Below, one piece after another: positions 1 to 40,095 of a stretch of DNA of 40,095 nt. A program made the position numbers and the translations under genes. Every line of letters begins with the position of its first letter. Positions within the stretch are counted from its first letter, which is position 1. Below the pieces are notes generated by a model. That model worked only from the letters and a program-made list of their open reading frames with translations, made no database searches and was not told where the DNA came from. The DNA lies in contig JAICPI010000022.1 of the NCBI GenBank assembly GCA_025929895.1, forward strand, positions 1-40,095, written 5' to 3'. Origin of the DNA: Thermoleophilia bacterium (GTDB taxonomy: Bacteria > Actinomycetota > Thermoleophilia > Gaiellales > Gaiellaceae).

Positions 1-195
<195 letters not shown>

Positions 196-258
196 GAACT
201 CGTGTCAGTCGCTATGGAGTTTTGAGGGTGTGCGCGAGAGCGACACGCCTTGACAACT
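196..258 (+). other. 23S-5S internal transcribed spacer
   Basis: This is the short spacer between the 23S 3' end and 5S rRNA. It contains no tRNA. It should carry the RNase processing stem that pairs with sequence 5' of 23S, which cannot be seen here. Confidence 0.7.
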
Positions 259-374
259 TTCGGCGGTCATAGCGGCGGGGGTACACCTCTTCCCATTCCG
301 AACAGAGCAGTTAAGCCCGCCAGCGCCGATGGTACTCGGAGGGCAACCTCCCGGGAGAGTAGGACGCCGCCGAA
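259..374 (+). rRNA. rrf: 5S ribosomal RNA
   Basis: This is a 116-nt 5S gene. The 5' TTCGGCGGTC pairs with the 3' GACGCCGCCGAA to close helix I. The conserved loop sequences CCATTCCGAACAG and GTTAAGCCCG are at about 292-318, and GGGAGAGTAGG is near the 3' end. It is directly downstream of 23S, so it is the last rRNA gene of the operon. Confidence 0.96.
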
Positions 375-379
375 TCTTT

Positions 380-406
380 CGAACGCCCGCCTCGCGCGGG
401 CGTTCG
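380..406 (+). terminator. Hairpin after 5S rRNA, probable rRNA operon terminator
   Basis: An 11-bp perfect stem (CGAACGCCCGC at 380-390 with GCGGGCGTTCG at 396-406) closes a 5-nt loop five bases after 5S. There is no T-run after it, like the other hairpins in this window that sit at gene ends. Confidence 0.7.
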
Positions 407-411
407 CGCTC

Positions 412-417
412 TAGGGT
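412..417 (+). promoter_or_regulatory. -10 element TAGGGT of the GNAT gene (leaderless)
   Basis: TAGGGT ends 6 nt before the GTG start at 424. That places transcription start at or next to the start codon. No Shine-Dalgarno sequence is present. No convincing -35 box is visible because the expected position falls in the rRNA terminator hairpin. Confidence 0.5.
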
Positions 418-423
418 TCGTGC

Positions 424-927
424 GTGGAGCTCCGCGACGGCGACCTCGTGCTGCGGCCGTTCACGCTCGACGACGTGCCGGCGATCGCGCGCGCGTGCCA
501 GGACCCGGAGATCCAGCGCTGGATCCCGGTGATCCCGCGGCCGTACACGGAGGAGGACGCCAGGACGTTCGTGTTGGCCGACGACCTCGGACACCAGTTC
601 GCGATCACCGAGTCGGTGACGCTCGCGGGTTCGATCGGAATGCGGGTGAACCAGTTCCGCGTCGGGCACATCGGCTACTGGTGCGCCCCGGAGGCGCGTG
701 CGCGCGGGATCACGACCCGGGCTCTACGGCTCGTGAGCCGATGGGGGCTCGAGGAGCTCGGTCTCGGCCGGGTCGAGCTGATCACGGATCCCGACAACAC
801 CGCGTCGCAGCGCGTCGCGGAGAAGGTCGGGTTCCGGCGCGAAGGCATTCTGCGCTCGCACCTGCTCCACCCGGACGGACGCAGGCGCGACTCCGTCATG
901 TTCTCGCTCCTGCCGGGCGAGCTCTAG
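424..927 (+). CDS. GNAT family N-acetyltransferase (RimJ/RimL type)
   Basis: A 167-residue cytoplasmic acetyltransferase of the RimJ/RimL branch, which uses acetyl-CoA to acetylate protein N-termini or small amines; the substrate is not predictable. It begins with the typical strand LRDGDLVLRPFTLDD. Motif A lies around residues 83-103 (GYW..PEARARGI) and forms the acetyl-CoA pyrophosphate loop. Motif B lies around 125-141 (N..S..VAEKVGF..EG). The GTG start is chosen because the domain begins immediately after it and a -10 sits 6 nt upstream. It converges with the HtpX gene and the two stop codons share CTAG (4-bp overlap). Confidence 0.9.
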   Translation: MELRDGDLVLRPFTLDDVPAIARACQDPEIQRWIPVIPRPYTEEDARTFVLADDLGHQFAITESVTLAGSIGMRVNQFRVGHIGYWCAPEARARGITTRALRLVSRWGLEELGLGRVELITDPDNTASQRVAEKVGFRREGILRSHLLHPDGRRRDSVMFSLLPGEL

Positions 928-1760
928 GCGGCGCGCAGCTTCTCGCGCCACTCGGGGTCGAGGTCCCGAAGCCGCCGCACGCGCTCCTCCGTCGGCGGAT
1001 GCGTGGCGAACATCGCCGCGAGCCCCTTCGGGTCGAACGGGTTGACGGTGTAGAGGGGCTCGGTGGCCGGGCTCGCGCCGAACTCGACGAGCTCGCCCGC
1101 GAGCTCGAGCCGCAGCAGCGCGTCCGCGAGCCCGTGCGGCGACTCGCAGAGCGCGGCCGCGTAGCGGTCCGCCGCGAACTCGCGCTTCGGTGAGAGCATC
1201 AGGTGGACGAGCGCGGCGGCGAGCGGGCCGAGGACGAACAGGAGCGCCCGTTGCAGGAAGCCGCCGATCCGGGTCGCTTCGACGAGCGCGCCCGCGATCA
1301 CGACGACGGTCTCCTGCGTGAGCACGTCGCGCGCGCGTACGTGCCCGAGCTCGTGTGCGAGCACGCCCTCGAGCTCCTCCGGCGGCGCGGCGGCGAGCAG
1401 TCCGACCGACACCGCGATCGCGGAGCCCGCCGGGCCGCGGCCGGCGGCGAGCGCGCGCGGGTGCCCGTCCGGGATCAGGTAGAGCTTCGGCTTCGCGACG
1501 TTCGCCCTGGCGGCCAGGCGCTCGAGCGTCGAGTGGACGATCGGCCCCTCCGCGAGCACGAGCTCCCGCGCGCCGACCATCCCCATCACGACGCGGTCGA
1601 AGTACCAGTACAGGCCGGCCGCGGCGAGCAACGTGCAGAAGACGACGGTCGAGAGCAGGCGGTACCCGCCCGCGGCCCAGCCGAGCAGCCCGAGCCCCGC
1701 ACACACCACCGCGACCAGCGCCCAGACCTTGAACAGGTTCCGAGCGGCGGCGAGTCGCAC
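924..1760 (-). CDS. htpX: Zinc metalloprotease HtpX-like (M48B)
   Basis: A 278-residue membrane-bound zinc endopeptidase of the M48 family, expected to degrade misfolded membrane proteins from the cytoplasmic face. Two N-terminal hydrophobic segments (about residues 11-30 and 34-53) precede the catalytic HELGH at 136-140. The third zinc ligand is the Glu in KREFAADR (E194). Another hydrophobic stretch lies at about 172-190. The length is normal for HtpX. GTG start at 1760. It is the last gene of a minus-strand operon after the small protein that ends at 1764, with a 3-nt gap. A second, divergent M48 protein is encoded at 28902-30092. Confidence 0.9.
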   Translation of the reverse strand: MRLAAARNLFKVWALVAVVCAGLGLLGWAAGGYRLLSTVVFCTLLAAAGLYWYFDRVVMGMVGARELVLAEGPIVHSTLERLAARANVAKPKLYLIPDGHPRALAAGRGPAGSAIAVSVGLLAAAPPEELEGVLAHELGHVRARDVLTQETVVVIAGALVEATRIGGFLQRALLFVLGPLAAALVHLMLSPKREFAADRYAAALCESPHGLADALLRLELAGELVEFGASPATEPLYTVNPFDPKGLAAMFATHPPTEERVRRLRDLDPEWREKLRAA

Positions 1761-1763
1761 CCG

Positions 1764-2006
1764 CTACCCCTCGTCGCGCTCTTCGTCGATCCCGCGCGGC
1801 GGCCAGTCGGGCTCCGGCGCGTCGCAGCGGCTCGAGCAGTGGAGGGAGGCGATGTTCTGGAGCGGCACGAGGATGTGGTTGTTGAGCTCGATGTGCGCGA
1901 CGTCCTCGATGTAGCAGTAGGCGGTCAGCACGCCCTCCTGGTACTCGCCTCCGAACAGGGCGACCTCGACCTGCTCGCCCTTGTACTTGTTCGTGTAGTC
2001 CTCCAC
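1764..2006 (-). CDS. Small conserved protein with Sm/Hfq-like strand pattern
   Basis: An 80-residue cytoplasmic protein that I do not recognise by family name. Residues 10-41 read GEQVEVALFGG..QEGVLTAY followed by a hydrophobic strand ending IEL. Residues 43-56 read NHILVPLQNIASL. This alternation resembles the Sm1 and Sm2 strands of Sm/Hfq proteins (V.V.L..G....G.L then ..V....I). The tail from 57 is Cys/Pro/acid-rich and probably disordered. Unlike Hfq there is no clear N-terminal helix. A -10 (TAGACT, 2015-2020) sits 8 nt before the GTG start, inside the end of the upstream gene. The gene could also be cotranscribed with that phosphatase (6-nt gap). The Sm assignment is inference. Confidence 0.8.
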   Translation of the reverse strand: MEDYTNKYKGEQVEVALFGGEYQEGVLTAYCYIEDVAHIELNNHILVPLQNIASLHCSSRCDAPEPDWPPRGIDEERDEG

Positions 2007-2012
2007 CGGCGG

Positions 2013-2591
2013 TCAGTCTATCGGCGCCAGTTTCCCGTTCTTCGCGGCGTATCGGGCCAGCGAGCAGTTGGCCACGGCCGGAATCGACCGGTGATCGCGG
2101 ACGTAGTCGAGCCCTCGGGCGAGCGCGTGGACGACCCGGATCGAGCCGCCGTGCGCGACGACGAGGACGGTCTCGTCGGCGTGCAACCGGAGCACATCGT
2201 CGACGAACGCGTGGATCCGCGACGCGAACGCGTCGAACGGCTCGGCATCGGCGGCGCCGAACCCGTCGCCCGCCTGCCAACGGCGGTGGTCGTCGACGAA
2301 GCGCCGCTCGATCTCCGTCGTCGTCAGGCCTTCCCAGGAGCCGAACCCTCGCTCGCGCAGCCGGGGGTCGAGCTGGACCGGGAGCCCGAGGCGCTCTGCG
2401 ACGATCTCGGCGGTCTCCCGCGCGCGGGCGAGGTCGCTCGAGTAGATCGCGTCGACGCCGTCGAGCAGGTCGGCGAGCGCGCGCGCCTGCCTGCGGCCGA
2501 CCTCGTTCAACGGCGTGTCGGAGTGACCCTGCCAGCGGCCGGCAGAGTTCCAGTCCGTCTCGCCGTGGCGGGTGAGGAGGAGCTGCGTCAC
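2013..2591 (-). CDS. Histidine phosphatase family protein (phosphoglycerate mutase-like)
   Basis: A 192-residue branch-1 histidine phosphatase. The phosphohistidine motif RHGE is at residues 8-11, the second active-site His is in VVAHGGS (H147), and the acidic donor region LRERGFGSWEG is at 78-88. Members act on 3-phosphoglycerate, fructose bisphosphate, nucleotides or cobalamin/mycothiol intermediates, so the substrate is open. Because gpmI at 24084 already supplies phosphoglycerate mutase, this one is more likely a phosphatase. GTG start, first gene of the operon with the 80-residue protein and HtpX. Confidence 0.92.
   Translation of the reverse strand: MTQLLLTRHGETDWNSAGRWQGHSDTPLNEVGRRQARALADLLDGVDAIYSSDLARARETAEIVAERLGLPVQLDPRLRERGFGSWEGLTTTEIERRFVDDHRRWQAGDGFGAADAEPFDAFASRIHAFVDDVLRLHADETVLVVAHGGSIRVVHALARGLDYVRDHRSIPAVANCSLARYAAKNGKLAPID
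2015..2020 (-). promoter_or_regulatory. Internal -10 element TAGACT for the 80-residue protein gene
   Basis: On the minus strand TAGACT ends 8 nt before the GTG at 2006. It lies at the very end of the histidine phosphatase gene, so the last two operon genes could be transcribed separately as a leaderless mRNA. Confidence 0.4.
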
Positions 2592-2597
2592 GGCGGG

Positions 2598-2604
2598 TAA
2601 CGTA
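2598..2604. promoter_or_regulatory. Shared bidirectional -10 element (TAACGTA) between phosphatase and SDR genes
   Basis: On the plus strand TAACGT (2598-2603) ends 9 nt before the ATG at 2613. On the minus strand TACGTT (2599-2604) ends 7 nt before the GTG at 2591. The two hexamers overlap by five bases, so one short symmetric element can serve both genes. Only 21 bp separate the two start codons, so both mRNAs should be leaderless. Confidence 0.5.
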
Positions 2605-2612
2605 GCCGCGCG

Positions 2613-3398
2613 ATGGATCTCGGACTCCGCGACCGGGTGTGCGTCGTCACCGGGTCCACGGGCGGGATCGGGCTCGCCACCGCACGGCTCCTCGCCGCCG
2701 AGGGTGCCCGCGTCGTCGTGACCGGGCGCGACCCGGCGCGGCTCGAGGCCGCGCGTGTCGACTCGGGTGCGGAGCTGGCTCTGGAGGCCGACTTCTCGGA
2801 GCCCGCCGCGCCCGAACGCGTGCTCTCGCAGGCCGCGGACGAGCTCGGCCCCGTCACCGTCCTAATAAATAACGTGGGGCTCGCCTACCAGGCCGACTTC
2901 CTCGAGGTCGCGGACCGCGAGTGGGACGAGTTCTGGCAGCTGAACGTGATGAGCCACGTGCGCGCCATCCGCGCTGCCGTCCCGGCGATGCGCGCGGCCG
3001 GCGGCGGGTCGATCGTGAACGTCTCCTCGACTGCGGGGAAGCGACCCTCGACGGGGATGCCGCACTACTCGGTGACGAAGGCGGCGGTGCTCTCGCTCTC
3101 GCGGCTCGTCGCCGACCTCTACGCGAAAGACGGGATCCGCTGCAACGCCGTCACCCCGGGGCCGACCGCGACGGAGGCCTGGCTCGGCAAGGGGGGCCTC
3201 GCGGATCAGCAGGCCGCGCGCTCGGGCCAGGACCGCCAGACGGTGCTCGAGTCGGTCGGTGCCGGGCGGCCGCTCGGCCGCCTCGCCGAACCGGAGGAGA
3301 TCGCGGCGGTGATCGCGTTCCTCTGCTCCGAGCGCGCTTCGTACGTGACCGGAGCCTCGTGGAGCGCGGACGGCGGAACCGTCCCGATCATCGTCTAG
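2613..3398 (+). CDS. SDR family NAD(P)-dependent oxidoreductase
   Basis: A 261-residue classical short-chain dehydrogenase. The cofactor loop TGSTGGIG is at 13-20, the NNVG motif (usual NNAG) at 86-89, the catalytic Ser in VSST at 138-139, and YSVTK places Tyr152 and Lys156. The C-terminal SYVTGASWSADGG is typical of FabG-like enzymes. The physiological substrate is unknown. R40 after the second strand (TGRD) suggests NADPH preference. The codons around 2861-2876 (CTA ATA AAT AAC) are AT-rich, unlike the rest of the gene. Its stop overlaps the -10 of the next gene. Confidence 0.93.
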   Translation: MDLGLRDRVCVVTGSTGGIGLATARLLAAEGARVVVTGRDPARLEAARVDSGAELALEADFSEPAAPERVLSQAADELGPVTVLINNVGLAYQADFLEVADREWDEFWQLNVMSHVRAIRAAVPAMRAAGGGSIVNVSSTAGKRPSTGMPHYSVTKAAVLSLSRLVADLYAKDGIRCNAVTPGPTATEAWLGKGGLADQQAARSGQDRQTVLESVGAGRPLGRLAEPEEIAAVIAFLCSERASYVTGASWSADGGTVPIIV

Positions 3399-3401
3399 CC
3401 T
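3396..3401 (+). promoter_or_regulatory. -10 element TAGCCT for the dgt-like gene
   Basis: TAGCCT includes the SDR stop codon and ends 6 nt before the ATG at 3408. The spacing matches the other leaderless starts in this window. No Shine-Dalgarno sequence is present. Confidence 0.4.
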
Positions 3402-3407
3402 GGGCTG

Positions 3408-4361
3408 ATGCCGGAGCTGGCGGGTCTGGTCGCGGATGCGTTCGAGCAACGGATCCGCGAGCGCGAGGAGCGAGAGCTCTCGTCCCTCGCCGTCCGTTCG
3501 TACAAGAGCCGCGGGCGTCTCCGCGAAGAGGAGCGCTGCCGGGTGCGGACGCCCTTCCAGCGCGACCGCGACCGGCTCCTGCACTCGAAGCCGTTCCGGC
3601 GCCTGAAGGGCAAGACCCAGGTCTTCATCGACCCCGCCGGCGACCACTACCGCACCCGGATGACGCACACGCTCGAGACCACCGCGATCGCGCGCGGGGT
3701 CGCGCGGGCGCTGCGGCTGAACGAGGACCTGACCGAGGCGATCGGCCTCGGCCACGACACCGGCCACCCGCCGTTCGGTCATGCGGGCGAGAACGCGCTC
3801 GACGAGTGCCTGCGCGAGCGGTTCGGGCGGCGCTTCCGGCACAACGAGCAGTCGGTTCGGATCGCCGAGGCGCTGAACCTGACGTGGGAGGTGCGCGACG
3901 GGATCCTCAAGCACACCGGGGACGACGAGCCCGAGACGCTCGAGGGCCGGATCGTGCGGATCGTCGACCGCGTCGCCTACATCAACCACGACATCGACGA
4001 CGCGATCCGCTTCGGGATCCTGAAGGCGGAGGACCTTCCCCGCGAGGAGCTCGCGGTGCTCGGCCCGTCGGGGTCGAAGCGGATCGACCGGCTCGTGCAC
4101 GACCTCGTCGAGAGCTCGGAGCGGTCGGGGGACATCGTGCAGGGCGACGAGGTGGGGGGCGCGATGCTGTCGCTCCGGACGTTCATGTTCGAGCGCGTCT
4201 ACCTCGGGCCGCACACGAGCGCCGAGCACGAGCGCGCGCGGCGCGTCGTCCGCCGGATCTTCGAGCACCTCGTGGCGCGCGGCGACGAGCCGGACGCGGT
4301 GGTCGACTACCTTGCCGGCATGACCGACCGGTTCGCGCTCGAGTTCGCCGAGAAGATCTAG
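3408..4361 (+). CDS. dgt: Deoxyguanosinetriphosphate triphosphohydrolase-like protein
   Basis: A 317-residue HD-domain dNTPase that hydrolyses dGTP or other dNTPs to the nucleoside and tripolyphosphate, controlling dNTP pools. The N-terminal KPFRRLKGKTQVF and THTLET segments match the family. The metal-binding HD is at residues 116-117 in GLGHDTGHPPFGHAGE, with H87 and H125 nearby. RHNEQS at 144-149 is the family signature. It is shorter than E. coli Dgt (505 residues), as expected for the type 2 subfamily. Its TAG overlaps the GTG of dnaG by one base, indicating coupled translation. Confidence 0.93.
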   Translation: MPELAGLVADAFEQRIREREERELSSLAVRSYKSRGRLREEERCRVRTPFQRDRDRLLHSKPFRRLKGKTQVFIDPAGDHYRTRMTHTLETTAIARGVARALRLNEDLTEAIGLGHDTGHPPFGHAGENALDECLRERFGRRFRHNEQSVRIAEALNLTWEVRDGILKHTGDDEPETLEGRIVRIVDRVAYINHDIDDAIRFGILKAEDLPREELAVLGPSGSKRIDRLVHDLVESSERSGDIVQGDEVGGAMLSLRTFMFERVYLGPHTSAEHERARRVVRRIFEHLVARGDEPDAVVDYLAGMTDRFALEFAEKI

Positions 4362-6001
4362 TGGCTCGCATCAAGGACGAGTCCGTTGAGGCGGTCAAGG
4401 CGGCCGCGAACATCGTCGACCTCGTCGAGGCGCGCACGCGCCTGCGCAAGGTCGGCGGCCGCTACACCGGCCTCTGCCCGTTCCACGAGGAGAAGACGCC
4501 GTCGTTCTCGGTCTCGCCGGACCGCGGCACGTACCACTGCTTCGGCTGCGGGGTGGGCGGCGACTCGATCTCGTTCGTGCGCGAGCTCGAGGGACTCGAC
4601 TTCGTCGGCGCGATCGAGTGGCTCGCGGACCGCTTCCACGTCGAGCTCGAGTACGACGAGGCGTCGCCCCAGGCGGACGCGCAGCGGCGCAAGCGCGACC
4701 GCCTCCACGCGCTCCTCGAGCAGGCGGCCGTGTTCTACGAGCGCACGCTCTGGGAGTCGGAGCACGGGGAGCAGGCGCGCGCGTACCTCGAGTCGCGTGC
4801 GCTCGGCGCCGACGTCGCGCGCGAGTTCCGGCTCGGGCTTTCCCCCGCCGGCGCGACGCTCGCGCGCAAGGCTGCGGAGAAGGGGTACACGCGCGAGGAG
4901 CTCGCCGCGACCGGTCTCGTCACGCGGCGCGGGACGGACTACTTCCAGCGCCGGCTGATGTTCCCCCTCACCGACGCGCGCGGCCGCGTGATCGGGTTCC
5001 AGGCGCGCAAGCTCTACGAGGACGATCCGCTGCGCGGGAAGTACGTCAACTCGCCGGAGAGCGAGCTCTTCAGGAAGTCGAACGTGCTCTACGGCTTCCA
5101 CCTGGCGAGGTCGGCGATCTCGAAGCAGGATCGCGCGGTCGTCGTCGAGGGGAACACCGACGTGATCGCGCTGCGGCAGGCGGGGCTCGAGCCCGTCGTC
5201 GCGTCGATGGGGACGGCGCTGACCGAGCGCCAGCTCAAGGAGCTCCGCAAGCTGACGACGCGGGTCTACCTTTGCTTCGACGCGGATGCCGCCGGCGAGG
5301 ACGCGACGCTGCGCGGGATGGAGCTGGCGCTGCGCGAGGGTCTCGACATCCGCGTCGTCGCGCTCCCGCAGGGCAAGGACCCCGCCGACGATCCCGCCGG
5401 GTTCGAGGATCGCCTCGCGAGCGCGGAGCCGTACGCCGTCCATCGCGTCCGGCTCGAGCTCGACCGCGCCCGCGATCGCCAGCATGCGTACCTCCGCGTC
5501 CAGGACGTCCTGAACGGGATCGCGGAGTCGCCCGAGCGCCACGACGCCTGGCGGCTCGCGAACGATCGCCTCGGCCTCACGGTGGAGCTGCGCGCCGTCG
5601 CCGGCGGCACGGCGAGCGCCGGCGGCGCCGTCTCGCCCCGGCTGGTCGACGCGGGGGACAAGCTCGAGCGGAGCGCGCTTGCCGGCGTGCGCGCACACCC
5701 GGAGCTCGTGCGCGTCCTGGCCGAGCTCGGCCCGGAGCACTTCGACTCCGAGGCGCACCGCCGCACGCGCGACCAGCTCGTCGGCACGGGGGAGCAGGAC
5801 CCCGACGCCGTCGGCCAGCTCGCGGAGCTCGACGCGCTCGCCGCGGCGCAGGGGATCGACGAGGAGACCGCGAAGCAGCTCCTGCTCCGGCTCCGCGAGC
5901 GCCGCCTCCGGCGCGAGTTCGAGCACGCCGACGAGGCGAGCCTCGCCGAGCTCCAGCACCGGCTCGCCGAGATCCGGACGGCGATCCGCGAGTTCGCCTA
6001 G
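4361..6001 (+). CDS. dnaG: DNA primase DnaG
   Basis: Makes the RNA primers for lagging-strand synthesis with DnaB helicase. The protein is 546 residues from the GTG at 4361. The CHC2 zinc finger is C39, H42, C60, C63. The RNA polymerase core follows at about 110-240. The Toprim domain has its catalytic Glu at 263 (VVVEGNTDV; most primases have EGYMD) and the DxD metal pair at D307/D309. The C-terminal helicase-binding part after about 420 is short compared with typical 600-residue primases. Start chosen because V-A-R-I-K-D at the GTG aligns with the usual primase N-terminus and overlaps the dgt stop. Confidence 0.96.
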   Translation: MARIKDESVEAVKAAANIVDLVEARTRLRKVGGRYTGLCPFHEEKTPSFSVSPDRGTYHCFGCGVGGDSISFVRELEGLDFVGAIEWLADRFHVELEYDEASPQADAQRRKRDRLHALLEQAAVFYERTLWESEHGEQARAYLESRALGADVAREFRLGLSPAGATLARKAAEKGYTREELAATGLVTRRGTDYFQRRLMFPLTDARGRVIGFQARKLYEDDPLRGKYVNSPESELFRKSNVLYGFHLARSAISKQDRAVVVEGNTDVIALRQAGLEPVVASMGTALTERQLKELRKLTTRVYLCFDADAAGEDATLRGMELALREGLDIRVVALPQGKDPADDPAGFEDRLASAEPYAVHRVRLELDRARDRQHAYLRVQDVLNGIAESPERHDAWRLANDRLGLTVELRAVAGGTASAGGAVSPRLVDAGDKLERSALAGVRAHPELVRVLAELGPEHFDSEAHRRTRDQLVGTGEQDPDAVGQLAELDALAAAQGIDEETAKQLLLRLRERRLRREFEHADEASLAELQHRLAEIRTAIREFA

Positions 6002-6062
6002 GCGGTCTCGCCCGCCGCGGCGTTGCCGAGAACGGCGCACGGGTGGCGAAAGAGAGAGTGGC

Positions 6063-6068
6063 TACAAT
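6063..6068 (+). promoter_or_regulatory. -10 element TACAAT of tRNA-Asn
   Basis: TACAAT lies 13 nt before the mature 5' end of tRNA-Asn. No good -35 hexamer is visible 16-18 nt upstream. Confidence 0.5.
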
Positions 6069-6081
6069 GCGCGCGCTTCGA

Positions 6082-6156
<75 letters not shown>

Positions 6157-7038
6157 TTGCGACGGCCGGCGGTGGTGCTCCTGGCGGCCGCGCTCCTCGC
6201 GGGTTGCGGCGGCGAGGACGAGCCCGAGCGCGAGCTCGAGCCGGGGGCGGTCCGGATCGGCGTCGTCGACGCCGAACGCCTCGTCGCCGAGGGCGCCCGG
6301 GTCGAGGCGAACCGCATCAACAACGCCGGCGGGATCGCGGGTGAGCTGGCGATCGACCTCGAGCGCGGCTCGGCGACGGAGCTGCTCGACGCCGGCGTCC
6401 GGTTCGTCGTCCTGCCGTGCCGGCGGGGCCTCGCGGCGGCCGCGAGGGCCGTGGAGGCTCGCGGTGCGCTCGCCGTCGCGCCGTGCGACGACGGGCGGCT
6501 CGAGCCCGTCCCGCCGCGGGTCTTCGTCTCCGGCCTCGCGCCGGCAGCCCAGGCCGAGGCGCTCGAGGACCGAGTCGACGAATCCGCTCGGCTCCTGCCC
6601 CCGACGACCCGGCGCGGCAGGCGCGTCGCCGCGCTGCTCCGGCTGGAGTCGGAGGGGCCGATTCAGGTGTCGCCGGACGCACCCGAGCGTCCGCAGGAGC
6701 CTCCTGAGGCGCCGGAGGGGACGCTCTTCGCGACCTTCGGGTTCCCGCAGCCCGGCGGCCGGACCGACGACTTCTTCGAGCGCTTTCGGGCGGTGTTCGG
6801 CCGCCGTCCGGAGTCGATCCTCGCCGCGCTCTCGTCGGACGCGCTCACCTTGCTCGCGAAGGGGATCGAAGAGGCCGCGTCGGTCGAGCCCGAGCTCGTC
6901 GCCGCCGAGCTCCGCGAGGGGCTCGACGCCCGGGGCGTGCTCGGCGACCTCGAGCTCCCCGGCGGGACGAACCGCGCCGAGGTGGAGGCCGTGATCGTCC
7001 GCCTCAACGACGGCCGCCTGCGGGTCGACCCGGGCTAG
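6157..7038 (+). CDS. Lipoprotein related to amino-acid ABC substrate-binding proteins
   Basis: A 293-residue predicted lipoprotein. MRRPAVVLLAAALLAGC gives a positively charged n-region, a short hydrophobic core and a lipobox LAGC with Cys17. Residues about 28-60 (VRIGVVDAERL..GARVEANRINNAGGI) match the start of Leu/Ile/Val-type periplasmic binding proteins (Peripla_BP_6). The C-terminal part (FFERFRAVFGRRPES.LAALSSDAL) matches the end of that fold. The total is about 100 residues shorter than LivJ-type proteins, so one lobe is reduced. TTG start, chosen because it precedes the signal sequence; it is 2 nt after tRNA-Asn, with no room for a ribosome site outside the tRNA. No permease genes are adjacent. 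Confidence 0.8.
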   Translation: MRRPAVVLLAAALLAGCGGEDEPERELEPGAVRIGVVDAERLVAEGARVEANRINNAGGIAGELAIDLERGSATELLDAGVRFVVLPCRRGLAAAARAVEARGALAVAPCDDGRLEPVPPRVFVSGLAPAAQAEALEDRVDESARLLPPTTRRGRRVAALLRLESEGPIQVSPDAPERPQEPPEAPEGTLFATFGFPQPGGRTDDFFERFRAVFGRRPESILAALSSDALTLLAKGIEEAASVEPELVAAELREGLDARGVLGDLELPGGTNRAEVEAVIVRLNDGRLRVDPG

Positions 7039-7201
7039 GAGGGCTTGGCGAAACAGGAGCTGTGCCGTCGCGCCGCGCTGGACGCCGCGATGCCGCGTCC
7101 TCAGTCGCCCCCGTACCTCCAGGTACGAGGGCTCCCTGCGTCCTTGCCTCGCGACCCCCATCGCACCCCGACGACGAGGCCCGTTCCGCCAAACCCTCCT
7201 A
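7036..7201. repeat. Large imperfect inverted repeat between convergent genes
   Basis: The arms TAGGAGGGCTTGGCG (from 7036) and CGCCAAACCCTCCTA (to about 7202) are inverted copies with one mismatch. The partial complementarity continues inward. The centre holds a hairpin (CGTACCT-CC-AGGTACG with flanking GCCC/GGGC, about 7107-7132). The element fills the whole gap between the lipoprotein and XdhC genes, and its arms overlap both stop codons. It may act as a bidirectional terminator or be a dispersed palindromic repeat. Confidence 0.6.
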
Positions 7202-8113
7202 GACGCCCGCGTGGATCCGACCGGTCCGGTCGCGGAGCGAGCCGCCCGAGCGGCCCGAGCGCACCGCGAGGATCTCGGCGAGGATCGCGACCGCCGTCTC
7301 GGGCGGGCTCTCGGCGCCGACGTCCAGGCCAACCGGCCCGTGGAGCCGGGACACCGTCTCCTCGCCCAGGCCCAGCTCCGCGAGGCCCTCCCGGCGCTTC
7401 GCCTGCGTCCGCCGCGAGCCGATCACGCCGACGTAGAACGCGTCGCTCGCCAGGGCGGACGCGAGGGCGGGAAGATCGATCCGGTCCTCGTGCGCGAGCA
7501 CCACGACCGCCGCTCCGTCGTCGAGGCCGATCCGCTCGAGCGCCTCGTCCGGCCACTCGACGGCGAGCTCGTCCGCGCTCGGAACGCGCTCGGGCGTGGC
7601 GAAACGCGGCCGGGGGTCGATCACGATCGTCCGCCAGCCAAGCGCGCGCGCGCCGCGGCAGAGCGCCTCGGCAGTGTCCACTGCGCCGACGACGACGAGC
7701 CGGGGGGCGGGGCGCGAGACGAGCTCGAGCTCGTCCTCCACGGGGCGGACGGTGACGACGCGTCCGGCCTCGAGCTCCTCGACCGCCCGCCGCAGCAGTG
7801 GGGCGCCGGCCTTCGCGACGAACACGTCGATCTCGCCGCCGCAGGGCAGCCCGACGCCGAGCGCCTGCTCGTCCGAGATCCCGTAGCTCAGCGTGCGCGC
7901 AGGCCCGCCGGCCAGCACGTCGCGCGCCTCCGCGTAGACCTCGTTCTCGACGCAGCCGGCCGAGACGGAGCCCACGAGCTCGCCCGTGCCCGTCACGCCG
8001 AGCACCGACCCGACCGGCCTCGGCGCCGATTTCCTCGTCGCGACGACCGTCGCGAGCGCGACCTCCTCGTCGCGCTCGAGCCAGCGGCGGAGCGACTCGA
8101 GTAGCTCCTGCAT
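7199..8113 (-). CDS. xdhC: XdhC/CoxI family molybdenum cofactor maturation protein
   Basis: A 304-residue protein of the XdhC/CoxI family, which binds and sulfurates molybdenum cofactor and delivers it to xanthine dehydrogenase-type enzymes. The N-terminal domain has the family motifs SAGCVE at 51-56 and GLPCGGEIDVF at 88-98, including the conserved Cys91. The C-terminal Rossmann-like domain begins at about 137 (LVVVGAVDTAEAL..) and ends with ESPPETAVAILAEILA. No molybdoenzyme gene occurs in this window. The ATG start is supported by a -10 six bases upstream. It is divergent from the PGPGW membrane protein gene. Confidence 0.93.
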   Translation of the reverse strand: MQELLESLRRWLERDEEVALATVVATRKSAPRPVGSVLGVTGTGELVGSVSAGCVENEVYAEARDVLAGGPARTLSYGISDEQALGVGLPCGGEIDVFVAKAGAPLLRRAVEELEAGRVVTVRPVEDELELVSRPAPRLVVVGAVDTAEALCRGARALGWRTIVIDPRPRFATPERVPSADELAVEWPDEALERIGLDDGAAVVVLAHEDRIDLPALASALASDAFYVGVIGSRRTQAKRREGLAELGLGEETVSRLHGPVGLDVGAESPPETAVAILAEILAVRSGRSGGSLRDRTGRIHAGV

Positions 8114-8119
8114 GACCGA

Positions 8120-8141
8120 ATCGTAGTCAGGCGGCTAGGGT
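8120..8141. promoter_or_regulatory. Divergent -10 elements for xdhC (minus) and the PGPGW gene (plus)
   Basis: Minus-strand TACGAT (8120-8125) ends 6 nt before the xdhC ATG at 8113. Plus-strand TAGGGT (8136-8141) ends 7 nt before the ATG at 8149. The start codons are 35 bp apart, so both transcripts should begin at or near their start codons. Confidence 0.5.
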
Positions 8142-8148
8142 TGCCGCG

Positions 8149-8514
8149 ATGACGGAGCCCCGGCCGGCGATCCAGAAGCTCCGCCGCCGGAAGGAGCTCC
8201 ACAAGCAGAAGAGCAAGCTCTACCGAGTCCCGTTCGCGCTCGTCGGCGGGCTCGTCGTCCTCGCCGGGCTCGCGCTGAGCCTGCCGGGGGTCCCGGGCCC
8301 CGGACTGCTCCTCGTCGGGCTCGGGCTCGCGATGCTCGCGCTCGAGTTCGATCGGGCCGAGCGCCTGCTCGAGCGGATCATCGATCGGGTCGAGGCGGTG
8401 CGCGACAGGACGAGCGCCGCGCAGGAGATCGCGATCGGCCTCCTGGGCGTCGCGGCGCTCGCCGGCTACGTGGTGGCGATCATCCTCTGGGACGTCCCCG
8501 TCCTGCCGGGCTAG
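8149..8514 (+). CDS. PGPGW-type small transmembrane protein
   Basis: A 121-residue membrane protein. A basic N-terminus (about 1-24) is followed by a hydrophobic hairpin at about 27-62 containing PGVPGPGLLLVGLGLAML, the glycine/proline motif of the TIGR02611/PGPGW family. A charged helix (about 63-86) and a third hydrophobic segment (about 90-112) follow. Function is unknown in the family. The downstream minus-strand gene ends 4 nt away. Confidence 0.82.
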   Translation: MTEPRPAIQKLRRRKELHKQKSKLYRVPFALVGGLVVLAGLALSLPGVPGPGLLLVGLGLAMLALEFDRAERLLERIIDRVEAVRDRTSAAQEIAIGLLGVAALAGYVVAIILWDVPVLPG

Positions 8515-8518
8515 CCTC

Positions 8519-8677
8519 CTAGTGCTCGCAGCGGCAGACCGGCTCGCCGAGCGCCCGGCGCTCGAGCTGGACGCCGCAGCGGGCGCAGCTCGGCGGGAGG
8601 ACCTTGGCGGCCACGAGCAGGCTCCGCATCAGCGTGAGCAGGAAGGCCGCCTCGAGCAGGGCGAGCGTGGGGTCCAT
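8519..8677 (-). CDS. Small membrane-anchored zinc-ribbon protein
   Basis: A predicted 52-residue protein. One hydrophobic helix spans about residues 4-24, and the tail carries CxxC (C31, C34) and CxC followed by His (C48, C50, H52), a likely metal knuckle. Start at the ATG at 8677, which has AAGGAG immediately upstream (spacing of one base is unusually tight). I do not recognise a family. The convergent position, the clean stop and the paired cysteines support it as real, but it is short. Confidence 0.5.
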   Translation of the reverse strand: MDPTLALLEAAFLLTLMRSLLVAAKVLPPSCARCGVQLERRALGEPVCRCEH

Positions 8678-8718
8678 GCTCCTTCTTCGGCAGAAACGGC
8701 TCCGCGGTTTAGCGCCGG

Positions 8719-8724
8719 TACAAT
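8719..8724 (+). promoter_or_regulatory. -10 element TACAAT for the 75-residue membrane protein
   Basis: TACAAT ends 9 nt before the GTG at 8734, giving a predicted transcription start within a base or two of the codon. No -35 match is seen. Confidence 0.5.
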
Positions 8725-8733
8725 CGGGCCGCA

Positions 8734-8961
8734 GTGGGCTGGATCTACGCCCTGCTGCTGGCCGGAGCGGTCGTCGTCCTCGCGGTCGCGGAGTGGCCCA
8801 GGCTGGCCGCTCGCTTCGGGCTGGAGGAGCGGTTGCCGCGCGCGCGCCGGCGGCGCCGGTCACACCTGCAGCTCGTGCAGAGCGAGAGCGAGGAGTTCGC
8901 AGCGAGCGTCGAGCGAGATCTCCAGCGCCTGCCGACGATCGACGAGCGCGACCGGAGCTAG
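8734..8961 (+). CDS. Small single-pass membrane protein, unknown function
   Basis: A 75-residue protein. One N-terminal hydrophobic helix (about residues 3-19) is followed by a cytoplasmic basic stretch (PRARRRRRSH) and a charged, probably helical tail. No family is recognised. The start is supported by the TACAAT -10. It converges with the subtilase gene, and the stop codons share CTAG (4-bp overlap). Confidence 0.65.
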   Translation: MGWIYALLLAGAVVVLAVAEWPRLAARFGLEERLPRARRRRRSHLQLVQSESEEFAASVERDLQRLPTIDERDRS

Positions 8962-11288
8962 CGAACCCGGACCGTCGCGCGCAGCACGCGCGTGTTCGGG
9001 AGGATCGAGGTGACGTTCTCCATGTTCTTCGCCTCCTGGTGGTCGGAGACGGTGAACACGAGGCGGTGCGCACCCCGGCCGAGGCTGCTCACCTCGATCG
9101 ACGCGACGCCTCTCGACAACCGCACGGGCAGACGGCGTGAGCCGACCTGCGCCTGGAGCGAGCGGGGGTCCACGCCTGCGCCGCCGTCGGCCACGCGCAC
9201 GCGAACGACTCCGCGGCGCGCGACCGGGGAGACGAGGCGCGCGCTCGGCGGCCGGAGGTCGTCGACCCAGAACCGGAACGTGAAGCGGCTCCCTCGCGCG
9301 GGGGAGTCGAACACGATCCCGTAGGTGCCTGGGGTGGGGCGGACCGCGCCGGCCACCGGCTGGGCGTCGCCGAAGTCCTCGACGTAGGGGTTGATGTTCA
9401 ACGGCAGCCCCGGCATCCCGACGAGCCGGTTCTCGTCGCGTCCGAACACGACCCGCGGCTGCACGCCGCCGGAGAGGACCGCGACGCCGAAGTTCGCGAC
9501 CGGTCGGCGGATGGTGACGCGGAAGACCTGCTCTGGGCCCGCCTGCGGCGGTGCGGCGACCTCCGGGTAGCGGTACTGCGAGACGCGCGAGGGACGACCG
9601 ACCGTCGAGCCTGCGTAGGTGCCCGTCCGCGCCAGCGCGCGCGAGGCGCGCAGGAGCCGGGGCGTCGCGACGCGGTACCAGTACGGGATCCGCCGCGTCG
9701 CGTCGCCGCGCCGCAGCACGAGGAACGACGCGTCCTCGTCGCCGCGCCGCTCGAGCTCGCTGAAGCGGACGGTCAGCTCGCCGGGCACGGTCACCGACCG
9801 CGGGGTCGCACCGGAGACGAGCGACCAGACGCCCGCGCCGCCGCCCGCGTCGTCGAGCCGGATCCGGACCGCCGGGTTCTCGGCGCCCTCGACCAGCTCG
9901 AAGGAGGCGGTGGCCGGCTCCGCGAAGAGCAGCGGCGCGTCGGCCGCGGCGGCGTCCACGATCCCGCCGCCGGTCCGCAGCGGGCTCCCGTTCGGACGCG
10001 CCGTGGTCACGAGCGCGGACTTGAGCTGCGCGGGGGTCCAGCTCGGATGGCGGCGCCTGAGCAGCGCGACGACACCGCTGACGTGGGGCGCGGCCATGCT
10101 CGTCCCGCTCAGCGACGACCAGTCGGAGCCGGGGGCGGCCGAGATGATGTCGGACCCCGGCGCTGCGAGCTCCGGCTTGAAGCGGAGCGAGACGGGGGCC
10201 GGTCCCGACGACGAGAACGACGAGACCGTGCGTTCCTGCGTGACGGAGCCGACGGCGATCGCCGCGGCCGCGCTCGCGGGGGAGCCGACGGAGCCGCCCC
10301 GGAACCTGCCGAACTCGTTGCCGGCCGCGGCGACCGTGGGGACACCCGCGGCCGCGGCCCCCGCGATCGCGAGCGCGACGAGGTCTCGCGTCGGCTCGAT
10401 CTCGGGCTGGCCGAGCGAGAGGTTGATCACGTCCATGCCGTCGGCGACGGCGGCCTCGATCCCCGCGGCGATCTCGGGCGCGTTGCCGTTCAGGCCGAAG
10501 TTGTCGGTCGGCACGGAGAGCACCTTGTAGTTGCCGAGGTACGCCCGGGGCGCGACGCCCGAGAGCCGCAGCCCCGCCGGGCCGATCGTGCCCGCGTTCC
10601 CCGCCGCGATGCCCGCGACGTGGGTCGCGTGCGACGACAGCTCGGGGTCGAACGGCAGGGGCCCGGCCGCGTGCACGAGCCCGCGCGGCGGGAACGCCCG
10701 CGCGACGATCACCTTCGCGGTCGTGTGCGACGTCACGCCCTTCGGGAAGCCGGGCGGCATCGTGTAGCCGGCGGAGGAGAAGAAGGGGTGGGACTGGTCG
10801 ACGCCGTCGTCGAGGATCGCGACCTTCGCGCCCTCGCCGGCGTTCACGCCCGGCAGCGACCAGAGCGCCGGCGCCGCGATCATCGCGACGCTGCGGTCCA
10901 GCAGCCGCCGGTAGCTCACGCTCGGGTAGACGTCCGCGAGCCGTGCGAGCGCGGCGAGGTCCCCCCGCGGCAGTGAGACGGCGAGCCCGTTCAGGACGAT
11001 CCGGTAGCGCCGGTAGACCTGCGCCCGCGGCACCACTCGCGCGAGCCGGGCCTCGAACGCGCGCTGCGCCTCGGCGACGGCCTCGAGCGACGCCCGGCTG
11101 GTCGAGGACGAGAGGTCGAGCCGAGCCCGCTTGGCCGCAGAGGTGAGCGCGCGACTCTCGGCCCGAGCCTCGGCCAGTCCCGGCGAGTCGAGCCGGACCA
11201 CGACCTGGACGTCCCGCGCGAACGCCGAGGCAGGCGCAACGAGCGCCGCGAGCACCGCCATGAGGACCCCGGTACGCAGAGCGTTCAT
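8958..11288 (-). CDS. Secreted subtilisin-like serine protease (S8)
   Basis: A 776-residue exported protease. Residues 1-24 form a signal peptide (MNALRTGVLMAVLAALVAPASAFA). Residues about 26-125 resemble an I9-type propeptide. The catalytic domain starts at about 135: Asp160 (VAILDDGVD), His220 (SSHATHVAGIAAG, with Ala in place of the usual Gly), oxyanion Asn324 (AAGNEFG) and Ser397 (GTSMAAPHVSG). A long C-terminal region (about 450-776) is beta-rich, with fibronectin-like parts probably for substrate or wall binding. A PA-type insert is not evident. It is monocistronic on the minus strand. Confidence 0.94.
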   Translation of the reverse strand: MNALRTGVLMAVLAALVAPASAFARDVQVVVRLDSPGLAEARAESRALTSAAKRARLDLSSSTSRASLEAVAEAQRAFEARLARVVPRAQVYRRYRIVLNGLAVSLPRGDLAALARLADVYPSVSYRRLLDRSVAMIAAPALWSLPGVNAGEGAKVAILDDGVDQSHPFFSSAGYTMPPGFPKGVTSHTTAKVIVARAFPPRGLVHAAGPLPFDPELSSHATHVAGIAAGNAGTIGPAGLRLSGVAPRAYLGNYKVLSVPTDNFGLNGNAPEIAAGIEAAVADGMDVINLSLGQPEIEPTRDLVALAIAGAAAAGVPTVAAAGNEFGRFRGGSVGSPASAAAAIAVGSVTQERTVSSFSSSGPAPVSLRFKPELAAPGSDIISAAPGSDWSSLSGTSMAAPHVSGVVALLRRRHPSWTPAQLKSALVTTARPNGSPLRTGGGIVDAAAADAPLLFAEPATASFELVEGAENPAVRIRLDDAGGGAGVWSLVSGATPRSVTVPGELTVRFSELERRGDEDASFLVLRRGDATRRIPYWYRVATPRLLRASRALARTGTYAGSTVGRPSRVSQYRYPEVAAPPQAGPEQVFRVTIRRPVANFGVAVLSGGVQPRVVFGRDENRLVGMPGLPLNINPYVEDFGDAQPVAGAVRPTPGTYGIVFDSPARGSRFTFRFWVDDLRPPSARLVSPVARRGVVRVRVADGGAGVDPRSLQAQVGSRRLPVRLSRGVASIEVSSLGRGAHRLVFTVSDHQEAKNMENVTSILPNTRVLRATVRVR

Positions 11289-11372
11289 GGTAGGCGGGAA
11301 CTGTTAGAAAATCCGCTCCGCCGGAGCCGGGCTCCGCCCGGATCCGGTCCAGGTACGCGGCGAAGGCACGGC

Positions 11373-11378
11373 TACACT
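11373..11378 (+). promoter_or_regulatory. -10 element TACACT upstream of tRNA-Leu
   Basis: TACACT is 53 nt before the tRNA 5' end. The same hexamer precedes tRNA-Arg at 39947-39952. The intervening leader folds into a hairpin. Confidence 0.4.
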
Positions 11379-11390
11379 GGCACAGGAGTA

Positions 11391-11427
11391 CCGGCGAAAG
11401 TCGAGGCCGAAGGCCGACTTTGGCCGG
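11391..11427 (+). other. Hairpin in the tRNA-Leu leader
   Basis: CCGGC and AAAGTC on the left pair with GACTTT and GCCGG on the right, around an inner GGCC-GAA-GGCC. There is a single G-G mismatch between the outer two stems and a small bulge inside. The structure ends 4 nt before the tRNA, so it could be a processing signal or a cryptic terminator. Confidence 0.5.
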
Positions 11428-11431
11428 GCAT

Positions 11432-11515
11432 GCGGATGTGGCGGAATTGGTAGACGCGCACGGTTCAGGTCCGTGTGGGGGCAACCCCGTGGAGGTTCAA
11501 GTCCTCTCATCCGCA
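11432..11515 (+). tRNA. tRNA-Leu (anticodon CAG)
   Basis: An 84-nt class II tRNA. The acceptor GCGGATG pairs with CATCCGC, the anticodon arm CACGG-TTCAGGT-CCGTG gives CAG, and the long variable arm GGGG-CAA-CCCC is typical of leucine tRNAs. The T arm is GAGGTTCAAGTCCTC. The discriminator is A and CCA is not encoded. Confidence 0.97.
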
Positions 11516-11653
11516 TCGTCGACTCGCCGAATCCCCCACGGTGGGTGACACGGGTCGTGGGCGTACGGCGTCTTACCGTGCGGAGGCTCGTCTCGAGCAA
11601 CGTTCCGAGGGTGAGACGGGGAACGGGGCCGGGGCGAGTCTCCTCCGTCCAGC

Positions 11654-12112
11654 TCAGGCAGGCAGTGCGGCCAGGACGTCGTCCGCGTGGGTGTCCGGCT
11701 TGACCTTGCGCATCACCCTGGCGACGTTGCCCTCGGAGTCGATCAGGAAGGTCGAGCGCTCGACGCCCATGTACGTCTTCCCGTAGGCCTTCTTCTCGCC
11801 CCAGACGCCGTAGTCCTCGGCCACCTTGTGGTCGGGGTCGGCGAGCAGCGTGAACGGGAGCCCGTACTTCTCTTTGAACTTCACGTGCGAGGTCTGGTCG
11901 TCCGGGCTGACGCCGAGGACGACCGCGCCGCGCTCCTCGAAGGCGGAGTAGTTGTCGCGGATGTCGCAAGCCTGTCTCGTGCAGCCGGGCGTGTCGTCCT
12001 TCGGATAGAAGTAGAGGACGACGGGCTTGCCGCGGTAGTCCGACAGCTTCACCGACTCGCCCGCGTCCGTCGTCAGCTCGAAGTCCGGCGCCGGCTTTCC
12101 TTCCTCGACCAT
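11654..12112 (-). CDS. bcp: Thioredoxin-dependent peroxiredoxin (Bcp/PrxQ)
   Basis: A 152-residue AhpC/TSA-fold peroxidase that reduces hydrogen peroxide and alkyl hydroperoxides with thioredoxin. The motif YPKDDTPGCTRQAC gives peroxidatic Cys44 and resolving Cys49, the spacing of atypical 2-Cys PrxQ enzymes. GVSPDD and the C-terminal STFLIDSEG strand are also typical. The start is placed at MVEEGKPAPDFEL because the domain begins there; longer upstream reading is non-homologous. It is divergent from the 118-residue membrane protein gene, with 27 bp between start codons. Confidence 0.94.
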   Translation of the reverse strand: MVEEGKPAPDFELTTDAGESVKLSDYRGKPVVLYFYPKDDTPGCTRQACDIRDNYSAFEERGAVVLGVSPDDQTSHVKFKEKYGLPFTLLADPDHKVAEDYGVWGEKKAYGKTYMGVERSTFLIDSEGNVARVMRKVKPDTHADDVLAALPA

Positions 12113-12126
12113 CCCGATCCTCTCTG

Positions 12127-12132
12127 TAGGGT
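12127..12132 (+). promoter_or_regulatory. -10 element TAGGGT for the 118-residue membrane protein
   Basis: TAGGGT ends 7 nt before the ATG at 12140. The spacing and lack of a ribosome site match the leaderless pattern. Confidence 0.45.
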
Positions 12133-12139
12133 CCGCCCG

Positions 12140-12496
12140 ATGGTAGTGCTCCACCAGTGGGTCGCCGTCGCGGTGATCGGGGCCGCTGCGGTCGCGACGG
12201 TGTGGGGCGGGGCGACGTACGTGCGAAGGGCGCGGGCTGGCGCCGCGCTCGGCCACGCGCTGACGCTCGTGCAGACGCTCTGCGTCGCGCAGGTCGCGCT
12301 CGGGCTCCTGCTCGTGGCCGACGAGCGCCGCACGGCCGACGACCTCCACTACGTGTACGGCACGCTCGCCCTGCTCGTCGTGCTCGCACCGTGGTTCTAC
12401 GCCCCGTCCGACCCGCGGCGCCGGCTCGGGTGGTTCGCCGGCACCTCGCTGGTCGCGGCCGCGCTCGCGGTCCGCGCCTACACGACCTCCGGATGA
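12140..12496 (+). CDS. Small integral membrane protein, unknown function
   Basis: A 118-residue protein with four hydrophobic segments (about residues 5-25, 36-58, 71-87 and 98-114) and short charged loops, one containing the acidic DERRTADDLHY. I do not recognise a family. The His residues near membrane edges (H5, H39, H69) could hint at a redox or heme function, but this is weak. It overlaps the next gene by 4 bp (ATGA), so the two are translationally coupled. Confidence 0.75.
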   Translation: MVVLHQWVAVAVIGAAAVATVWGGATYVRRARAGAALGHALTLVQTLCVAQVALGLLLVADERRTADDLHYVYGTLALLVVLAPWFYAPSDPRRRLGWFAGTSLVAAALAVRAYTTSG

Positions 12497-12870
12497 AGCG
12501 CTTCTGGGACGGTCTGAACCCGACGGTCCGCGGGTTCCTGCTCATCGGCCTCGTCGCGCTCGCGATCGTCGTGCTGAACCTCTACACGGCGCTCGCGTCG
12601 CTCCAGGCGATCGTCCGGATCGCGTTTTTCCTCGCGATCGCGTTCTTCCTCTACCTGCTCTGGCGGGAGCGGCGCGAGGAGATCGGCGCGTGGCCCGGGC
12701 GTGCGCGGTTCGCGTTCTTCGGCGCGGTCGTCCTGATCGTCGCCGACATCGGGACGTACATCCTCGTCGGCGCGAGCGGGCTCGCCGCGCTCGCGTTCGT
12801 CGCGGTGCTCGCGATCAGCGCGTTCGCGGCCTTCCGCGTCTGGCGCGACCAGCGAACCTACGGGTATTGA
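12493..12870 (+). CDS. Small integral membrane protein, unknown function
   Basis: A 125-residue protein. Hydrophobic segments at about 14-34 and 38-57 are followed by a charged loop (WRERREEIGAWPGR) and further segments at about 73-92 and 95-113, ending in WRDQRTYGY. No family is recognised. The ATG lies in the ATGA overlap with the upstream gene, so the two probably form a functional pair in the membrane. It is followed directly by a strong hairpin. Confidence 0.75.
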   Translation: MKRFWDGLNPTVRGFLLIGLVALAIVVLNLYTALASLQAIVRIAFFLAIAFFLYLLWRERREEIGAWPGRARFAFFGAVVLIVADIGTYILVGASGLAALAFVAVLAISAFAAFRVWRDQRTYGY

Positions 12871-12871
12871 C

Positions 12872-12898
12872 CGTGGGGGAACCCCTGGTTCCCCCACG
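12872..12898. terminator. Perfect 12-bp hairpin after the membrane-protein operon
   Basis: CGTGGGGGAACC (12872-12883) pairs perfectly with GGTTCCCCCACG (12887-12898) around a CCT loop, one base after the stop codon. There is no T-run. Its core GGGGGAACC/GGTTCCCCC is repeated in the hairpin at 13057-13083. Confidence 0.65.
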
Positions 12899-13056
12899 AG
12901 CCCCTCCTCTTTGGCTCGAATCCCACGCGCGGGGTGTGCTCCGGCCGGGCAAAGCCCGGCCTCCGCGGCCGAATCGCAAAGCCGTGCCACGGAGGCGGGG
13001 CTTTGCCCCGCCGGAGTCGCTACGGCTCGCGACGGCTCGCGGTGAAGGAGGGGGGA
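12899..13056. repeat. Palindrome-rich interval between convergent genes
   Basis: Two further perfect stem-loops lie here: GGCCGGGC-AAA-GCCCGGCC at 12943-12961 and GGCGGGGC-TTT-GCCCCGCC at 12994-13012. GCAAAGCC (12976-12983) can also pair with GGCTTTGC in the second one. With the two terminal GGGGGAACC hairpins the whole block 12872-13083 looks like one composite palindromic element. Confidence 0.6.
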
Positions 13057-13760
13057 CGCGGGGGAACCATGGGTTCCCCCGCGCTTGCGCCGTCCAGCCG
13101 GTCGAGGGCGGCGCGGATCTCCATCCCCTCGCCGACGAAGATCGGCGTGTCGCGCTCGGTGTAGCTCGACGCCTCGCTGTCGCGGAGCGTCAGCATCAAG
13201 TGCATGAAATCCGCGGGCTCGTCGCACTCGAAGGCGGTCATGAACTCCTGGTCGTCGATCCCGAACGAGTAGGTCGTGTGGTTGTGGATCGTCGGGAACG
13301 TGCGGCCGACCCGGATGTGCTCGTCCATCGCCTCCTGGCGCCGCTCGGGCGTGAGCGCGTACCAGGGGCGGACCTTCACGAACGGGTAGACGACGAGGTA
13401 CGGCGAGCCCTTCGGGACGATCTTGCGGGGACGCCGGGCAGACGTGTACTCGGACGCCTTCGTCGTCGCGAGGTATGAGTAGGGCGTCTCGAGCCAGCCC
13501 GCGAGCGGCGTCGCGTTCAGCTCGGCGGCGAGCTCGCCGAGGGCCTCGTAGCGCGAGGTGATCTTCCAGAGGAAGAAGTCGCAGTCGGGACGGACGCCCG
13601 TGACCGAGTAGGCGCGAAGCGTCTCCATTCGCTCGGCCCAGGACTCGACCACCTCGGCGAAGGCGTCCTTGCCCGCGGCGCGCTCCTCGACCGGCAGCCG
13701 GCGCCACGCCGGGTCGGCGCGGAAGAAGGTGTAGGCGACGTATTGGCCTTGTCCGTCCAT
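13020..13760 (-). CDS. chdC: Chlorite dismutase-family protein, probable coproheme decarboxylase
   Basis: A 246-residue protein of the HemQ/ChdC family, which decarboxylates coproheme III to heme b in the last step of the coproporphyrin-dependent pathway of Gram-positive bacteria. YPFVKVRPWY at 125-134 supplies the candidate catalytic Tyr125 and Lys129, and the proximal heme ligand is probably His148 in MDEHIRVGR. YSFGIDDQEFMTAFE at 164-178 and DTPIFVG at 204-210 are conserved. The last ~25 residues, after LDRLDGA, are an unusual extension encoded by the GGGGGAACC hairpin and following sequence; the family normally ends there. ATG start with TACCAT nine bases upstream. Confidence 0.88.
   Translation of the reverse strand: MDGQGQYVAYTFFRADPAWRRLPVEERAAGKDAFAEVVESWAERMETLRAYSVTGVRPDCDFFLWKITSRYEALGELAAELNATPLAGWLETPYSYLATTKASEYTSARRPRKIVPKGSPYLVVYPFVKVRPWYALTPERRQEAMDEHIRVGRTFPTIHNHTTYSFGIDDQEFMTAFECDEPADFMHLMLTLRDSEASSYTERDTPIFVGEGMEIRAALDRLDGASAGEPMVPPRPPSFTASRREP
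13057..13083. repeat. Perfect 12-bp hairpin inside the 3' end of the chdC-like gene
   Basis: CGCGGGGGAACC (13057-13068) pairs with GGTTCCCCCGCG (13072-13083) around ATG. The core matches the hairpin at 12872-12898. It is translated as part of the C-terminal extension and could act as the terminator for the minus-strand gene if the true end lay upstream of it. Confidence 0.7.
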
Positions 13761-13769
13761 CAGGGCAGA

Positions 13770-13775
13770 ATGGTA
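13770..13775 (-). promoter_or_regulatory. -10 element TACCAT for the chdC-like gene
   Basis: On the minus strand TACCAT ends 9 nt before the ATG at 13760. It overlaps the first codons of the divergent secreted-protein gene, so the two transcripts must compete or alternate. Confidence 0.35.
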
Positions 13776-14417
13776 GTCGTGGTCCTGCGGCTGATCACGG
13801 CCCTCGCGGCTGCGGCGATGCTCGGCGTCTCGGCGCCGGCGGCCGCACGCGTGGGCCCGGGCGGCGTCGACGTCCTGCTCGGCGCGACGCTCGGGCGCAC
13901 CTGGTCCTGGCAGGCGGACTCGCCCTGCGGCGAGGAGGTGGGGGAGGGCCGACGCGTCGTCAGGCTCCGGACCGCGGCGCGGACGTCGCTGCCCGGCAAT
14001 GGGGGCACGGTCCGCGTCGTCGGGACGCTCGAGACGAGTGGCTCCGCGGAGACCTGGGAGGACGAGAACCGCTCGTGCGTCGCGCGGACGCAGCGCTGTC
14101 CGACCGTCCGGAGGCCGATCACGGGGTCCGTGCAGGTGCGCATCCGGGGCGACGCCGTCGCCCTCTCGAGCCTGCGCTATCGCGTCGTCGGTCGTCCCGG
14201 CTGCGCGCCCGAGGTCGCCGAGGTGCGCGCCGTCCTGCGCAATGAGCCGCGTCTCGAGCGCGTCGCCGTGCGCGACCGTGAGCACAAGCTCCGCAACGCG
14301 AGGATCCCGCGTCTCACCGTGCGCGCCTCGGCGAGCCCGACACAGGAGCTCGCCGGCCCGGTCACGGGCAAGGTGGCCGCCACGGTGCGCTGGACTTTGA
14401 ATCTGACGCGCCGTTAG
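13770..14417 (+). CDS. Secreted protein of unknown function
   Basis: A predicted exported protein of 215 residues. A hydrophobic signal sequence (MVVVVLRLITALAAAAMLG..) has a likely cleavage site after APAAA at about residue 26. The mature part is beta-rich with four Cys (in SPCGEE, RSCVART, QRCPTV and PGCAPE), which could form two disulfides outside the cell. No family is recognised. The ATG at 13770 is chosen because the signal peptide starts there. It is divergent from the chdC-like gene by 9 bp and converges with the glycosidase gene with a 4-bp stop overlap (TTAG). Confidence 0.75.
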   Translation: MVVVVLRLITALAAAAMLGVSAPAAARVGPGGVDVLLGATLGRTWSWQADSPCGEEVGEGRRVVRLRTAARTSLPGNGGTVRVVGTLETSGSAETWEDENRSCVARTQRCPTVRRPITGSVQVRIRGDAVALSSLRYRVVGRPGCAPEVAEVRAVLRNEPRLERVAVRDREHKLRNARIPRLTVRASASPTQELAGPVTGKVAATVRWTLNLTRR

Positions 14418-15868
14418 CGAATCGAGAACGCGCGCGTGCGGCGGACGACGGTCTCGCCGCGGTTCACGGGCGCGGAGAACGAGGCGTTGAACCGGTACGC
14501 GCCGCGCGCGAGCCTCAGCTTCTTCAGCCGGACGACCGAGTACACGCCCCCGAGCGCGCGGCCGGTGATCCGGGCGACGATCTTCCGGTCGGAGAGGCGC
14601 TGGAGCTGGATCTCGGCGGTGCAGTCGACGCTGCAGCGGAAGTTGACCCCGTAGCGGCCGTTGGAGCCGAACGGCCCGAACCGGTCGACCGTCGGCGTCA
14701 GCCGCAGGGCCGCGCATCGCGCGACGACCCCGCCCCTGGTCTGGCGCGCGGCCTGCTTCACCAGCGGGAGGCTCGTCTTCGCGGTCTTGTCCGGGTAGTA
14801 GACGCCGGACTGCCAGCCTGGGCGGCGCGGGTCGTCGATCGTGAGGAAGACGAAGAGGCCGGCGACGTTCGGCTGGCAGAACGCGAGCTCGAGCGCCTTG
14901 CGGTAGTGCGCGGCCTGGGTCTTCTCGTCGACGGGCCGGGTGGTCGTCGGCTCCGTGCCCTCGTACAGCGATCGCTTCTCCGCGGGCGGCAGGGACTCGA
15001 TCCCGAACTCGCCGTAGTAGATCGGGAGCGTCGAGCCGGACTGCGCCGTTCCGTCGAAAGCCTGGCCGAGGAGCCGAACGAGCTTCTCGTAGTCGGCCAC
15101 GCCGATCGACGTCGTGGTCGGGTGCGGCGTGGCCGGCGACTGGCTCGAGTTGTCCGGGAACGGGTTGATCGAGAGCGCGTCCATGACGGGCTGCGTCCGC
15201 CCGCTCGCCTTGTACGCGATCCCCAGGTCGAGGATGAACTTCGTCGGCGAGTGGGTGTGGCGCGAGAGGAGGTGGTTGTCCGAGCCTCGCGGCGAGAGCG
15301 CGCCCCCGAGCACGACCACGTTCGGCGAGACCGCCTTGAGCGCGTCGTACGCAGCGGCAAGCAGCTGGAGATACGCCGGCGCTGCGACGTTCTCGCCGTT
15401 CGGGCCGAACTGCGGCAGCCAGAAGCCGTTCAGGTTCGGCTCGTTGCCGATCGTGAAGTGCCGGATCGCCGGCAGCGCGCGGGCGATCGCGGCGGTGAAC
15501 TGCGCGAACTGCGTGCGGTGCTCCTCGGTCAACGGCGTCGTCCGGCTGCCGCGGTGCGAGACCACGATGAAGACCTGCATCCCGTTGGCCGTGGCGGCGA
15601 AGGACGCGTTGCGGAGGTGGGCGAGGTCGTCTGCGCTCGGCTCGACCTGTCCCGGCGCCCAGACCTGTGTGATCCGGATCGCGGCGAAGCCCGCGGCCTT
15701 GGCCCGGAGCACCTCGGCCTGCGCGACGGCGGGGTCGGCGTGCTTGGCGACGTCCGCGGTCGCGCCGACCACCAGGCCCGGTCCACCCGCGAGCGCGGTC
15801 GGCGCGAGCGCAAGCGCCGCGACCGCCGACAAGACCCCCGTGAGCACCCCGATCCGCAAAGTGGCCAT
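14414..15868 (-). CDS. Secreted clan GH-A glycoside hydrolase-like protein
   Basis: A 484-residue exported protein. Residues 1-28 are a signal peptide ending TALAG. The rest to about residue 370 reads as a TIM-barrel glycosidase: FTIGNEPN places the acid/base Glu143 after the conserved Asn, and IYYGEFGIES places the nucleophile Glu287, about 144 residues later, as in clan GH-A (GH5/GH39-like). The substrate cannot be told. The C-terminal ~100 residues form a separate beta domain with a Cys pair (RCSVDCTAEIQL) of unknown role. It faces uvrC with 20 bp between start codons. Confidence 0.85.
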   Translation of the reverse strand: MATLRIGVLTGVLSAVAALALAPTALAGGPGLVVGATADVAKHADPAVAQAEVLRAKAAGFAAIRITQVWAPGQVEPSADDLAHLRNASFAATANGMQVFIVVSHRGSRTTPLTEEHRTQFAQFTAAIARALPAIRHFTIGNEPNLNGFWLPQFGPNGENVAAPAYLQLLAAAYDALKAVSPNVVVLGGALSPRGSDNHLLSRHTHSPTKFILDLGIAYKASGRTQPVMDALSINPFPDNSSQSPATPHPTTTSIGVADYEKLVRLLGQAFDGTAQSGSTLPIYYGEFGIESLPPAEKRSLYEGTEPTTTRPVDEKTQAAHYRKALELAFCQPNVAGLFVFLTIDDPRRPGWQSGVYYPDKTAKTSLPLVKQAARQTRGGVVARCAALRLTPTVDRFGPFGSNGRYGVNFRCSVDCTAEIQLQRLSDRKIVARITGRALGGVYSVVRLKKLRLARGAYRFNASFSAPVNRGETVVRRTRAFSIR

Positions 15869-15888
15869 GGCTACGCTAGCCCGGATCC

Positions 15889-17739
15889 GTGAAGAAATCG
15901 TTCGAAGACCAGCTCAAGGGGCTCCCGGCGAAGCCGGGCGTCTACCTGTTCAGGGACGAACGCGGGAACGTGCTCTACATCGGCAAGGCGAAGTCGCTGC
16001 GGCCGCGCGTGCGCTCCTACTTCCAGGCGAGCCAGGACTCGCGGACGACGATCCGCCAGCTCCCGGACCGGATCGGGGACATCGAGGTGATCGTCACCGG
16101 CACCGAGGTGGAGGCTCTGCACCTGGAGCAGAACCTCGTCAAGCGCCACCGGCCGCCGTTCAACGTCCGGCTCCGCGACGACAAGTCGTTCCCGTACATC
16201 GCCGTCACCGTCGAGGACGAGTACCCCCGCGTGATGTTCACCCGCGAGCGGCACCGCCGCGGGGTCGTCTATTTCGGGCCCTATGCGAATGCGAAAAAGG
16301 TACGGGGCACGCTGGACGTCCTCAACCGGGTCTTCCAGTTCCGGCCCTGCGAGGGCCCGCAGCCCGGCCGCCATTCGGGGATCCCGTGCCTCGACTTCCA
16401 CATCGACCGCTGCCACGCGCCCTGCGTGGACTACATCTCGAAAGAGGACTACCGGCGGATCATCGACGGGGTGATCGAGTTCCTCTCGGGCGAGACCGAC
16501 CCGATCCAGGCACAGCTCGAGGACCGGATGCACGCGGCGGCGGGGGCGGAGCGCTTCGAGGAGGCCGCCCGGCTTCGCAACCGTCTCTTCTCCGTCCGGC
16601 ACCTCGCCGAGCGGCAGGCGGCCGACAAGCGCGCGGTCGGTACGGTCGACGTGATCGGGCTGGCCGTAGAGGGCGACCGCGGCGCGGTCCAGATCTTCCC
16701 CCTGCGCGGGGGCAAGATGGTCGACCGCTACGCGTTCCACCTCGAGAACGTCGAGGGCCAGGACCAGACGACGGTGCTCGAGGAGTTCTGCCTCGAGTAC
16801 TACGGGTCGGCGCCGAGCGTGCCTCCCCAGATCGTCGTGCCGCGCGACGTGGGCGAGCTCGACGCGCTCGCGCAGTTCCTCTCCGAGCGTCGCGGCGCAC
16901 GCGTCGAGGTGCGCGCGGCGGAGCGGGGGGAGAAGCGGCGGCTCCAGGAGCTCGCGACGGAGAACGCGCGCGTCGCGCTCGCGTCCGAGGCGGCGCAGAC
17001 CGAGCAACGCCGGCTGCGCCGGATCGAGGCGCTCGAGGAGCTCCGCGAGGCGCTCAACCTCGAGTCGCTGCCGATCCGGATCGAGTGCTTCGACATCTCG
17101 AACATCCAGGGCGAGGCCGTCGTCGGCTCGATGGTCGTCTTCCAGGACGCGATGCCGAAGAAGGCGCACTACCGGAAGTTCGGCGTGCAGAGCCTCGACG
17201 GGCAGGACGACTTCGCCGCGATGGCCGAGGTGATCTCGCGGCGGTTCGCGCGGCTCGCGGACCGCGATCCCGCGCAGCACGACGACAGCTTCGTGGCGAC
17301 GCCGAACCTCGTCGTGATCGACGGCGGCAAGGGGCAGCTTGCGGCGGCGCTCGCCGCGATGCAGGCGTACGACCTGCCGCGTGTCGCGGTGATCGCGCTC
17401 GCGAAGCGCGACGAGGAGGTCTTCCTGCCCGGACGGTCGGCGCCGGTCCGGCTCTCGCGCCACCAGCCGGGGCTCCAGTTGCTCCAGCGGATCCGCGACG
17501 AGGCGCATCGCTTCGCGGTCGGGTTCCACCGGCAGCGGCGGGAGACGAGGTCGTTCGAGTCGATCTTCGACACGCTGCGCGGCGTCGGGCCCGCGAGGCG
17601 ACGCGCGATCCTGCGCCACTTCGGCTCGCCGGAGGCGTTCCTCGCGGCGACCCAGGAGGAGCTCGAGGGCGTCCCCGACCTGCCGCCGAAGACGGCGCGC
17701 GCGATCTACGCCCAGCTGCACAAGGCGGGGCGGGGGTAG
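15889..17739 (+). CDS. uvrC: UvrABC system protein C (excinuclease subunit)
   Basis: Makes both incisions in nucleotide excision repair with UvrA and UvrB. The protein is 616 residues. The GIY-YIG nuclease is at about 14-95 (PGVYLFRDE..NVLYIGKAKSLRPRVRSYF). The UvrB-binding UVR helix pair is at about 205-240 (RFEEAARLRNRLF). The RNase H-like 5' nuclease follows (IECFDISNIQGEAVVGSMVVF, and LVVIDGGKGQL with the catalytic Asp). The C-terminal double helix-hairpin-helix is at about 560-615. The length is normal. GTG start, preceded by TACGCT (15872-15877) eleven bases upstream. Confidence 0.97.
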   Translation: MKKSFEDQLKGLPAKPGVYLFRDERGNVLYIGKAKSLRPRVRSYFQASQDSRTTIRQLPDRIGDIEVIVTGTEVEALHLEQNLVKRHRPPFNVRLRDDKSFPYIAVTVEDEYPRVMFTRERHRRGVVYFGPYANAKKVRGTLDVLNRVFQFRPCEGPQPGRHSGIPCLDFHIDRCHAPCVDYISKEDYRRIIDGVIEFLSGETDPIQAQLEDRMHAAAGAERFEEAARLRNRLFSVRHLAERQAADKRAVGTVDVIGLAVEGDRGAVQIFPLRGGKMVDRYAFHLENVEGQDQTTVLEEFCLEYYGSAPSVPPQIVVPRDVGELDALAQFLSERRGARVEVRAAERGEKRRLQELATENARVALASEAAQTEQRRLRRIEALEELREALNLESLPIRIECFDISNIQGEAVVGSMVVFQDAMPKKAHYRKFGVQSLDGQDDFAAMAEVISRRFARLADRDPAQHDDSFVATPNLVVIDGGKGQLAAALAAMQAYDLPRVAVIALAKRDEEVFLPGRSAPVRLSRHQPGLQLLQRIRDEAHRFAVGFHRQRRETRSFESIFDTLRGVGPARRRAILRHFGSPEAFLAATQEELEGVPDLPPKTARAIYAQLHKAGRG

Positions 17740-17825
17740 GGGCTGCTCACGGTCCGGCAGCGTCGAGACGCCGTCGAGCGCCGCGCTCGCTTGTCCGACT
17801 CGACCGCGCAGCCATGGCGGGCCCG

Positions 17826-17867
17826 CTGACGTACGTACGACTTGAAAAGTCGTATCTAGCCCGTCAG
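17826..17867 (+). other. Nested stem-loop of unknown role downstream of uvrC
   Basis: A perfect 8-bp stem TACGACTT-GAA-AAGTCGTA (17836-17854) sits inside an outer CTGACG/CGTCAG pair (17826-17831 with 17862-17867). The inner stem is AT-containing, which is odd for this genome. It may be the uvrC terminator or a small structured RNA. The surrounding 17740-17882 holds no protein-coding signal that I can support. Confidence 0.55.
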
Positions 17868-17882
17868 GGGGTCAGGCGAAGC

Positions 17883-17948
17883 CTACGGGTGCGGGACGAC
17901 GAAGACCGCGAGGCTGAGAAACGAAGCGGCGATGGCGACGAAGCGCAT
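17883..17948 (-). CDS. Candidate 21-residue hydrophobic micropeptide
   Basis: A short minus-strand frame starts ATG at 17948 and ends TAG at 17883. It encodes 21 residues: MRFVAIAASF, then a hydrophobic run of Leu, Ala, Val and Phe, ending VVPHP. This is a plausible single membrane helix with one N-terminal Arg. A TAGGGT -10 (17955-17960) ends 6 nt before the ATG, the same arrangement as many longer genes here. It has no known family and could be chance; the promoter spacing is the main support. Confidence 0.35.
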   Translation of the reverse strand: MRFVAIAASFLSLAVFVVPHP

Positions 17949-17954
17949 GGCCCG

Positions 17955-17960
17955 ACCCTA
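17955..17960 (-). promoter_or_regulatory. -10 element TAGGGT for the micropeptide frame
   Basis: TAGGGT is read on the minus strand, 6 nt before the ATG at 17948. The same hexamer is seen before four longer genes in the window. Confidence 0.35.
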
Positions 17961-17973
17961 CGACGCGTCTTTG

Positions 17974-17993
17974 CGAACGCCGTTCGGCGTTCG
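17974..17993 (-). terminator. Hairpin downstream of the P5C dehydrogenase gene
   Basis: CGAACGCC (17974-17981) pairs with GGCGTTCG (17986-17993) around a 4-nt loop, 11 nt after the stop codon of the minus-strand gene. There is no T-run. Confidence 0.55.
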
Positions 17994-18004
17994 TTCGCGT
18001 TTCG

Positions 18005-19681
18005 TTAGGGGCGGTCGGGCGGGCTCGAGCCGTCGCCCGAGTCGTCGGGCGCCATGAACGGGTAGCGGTAGTCCCGCGGCGGGACGAACGTCTCCTTGAT
18101 CGTCCGCGGGCTCACCCAGCGGATCAGGTTCCACATCGAGCCCGCTTTGTCGTTCGTGCCGGACGCGCGGCCGCCGCCGAAGGGCTGCTGGCCGACGACG
18201 GCGCCAGTCGGCTTGTCGTTGACGTAGAAGTTCCCCGCCGCGTAGCGGAGCGCCTCGTCCGCTTCGTCGATCGCGCTGCGGTCCTCCGAGAACACCGCGC
18301 CCGTGAGGCCGTAGGGCGAGGTCGACTCGACGAGCCCGAGGGTCTCCGACCACTTCGCCTCGGGATACACGTAGGTCGTGACGACGGGGCCGAAGAGCTC
18401 CTCCTGCATCGTGCGGAACGCCGGGTCCTTGGTCGCGATCACGGTGGGCTCGACGAAGAAACCCTCGCTGTCGTCGACGCCGCCCCCGACGACGATCTCG
18501 GTCTCGGCGTGCGCGCGGGCGTCCTCGATCGCGCTGCGCTGCGTCTCGAGCGACTTCTGGTCGATGACCGCGCCCATGAAGTTCTCGAAGTCGGCGACGT
18601 CGCCGACCCTCAATTCCGCGACTCTTTCCTCGAGGCGCTCGCGCAGCGCGGGCCAGAGGTTCGAGGGCGCGTAGACGCGCGACGCCGCCGAGCACTTCTG
18701 ACCTTGGTACTCGAACGAGCCGCGGAGGATCGCGGTCGCGACCGCCTCGACGTCCGCGGAGGGGTGCGCGACGATGAAGTCCTTGCCGCCCGTCTCGCCC
18801 ACGATGCGGGGGTAGTTGCGGTAGCCGCCCAGCGCGATGGTCGCGCCGATCGTCTGCCACATCGAGTTGAAGACGGGCGTCGAGCCGGTGAAGTGGACGC
18901 CGGCGAGGTCCTCGGAGCCAAGGGCCGCGTCGCCGATCTCGGCGCCCGACCCGTAGACCAGGTTGATCACTCCCGGCGGCAGCCCGGCTTCCTGGAGCAG
19001 GCGCATCAGCCAGTGGGCGGAGACCATCGCGGTCGACGCGGGCTTCCAGACGACCGTGTTGCCCAGCAGCGCCGCGCTGCTCGGGAGGTTGGCTGCGATC
19101 GCGGTGAAGTTGAACGGCGTAACCGCGAAGACGAAGCCCTCGAGCGGCCGGTACTCCATCCGGTTCCAGATCCCGGGCGAGGAGACCGGCTGCTCGGCGT
19201 AGATGCGGAGCATGAACTCGACGTTCCAGCGCCAGAAGTCGATCACCTCGCACGCGGCGTCGATCTCGGCCTGGTGCGCCGTCTTCGACTGGCCCAGCAT
19301 CGTCGCGGCGTTGAGCGTGCTGCGCCACGGGCCGGCGAGCAGCTCCGCCGCGCGGAGGAACACGGTCGCGCGGTCCTCCCAGGGCGTGCGGTGCCAGTCC
19401 TGCCAGGCCTCGGCCGCTGCGTCGATCGCGCGCTCGACCTCGCGCGCGCCGCCCTGGTGGACGTCGGCGAGCACATGTGCCTTGTCGTGCGGGACGATCG
19501 CCTCGCGGGTCTTCCCGGTCGTGACCTCCTCGCCTCCGATCACGAGCGGGATCTCGAGCCGCTCCGCCCGCATCTGCTGGAGCCGGAGGCGCAGCGCGGC
19601 GCGCTCCGGCGACCCCGGCGCGTAGTCCCGCACCGGCTCGTTCGCCGGGGCGGGAGGACGGAAGATCCCGGCTGCGCTCAT
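18005..19681 (-). CDS. pruA: L-glutamate gamma-semialdehyde (P5C) dehydrogenase
   Basis: A 558-residue aldehyde dehydrogenase that oxidises glutamate-5-semialdehyde, in equilibrium with pyrroline-5-carboxylate, to glutamate with NAD in proline and arginine catabolism. The ALDH core is complete: VTPFNFTAIAANLP at 187-200, catalytic Glu296 (GETGGKD) and catalytic nucleophile Cys330 (EYQGQKCSAASR). The lengthened N-terminus and the FGGGRASGTNDKAG signature mark the P5CDH group (ALDH4-like) rather than general ALDHs. No proline dehydrogenase is next to it. The start is chosen at MSAAGIF, which has a TAGAAT -10 eight bases upstream. Confidence 0.95.
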   Translation of the reverse strand: MSAAGIFRPPAPANEPVRDYAPGSPERAALRLRLQQMRAERLEIPLVIGGEEVTTGKTREAIVPHDKAHVLADVHQGGAREVERAIDAAAEAWQDWHRTPWEDRATVFLRAAELLAGPWRSTLNAATMLGQSKTAHQAEIDAACEVIDFWRWNVEFMLRIYAEQPVSSPGIWNRMEYRPLEGFVFAVTPFNFTAIAANLPSSAALLGNTVVWKPASTAMVSAHWLMRLLQEAGLPPGVINLVYGSGAEIGDAALGSEDLAGVHFTGSTPVFNSMWQTIGATIALGGYRNYPRIVGETGGKDFIVAHPSADVEAVATAILRGSFEYQGQKCSAASRVYAPSNLWPALRERLEERVAELRVGDVADFENFMGAVIDQKSLETQRSAIEDARAHAETEIVVGGGVDDSEGFFVEPTVIATKDPAFRTMQEELFGPVVTTYVYPEAKWSETLGLVESTSPYGLTGAVFSEDRSAIDEADEALRYAAGNFYVNDKPTGAVVGQQPFGGGRASGTNDKAGSMWNLIRWVSPRTIKETFVPPRDYRYPFMAPDDSGDGSSPPDRP

Positions 19682-19689
19682 CGGGCACG

Positions 19690-19699
19690 ATTCTATTTG
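19690..19699. promoter_or_regulatory. Divergent -10 elements between pruA and ogt
   Basis: Minus-strand TAGAAT (19690-19695) ends 8 nt before the pruA ATG at 19681. On the plus strand TATTTG (19694-19699) could drive ogt from the GTG at 19708, 8 nt downstream. If so the annotated ogt start at 19699 is three codons too early. Confidence 0.4.
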
Positions 19700-20157
19700 T
19701 GAGGTACGTGCGCTACGCGGCGGAAGGGTGGGGGATGGGCGAGCTCGTGTTCGACGGGGAGACGCTCGTGCACAGCGAGGCTCCGAGCCCAAGTAACAGA
19801 CTGATACTTGGAGAGGACCGGCTCGGCGCGCGGCTGCGCCGCTACTTCGCCGGCGCGCGCGACGACTTCCTCGACGTCGAGCTCGACCTGGACGGGGCGA
19901 CACCGTTCCAGCGAGCGGTCTGCGACGCGCTCCGAGCCGTGCCGTACGGAGAGACCGTCACGTACGGCGAGCTGGCCGCGCTCGCAGGCCATCCGAACGC
20001 GCAGCGCGCCGTGGGCTCGTTCTGCGCGCACAACCGGTTCTCGATCGTCGTGCCCTGCCATCGCGTCGTCGCGGCCGCGGGGATCGGCTCGTACGGCTCG
20101 CTCGGCGTCCCCTACAAGCAGCGGCTGCTGGAGCTCGAACGTGCCGATCTCCGATGA
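19699..20157 (+). CDS. ogt: Methylated-DNA--protein-cysteine S-methyltransferase
   Basis: A suicide repair enzyme that transfers the alkyl group from O6-alkylguanine to its own cysteine. The protein is 152 residues. The DNA-binding helix region PFQRAVCDALRAVPYGETVTYGELA is at 69-93, the Asn hinge and active site are in HNRFSIVVPCHRVV with acceptor Cys120, and GSYG follows. The N-terminal domain is short. GTG start at 19699, or possibly the GTG at 19708. Codons at about 19790-19814 (AGT AAC AGA CTG ATA CTT GGA) are rare types for this genome. Its end overlaps whiA by 17 bp. Confidence 0.95.
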   Translation: MRYVRYAAEGWGMGELVFDGETLVHSEAPSPSNRLILGEDRLGARLRRYFAGARDDFLDVELDLDGATPFQRAVCDALRAVPYGETVTYGELAALAGHPNAQRAVGSFCAHNRFSIVVPCHRVVAAAGIGSYGSLGVPYKQRLLELERADLR

Positions 20158-21052
20158 CCTCCGCAACGAGCTCGCGGCGATCGTGCCGGCGAGCGAGTGC
20201 GACCGGCTCGCCGAGCTGTCCGGGATCGCCCACTCGGCGGGAAGCGTCCACTTCCTCGGTCGCGGCGAGCTCGCGGTCCACTTCGACCTGGCCGGCAACG
20301 CGGTCGCGCGCCGTGTCTTCGGGCTGCTCCGCGCGCTCCGCGTGGAGGCGGAGATCCGCACCTACCGGCGGCGCGCGTTCGACCGCGCGACGAGGTACCA
20401 GGTGCACGTCCCCGGCACCGACCGGGCGCTCGAGGCGCTGAGCGAGGCGGGCGTGCTCGGTCCGGGGCGGCGGCCGGCCGAGCGGCCGCCGAAGCGGGTG
20501 GTCGGACGTGCGTGTTGCCGGGCCGCGTACCTGCGCGGCGCGCTCCTCGGAGGCGGGTCGCTGAGCGGCCCGCGGGCGCTGCACCTCGAGATCAGGACGG
20601 CGTCGGTCGAGGGTGCGGAGTTCCTCGCCTCGCTCGCCCCGCTCGACGTGCTCGACCGCGGGCGCCATGCGATCGCGTACGCGAAGGGCGGGGAGACGAT
20701 CGCGGACGTGCTCGCGGAGGCGGGCGCGAGCGACCTCGTGCTGGCGCTCGACGAGCACGCGGTGATCGCGGCGACGCGCTCCCGGGCGAACCGCCTCGCG
20801 AACGCGGACCACGCGAACCTCGTGCGGGCGACGCGCGCTGCGCACGTGCAGCTCGTGGCCGTGCGCCGCCTCGCGGAGGCAGGCGAGCTCGCGCGACTCG
20901 ATCCGGCGCTCCAGGAGATCGGCGCGCTGCGGCTCGAGCATCCGTCGCTCTCGCTGCGCGAGCTCGCGCTCAAATGTCGACCTCCGGCGACGAAAGCGTC
21001 GGCGCACCGCCGCCTGCGGAAGCTCCAGGAGCTCGCGGAAGCTGTTTCCTGA
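20141..21052 (+). CDS. whiA: Sporulation/cell division regulator WhiA
   Basis: A DNA-binding protein conserved in Gram-positive bacteria; in Streptomyces it co-activates sporulation-septation genes with WhiB. The protein is 303 residues from a GTG. An N-terminal strand-rich domain (about 1-95) is followed by the degenerate LAGLIDADG homing-endonuclease fold (CCRAAYLRGALLGGGSLS.P at 121-140) and a C-terminal helix-turn-helix (SLSLRELALKCRPPATKASAHRRLRKLQELAE). As in most actinobacteria it sits between uvrC and gap-pgk-tpiA. The rapZ and yvcK genes that usually lie between uvrC and whiA are absent here, and pruA and ogt occupy the place. Confidence 0.94.
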   Translation: MPISDDLRNELAAIVPASECDRLAELSGIAHSAGSVHFLGRGELAVHFDLAGNAVARRVFGLLRALRVEAEIRTYRRRAFDRATRYQVHVPGTDRALEALSEAGVLGPGRRPAERPPKRVVGRACCRAAYLRGALLGGGSLSGPRALHLEIRTASVEGAEFLASLAPLDVLDRGRHAIAYAKGGETIADVLAEAGASDLVLALDEHAVIAATRSRANRLANADHANLVRATRAAHVQLVAVRRLAEAGELARLDPALQEIGALRLEHPSLSLRELALKCRPPATKASAHRRLRKLQELAEAVS

Positions 21053-21301
21053 GGAGCGAATGTGAGCCGGTTGCTCGGGTTCGAGGGACCGTCCATACTT
21101 GGACGGCGGCGGGTCCACACTCGGCCGGCGTCGGATTCAGACCCCGTTCGGCGCCAAGGTTCTGAGCGTGGTGAAGTCGGAGGGGGAGGTCGTCCTCGGA
21201 GCTTCCCCTCCGGCCCGCCGCACAGCGACGGGCCGGAGTCTTGTCTGTCGGCATCGCAAGCGATGCCGACGCGGCCCGCCACAGTGCTTTTCGGGCTTGC
21301 T

Positions 21302-21307
21302 TAGACT
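21302..21307 (+). promoter_or_regulatory. -10 element TAGACT of the gap operon
   Basis: TAGACT is separated from the gap TTG start by exactly 30 nt, the same distance as for the class I aldolase gene, which has the same hexamer. The leader contains GGAGGAG. Confidence 0.5.
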
Positions 21308-21313
21308 CGGTGA

Positions 21314-22332
<1,019 letters not shown>

Positions 22333-22333
<1 letters not shown>

Positions 22334-23385
22334 TGCGCAGACCGCGGTCGGTGCGCGAGGCGGACGTCGCCCGCAAGCGCGTGCTCGTGCGGTCCGACCT
22401 GAACGTCCCGCTCGAGCACGGGAGGGTGGCCGACGCGACGCGGATCGAGGCGTCGCTGCCGACGCTCGAGCTGCTGCTCGAACGCGACGCCGCCGAGGTC
22501 CGGGTCTGCTCGCACCTGGGACGCCCGAAGACGGAGGCGGATCGCGAGCAGTACACGCTGGCGCCGGTCCGCGAGCTCCTTCGCGAGCTGCTCCCCGACG
22601 CCCGGGTCACGGTGCTCGAGGACACGCGCTTCGAAGCGGGCGAGGCGGCGAACGATCCACGCTTCGCGAAGGAGCTCGCGGACGGCTGCGACCTGTTCGT
22701 GAACGACGCGTTCGGCTCCGCCCACCGCGCACACGCGTCCACGGTCGGGGTCGCGGAGCTGCTGCCCGCGTACGCAGGGCTCCTGCTCGAGCGCGAGCTG
22801 GAGATGCTCGGCCGCCTGCTCGGCGAGGTCGAGCGGCCGTTCGTCCTGATCTCGGGCGGCGCGAAGGTCGAGGACAAGCTCGGCGTGCTGCGGAACCTCG
22901 GCGGTCGCGCCGACGAGGTGCTGATCGGTGGGAAGATGGCCGAAGAGGTGCGCGAGTCCAACCCGCTCGAGTTCGCGGTCGTCCTCCCGCGTGACGTCGT
23001 CGCCGCGGCCGCGTTCGAGGAGGACGCCGAGGCGAGGGTCGTCCCGTACGACTCGCTCCCCGACGGCTGGCTCGGGCTCGACATCGGGCCGGAGACGCGC
23101 CGGGACTTCGCCGACCGCCTCGCCGGCGCGCGGACGGTGTTCTGGAACGGGCCGATGGGCGTGTTCGAGTGGCCCCGGTTCGCCGAGGGGACGCGCGCCG
23201 TGGCGGAGGCCGTCGGGCGGGTCGAGGGCTACACGGTCGTCGGCGGCGCCGACTCGGTCCGGGCGCTGCACGAGGCCGGGCTCGCGGACGTGGTCGACTG
23301 GGCGTCCACCGGGGGCGGCGCCTCGCTCGAGCTGCTCGAGGGCAAGGAGCTCCCCGGCGTCGCGGCGATCCCGGAGGCGGCGTAG
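22333..23385 (+). CDS. pgk: Phosphoglycerate kinase, short form
   Basis: Transfers phosphate from 1,3-bisphosphoglycerate to ADP. The protein is 350 residues, against a usual 390-400. The motifs are VRSDLNVPL (usual RVDLNVP), SHLGRPK, EDTRF, VNDAFGSAHRAHAST, SGGAKVEDKLGVL, VFWNGPMGVFE, VVGGADS and STGGGASLELLEGKELPGV. The shortening falls after LIGGKMAEEVRESNP, where most Pgks have GGGMA.TFL and a helical segment about 30 residues longer before the VLP.D strand. Reading is continuous and no frameshift is seen. The GTG start overlaps the gap stop (TAGTG). Confidence 0.95.
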
Positions 23386-24108
23386 ATGCTGATCGCGGGC
23401 AACTGGAAGATGTACAAGGGGCCCGACGAGACGCGGGAGTTCTGCGCGCGGCTGCGGGCAAGGCTCCACGGGCTGGACGGCGTCGACGTGATCGTCTGCC
23501 CGCCGTTCCCGTCGCTCCACGACGCGGTGGGGATGCTCGCGACGACCGAGCTCGCCGTCTTCGCGCAGAACGCCCACTGGGCGAAGGAGGGTCCCTACAC
23601 GGGCGAGGTCTCGCCGTGGATGCTCAAGGAGATGGGCGTCGGTGGAGCACTCATCGCGCACTCGGAGCGCCGCAGCCTCTTCGGCGAGACCGACGAGAGC
23701 GCGGCGCTTCGCATCGAGGGCGCGCTCGACGCGGGCCTGCACGTGATCGCGTGCGTCGGCGAGACGGAGCACGAGCGCGACGCCGGTGAGACCGAGACCG
23801 TCGTGCATCGCCAGGTCGAGGCGATCTCGACCGTCGTCGAGGAGGAGAATCTCGAGCGGCTCGCGATCGCGTACGAGCCGGTCTGGGCGATCGGGACCGG
23901 GCGCACGGCGTCGCCGGAGCAGGCCGAGGACGTGCACGAGCTGATCAAGAGCCGCCTGCGCGTTCCCGTGCTCTACGGGGGCTCCGTCAAGCCCGAGAAC
24001 GCCGAGGAGCTCCTCTCGCAGCCGAACGTCGACGGCGCGCTCATCGGCGGCGCCTCTCTCGACGTCGAGTCGTTCGCAGCGATTTGCGAAGCGGCGTCCC
24101 GCTCGTAG
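23386..24108 (+). CDS. tpiA: Triosephosphate isomerase
   Basis: Interconverts dihydroxyacetone phosphate and glyceraldehyde-3-phosphate. The protein is 240 residues. Substrate-binding N6 and K8 are in GNWKMYKG, catalytic His92 is in AHSERR, and catalytic Glu164 is in AYEPVWAIGTG, with the flexible loop following. YGGSVKPENA is the C-terminal phosphate loop. The ATG follows the pgk stop with no gap, and the 3' end overlaps gpmI by 25 bp. Confidence 0.97.
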   Translation: MLIAGNWKMYKGPDETREFCARLRARLHGLDGVDVIVCPPFPSLHDAVGMLATTELAVFAQNAHWAKEGPYTGEVSPWMLKEMGVGGALIAHSERRSLFGETDESAALRIEGALDAGLHVIACVGETEHERDAGETETVVHRQVEAISTVVEEENLERLAIAYEPVWAIGTGRTASPEQAEDVHELIKSRLRVPVLYGGSVKPENAEELLSQPNVDGALIGGASLDVESFAAICEAASRS

Positions 24109-25565
24109 CGCTCGTCGTCCTCGACGGGTGGGGGTGTGCTCCGCCCGGCCCGGGGAACGCGGTCGAGCTCGCGGACACGCCCGTCTTCGACGAGCTCTGG
24201 GCGCGCTTCCCGCACACGACCCTCGACGCTTCCGGCGAGGCGGTCGGGCTCCCACCCGGACAGATGGGGAACTCCGAGGTCGGCCATCTCACCATCGGCA
24301 GCGGTCGCGTGCTCGACCAGGACCTCCAGCGGGTGAACCGGGCGATCCGCGACGGGAGCCTCCTCGAGAACGAGGCGCTCGTCTCGGCGTTCCGGCGGGC
24401 ACGCGAGCGCGGCGGCCACCTCCACCTGCTCGGTCTCGTCTCCTACGGCGGTGTCCACTCGCACATCGACCACCTGCGCGCGCTGCTCGAGCTCGCCGGT
24501 CGCGAGGGGATGGAGGAGCGGACCTGGATCCACGCGTTCACGGACGGTCGCGACGTGTCTCCGACGTCGGCCGTGCGCGACCTCGCGGAGCTTCCGCGGG
24601 AGCGGATCGCGACCGTCGCCGGGCGCTACTACGCGATGGACCGGGACAACCGCTGGGAACGGACGCAGCGAGCGCTCGACGCGATCGTGTGGGGTCGATG
24701 TACATCTACATCACCCCAGAACACGTTGCGCTATCTGCAAGAAAGCTACGACCGGGGGGAGACGGACGAGTTCGTCGTGCCCTTCGCGGTCGACGGCTCC
24801 CGCAGGCTCGACCCGAAGGCCGACTCTGCCGTCTTCTTCAACTTCCGCCCCGACCGAGCACGCCAATTGGCGATCAAGCTGCTCGAGCTCGGTGTCGATC
24901 TCACGACCATGACGCGCTACCGGGACGACTTCGACTGCCCGGTCGCGTTCGAGGAGCAGGAGGTCCGGCAGACGCTCGCGGAGGTCCTGTCCGCCCACGG
25001 CGTCCGGCAGCTCCACTGCGCCGAGACCGAGAAGTACGCCCACGTCACCTACTTCTTCAACGGCGGGCGCGAGCAGGAATGGGAGGGCGAGCGCCGCCTC
25101 CTCGTGCCCAGCCCGCGCGACGTCCCGAGCTACGACCTGAAGCCGGAGATGTCGGCCCGGGAGGTGACCGGCCGCTTCTGCGCCGAGCTCCGCGAGGGGT
25201 ACGGGTTCGGGGTCGTCAACTTCGCCAACCCCGACATGGTCGGCCACACCGGCTCGATCCCGGCCGCGGTGGAGGCTGTGGAAACCGTGGACGAATGCCT
25301 CTCCCGGGTTGTGGAAACTGTGGAAAACCTGGGCGGAGCCTGTCTCGTGACCGCGGACCACGGCAACGCCGAGCAGTTGCTCGAGGCCGACGGCGTCAGC
25401 CCGCACACGGCGCACACGACGAACGCGGTCCCGCTCGTCCTGACCCTGGCCGACCGCACGCTCCGCTCCGGCGAGCTGCGAGACCTCGCCCCCACGACCC
25501 TCGAGCTCCTTGGCCTGGAGCAGCCCGTCGAGATGACGGGCCGCTCCCTGCTCAAGATCGGCTGA
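24084..25565 (+). CDS. gpmI: 2,3-bisphosphoglycerate-independent phosphoglycerate mutase
   Basis: Interconverts 3- and 2-phosphoglycerate through a phosphoserine enzyme with two manganese ions. The protein is 493 residues. The first metal Asp is in VVLDGWG, nucleophile Ser64 in MGNSEVGHL, the transferase-domain motif GGVHSHIDH, FTDGRDVSP and YYAMDRDNRWERT follow, and NFANPDMVGHTG and TADHGNAEQ complete the phosphatase domain metals. The TTG start lies inside tpiA. Codons at about 24695-24746 (TGT ACA TCT ACA TCA ...) are AT-rich, unlike the rest of the gene, but keep the frame and the expected length. Confidence 0.96.
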   Translation: MRSGVPLVALVVLDGWGCAPPGPGNAVELADTPVFDELWARFPHTTLDASGEAVGLPPGQMGNSEVGHLTIGSGRVLDQDLQRVNRAIRDGSLLENEALVSAFRRARERGGHLHLLGLVSYGGVHSHIDHLRALLELAGREGMEERTWIHAFTDGRDVSPTSAVRDLAELPRERIATVAGRYYAMDRDNRWERTQRALDAIVWGRCTSTSPQNTLRYLQESYDRGETDEFVVPFAVDGSRRLDPKADSAVFFNFRPDRARQLAIKLLELGVDLTTMTRYRDDFDCPVAFEEQEVRQTLAEVLSAHGVRQLHCAETEKYAHVTYFFNGGREQEWEGERRLLVPSPRDVPSYDLKPEMSAREVTGRFCAELREGYGFGVVNFANPDMVGHTGSIPAAVEAVETVDECLSRVVETVENLGGACLVTADHGNAEQLLEADGVSPHTAHTTNAVPLVLTLADRTLRSGELRDLAPTTLELLGLEQPVEMTGRSLLKIG

Positions 25566-25572
25566 GCCGGGC

Positions 25573-25578
25573 TATACT
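25573..25578 (+). promoter_or_regulatory. -10 element TATACT of the sigma factor gene
   Basis: TATACT is close to the consensus and ends 10 nt before the GTG at 25589, which places transcription start at or a few bases before the start codon. It follows the gpmI stop by 7 nt. Confidence 0.5.
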
Positions 25579-25588
25579 GCCGCGTCCC

Positions 25589-26176
25589 GTGTCGCTCCAG
25601 CAGCCAGATCTCGGGGTTCTCCGAAAGGCTCAGCGGGGCGACGAGCGTGCCTTCACCCTGATCCTCCGGGCCTACGAGACGCCGGTCTTCAACTACGTGC
25701 TCCGGCTCGTGAACGACCGCGCGCTTGCGGAGGACCTGACGCAGGAGGTCTTCCTGCGGGTCTTCCAGGGGCTGCCGAAGTTCTCGCTCCGCTCGAAGTT
25801 CACGACGTGGCTCTTCCAGGTCACGAAGAACCGCGTGCTGGACGAGCTCCGCGCGTCGGAGCGCCGCCCCCGCGCCGTGGTCGCCCTCGACGACGTGCCG
25901 CCGCTGGAGGTGCTCGACGCCCCCTTCGAGCGGCTGGAGGCGATCGACGCCGTCTGGCGGGCCGTCGAGAACCTGAACGTCGACCTCAAGATGGCGATTC
26001 TCCTTCGCGACGTCGTCGGCCTGTCGTACACCGAGATCGGCGACTCGCTCGAGATCACCCTCGCGACCGTCAAGTGGCGCATCTACAAGGCGCGCGAGGA
26101 AGTGCAGCTCTCCCTCGCCCGCGAGGGGATCAAGCTAGGCCACGCCGCGGACGACGCGGCCTCGATCGCCCGCTAG
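25589..26176 (+). CDS. RNA polymerase sigma factor, ECF (sigma-70) family
   Basis: A 195-residue alternative sigma factor. Region 2 lies at about 18-92 (AFTLILRAYETPVFNYVLRLV..RALAEDLTQEVFLRVFQGL, then TWLFQVTKNRVLDELR for -10 recognition). A short linker follows, then region 4 at about 118-172 (LRDVVGLSYTEIGDSLEITLATVKWRIYKARE), the -35 reading helix-turn-helix. The 23-residue tail is probably flexible. There is no anti-sigma gene beside it in the same direction. It converges with the Ser/Thr kinase gene, with a shared CTAG stop overlap. Confidence 0.93.
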   Translation: MSLQQPDLGVLRKAQRGDERAFTLILRAYETPVFNYVLRLVNDRALAEDLTQEVFLRVFQGLPKFSLRSKFTTWLFQVTKNRVLDELRASERRPRAVVALDDVPPLEVLDAPFERLEAIDAVWRAVENLNVDLKMAILLRDVVGLSYTEIGDSLEITLATVKWRIYKAREEVQLSLAREGIKLGHAADDAASIAR

Positions 26177-27243
26177 CCGTTCGCGCCGTTCGCGCGCAGC
26201 CACTCGGCGAGGTTCCGCGCGTCCTCGGTGGGCGTCGCCCCGTCCTGGAGCGGACGGACCTCCGCGACCGTCGTCCCGCTCGAGCCCCCGTCGCCGCCCC
26301 GCGTGGCCACGACTGCCGCGAGGGCGCCGAGGAGGAGCGCGGCGCTCACGAGGAGCGCGGCCCAAGCGGCGCGCGACACGCTCCGGCGCTCACGGCGCGC
26401 GGCCCGCGCCGGCGCTCTGCGCGGAAGCACGAGCGTCGCCTCGTCGTCCGGCGCGTCGAGCAGGTCGGCGAGCTCGCCGACCGTCGGCCGCGCCGCCGCT
26501 TCGTTCTCGAGGCTCCGCTCGACCGCCTCACGCAGCGCCCACGGCGTCTCGGGCGGCAGCTCGGGGCGTGGGGCGGAGCGCCGGCGCGCGAGCTCCGCGA
26601 GCGAGTCGACCTTCCACGGCTGCGTCGCGGTGAGCAACTCGTAGAGCACGACGCCGAGTGCGAACACGTCGGCGGCCGGCGTGATCTCCCCGCCCTCCGC
26701 CTGCTCGGGCGCGAGGTACGCGGCCGTGCCGACGATCGTCCCGGCCTCGGTCAGCTCGGTGCCCTCGAGCAGCCGCGCGATCCCGAAGTCGGCGATCTTG
26801 ATCGTCCCGTCGCTTCGCTCGATCAGGTTGCCGGGCTTGAGGTCCCGGTGGACGAGCCCGGCGGCGTGTGCGTGCTCGAGCCCGGCGCAGACCTGCCGTC
26901 CGATGCGGCACACCTCTGCGGGCGCAAGCGCGCCCTCGCGCCGCAGGCGCTCGTCGAGCGTCAGGCCCTCGACGTGCTCCATCACGATGAATGGGCGGCC
27001 GTCCGCCTCGCCGACGTCGTACACCGCGACGACGTTCGGGTGGGAGATCGACGCGGCCACCCGCGCCTCGCGCGCGAACCGCGCGCGGAACGCGGCGTCG
27101 CCGGCGAGCTGCTCGTCGAGCAGCTTGACCGCGACCTGGCGCCCGAGCTCGCCGTCCTCGGCGAGCACGACCTTCGCCATCGCGCCGTCGCCGAGCACGC
27201 GCTCGACCCGGTACCGGCCTCCGACGACCGTGTCGACGCTCAT
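26173..27243 (-). CDS. Membrane-anchored serine/threonine protein kinase (PknB-like)
   Basis: A 356-residue Hanks-type kinase. The glycine loop is at 18-23 (GDGAMA, with Ala replacing later glycines), catalytic Lys40 in VAVKLL, HRDLKPGN with Asp134, DFG with Asp152 and APE at 178-180. A basic juxtamembrane stretch (about 275-291) precedes one membrane helix (about 292-313). Only ~43 residues lie outside and there are no PASTA repeats. The ATG overlaps the stop of the upstream lipoprotein gene by 4 bp, so the pair is translationally coupled and the lipoprotein may be its extracytoplasmic partner. Confidence 0.94.
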   Translation of the reverse strand: MSVDTVVGGRYRVERVLGDGAMAKVVLAEDGELGRQVAVKLLDEQLAGDAAFRARFAREARVAASISHPNVVAVYDVGEADGRPFIVMEHVEGLTLDERLRREGALAPAEVCRIGRQVCAGLEHAHAAGLVHRDLKPGNLIERSDGTIKIADFGIARLLEGTELTEAGTIVGTAAYLAPEQAEGGEITPAADVFALGVVLYELLTATQPWKVDSLAELARRRSAPRPELPPETPWALREAVERSLENEAAARPTVGELADLLDAPDDEATLVLPRRAPARAARRERRSVSRAAWAALLVSAALLLGALAAVVATRGGDGGSSGTTVAEVRPLQDGATPTEDARNLAEWLRANGANG

Positions 27244-27716
27244 CCGCCGATGGTCTCCGTGGGGATGAGCTCGATCGGCGGCTCGGAGTCGTCGTCGTCC
27301 TCGTCCCGCTCGTTCTTCTTGTCCTTCTTGTTCTTCCCCTTGTCCTGGTCGTCGTCGTCTTCGTCGTCCTCCGTCGTCGTGGGCGGCGGGGGCGGGCAGT
27401 TCACCTCGTTGACGAGCTCGTTCGCCTTGGCCGAGAGCTCCTCCTGGAAGCGCGAGGGGATAGCGCCCGCGTTGATCGCCTCGGTGACCTGCGCGAGCAG
27501 CTCGTCGGCACGGCCGGCGGCGCCGCACACGTCTCCGGCGTCGAGCAGGTCCGCGATCGAGTCGCTCGTCGACGCGAGCCGTTCGGCCGACGCAGACTCG
27601 ATCGCAGGCGGCGGGGGCGCGGCCTCGCCGCCGCCCCCGCCGCAGCCGCCCGCGAAGAGCAGGACGGCAAGTGCCTGGACGCTACGCCGCCTCGTTCGGA
27701 TCCTCTTCCGCCGCAA
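27240..27716 (-). CDS. Putative lipoprotein with a highly charged tail
   Basis: A predicted 158-residue lipoprotein. A strongly basic n-region (MRRKRIRTRRRS) is followed by a short hydrophobic core and the lipobox FAGGC with Cys25, then a Gly/Pro-rich linker. Residues about 38-105 look helical and hold two Cys (VCGAAG and VNCPPP). Residues about 112-146 are a run of Asp, Glu and Lys, probably disordered outside the membrane. TTG start, with GGAGGG 11 nt upstream and a 35-bp overlap with the preceding gene; a later start would lose the n-region. It is coupled to the kinase gene by a 4-bp overlap. No family is recognised. Confidence 0.72.
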   Translation of the reverse strand: MRRKRIRTRRRSVQALAVLLFAGGCGGGGGEAAPPPPAIESASAERLASTSDSIADLLDAGDVCGAAGRADELLAQVTEAINAGAIPSRFQEELSAKANELVNEVNCPPPPPTTTEDDEDDDDQDKGKNKKDKKNERDEDDDDSEPPIELIPTETIGG

Positions 27717-28179
27717 GCTTCTGGGATCCCTCCATGGTGTCGCGGAAGTGGCGCTGCTGGATCGCCACCTGCTGCTGGATCAACTCGCCGAGCTCCCGGT
27801 GCCTGGCCTTGTTGTTCAACTGCTCGAGCACCGACCAGTGGCCGACCTCGCTCGCCTCGGCCATCGTCAGGAACTCGAAGCCATCGAGGGCGTCCGCATC
27901 GCGGTCGAGGTAGGTCGACATCATGTCGCGCGCCTTCGTCTTGACCGAGCGCGCTTCCTTGAGGATCGCGGTCTTCTTGCCCTCGATGCCCTCGGCGATC
28001 TCGGTGCCCCGTCGCTCCGCCATCGCCGCCTCCTCCGCCATGGTCTGGAGCGTCTGGGCCAGGTCGTCGTGCCCCTCCTTCTTGACGAGCTTCTCGACCT
28101 TCTTCGTCGCGTCCTGCGCCGCCATCGCGAGCCCGATCACCTCGCCCAGCTTGGTCTCCAGATTCGTCAGCTCAGCCAC
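27682..28179 (-). CDS. Predicted helical-bundle protein, possibly ferritin-like
   Basis: A 165-residue soluble protein that reads as long amphipathic helices (for example TNLETKLGEVIGLAMAAQDATKKVEKLV, and EASEVGHWSVLEQLNNKARHRELGELIQQQ). Glu/His pairs such as EASEVGH recall ferritin-like diiron helices, but no complete ExxH pair set can be assigned, so this is tentative. The GTG at 28179 is chosen because AAAGGGG lies 6 nt upstream. First gene of an operon with the lipoprotein and kinase. Confidence 0.7.
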   Translation of the reverse strand: MAELTNLETKLGEVIGLAMAAQDATKKVEKLVKKEGHDDLAQTLQTMAEEAAMAERRGTEIAEGIEGKKTAILKEARSVKTKARDMMSTYLDRDADALDGFEFLTMAEASEVGHWSVLEQLNNKARHRELGELIQQQVAIQQRHFRDTMEGSQKLAAEEDPNEAA

Positions 28180-28198
28180 TGCAACCCCTTTCGTTCCG

Positions 28199-28927
28199 TC
28201 ATTGACCCAGCGCGAGCCGCGCGGCAAGCGCTTCGGGCAGCCCGGCCGCCCTCAGCTCGCGCTGCGTTCGCTCGATTGGGTATGCGGCGCGGCGGAAAGA
28301 GGCAAACCTCCGGTCGAAGTCGAGCAAGAGCCAGGCGGCGCGCGGGTCCCCGTCCCGCGGCTGGCCGACCGAACCGGGGTTGAGCAGGAGGCGCGCGCCG
28401 CGCAGCTCGACCTCCGACCCAGCGGGGGCCAGGCCGCCGCGGACTGTGTCGCCCTCGAGCGCGATCGCGAGCGCGACGTGGCTGTGGCCGACGAGCACGA
28501 CGTCGGCCGTCGTGAGCAGGAGCGTGGCCAGCGCCGCCTCGTCCGTCAGCACGTACTCCCAGACGGGGTCCCGGGCGCTCGCGTGGAACAGCTGCGCCTG
28601 CTTCACCCCGGCGCTCGGCGCGAGCGACTCGAGGAACTCGCGCGATTCCTCGTCCAGCGCGTCGCGCGACCACGCCGCCGCCGCGGCGGCCTCGGGGTTG
28701 AAGTCGCCGATGTCGATCCGCCCGAGCGCGACGAGGTCGTGGTTGCCGAGGAGGCAGACGTCCGCGCGCTCCCGCACGATCGCGCAGCACTCGTTCGGCC
28801 TCGCGCCGTAGCCCACGAGGTCGCCCAGGCACCAGAGGGCGTCGGGAGGCTCGGCGTCGATCTCGTCGAGAACCGCCTCGAGCGCGTGCAGATTTGCGTG
28901 AATGTCGGAGATGACCGCGACGCGCAT
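28199..28927 (-). CDS. Metallophosphoesterase (YfcE/MJ0936-like)
   Basis: A 242-residue calcineurin-type phosphoesterase. The metal ligands are in order: D8 and H10 (ISDIHAN), D36 (GDLVGYG), N62 and H63 (GNHD), then GHSHV further on. Family members are phosphodiesterases or protein phosphatases; the substrate is unknown. A possible role opposite the Ser/Thr kinase next door is only a contextual suggestion. The ATG has TAGGGT ten bases upstream. Its first codons overlap the 5' end of the divergent M48 gene. Confidence 0.92.
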   Translation of the reverse strand: MRVAVISDIHANLHALEAVLDEIDAEPPDALWCLGDLVGYGARPNECCAIVRERADVCLLGNHDLVALGRIDIGDFNPEAAAAAAWSRDALDEESREFLESLAPSAGVKQAQLFHASARDPVWEYVLTDEAALATLLLTTADVVLVGHSHVALAIALEGDTVRGGLAPAGSEVELRGARLLLNPGSVGQPRDGDPRAAWLLLDFDRRFASFRRAAYPIERTQRELRAAGLPEALAARLALGQ

Positions 28928-30092
28928 CGGGCTGGCAACCCTAACGGCGCTCTGGCTCGCCGCCGCGCTCCAGCTCTGGAGAACGGAGGTGCCGGAGGGA
29001 CTGCAGGTCGAGGCGTCGTCGGCCCCCTTCGCGACGCTCGAGCTGGAGCGCCACGAGCGCCACGACCGCGTCCTGCGGCTGCTCGCGCTCGGGTCGCTCG
29101 CGGCGCAGGTCGCCGCGCTCGCGCTCTTCGCCCGCCGACCGCCGCGCGTGCGCGGCCGCGCGCTGGTGCAGGCCGCGCAGCTCGGGGCGCTCGCCGCAGT
29201 CGTCCTGCTCGCGGCGCGCCTGCCGTTCGGCCTGGCCGTGCTGTGGTGGCAGCGCCGCTACGGCGTCGCGGAGCTCGGCTACCTCCGCTGGCTCGTCGAG
29301 CGGATCGGGCCGCTCGCGGTCCGGGCGTTTCTCCTCGCCTTCGCGGCGGCGCTGTGCCTGTGGCTCGCGCGCCGCTACGGGCGGCGTTGGTGGATCGCGG
29401 CGAGCGTGGTCTTCGCCGGGGTGGGAGTTGCCGTGATCCTGGCGCAGCCGCTCGTCAGCCCCCGCCTCGAGCCGGTGCCGCGGCGCGCGGTCGTCGAGCA
29501 GGTCGAGGAGCTCGCGGCCAGGCAGGGGCTCGAGCGGCCGGACGTCGAGCTCCGCCGTACGCGCGACCGCACGCGCGCCGTCAGCGCCGAGGCGATCGGC
29601 ATCGGCCCGACGACGCGCGTGATCCTCTGGGGGACGACGCTCGACCTGGCCCGGAACGTCCGCGGCTTCCTCGTGGCGCACGAGCTCGCCCACGTCAGCC
29701 GCGCGCACCTGTGGAAGGGCCTGGCCTGGTTCGTGCTGCTGCTCGTTCCCGGGCTCGCGCTCCTCGCCCGTGTGGTCCCGCTGGACGCGCCGGAGCGGGT
29801 CCCGCGCGCGCTGCTCGTCGCGTTCGCGCTCCTGCTCCTGTCGACGCCGCTCGTGAACGCGATCTCGCGCCGCTACGAGGCGGAGGCCGACTGGGTCGGC
29901 ATCCAGACGACGCGCGACGCGACGGGTGCGCACCGGCTGCTCGCTCGGCTCGCGGGGGCGAGCGTCCGCGACCCGGCGCCGCCGGGCTGGTGGACGTTCG
30001 TCTTCGGCACGCACCCGTCGCTCTCGGAGCGGGCGGGGCTCGTGGACGCCTGGGTCAGGAGTCGCGCGGGTCCGTCTCGGGGAGGTTCCTGA
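28902..30092 (+). CDS. M48 family membrane metalloprotease (Ste24-like)
   Basis: A 396-residue integral membrane protease. Hydrophobic segments lie at about 8-25, 62-78, 92-114, 138-156 and 164-182, then the catalytic HELAH at 260-264, another membrane segment at about 273-290, and the third ligand Glu326 in SRRYEAEAD. The larger N-terminal membrane region sets it apart from the HtpX at 924 and suggests the CAAX-protease-like M48A branch. The start is at ATG 28902 or the ATG at 28911; both lie inside the divergent phosphoesterase gene, and one is needed to keep the first membrane helix. Its 3' end overlaps the convergent DUF3467 gene by 38 bp. Confidence 0.87.
   Translation: MSEMTATRIGLATLTALWLAAALQLWRTEVPEGLQVEASSAPFATLELERHERHDRVLRLLALGSLAAQVAALALFARRPPRVRGRALVQAAQLGALAAVVLLAARLPFGLAVLWWQRRYGVAELGYLRWLVERIGPLAVRAFLLAFAAALCLWLARRYGRRWWIAASVVFAGVGVAVILAQPLVSPRLEPVPRRAVVEQVEELAARQGLERPDVELRRTRDRTRAVSAEAIGIGPTTRVILWGTTLDLARNVRGFLVAHELAHVSRAHLWKGLAWFVLLLVPGLALLARVVPLDAPERVPRALLVAFALLLLSTPLVNAISRRYEAEADWVGIQTTRDATGAHRLLARLAGASVRDPAPPGWWTFVFGTHPSLSERAGLVDAWVRSRAGPSRGGS
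28938..28943 (-). promoter_or_regulatory. -10 element TAGGGT of the metallophosphoesterase gene
   Basis: On the minus strand TAGGGT ends 10 nt before the ATG at 28927. It lies within the coding region of the divergent M48 gene. Confidence 0.4.
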
Positions 30093-30351
30093 TCCCCTGC
30101 GACGTCGAGTAGCGCGACCACGAGTCGGTCATCGCGTCGATCAGCTCGCGCATGAACTGGGGCGACAGGTTCACTCTGGTGACCACCACGCCGGGGACGT
30201 CGCCCTCCTCGACCTCGTGGTCGACGCGCGCGAACGTGATCGTGAACTCGTAGGGCGAGAAGCTGACGTTCGCGAAGTTGGAGTAGACGCCCCCGAGGTG
30301 CTCCGGGTCGAGGTGGATGTTGAGGTGTCGCTCCTGAGCCTCGTCGTCCAC
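30055..30351 (-). CDS. DUF3467 family protein
   Basis: A 98-residue soluble protein of the DUF3467 family. The pattern LNIHLDPEHLGGVYSNFANVSFSPYEFTITFARV then VVVTRVNLSPQFMRELIDAMTDSWSRY fits a small strand-helix fold of unknown function. The GTG start has TATCGT six bases upstream. It is divergent from argS, with 18 bp between start codons. Confidence 0.85.
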   Translation of the reverse strand: MDDEAQERHLNIHLDPEHLGGVYSNFANVSFSPYEFTITFARVDHEVEEGDVPGVVVTRVNLSPQFMRELIDAMTDSWSRYSTSQGIRNLPETDPRDS

Positions 30352-30356
30352 GTCCC

Positions 30357-30363
30357 TACGATA
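30357..30363. promoter_or_regulatory. Shared bidirectional -10 element (TACGATA) between DUF3467 and argS
   Basis: Plus-strand TACGAT (30357-30362) ends 7 nt before the argS ATG. Minus-strand TATCGT (30358-30363) ends 6 nt before the DUF3467 GTG. The two hexamers overlap by five bases and the element is nearly symmetric. Confidence 0.55.
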
Positions 30364-30369
30364 CAAGCG

Positions 30370-31893
30370 ATGTCGAAGACGAACGCGGTCACCCGCCTGG
30401 CGGCGGAGGTGGAAAAGGCGGCCGGCACGCCGGTCGAGCTGGAGCGGCCCGCCGACGCCTCGCACGGCGACTACGCGACGAACGTGGCGCTCCGGCTGGC
30501 TCCGGAGGCGAGGCGCCCGCCGCGCGAGCTGGCGCAGGAGCTCGCCGACGCGATCGCCTCGAGCCCCCGCGTGCAGAGGGCGGAGGTCGCGGGGCCGGGG
30601 TTCGTCAACCTCTGGGTCGCGAGCGAGTGGTACCGCGACGCGCTCGCCGAGCTGCTCGACGCCGGCGCCGAGTACGGCGGCGGCTGGGCCGATCCGCGCG
30701 AGCGGTTCCAGGTGGAGCTGGTCTCCGCCAACCCGACGGGCCCGATCACCGTGGCCTCGGCGCGGAACGGCGCGTACGGCGACTCCGTCGCCCGCCTGCT
30801 CGCGTTCGCCGGGCACGAGGTCGAGCGCGAGTACTACTACAACGACTCCGGCGTCCAGATGGAGCGGTTCCGCGAGTCCGTCGAGGCGGTGCGCCGCGGC
30901 GAGCCTCCGCCCGAGGACGGCTACCACGGGGACTACGTGCGCGAGCTCGCCGCGCTCGACGGCGACCCCGTGCCCCCGATGCTGGAGCGGATCGAGCGCT
31001 CGCTCGAGCGGTTCCGCGTCCACTTCGACTCGTGGGCGCTCCAGAGCGTGCTCCAGGAGCGGATCCCCGAGCTGCTGCCGCGCCTCGACGTCTACGAGAA
31101 GGACGGCGCCGTGTGGGCGCGCTCGTCGACGTACGGCGACGACGACGACCGCGTGCTGATCAGGTCCGGCGAGGGCGGGCCCACCTACCGCGCCGCCGAC
31201 GTCGTCTACCTCGTCGACAAGCTCGAGCGCGGGTTCGACCACGCGCTCTACGTCCTCGGCGCCGACCACCACGGGACCCGCAACTGGTACGGCGCGATCG
31301 CGCGCATGCTCGGCTACGACCCCGAGCGCGTCGAGGTCCTCCTCTACCAGCTCGTGCATCTGACGCGCGGCGGCGAGCAGACGAAGATGTCCAAGCGCCG
31401 CGGCGACGTCGTCTTCCTGGACGACTTCGTCGACGAGGTGGGCGTCGACGCCGCGCGCTGGTACCTCGTCGCGCGCGGACACGACCAGACGATCGAGATC
31501 GACGTCGACCTCGCGCGCGAGAAGTCAGAGAAGAACCCGGTCTACTACGTGCAGTACGCGCACGCGCGGATCGCGGGGATCCTCCGGAACGCCGAGGGCG
31601 CCTCGCCGGGCGCGGAGCCGCCACCGGAGCTCGCGCGCGAGGAGCGCGACCTGGTCAAGCGGCTCGCGGAGCTCCCGAAGCTCGTCGCGGAGTCGACGGA
31701 GCGGCGTGCGCCGCACGCGATCCCGACATATGCGATCCGTGTCGCCGACGACTTCCACCGCTTCTACCACCACCACCGCGTGCTCGGGAGCGGCAAGACG
31801 GAGGCTTTCCGGCTCGGTCTCTGCGTGGCCGCGAAGTCGGTGATCGCGCGCTGCCTCGACCTGATCGGCGTCGAGGCTCCCGATCGCATGTAA
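30370..31893 (+). CDS. argS: Arginyl-tRNA synthetase with altered HIGH motif
   Basis: Charges tRNA-Arg with arginine. The protein is 507 residues, rather short (usually 550-590). The order is an additional N-terminal tRNA-binding domain (1-85), the class I catalytic core from about 113, and an anticodon-binding helical domain after about 400. VSANPTGP at 118-125 is the normal lead-in to the HIGH signature. The next residues, ITVAS, replace the usual LHVGH, so both signature histidines are missing. ARNGAYGD then follows as expected. KMSKR at 339-343 is intact. The C-terminal YHHHRVLG and the final [11 protein letters not shown] are typical. Confidence 0.95.
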
Positions 31894-31910
31894 CGAAGTC
31901 GTCACACAGG

Positions 31911-31916
31911 TACGCT
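31911..31916 (+). promoter_or_regulatory. -10 element TACGCT of the PspC gene
   Basis: TACGCT ends 6 nt before the GTG at 31923, leaving no room for a leader. Confidence 0.45.
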
Positions 31917-31922
31917 CGCGCT

Positions 31923-32111
31923 GTGGCGCGACGCGGGCTCGTTCGGCCGAGGAAGGGGCGCTGGGTGGCCGGGGTCTGCGCCGGGATCGCCGAGCGCTTC
32001 GACACCTCGCTGCTCCTCGTCCGCGTCCTCTTCGTCGCCTCGACGATCATCCCGGGCCCGCAGTTCATCGTCTACATCGCGCTCTGGATCTTCATCCCGA
32101 GCGAGGACTAG
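31923..32111 (+). CDS. PspC domain small membrane protein
   Basis: A 62-residue PspC-family protein. [31 protein letters not shown] is the family core (G.CAGIA), followed by a membrane helix [17 protein letters not shown]. In enterobacteria PspC senses envelope stress with PspB; in actinobacteria related domains occur in sensor kinases and in small stand-alone proteins such as this one. The GTG is chosen for its -10 at the leaderless distance. The DMT transporter gene starts directly after the stop. Confidence 0.9.
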
Positions 32112-33002
32112 TTGCGCTGGAACCTCGGCGTCGCGACGCTCGCGGCATCGTGGGGCCTGATCGCGGTCATCGTCAGGAAGGTCGATCTCGACGCGCAGGT
32201 GCTGACGTTCTTTCGGCTCGCGTTCGCGGCGCTGACGCTCGGGATCGTCGCGGTCCTCGCGCGCAAGCTCGCGCGGCTGAGGTTGGTGCGCCACCGCAGG
32301 TGGATCGCGGTCATCGGGGTCACCCTCGCGGGCCACTGGTTCGTCTACTTCGCGACGATCAAGCTCTCGTCCGTCGCGGTCGCGGTGCTGATGGCCTACC
32401 TCGCCCCGCTCGCGATCGCGCTGATCGCGCCGCTCGTCCTGCCCGAACGGCGGAGCCGGGTCGCGCTCGCGGCCCTCGTGCCGGCGGGCGCAGGGGTCGC
32501 GCTCGTCGCTCTCGGGGGTTCCGAGGGCGGCGCGGTCCGACCGCTCGCGCTCGTCACCGGCCTGCTCACCGCCGCCACGTACGCCGCGCTCGTGCTGATG
32601 ACCAAGCGGATCGCGGCCGACGTGCCCGTGCTCGCGCTCTCGTTCTGGAACTACGCGGTCGCGGCGGTCGCGGTGTCGCCGCTCCTGCTCACGGCAGACC
32701 GGGTCGTGCCCGACCGCGGCGAGCTGCCCGCCGTGCTTGCGCTCGGCGTGGTCTTCACAGCGGTCTCGGGCTACCTCTACATCTGGTTCCTGCGCCACGT
32801 GACCGCGCAGACGATCGGGATACTCGCGTACATCGAGCCGGTCTCGGCCGCCCTGATGGCCTGGGCGTTCGTGGACGAGGCGCTCACGTGGCAGGTCGTC
32901 GTGGGCGGTGCGCTCGTGATCGTGGCGGGCGCCACGGTGGTGTTCCTGGAGCCCGCCGACGCCGCGGCCCCGGAGACGGCCGGGATAGGATCGTCTCGGT
33001 GA
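32112..33002 (+). CDS. EamA/DMT family transporter
   Basis: A 296-residue membrane transporter with ten predicted helices in two EamA repeats (about 1-135 and 145-285). [12 protein letters not shown] at the start and [23 protein letters not shown] near the end are characteristic of the drug/metabolite superfamily (metabolite or amino acid export). The substrate is unknown. The TTG start is adjacent to the PspC stop with no gap. The last codons overlap glpX (GTGA) and also contain the glpX -10. Confidence 0.9.
32986..32991 (+). promoter_or_regulatory. -10 element TAGGAT of glpX
   Basis: TAGGAT ends 7 nt before the GTG at 32999 and lies inside the end of the DMT transporter gene, so glpX can be transcribed alone as a leaderless mRNA. 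Confidence 0.45.
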
Positions 33003-34027
33003 CACAGGCGTTCGAGACGAGCGAGCGGGCCGGCGGCGCCGGCTCCCCGCCGGACCGGAACCTCGCGATGGAGCTCGTCCGGGTGACGGAGGCCGCGGCG
33101 ATGGGCGCGGGCCGCTGGATCGGGCGCGGCGACAAGAACGCCGCCGACCAGGCCGCCGTCGACGCGATGCGCCTGATGCTCGGCACCGTCCAGATGGACG
33201 GCATCGTCGTGATCGGCGAAGGCGAGAAGGACGAGGCGCCGATGCTCTTCAACGGCGAGTCGATCGGCAGCGGCTTCGGGCCGGCGGTCGACGTCGCCGT
33301 CGATCCGCTCGAGGGCACGCGCCTGACCGCGCTCGGGCAGCAGAACGCGATCTCGGTGATCGCGGTCGCCGAGCGCGGGACGCTCTTCTTCCCGGACGCC
33401 GCGCTCTATATGGACAAGATCGCGACGGGGCCGGACGCCGCCGACGCGATCGACATCGACGCGACGCCCGAGGAGAACGTGCGGAACGTCGCCGAGGCGA
33501 AGAACAAGAGCCCGCGCGACGTCTCCGTGATCGTGCTCGAGCGCGACCGGCACGAGCAGTTGATCGCCGACCTGCGCGGAGCCGGCGCGCGCGTGACGCT
33601 GATCCGCGACGGCGACGTCGCTCCGGCCATCGCGGCGGCGCACGTCGGCATCGCCGAGGTCGACCTGCTGATGGGGGTCGGCGGCACGCCCGAGGGCGTG
33701 ATCGCGGCCGCCGCGATCAAGTGCCTGGGCGGCGCGCTCCAGGGCAGGCTCTGGCCGCGAAACGACGAGGAGCGCCAGCGCCTCGTCGACCACGGGTACG
33801 AGATCGAGCGCGTCCTGACGACCGACGACCTCGTCGCCGGCGACGACGTCTTCGTCGCGGCGACCGGCGTGACGTCCGGCGCGCTCCTGCGCGGCGTCCG
33901 CTACACGCGCGACGGCGCCGTGACGGAGTCGATGGTGATGCGCTCGCGCTCGGGCACCGTCCGCCGCGTCGAGGCGGAACACGCCTTCGCGAAGCTCAGT
34001 CGCCTGAGCGGCCTCGAGTACCGCTAG
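32999..34027 (+). CDS. glpX: Class II fructose-1,6-bisphosphatase GlpX
   Basis: Hydrolyses fructose-1,6-bisphosphate to fructose-6-phosphate in gluconeogenesis; GlpX is the only FBPase type in many actinobacteria. The protein is 342 residues. [21 protein letters not shown] is the family start, [11 protein letters not shown] at 73-83 and DPLEGT at 102-107 carry metal ligands, and [10 protein letters not shown] and the LWPRNDEE segment follow. The GTG overlaps the transporter stop by 4 bp. It faces class I aldolase, the enzyme that makes its substrate in gluconeogenesis, with a shared CTAG stop overlap. Confidence 0.96.
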
Positions 34028-35046
34028 GCGGCCGCCTGCTCCATCTCCGGCGCGTAGGAGCCCGTCCTCGCGGCGCCGTTCATCTTCGCGCGGTGGTAGT
34101 AGGCGCGCTGCGCGGCCTCGACGTTCTCCCGCCTGCCGCCCCAGGCCTTCAGCGCGGGCGCCTGGAGCGCGCGTCCGTACGAGAAGGAGAGCTGCCACGG
34201 ATGCGGGCCGCGCGCGTTCATCGCGTTGAGATGCGCGGTCGCGTCCTCGTCGGTCTGGCCGCCCGAGAGGAAGACGATCCCCGGCACGGCCGCCGGCACG
34301 TGGCGGTAGAAGACCTCGAGCGTGCGCTCCGCGACCTCGTCCACGCCGGCGCGGTCGCCGGCGTCGTAGCCGGAAAGCACCATGTTCGGCTTCAGGAGCG
34401 TGCCGGCGAAGTCGACGCGCTGGTCGCGCAGCTCCGTGTACAGGCCCTGGAGGACGCGCCCGGTCACCTTCGCAGCCTCGTCGATCGTGTGCTCGCCGTC
34501 CATCAGCACCTCGGGCTCGACGATCGGGACGATCCCGGCCTCCTGGCAGAGCGCGGCGTAGCGCGCGAGCGCGTGCGCGTTCGTCCAGACGCAGTACTCG
34601 CTGGGGAGCTCGGGGCCGATCGAGTAGGTCGCGCGCCACTTCGCGAAGCGCGCGCCGAGCCCGCGGTACTCCTCGAGGCGCTCGCGGAGACCGTCGAGGC
34701 CCTCCGTGATCGTCTCGCCCGGCGCATTCGCGAGCGGCTTCGCGCCCTTGTCGACCTTGATCCCGGGGATCACGCCGCGGGACGAGAGCAGCTCGGGAAA
34801 CGGCGTGCCGTCGGCGGACGACTGGCGGATCGTCTCGTCGAACAGGATCACGCCGGAGATGAACTCCTCGGCGCCCTGCGTCGTGAAGAGCAGGTCGCGG
34901 TACGCACGCCGGTTGTCCTCGGTCGACTCGGCGCCGATCGAGTCGAAGCGCTTCTTGATCGTGCCGTCGCTCTCGTCGGCCGCCAGGATCCCCTTCCCCG
35001 GCGCGACGAGGGCCCTGGCGGTGAGCTCGAGCTCCGGGGCAGCCAT
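34024..35046 (-). CDS. fba: Class I fructose-bisphosphate aldolase
   Basis: Cleaves fructose-1,6-bisphosphate into two triose phosphates by a Schiff-base mechanism. The protein is 340 residues from the ATG at 35046. It resembles the eukaryote-type class I enzyme: [16 protein letters not shown] at 19-34, FAKWRA with Lys136, VEPEVLMDG with Glu177, Schiff-base Lys219 in TLLKPNMV, and LSGGQ.DEDAT later. Class I aldolase of this type is less common in bacteria than class II. The ATG is preferred over an in-frame TTG at 35058 because GGAGGAGG lies just before it. It converges with glpX. Confidence 0.95.
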
Positions 35047-35047
35047 G

Positions 35048-35056
35048 TCCTCCTCC
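35048..35056 (-). promoter_or_regulatory. Ribosome binding site GGAGGAGG of fba
   Basis: On the minus strand GGAGGAGG ends 2 nt before the ATG at 35046, with GGAG of the first copy at normal distance. It supports this ATG over the TTG four codons upstream. Confidence 0.7.
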
Positions 35057-35076
35057 AAGGTCGTCGTCAGCGGCGA

Positions 35077-35082
35077 AGTCTA
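35077..35082 (-). promoter_or_regulatory. -10 element TAGACT of fba
   Basis: The hexamer TAGACT ends 30 nt before the ATG, identical in sequence and distance to the gap promoter. Confidence 0.5.
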
Positions 35083-35095
35083 CGATCCTGGACCA

Positions 35096-35125
35096 GAGGG
35101 GCCCCCGCTGCGGCGGAGGCCCCTC
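35096..35125. other. Strong hairpin between fba and tRNA-Gly
   Basis: GAGGGGCC (35096-35103) pairs with GGCCCCTC (35118-35125), with an inner CCGC/GCGG. It lies just upstream of both divergent promoters, so it is more likely a regulatory or insulating palindrome than a terminator. Confidence 0.45.
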
Positions 35126-35138
35126 GAGGGATCGCGGC

Positions 35139-35144
35139 TAGAAT
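35139..35144 (+). promoter_or_regulatory. -10 element TAGAAT of tRNA-Gly
   Basis: TAGAAT ends 11 nt before the mature tRNA 5' end. Confidence 0.5.
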
Positions 35145-35155
35145 CGGGTCTCCAC

Positions 35156-35228
35156 GCGGGCGTAGCTCAGTTGGTAGAGCATCAGCTTCCCAAGCTGAGG
35201 GTCGTGGGTTCGAGCCCCATCGCCCGCT
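35156..35228 (+). tRNA. tRNA-Gly (anticodon CCC)
   Basis: A 73-nt cloverleaf. The acceptor GCGGGCG pairs with CGCCCGC, the D stem is GCTC/GAGC, the anticodon arm TCAGC-TTCCCAA-GCTGA gives CCC, and the T arm is GTGGG-TTCGAGC-CCCAT (with one G-T pair). The discriminator is T. CCA is not encoded. Confidence 0.97.
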
Positions 35229-35242
35229 CTTCGAGAGGCGCG

Positions 35243-35725
35243 CTAGCCGGGCCAGACGGCCGCGAGCCGGTCGCGCGTCTCCGCCAGGTGCTCGGGCATC
35301 ACCTTGACGTCCGCGAGGACCGGCATGAAGTTCGTGTCGCCCGACCACCGAGGGACGACGTGCAGGTGCACGTGGTCGACGACGCCGGCGCCCGCGACGC
35401 GGCCGAGGTTCCAGCCGAGGTTGTAGCCCTGCGGCGCGTAGAGCTGGGACAGCGCTCCGATCCCGCTCGTCGCGAGCCGATGGAGCTCGAGCACCTCGTC
35501 GTCCGTGAGCTCGCCGTACTCGCCGACGTGCCGGAACGGCGCGACCATGAAGTGGCCGGACGCGTACGGAAACCGGTTCAGCAGGACGAAGGTATGCCTA
35601 CCGCGATGGACGATCAGCCGCTCCTCGTCGTCCCCGGCAGCGGCGAGGCAGAAGACGCACCCGGGCTGCTCGTCCGCCGACGCGATGTAGTCGAGGCGCC
35701 ACGGCGCCCACAGCTGCCTCGTCAT
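35243..35725 (-). CDS. HIT family protein (AP4A hydrolase/phosphorylase-like)
   Basis: A 160-residue nucleotide hydrolase or transferase. The histidine triad HVHLHVV is at 118-124, with His120 or His122 the likely nucleophile. The N-terminal motif RLDYIASADEQPGCVFC with a CxxC (C23, C26) is typical of actinobacterial diadenosine tetraphosphate-type HIT proteins that bind zinc. The ATG start has TAAAGT seven bases upstream. It is divergent from the secreted-protein gene at 35768. Confidence 0.93.
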   Translation of the reverse strand: MTRQLWAPWRLDYIASADEQPGCVFCLAAAGDDEERLIVHRGRHTFVLLNRFPYASGHFMVAPFRHVGEYGELTDDEVLELHRLATSGIGALSQLYAPQGYNLGWNLGRVAGAGVVDHVHLHVVPRWSGDTNFMPVLADVKVMPEHLAETRDRLAAVWPG

Positions 35726-35729
35726 GGCG

Positions 35730-35758
35730 TTGACTTTACGGGGAGCGGCCGCTACAAC
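35730..35758. promoter_or_regulatory. Overlapping divergent promoters of the HIT and secreted-protein genes
   Basis: Plus strand: -35 TTGACT (35730-35735), 17-nt spacer, -10 TACAAC (35753-35758), then 9 nt to the GTG at 35768. This is the best -35/-10 pair in the window. Minus strand: TAAAGT (35733-35738) ends 7 nt before the HIT ATG and overlaps the plus-strand -35, so polymerase binding to one should block the other. Confidence 0.6.
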
Positions 35759-35767
35759 CCGAGCCGC

Positions 35768-36598
35768 GTGGTCCGACGACTCCTCCCGGTCGCAGCGCTT
35801 GGCGTCGGACTGGTTGTCGCGCCCGCGGGCGTCGCGCACCACAACCCGATCGGCATGGCCGATCCGCTCGGAGACGCCAACGGTGCGCCCGACATCGTGC
35901 GAGTCACCGTCGCCAACGACACGTCGGGAGTCCTCCTGTTCCACGTCCAGGCCCCGAATCGCGAGGGCCTGGCGCCCGGTGACGTCGTCCTCGTCCGGAT
36001 CGACAGCGACAGCAGTGCGCAGTCGGGCCAGCCCGAACGCGGCGGCGGCATCGACTACGAGCTCGAGATCAACGGGACGGCCGGCGCGATCTTCCTCCGC
36101 CGCTGGAACGGCGCGACGTTCGAGCGGGCCGAGACGACGACGCTCAACGGTACGTACGACGGTGGCTACGTATTCGGCGTGAACCGTTCGGATCTCGGCA
36201 ACCCGAGCGCGATCAGGTTCTACGCCGTCACGCTGCTGGCGAACGGCGCACCAGGCCAGGCGGATGTCGCGCCGAGCACGTCGCTCTACGACTACGAGCT
36301 CTCGATCTCGCACGTGGAGTCGATGACGCCCCGGTGGACGCCGGTAGCACCGCGTGCGGGTCGTCAGTTCCGGCTGAGGGCCCTCCAGGTGACCCTGCAG
36401 ACCGGCGACCGCATGGCGGCCGGGCGGTTCAGCTGCCGGGCCACGCTCGCGGGCAAGCGGCTGCGTGGCACCGGCCGCGGCTCCTGCACCTTCAAGCTCG
36501 CGGCGTCGGCGAAGGGCAAGCGGCTCGTGATCGCCGTCACGGCGTCCCCGCCCGGAGGCGAGGCGGAAACCGGCGTGCAGTCGTTCCGCGTGCGCTAG
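35768..36598 (+). CDS. Secreted beta-rich protein of unknown function
   Basis: A 276-residue exported protein. The signal peptide MVRRLLPVAALGVGLVVAPAGVA is probably cleaved before HHNPIG. Residues about 30-170 form a domain with the pattern DP.GD.NGAPDI..V.V.ND.SG.L.F.V, seen in secreted actinobacterial and archaeal proteins that have no assigned role. A second domain follows at about 185-276 (G..F....V.L..G), containing a Cys pair (FSCRATLAGKRL, GSCTFKL). GTG start supported by a full promoter. Confidence 0.8.
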   Translation: MVRRLLPVAALGVGLVVAPAGVAHHNPIGMADPLGDANGAPDIVRVTVANDTSGVLLFHVQAPNREGLAPGDVVLVRIDSDSSAQSGQPERGGGIDYELEINGTAGAIFLRRWNGATFERAETTTLNGTYDGGYVFGVNRSDLGNPSAIRFYAVTLLANGAPGQADVAPSTSLYDYELSISHVESMTPRWTPVAPRAGRQFRLRALQVTLQTGDRMAAGRFSCRATLAGKRLRGTGRGSCTFKLAASAKGKRLVIAVTASPPGGEAETGVQSFRVR

Positions 36599-36601
36599 AG
36601 G

Positions 36602-36631
36602 CTCGCCGGGTGGAGGAGTCGCGCCGGCGAG
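36602..36631 (+). terminator. Hairpin after the secreted-protein gene
   Basis: CTCGCCGG (36602-36609) pairs with CCGGCGAG (36624-36631) around a 14-nt loop, 3 nt after the stop. There is no T-run. Nothing else is supported between here and 36753. Confidence 0.45.
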
Positions 36632-36753
36632 TGAGAACGAGCCGGGCGGGGGTCGGACGCCTGCTGCCCGTGAGTGGCCGCAGCTCGCGGCGCGCGGTCC
36701 GGCCCCTCTAGCTTCTCGGAGGAGCCGCGCGGGGCCGGCGCGACGACTGTCGC

Positions 36754-37734
36754 TCAGAGCCAGCGCTTCCAGCGGAAGAAGCCGAGCAGGCCGCCGCCAA
36801 TCGCCACCATCACGCCGAGGATGACCCAGAACGCCTCGTGCGTGCCCTCGCCGGGGTAGAGGACGTTCATCCCGAAGATGCTCGCGAGGAACGTGAGCGG
36901 CAGGAGCACGGCGCTGAAGACGGTGAGGACGCGCAGGACGTCGTTGTGCCTGTGCGCGATGAGCGATTCGTTCGTGTCCTCGAGCGCCTCGACGACCTCC
37001 TTGTAGTTGTCGAGCAGGTCCCAGATGCGCTCGGACGCGTCGACGATGTCGTCGAAGTAGAGCTCGAGGTCCTGGGGGAGGAACCGCTCGACCGCGCGCT
37101 CGAGCACGCGCAGGGTCGGGCGCTGCGGCTTGATGATCTTGCGGTACGAGATGATCTCCTGCTTCACGTTGGAGATGTCGCGCACGAGCTCCTCGGAGCG
37201 CACCTCGTGGATGTCGTCCTCGATCGTGTCGAGCTTGTGCGCGATCTTGTCGAGGATCGGGAAGCAGTAGTCGAAGAGATCGTCGAGCACCTCGTAGAGG
37301 AGGCGGCCCGTTCCGCGCGAGAAGAGCTGCTCGCGGAAGTCCTCGTCCTCGGCGCAGCGGTTGAACAGCCGCGTGACGGGCAGCAGCTCGACGTTCGGCA
37401 TCGTGACGAGGTAGTCCGTGCCGACCACGATGTCGAGCTCGGCGGCGTTCAGCCGCTGGATCGCCTTGTCGAACCAGGGGAAGTGGAAGACGGCGAAGAG
37501 GTAGTCCGGGTAGTCGTCGACCTTCGGCCGCTGCCGCTTCGAGAGGATGTCCTCGACGTCGAGCGGGTGCCAGCCGAAGCGCTCGGCGAGGTGCGTCGCG
37601 GTCTCGGCGTCGGGCGCCGTCACGTGCACCCAGATCAGGTCGCGCGCGTCGAGCTCGGAGACGGGGGAGCGCGGGGTGACCTCGACGCCGGCCACGTGTG
37701 CGCGCTGACGCCTGATGCGGGGCAGGCTCGGCAT
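36754..37734 (-). CDS. corA: CorA family magnesium/cobalt transporter
   Basis: A pentameric divalent cation channel. The protein is 326 residues. A large cytoplasmic N-terminal domain (to about 265) ends in the long stalk helix (LLDNYKEVVEALEDTNESLIAHRHNDVLRVLTVFSA). The first membrane helix leads into the selectivity motif GMNVLYPGEG at about 288, and a second helix and the basic tail FRWKRWL follow. The ATG at 37734 is preferred because a TAGAAA -10 ends 8 nt upstream. The ATG at 37743 (three codons longer) would overlap that -10. It lies downstream of the MFS gene, whose stop codon is inside this -10. Confidence 0.93.
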   Translation of the reverse strand: MPSLPRIRRQRAHVAGVEVTPRSPVSELDARDLIWVHVTAPDAETATHLAERFGWHPLDVEDILSKRQRPKVDDYPDYLFAVFHFPWFDKAIQRLNAAELDIVVGTDYLVTMPNVELLPVTRLFNRCAEDEDFREQLFSRGTGRLLYEVLDDLFDYCFPILDKIAHKLDTIEDDIHEVRSEELVRDISNVKQEIISYRKIIKPQRPTLRVLERAVERFLPQDLELYFDDIVDASERIWDLLDNYKEVVEALEDTNESLIAHRHNDVLRVLTVFSAVLLPLTFLASIFGMNVLYPGEGTHEAFWVILGVMVAIGGGLLGFFRWKRWL

Positions 37735-37742
37735 GACCTCCA

Positions 37743-37748
37743 TTTCTA
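37743..37748 (-). promoter_or_regulatory. -10 element TAGAAA of corA
   Basis: On the minus strand the hexamer includes the MFS stop codon and ends 8 nt before the ATG at 37734. Confidence 0.35.
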
Positions 37749-39035
37749 CCCCGGATGGCCGATTCCCAGCTGCGCGGGCTCGAGCTCAGCGGTCGGGCGG
37801 GTCGCACGCGGGATCCTGCGCAGGTCGTCCGGGACGCTCCGCTCGAGGGCGACGGCGCCGACCGAGGCGGCCAGGCAGACGGCGGCGGCCAGCGGCCAGA
37901 GCGTGAACGGCGCGCCCGCGAGCAGCAGGCCGCCGAGCGCCGGCCCGACCGCACCGCCGAGGCCCCACGACGCGGAGTGGACGGAGAAGTACCGGCCGCG
38001 GAGCCGGTCGGACGCGAGGTCGGCGACGAGCGCCTGGTGGGCCGGGCCGTGGAAGGTCTCGCCGACGCCGAAGAGCGCCGCCGCGACGGCGACGGCGACG
38101 AAGGCGGTCGTTGCGTCGAGCCAGTACCCGCTCGCGTCGACGATCAGCCACGCGACCGCCCAGAGCAGCGGCATCAGCGCGAGAGCGCGCATGCGCCTTC
38201 GTCCCTCGAGCAGCTTCGACATCGGCAACTGCGCGATCACGATCACGAGCGTGTTGACGAAGAAGATCGCGCCGATCTCGCGCTCGCTCACCTGCGAGTG
38301 CTCGCGCACGAAGGCGGGCAGGAGATTCAGGAGCGAGTAGCCCGCCGCGACGAAGAGGAAGTTGAGCGCCCAGAGCCCGAGGAAGACCCGATGACGGAGG
38401 ACGTCGCCGTACGAGCCGCGGGACTCGCCGGGGAGGGCAGGCTCGGGCCCCGGGTCGCGGATCGCGAAGAGCACGCCGAGGTAGGCGAGGAACGTCGCCG
38501 CGTCGAGCGCGAAGAGGACGGTGAACGAGCTGGGGGAGCCGACGTTCGCGATCAATCCCCCGGTGAGCCCGCCGAGCCCGACGCCGAGGTTCATCGTCAC
38601 GCGCTGCTGCGCGAACGCGGCGTGCCGTCGTGCGGGCGGCGTGAGGCGGGAGATCAGCGTCGACTGGCTCGGCCAGAAGCCGGCGCTCCCGATCCCCTCG
38701 ACGGCCATGAGCGCGTAGGCGTGCCACGCCTCCGAAACGAGCGGCAGCAGCCCGAAGCCGGCGGCTTGGAGCACGAGCCCGGCCCCGAGCGTCGCGCGCG
38801 GCCCGACCTTGTCGATCAGCGGGCCGAGCGCGAAGACCGCGGCGAGCTGCATGACCGCGGAGATCGCGATCGCGAGCCCTGCGACCTCGATCCCGAGCTC
38901 GCGAACGTCCCGGAAGTAGATCGCGAGGAACGGGAAGACCATCCCGTTCCCGAACGAGTTGAGGACGCCGCCGACCTGGAGCAGCCAGACGTCGCGCGGG
39001 AGCTGCGGATCGAGCGACCGGAGGTAGCCCCGCAC
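37746..39035 (-). CDS. MFS transporter
   Basis: A 429-residue permease with twelve predicted membrane helices. The loop after helix 2 reads GPLIDKVGPRATLGAG, close to the MFS signature G...DR.GRR. Helix 4-5 region VEGIGSAGFWPSQSTLISRLTP and the repeat in the second half (SKLLEGRRRMRALAL) fit the drug:H+ antiporter type. The substrate is unknown. GTG start with TAGCCT six bases upstream. It is possibly cotranscribed with corA. Confidence 0.92.
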   Translation of the reverse strand: MRGYLRSLDPQLPRDVWLLQVGGVLNSFGNGMVFPFLAIYFRDVRELGIEVAGLAIAISAVMQLAAVFALGPLIDKVGPRATLGAGLVLQAAGFGLLPLVSEAWHAYALMAVEGIGSAGFWPSQSTLISRLTPPARRHAAFAQQRVTMNLGVGLGGLTGGLIANVGSPSSFTVLFALDAATFLAYLGVLFAIRDPGPEPALPGESRGSYGDVLRHRVFLGLWALNFLFVAAGYSLLNLLPAFVREHSQVSEREIGAIFFVNTLVIVIAQLPMSKLLEGRRRMRALALMPLLWAVAWLIVDASGYWLDATTAFVAVAVAAALFGVGETFHGPAHQALVADLASDRLRGRYFSVHSASWGLGGAVGPALGGLLLAGAPFTLWPLAAAVCLAASVGAVALERSVPDDLRRIPRATRPTAELEPAQLGIGHPG

Positions 39036-39041
39036 GCGGCG

Positions 39042-39047
39042 AGGCTA
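39042..39047 (-). promoter_or_regulatory. -10 element TAGCCT of the MFS gene
   Basis: TAGCCT ends 6 nt before the GTG at 39035; the dgt-like gene has the same hexamer and spacing. Confidence 0.45.
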
Positions 39048-39064
39048 CCCCCGAGTCGGGTGCG

Positions 39065-39736
39065 CTATCCGCGGGTGCGGGCGACGAGCCGCTCGATGCG
39101 CTTCGCGGCGCGGTCGAGCATCGTCGTCGCGCGGGCCGACTCGAGCCGCCCCGACGCGACGGCGCGATCGAGCTTCCGCTTCAGCGGTGCGAGCAGCGCC
39201 GCCTCGAGCCCGTCCACCGACTTGCCCCGAGCGGTCGCGACCTGCGCGAGCGACTTGCCCGCACGGAGCTCCGCGGCGAGCTGCGGCCGGGTCAGTCCGA
39301 CGTACCGCGCCGCGATCGCGAACGGGCTGCGGACGACCAGCGCGCGGACCGCCGCCCTCCGCTTCGCGTTGACGACGCGCTCGACGAGCTGCGGCGCGCC
39401 GGCTTTCATCCTGTCGGCGCGGGCTGCCGTGATCCTCCCGGCGACCCGAGCCGCGTCGACGCGGGCGCGAAGCGCGGTCACGAGTGCGTCCTCGAGCCCG
39501 TCGACCGACTTGCCGCGCGCGGTCGCGACCTCGGCGAGCGACTTGCCCGCGCGGAGCTCGCGGACGAGCGCCGGGCGCGAGAGCCCGAGGTAGGAGGTCG
39601 CGGCGGTCATCAGCGTCCGTTTCTGCACGGCGACGACGCGGGCCTTGCCCTTCCCGGGCGTCTTCGCCACGGCCACGGTCGCACCGCCGGCGACGAGCAC
39701 GGCAGCGGCGATCGAAATCGAGATCAAGCGTCTCAA
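39065..39736 (-). CDS. Secreted protein with two tandem ~75-residue repeats
   Basis: A 223-residue exported protein. The signal peptide MRRLISISIAAAVLVAGG.. ends at about AVA (residue 24). Two similar units follow at about 49-121 and 145-217. Each contains LRAGKSLAEVATARGKSVDGLE (Q for the second E in the copy), followed by a helix with A-R-D/L pattern and ending ERLV/ERVV. The short motif is a recurrent helix-turn-helix-like segment in actinobacterial secreted proteins of unknown function. The TTG start precedes the signal peptide and has AAAGGA at 7 nt. Confidence 0.78.
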   Translation of the reverse strand: MRRLISISIAAAVLVAGGATVAVAKTPGKGKARVVAVQKRTLMTAATSYLGLSRPALVRELRAGKSLAEVATARGKSVDGLEDALVTALRARVDAARVAGRITAARADRMKAGAPQLVERVVNAKRRAAVRALVVRSPFAIAARYVGLTRPQLAAELRAGKSLAQVATARGKSVDGLEAALLAPLKRKLDRAVASGRLESARATTMLDRAAKRIERLVARTRG

Positions 39737-39766
39737 CTGAGCATCCTTTCCGGAGTGAGCGGCCGC

Positions 39767-39772
39767 AAAGTA
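39767..39772 (-). promoter_or_regulatory. -10 element TACTTT of the repeat-protein gene
   Basis: TACTTT ends exactly 30 nt before the TTG start, the same distance as for gap and fba. Confidence 0.4.
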
Positions 39773-39809
39773 CCGCCACGATGTAAGGAATCGGAAAGCC
39801 CGTGAGGAG

Positions 39810-39824
39810 GCGGGCTTCGCCCGC
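39810..39824 (-). terminator. Hairpin downstream of tRNA-Arg
   Basis: On the minus strand GCGGGC-GAA-GCCCGC folds into a 6-bp hairpin 37 nt after the tRNA 3' end. The following sequence is pyrimidine-rich (CTCCTC) but has no clear U-run. Confidence 0.5.
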
Positions 39825-39861
39825 GTCCGGACGAGCGGCGAACCCGCGACTTTGGCCGTCA

Positions 39862-39934
39862 TGCGCCCGGCAGGAATCGAACCTGCGACCTCGCGCTCCG
39901 GAGGCGCGCGCTCTATCCCCTGAGCTACGGGCGC
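39862..39934 (-). tRNA. tRNA-Arg (anticodon CCG)
   Basis: On the minus strand: acceptor GCGCCCG with CGGGCGC, D stem GCTC/GAGC, anticodon arm CGCGC-CTCCGGA-GCGCG giving CCG, T arm GCAGG-TTCGATT-CCTGC, discriminator A. 73 nt; CCA is not encoded. Confidence 0.97.
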
Positions 39935-39946
39935 GGGGATGGGAGG

Positions 39947-39952
39947 AGTGTA
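39947..39952 (-). promoter_or_regulatory. -10 element TACACT of tRNA-Arg
   Basis: TACACT on the minus strand ends 12 nt before the tRNA 5' end. It overlaps the last base of the upstream hairpin; tRNA-Leu has the same hexamer. Confidence 0.5.
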
Positions 39953-39984
39953 GCCGTGGGCCGGACGCGCCCGGCCCACGGCTA
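39951..39984 (-). terminator. 14-bp hairpin after the metalloprotease gene
   Basis: TAGCCGTGGGCCGG (39951-39964) pairs perfectly with CCGGCCCACGGCTA (39971-39984) around a 6-nt loop, 8 nt after the stop codon of the minus-strand partial gene. There is no T-run, and it abuts the tRNA-Arg promoter. Confidence 0.6.
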
Positions 39985-39992
39985 CGAGCGGG

Positions 39993-40095
39993 CTACGAGC
40001 GGTACTGGGTGAAGAACCCGACCGCGCGGTCGACCTGGCCCTGCGAGAACTCGGAGTAGCAGGGGTCGGTCGAGTAGTCCATGTAGTTGTGGATC
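39993..40095 (-). CDS. Zinc metalloprotease C-terminus, M43 (pappalysin-like), partial
   Basis: Only the last 33 residues are inside the window. They read IHNYMDYSTDPCYSEFSQGQ and then a helix ending FFTQYRS. NYMDYS is the Met-turn of metzincin proteases. The following D-PC---F-GQV pattern matches the end of the M43 (cytophagalysin/pappalysin) catalytic domain, where the Cys pairs with one upstream. The zinc site HExxHxxGxxH would lie about 60-80 residues before this, outside the window. The gene probably encodes a secreted protease. Confidence 0.75.
   Translation of the reverse strand, partial: IHNYMDYSTDPCYSEFSQGQVDRAVGFFTQYRS

What the first reader, a model, noticed from the sequence alone, without database searches (positions are those of the whole stretch)
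1764..2006. Small protein with Sm/Hfq-like sequence pattern in an actinobacterium
The 80-residue protein has an alternating strand pattern (GEQVEVALFGG..QEGVLTAY...IEL, then HILVPLQNIASL) close in spacing to the Sm1 and Sm2 motifs, plus a short disordered tail as in Hfq. Classical Hfq is generally missing from actinobacteria, so an Sm-like protein would be a candidate RNA-binding protein. I see the pattern directly; the fold and RNA binding are inference.
Basis: partly seen in the sequence, partly recalled or inferred. Interest (0 to 1): 0.6.

Follow-up and report, generated by a model that had tools for sequence, protein, structure and literature searches.

The report
Acidic Sm-fold protein of Gaiellales
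The small protein is real and highly conserved in one order of soil and water actinobacteria, and it is predicted to fold like the RNA-binding Sm/Hfq proteins, but it lacks their known RNA-contact residues and is strongly acidic, so it looks like a new Sm-fold family more likely to bind a partner protein or a metal than to replace Hfq.

Summary
The ORF at 1764-2006 (minus strand, GTG start, 80 aa) is a real gene. It is single-copy, under purifying selection, and 74-91% identical among its closest relatives across the Gaiellales. No relative was found outside that order. It has its own conserved TAGACT -10 element, mostly 6-10 nt before the start codon, so the transcript is probably leaderless. 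In the family Gaiellaceae it sits directly upstream of an HtpX-type M48 protease gene. No Pfam or NCBIfam family matches it. AlphaFold2 gives a confident five-stranded barrel with a 3-10 turn between strands 4 and 5, and 49 of its top 50 PDB fold matches are Sm/LSm/Hfq-type proteins. The RNA-binding inference is not: the Hfq proximal-site residues (Lys-His) and the Sm1 Asp/Asn are absent, the barrel has no Lys or Arg in 27 of 28 members, pI is about 4.2, and the loop equivalent to the RNA-binding Sm1 loop is variable. Conserved instead are the beta4-beta5 (Sm2) edge and a family-specific HCxxxCD...WPPxG tail. A Rof-like Rho inhibitor is unlikely because nearly the whole order lacks Rho. Best reading: an order-specific Sm-fold protein used as a protein-binding, possibly metal- or redox-sensing, module.

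The parts
1764..2006 (-). Sm-fold protein gene (80 aa, GTG start, stop at 1764-1766)
   Evidence: ORF; conserved family; dN/dS and codon-position pattern
2015..2020 (-). TAGACT, -10 type element 8 nt before the GTG; implies a leaderless mRNA (inference)
   Evidence: TANNNT 5-14 nt upstream of the start in 68 of 71 relatives vs 1.3% at control positions; TANNNT as actinobacterial -10 motif in PMC3898074
1977..1988 (-). residues 7-10 KYKG, the only basic patch before the barrel; by eye in register with the Hfq rim arginines
   Evidence: K7 (K/R) and Y8 invariant, K9 K/R in 25 of 28; register is by eye, not structural
1836..1976 (-). residues 11-57, predicted five-stranded Sm-like barrel
   Evidence: pLDDT about 90 over most of this span; Foldseek PDB hits
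1836..1877 (-). residues 44-57 HILVPLQNIASLHC, beta4 / 3-10 turn / beta5 (Sm2 position), most conserved block
   Evidence: column counts; secondary structure
1824..1841 (-). residues 56-61 HCSSRC, invariant H56, C57, R60, C61
1791..1805 (-). residues 68-72 WPPRG, conserved tail motif
   Evidence: W68, P69, P70 invariant in 28 of 28
1767..1790 (-). residues 73-80, acidic disordered tip
   Evidence: 48% Asp+Glu on average over the family; pLDDT <50
924..1760 (-). HtpX-type M48 metalloprotease, downstream partner gene (3-nt gap)
   Evidence: Pfam PF01435 E 5.7e-27; same order in the Gaiellaceae loci, median estimated gap 12 nt in 80 loci
2013..2591 (-). histidine phosphatase (PGAM-like), usual upstream gene
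   Evidence: Pfam PF00300 E 4e-57; neighbour in most loci

Best explanation
This is an order-specific, single-copy Sm-fold protein. SHOWN: a conserved coding gene with its own conserved promoter element, an operon-like position before htpX in Gaiellaceae, a confidently predicted five-strand barrel of Sm type, strong conservation of the beta4/beta5 block and of the HCxxxCD...WPPxG tail, and loss of the residues that bind RNA in Hfq/LSm. INFERRED: it most likely assembles through the beta4-beta5 edge, as Sm proteins do (ring or smaller oligomer). Its conserved face and the Cys/His tail then bind a partner protein, possibly with a metal ion or a redox switch at H56-C57-C61 together with H38 or H44, rather than binding U- or A-rich RNA in the ring pore. 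In Gaiellaceae the likely setting is envelope/proteostasis stress together with HtpX, but the HtpX link is not universal in the order. My estimates: Sm-like fold 0.85; oligomer by the Sm edge 0.5; no canonical RNA pocket 0.7; metal or redox role of the Cys/His motif 0.4.
For: Fold: AF2 core pLDDT about 90 with E-E-E-E-(3-10)-E order; same from a 63%-identical member used as query. PDB Foldseek: 49 of the top 50 are Sm/LSm/Hfq or LSm-type (Edc3/Scd6), probability about 1, E 0.012-0.05, TM to target up to 0.64; the second model also has Sm/Hfq as the largest group, with RimP, WYL and Rof among the others. Weak sequence echo: the LSM Pfam model is touched by 1 of 24 members at E 0.21, yeast LSm7 at E 1.4, and hhalign to an LSm set scores as high in only 2 of 200 column shuffles. 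No canonical RNA site: 0 Lys/Arg in residues 11-57 in 27 of 28 members, mean pI 4.2, residues 32-35 and 37 variable. Conserved H38, H44, H56, C57, R60, C61, W68, P69, P70. Own promoter. htpX next door.
Against: No Foldseek hit reaches E 0.001, and short barrels match each other easily. Both AF2 inputs are shallow (close homologues only). No oligomer model could be run and no coordinates were available, so the metal site and ring edge are not tested. The htpX neighbour is missing in f2 (5S/23S rRNA lies there) and in f4 (different locus), so a strict HtpX role is unlikely. Acidic Sm subunits that do bind RNA in hetero-rings exist (general knowledge).
Confidence: 0.5

Rival explanations
1. A true RNA chaperone that takes the place of Hfq in these Hfq-less bacteria: an Sm ring that binds RNA through the rim-like patch K7-Y8-K9 with Y30, and is tuned by its acidic tip as Hfq is.
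For: Sm-type fold. No Hfq in 150 genomes of the class. K7/K9 and aromatic Y30 fall, by eye, where E. coli Hfq has its rim arginines and F39. The C-terminal tip is about 48% acidic, as in Hfq tips described in PMC9037510.
Against: Proximal and distal site residues absent; barrel without Lys/Arg; Hfq profile similarity no better than shuffles; single order only.
Confidence: 0.22
2. A monomeric or dimeric SH3-like/Sm-like small barrel that is a ligand or metal sensor (WYL- or RimP-C-like in fold only), using the Cys/His cluster as a zinc or redox site, with no ring.
Against: The beta4-3-10-beta5 block is the most conserved part, as expected for the Sm oligomer edge; fold hits are mostly ring-forming Sm proteins. 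No oligomer test was run.
Confidence: 0.25
3. A Rof (YaeO)-like protein: an acidic Sm-fold protein that blocks transcription terminator Rho.
For: Rof is small with an Sm-like fold and acts by binding Rho (PMC11018626); a Rho-Rof structure is among the fold hits.
Against: No Rho in this genome or in 60 of 61 genomes of the order; no profile similarity to E. coli Rof.
Confidence: 0.02
4. Not a gene: a chance ORF in high-GC DNA (a longer ORF overlaps on the plus strand).
For: Many spurious ORFs overlap here.
Against: Deep protein conservation, codon-position pattern and purifying selection in this frame, promoter conservation.
Confidence: 0.01

Closest known systems
Hfq (Pfam PF17209)
   Same: Size, predicted five-strand barrel, short beta3-beta4 turn, 3-10 turn in the Sm2 position, disordered acidic C-terminal tip; Hfq chains dominate fold hits.
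   Different: No YKH(A/S)-type Sm2 residues, no proximal or distal RNA residues, no Lys/Arg in the barrel, no confident N-terminal helix; no sequence-profile similarity.
Archaeal SmAP / eukaryotic LSm (Pfam PF01423)
   Same: Sm1-like V.V.L.GG....G.L..Y pattern; closest by sequence profile (2 of 200 shuffles as good; LSm7 E 1.4).
   Different: Sm1 Asp and Asn absent (Cys at the Asp position, by eye), Sm2 Arg-Gly replaced by Pro-Leu; below every LSM cut-off; family-specific Cys/Trp-Pro tail.
Rof / YaeO (Pfam PF07073)
   Same: Small Sm-fold protein that works by binding a protein; appears among fold hits of the second model.
   Different: No profile similarity; its target Rho is absent here.
Cyanobacterial Hfq that binds the pilus ATPase PilB
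   Same: Sm-fold protein in a bacterial protein complex, with no known RNA substrates (PMC8092324); Synechocystis Hfq 3hfo is among the second model's hits.
   Different: That protein is a recognised Hfq homologue; this one is not by sequence.
WYL domain (PafBC) and RimP C-terminal barrel
   Same: Sm/SH3-like folds found in actinobacteria (PMC6789036; RimP and BrxR hits).
   Different: Those are domains of larger proteins with their own motifs; this is a stand-alone 80-residue protein.

Membership tests
Sm/LSm/Hfq fold (superfamily level) | Five strongly bent strands with a 3-10 turn between beta4 and beta5 | tested here: met
   AF2 models; fold hits. Prediction only; no hit at E<=0.001.
Sm/LSm/Hfq fold (superfamily level) | N-terminal alpha helix stacked on the barrel | tested here: inconclusive
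   Absent in the window protein's model, one short helix H5-8 in the L099 model, both at lower pLDDT than the barrel.
Sm/LSm/Hfq fold (superfamily level) | Hexameric or heptameric ring through beta4-beta5 pairing | not testable with these tools
   No multimer prediction available; the beta4-beta5 block is the most conserved, which is compatible only.
Hfq (PF17209) | Significant match to the Hfq profile | tested here: not met
   No match in the own genome at E<=10, none in 150 class genomes; hhalign not above shuffles.
Hfq (PF17209) | Sm2 KH motif (H57) at the proximal RNA site | tested here: not met
   The turn reads P48-L49-Q50-N51; no K or H there in any of 28 members.
LSM (PF01423) | Match above the curated LSM cut-off | tested here: not met
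   Best member E 0.21; genome scans of the class give no match over cut-off.
LSM (PF01423) | Sm1 Asp/Asn in loop 3 and Arg-Gly in Sm2 | tested here: not met
   C31 at the Asp position, variable 32-35 and 37, P48-L49 at Arg-Gly (register by eye).
Rof (PF07073) | Binds Rho; occurs with Rho | tested here: not met
   Rho absent from the own genome and from 60 of 61 order genomes.
RNA-binding protein (function) | Binds RNA in vitro or in vivo | not testable with these tools
   Needs experiment.

The most novel reading that the evidence does not exclude
A new class of bacterial Sm ring, confined to the Gaiellales, whose conserved Cys/His tail holds a metal or acts as a redox switch, and which serves as a post-transcriptional or protein-complex hub in actinobacteria that have neither Hfq nor, in most of the order, Rho.
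Probability: 0.2. Interest if true: 0.75.

Novelty: new variant of a known kind. Interest (0 to 1): 0.45.

Why it matters
No Hfq homologue has been identified in actinobacteria by sequence search (PMC6789036), and what does its job there is an open question. A stand-alone Sm-fold protein that is more conserved than its neighbours, DnaG and dGTPase included, is a concrete candidate to test. If it binds RNA, it would be an unexpected Sm ring in this phylum. If it does not, it adds another example, beside Rof and cyanobacterial Hfq, of the Sm fold turned to protein binding. The near-absence of Rho in the same order makes its RNA biology worth a look in any case.

Tried and rejected
Pfam and NCBIfam scans of the window protein and of diverged members: nothing above noise. 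PDB sequence search: no hit with one sequence, noise plus LSm7 with the profile. Viral contigs: none encodes a relative. Relatives outside the order: relaxed search of 300 class genomes gave only short, mostly tail matches; eight of these were translated and rejected as chance, e.g. a CxxC zinc-ribbon-like ORF in L128. The phylum sample found only Gaiellales. Rof-like action on Rho rejected because Rho is absent. BFVD viral fold hits were mixed, mostly uncharacterised proteins, not informative. The TIGR00767 hits outside the one Rho of G015 were read as ATPase cross-matches (partial model coverage, far below cut-off).

Full report
OBSERVATION. The ORF exists exactly at 1764..2006 on the minus strand (GTG start, 80 aa): VEDYTNKYKGEQVEVALFGGEYQEGVLTAYCYIEDVAHIELNNHILVPLQNIASLHCSSRCDAPEPDWPPRGIDEERDEG. 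It lies 3 nt upstream of an HtpX-type M48 protease gene and just downstream of a histidine phosphatase gene.

IT IS A REAL GENE. A scan of 84,980 species genomes returned 63 loci with relatives at 74-91% identity, nearly all labelled Actinomycetota/Thermoleophilia/Gaiellaceae. Searches with the family alignment found it in 68 of 299 class genomes, every one inside the window's own order, in 8 of 397 phylum genomes, again only that order, and once in its own genome. The order is taken to be Gaiellales from the record titles. A relaxed search outside the order gave only chance matches. Codon positions vary 0.085/0.046/0.241 and median dN/dS is 0.18. In the locus comparison it is usually the best conserved gene (mostly 80-90% identity, against about 45-50% for most phosphatases, 50-70% for HtpX and 55-70% for DnaG).

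PROMOTER. In 68 of 71 distinct upstream regions a TANNNT box, mostly TAGACT, ends 5-14 nt (mode 9) before the start codon; at control positions the rate is 1.3%. It is kept even where the phosphatase gene is not upstream. TANNNT is the -10 motif of mycobacterial promoters, many of them leaderless (PMC3898074). A leaderless transcript is therefore inferred, not shown.

CONTEXT. In the Gaiellaceae (f1) the next gene is htpX (80 loci, median estimated gap 12 nt). In f2 the neighbour on that side is 5S/23S rRNA, and in f4 the gene sits at another locus after a PH-domain-like membrane protein. In f3 (L101) only a degenerate remnant is left after the phosphatase gene. The window itself starts with the 3' end of 23S and a 5S rRNA. 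The htpX link is thus strong in one family but not universal.

FOLD. Sequence libraries give nothing significant. AF2 with 28 family members gives block pLDDT of about 90 for residues 11-50 (82 for 51-60) and strands 12-17, 22-33, 36-41, 45-48, 52-57, with a 3-10 turn at 49-51; residues 72-80 are disordered. A second run with the most diverged member (63% identity to the window protein) as query gives the same topology. Foldseek against the PDB: 49 of 50 top hits are Sm, LSm, Hfq or LSm-like decapping proteins, and the remaining one is RimP. The second model again gives mainly Sm/Hfq, with some WYL, RimP, Rof and unrelated small barrels. E-values are modest (0.012 at best). Profile comparison with an LSm set scores as high in 2 of 200 column shuffles; with Hfq it is at chance.

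RNA SITES. In 28 aligned members residues 11-57 contain no Lys/Arg in 27 members and 6-7 acidic residues; mean pI is 4.2. The 3-10 turn reads P-L-Q-N (P-L-V-N in f4), so the Hfq Lys-His and the LSm Arg-Gly are missing. The Sm1 Asp position holds Cys31. Positions 32-35 and 37 are among the most variable of the barrel, the opposite of an RNA-binding loop. Invariant positions include the glycines 10, 19, 20, 25, then L27 T28 A29, H38 E40 L41, H44 I45 L46 P48 L49 N51 A53, H56 C57 R60 C61 D62 and W68 P69 P70. The register to Hfq is by eye. In it K7/K9 and Y30 fall at the Hfq rim site, the only feature left that favours RNA. The acidic tip (48% Asp+Glu) resembles Hfq tips (PMC9037510).

MECHANISM. 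The best-supported reading is an Sm-fold module that self-associates by the conserved beta4-beta5 edge and uses its conserved Cys/His-Trp-Pro tail for a partner, metal or redox function. RNA binding in the ring pore is unlikely. The Rof precedent (an Sm-fold protein acting on Rho, PMC11018626) shows that the fold can work this way, but Rho itself cannot be the target in most of the order: the Rho RNA-binding domain is not found in this genome or in 60 of 61 order genomes. Full-length Rho is over cut-off only in G015 of 41, while 59 of 120 class genomes, all from other families, have it.

MEMBERSHIP AND NOVELTY. The fold criterion is met by prediction; the Hfq and LSM profile and motif criteria are not met. 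I therefore do not file it as Hfq or LSM, but as an apparently undescribed Sm-fold family of the Gaiellales. The paper search found nothing joining Gaiellales and Hfq. Hfq itself is absent from 150 class genomes.

LIMITS. No multimer, no coordinates, shallow alignment, no expression data.

Noticed in passing
whole genome G000 and its order; positive case L117 (G015): Transcription terminator Rho appears to be missing from almost the entire order (1 of 61 genomes has the RNA-binding domain; 1 of 41 passes the full Rho model), while it is common in other families of the class.
   Followed up: partly
L009, L011, L045, L075, L083 at the gene start: The conserved start position reads ATC instead of GTG/ATG in several relatives, still right after the TANNNT box; either a rare ATC start on a leaderless mRNA or a different true start.
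   Followed up: no
L101:1124-1237 (-): A degenerate remnant of the gene (only the HxLxPLQNVASLHCSSRC... part) persists downstream of the phosphatase gene in family f3, so the gene seems to have been lost there.
   Followed up: partly
window 1-375: The window begins with the 3' end of a 23S rRNA and a 5S rRNA gene; in family f2 the rRNA genes lie directly next to the Sm-fold gene.
   Followed up: partly
L044: A contig labelled Acidobacteriota (REEB338) carries a copy 80% identical with Gaiellales gene order; probably a mis-binned contig.
   Followed up: no
L099 3730-4659, L100 4100-5170: In family f4 the gene lies next to a membrane protein with a bacterial PH-like domain (recognised by eye, not scanned), with no PGAM or htpX nearby.
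   Followed up: no
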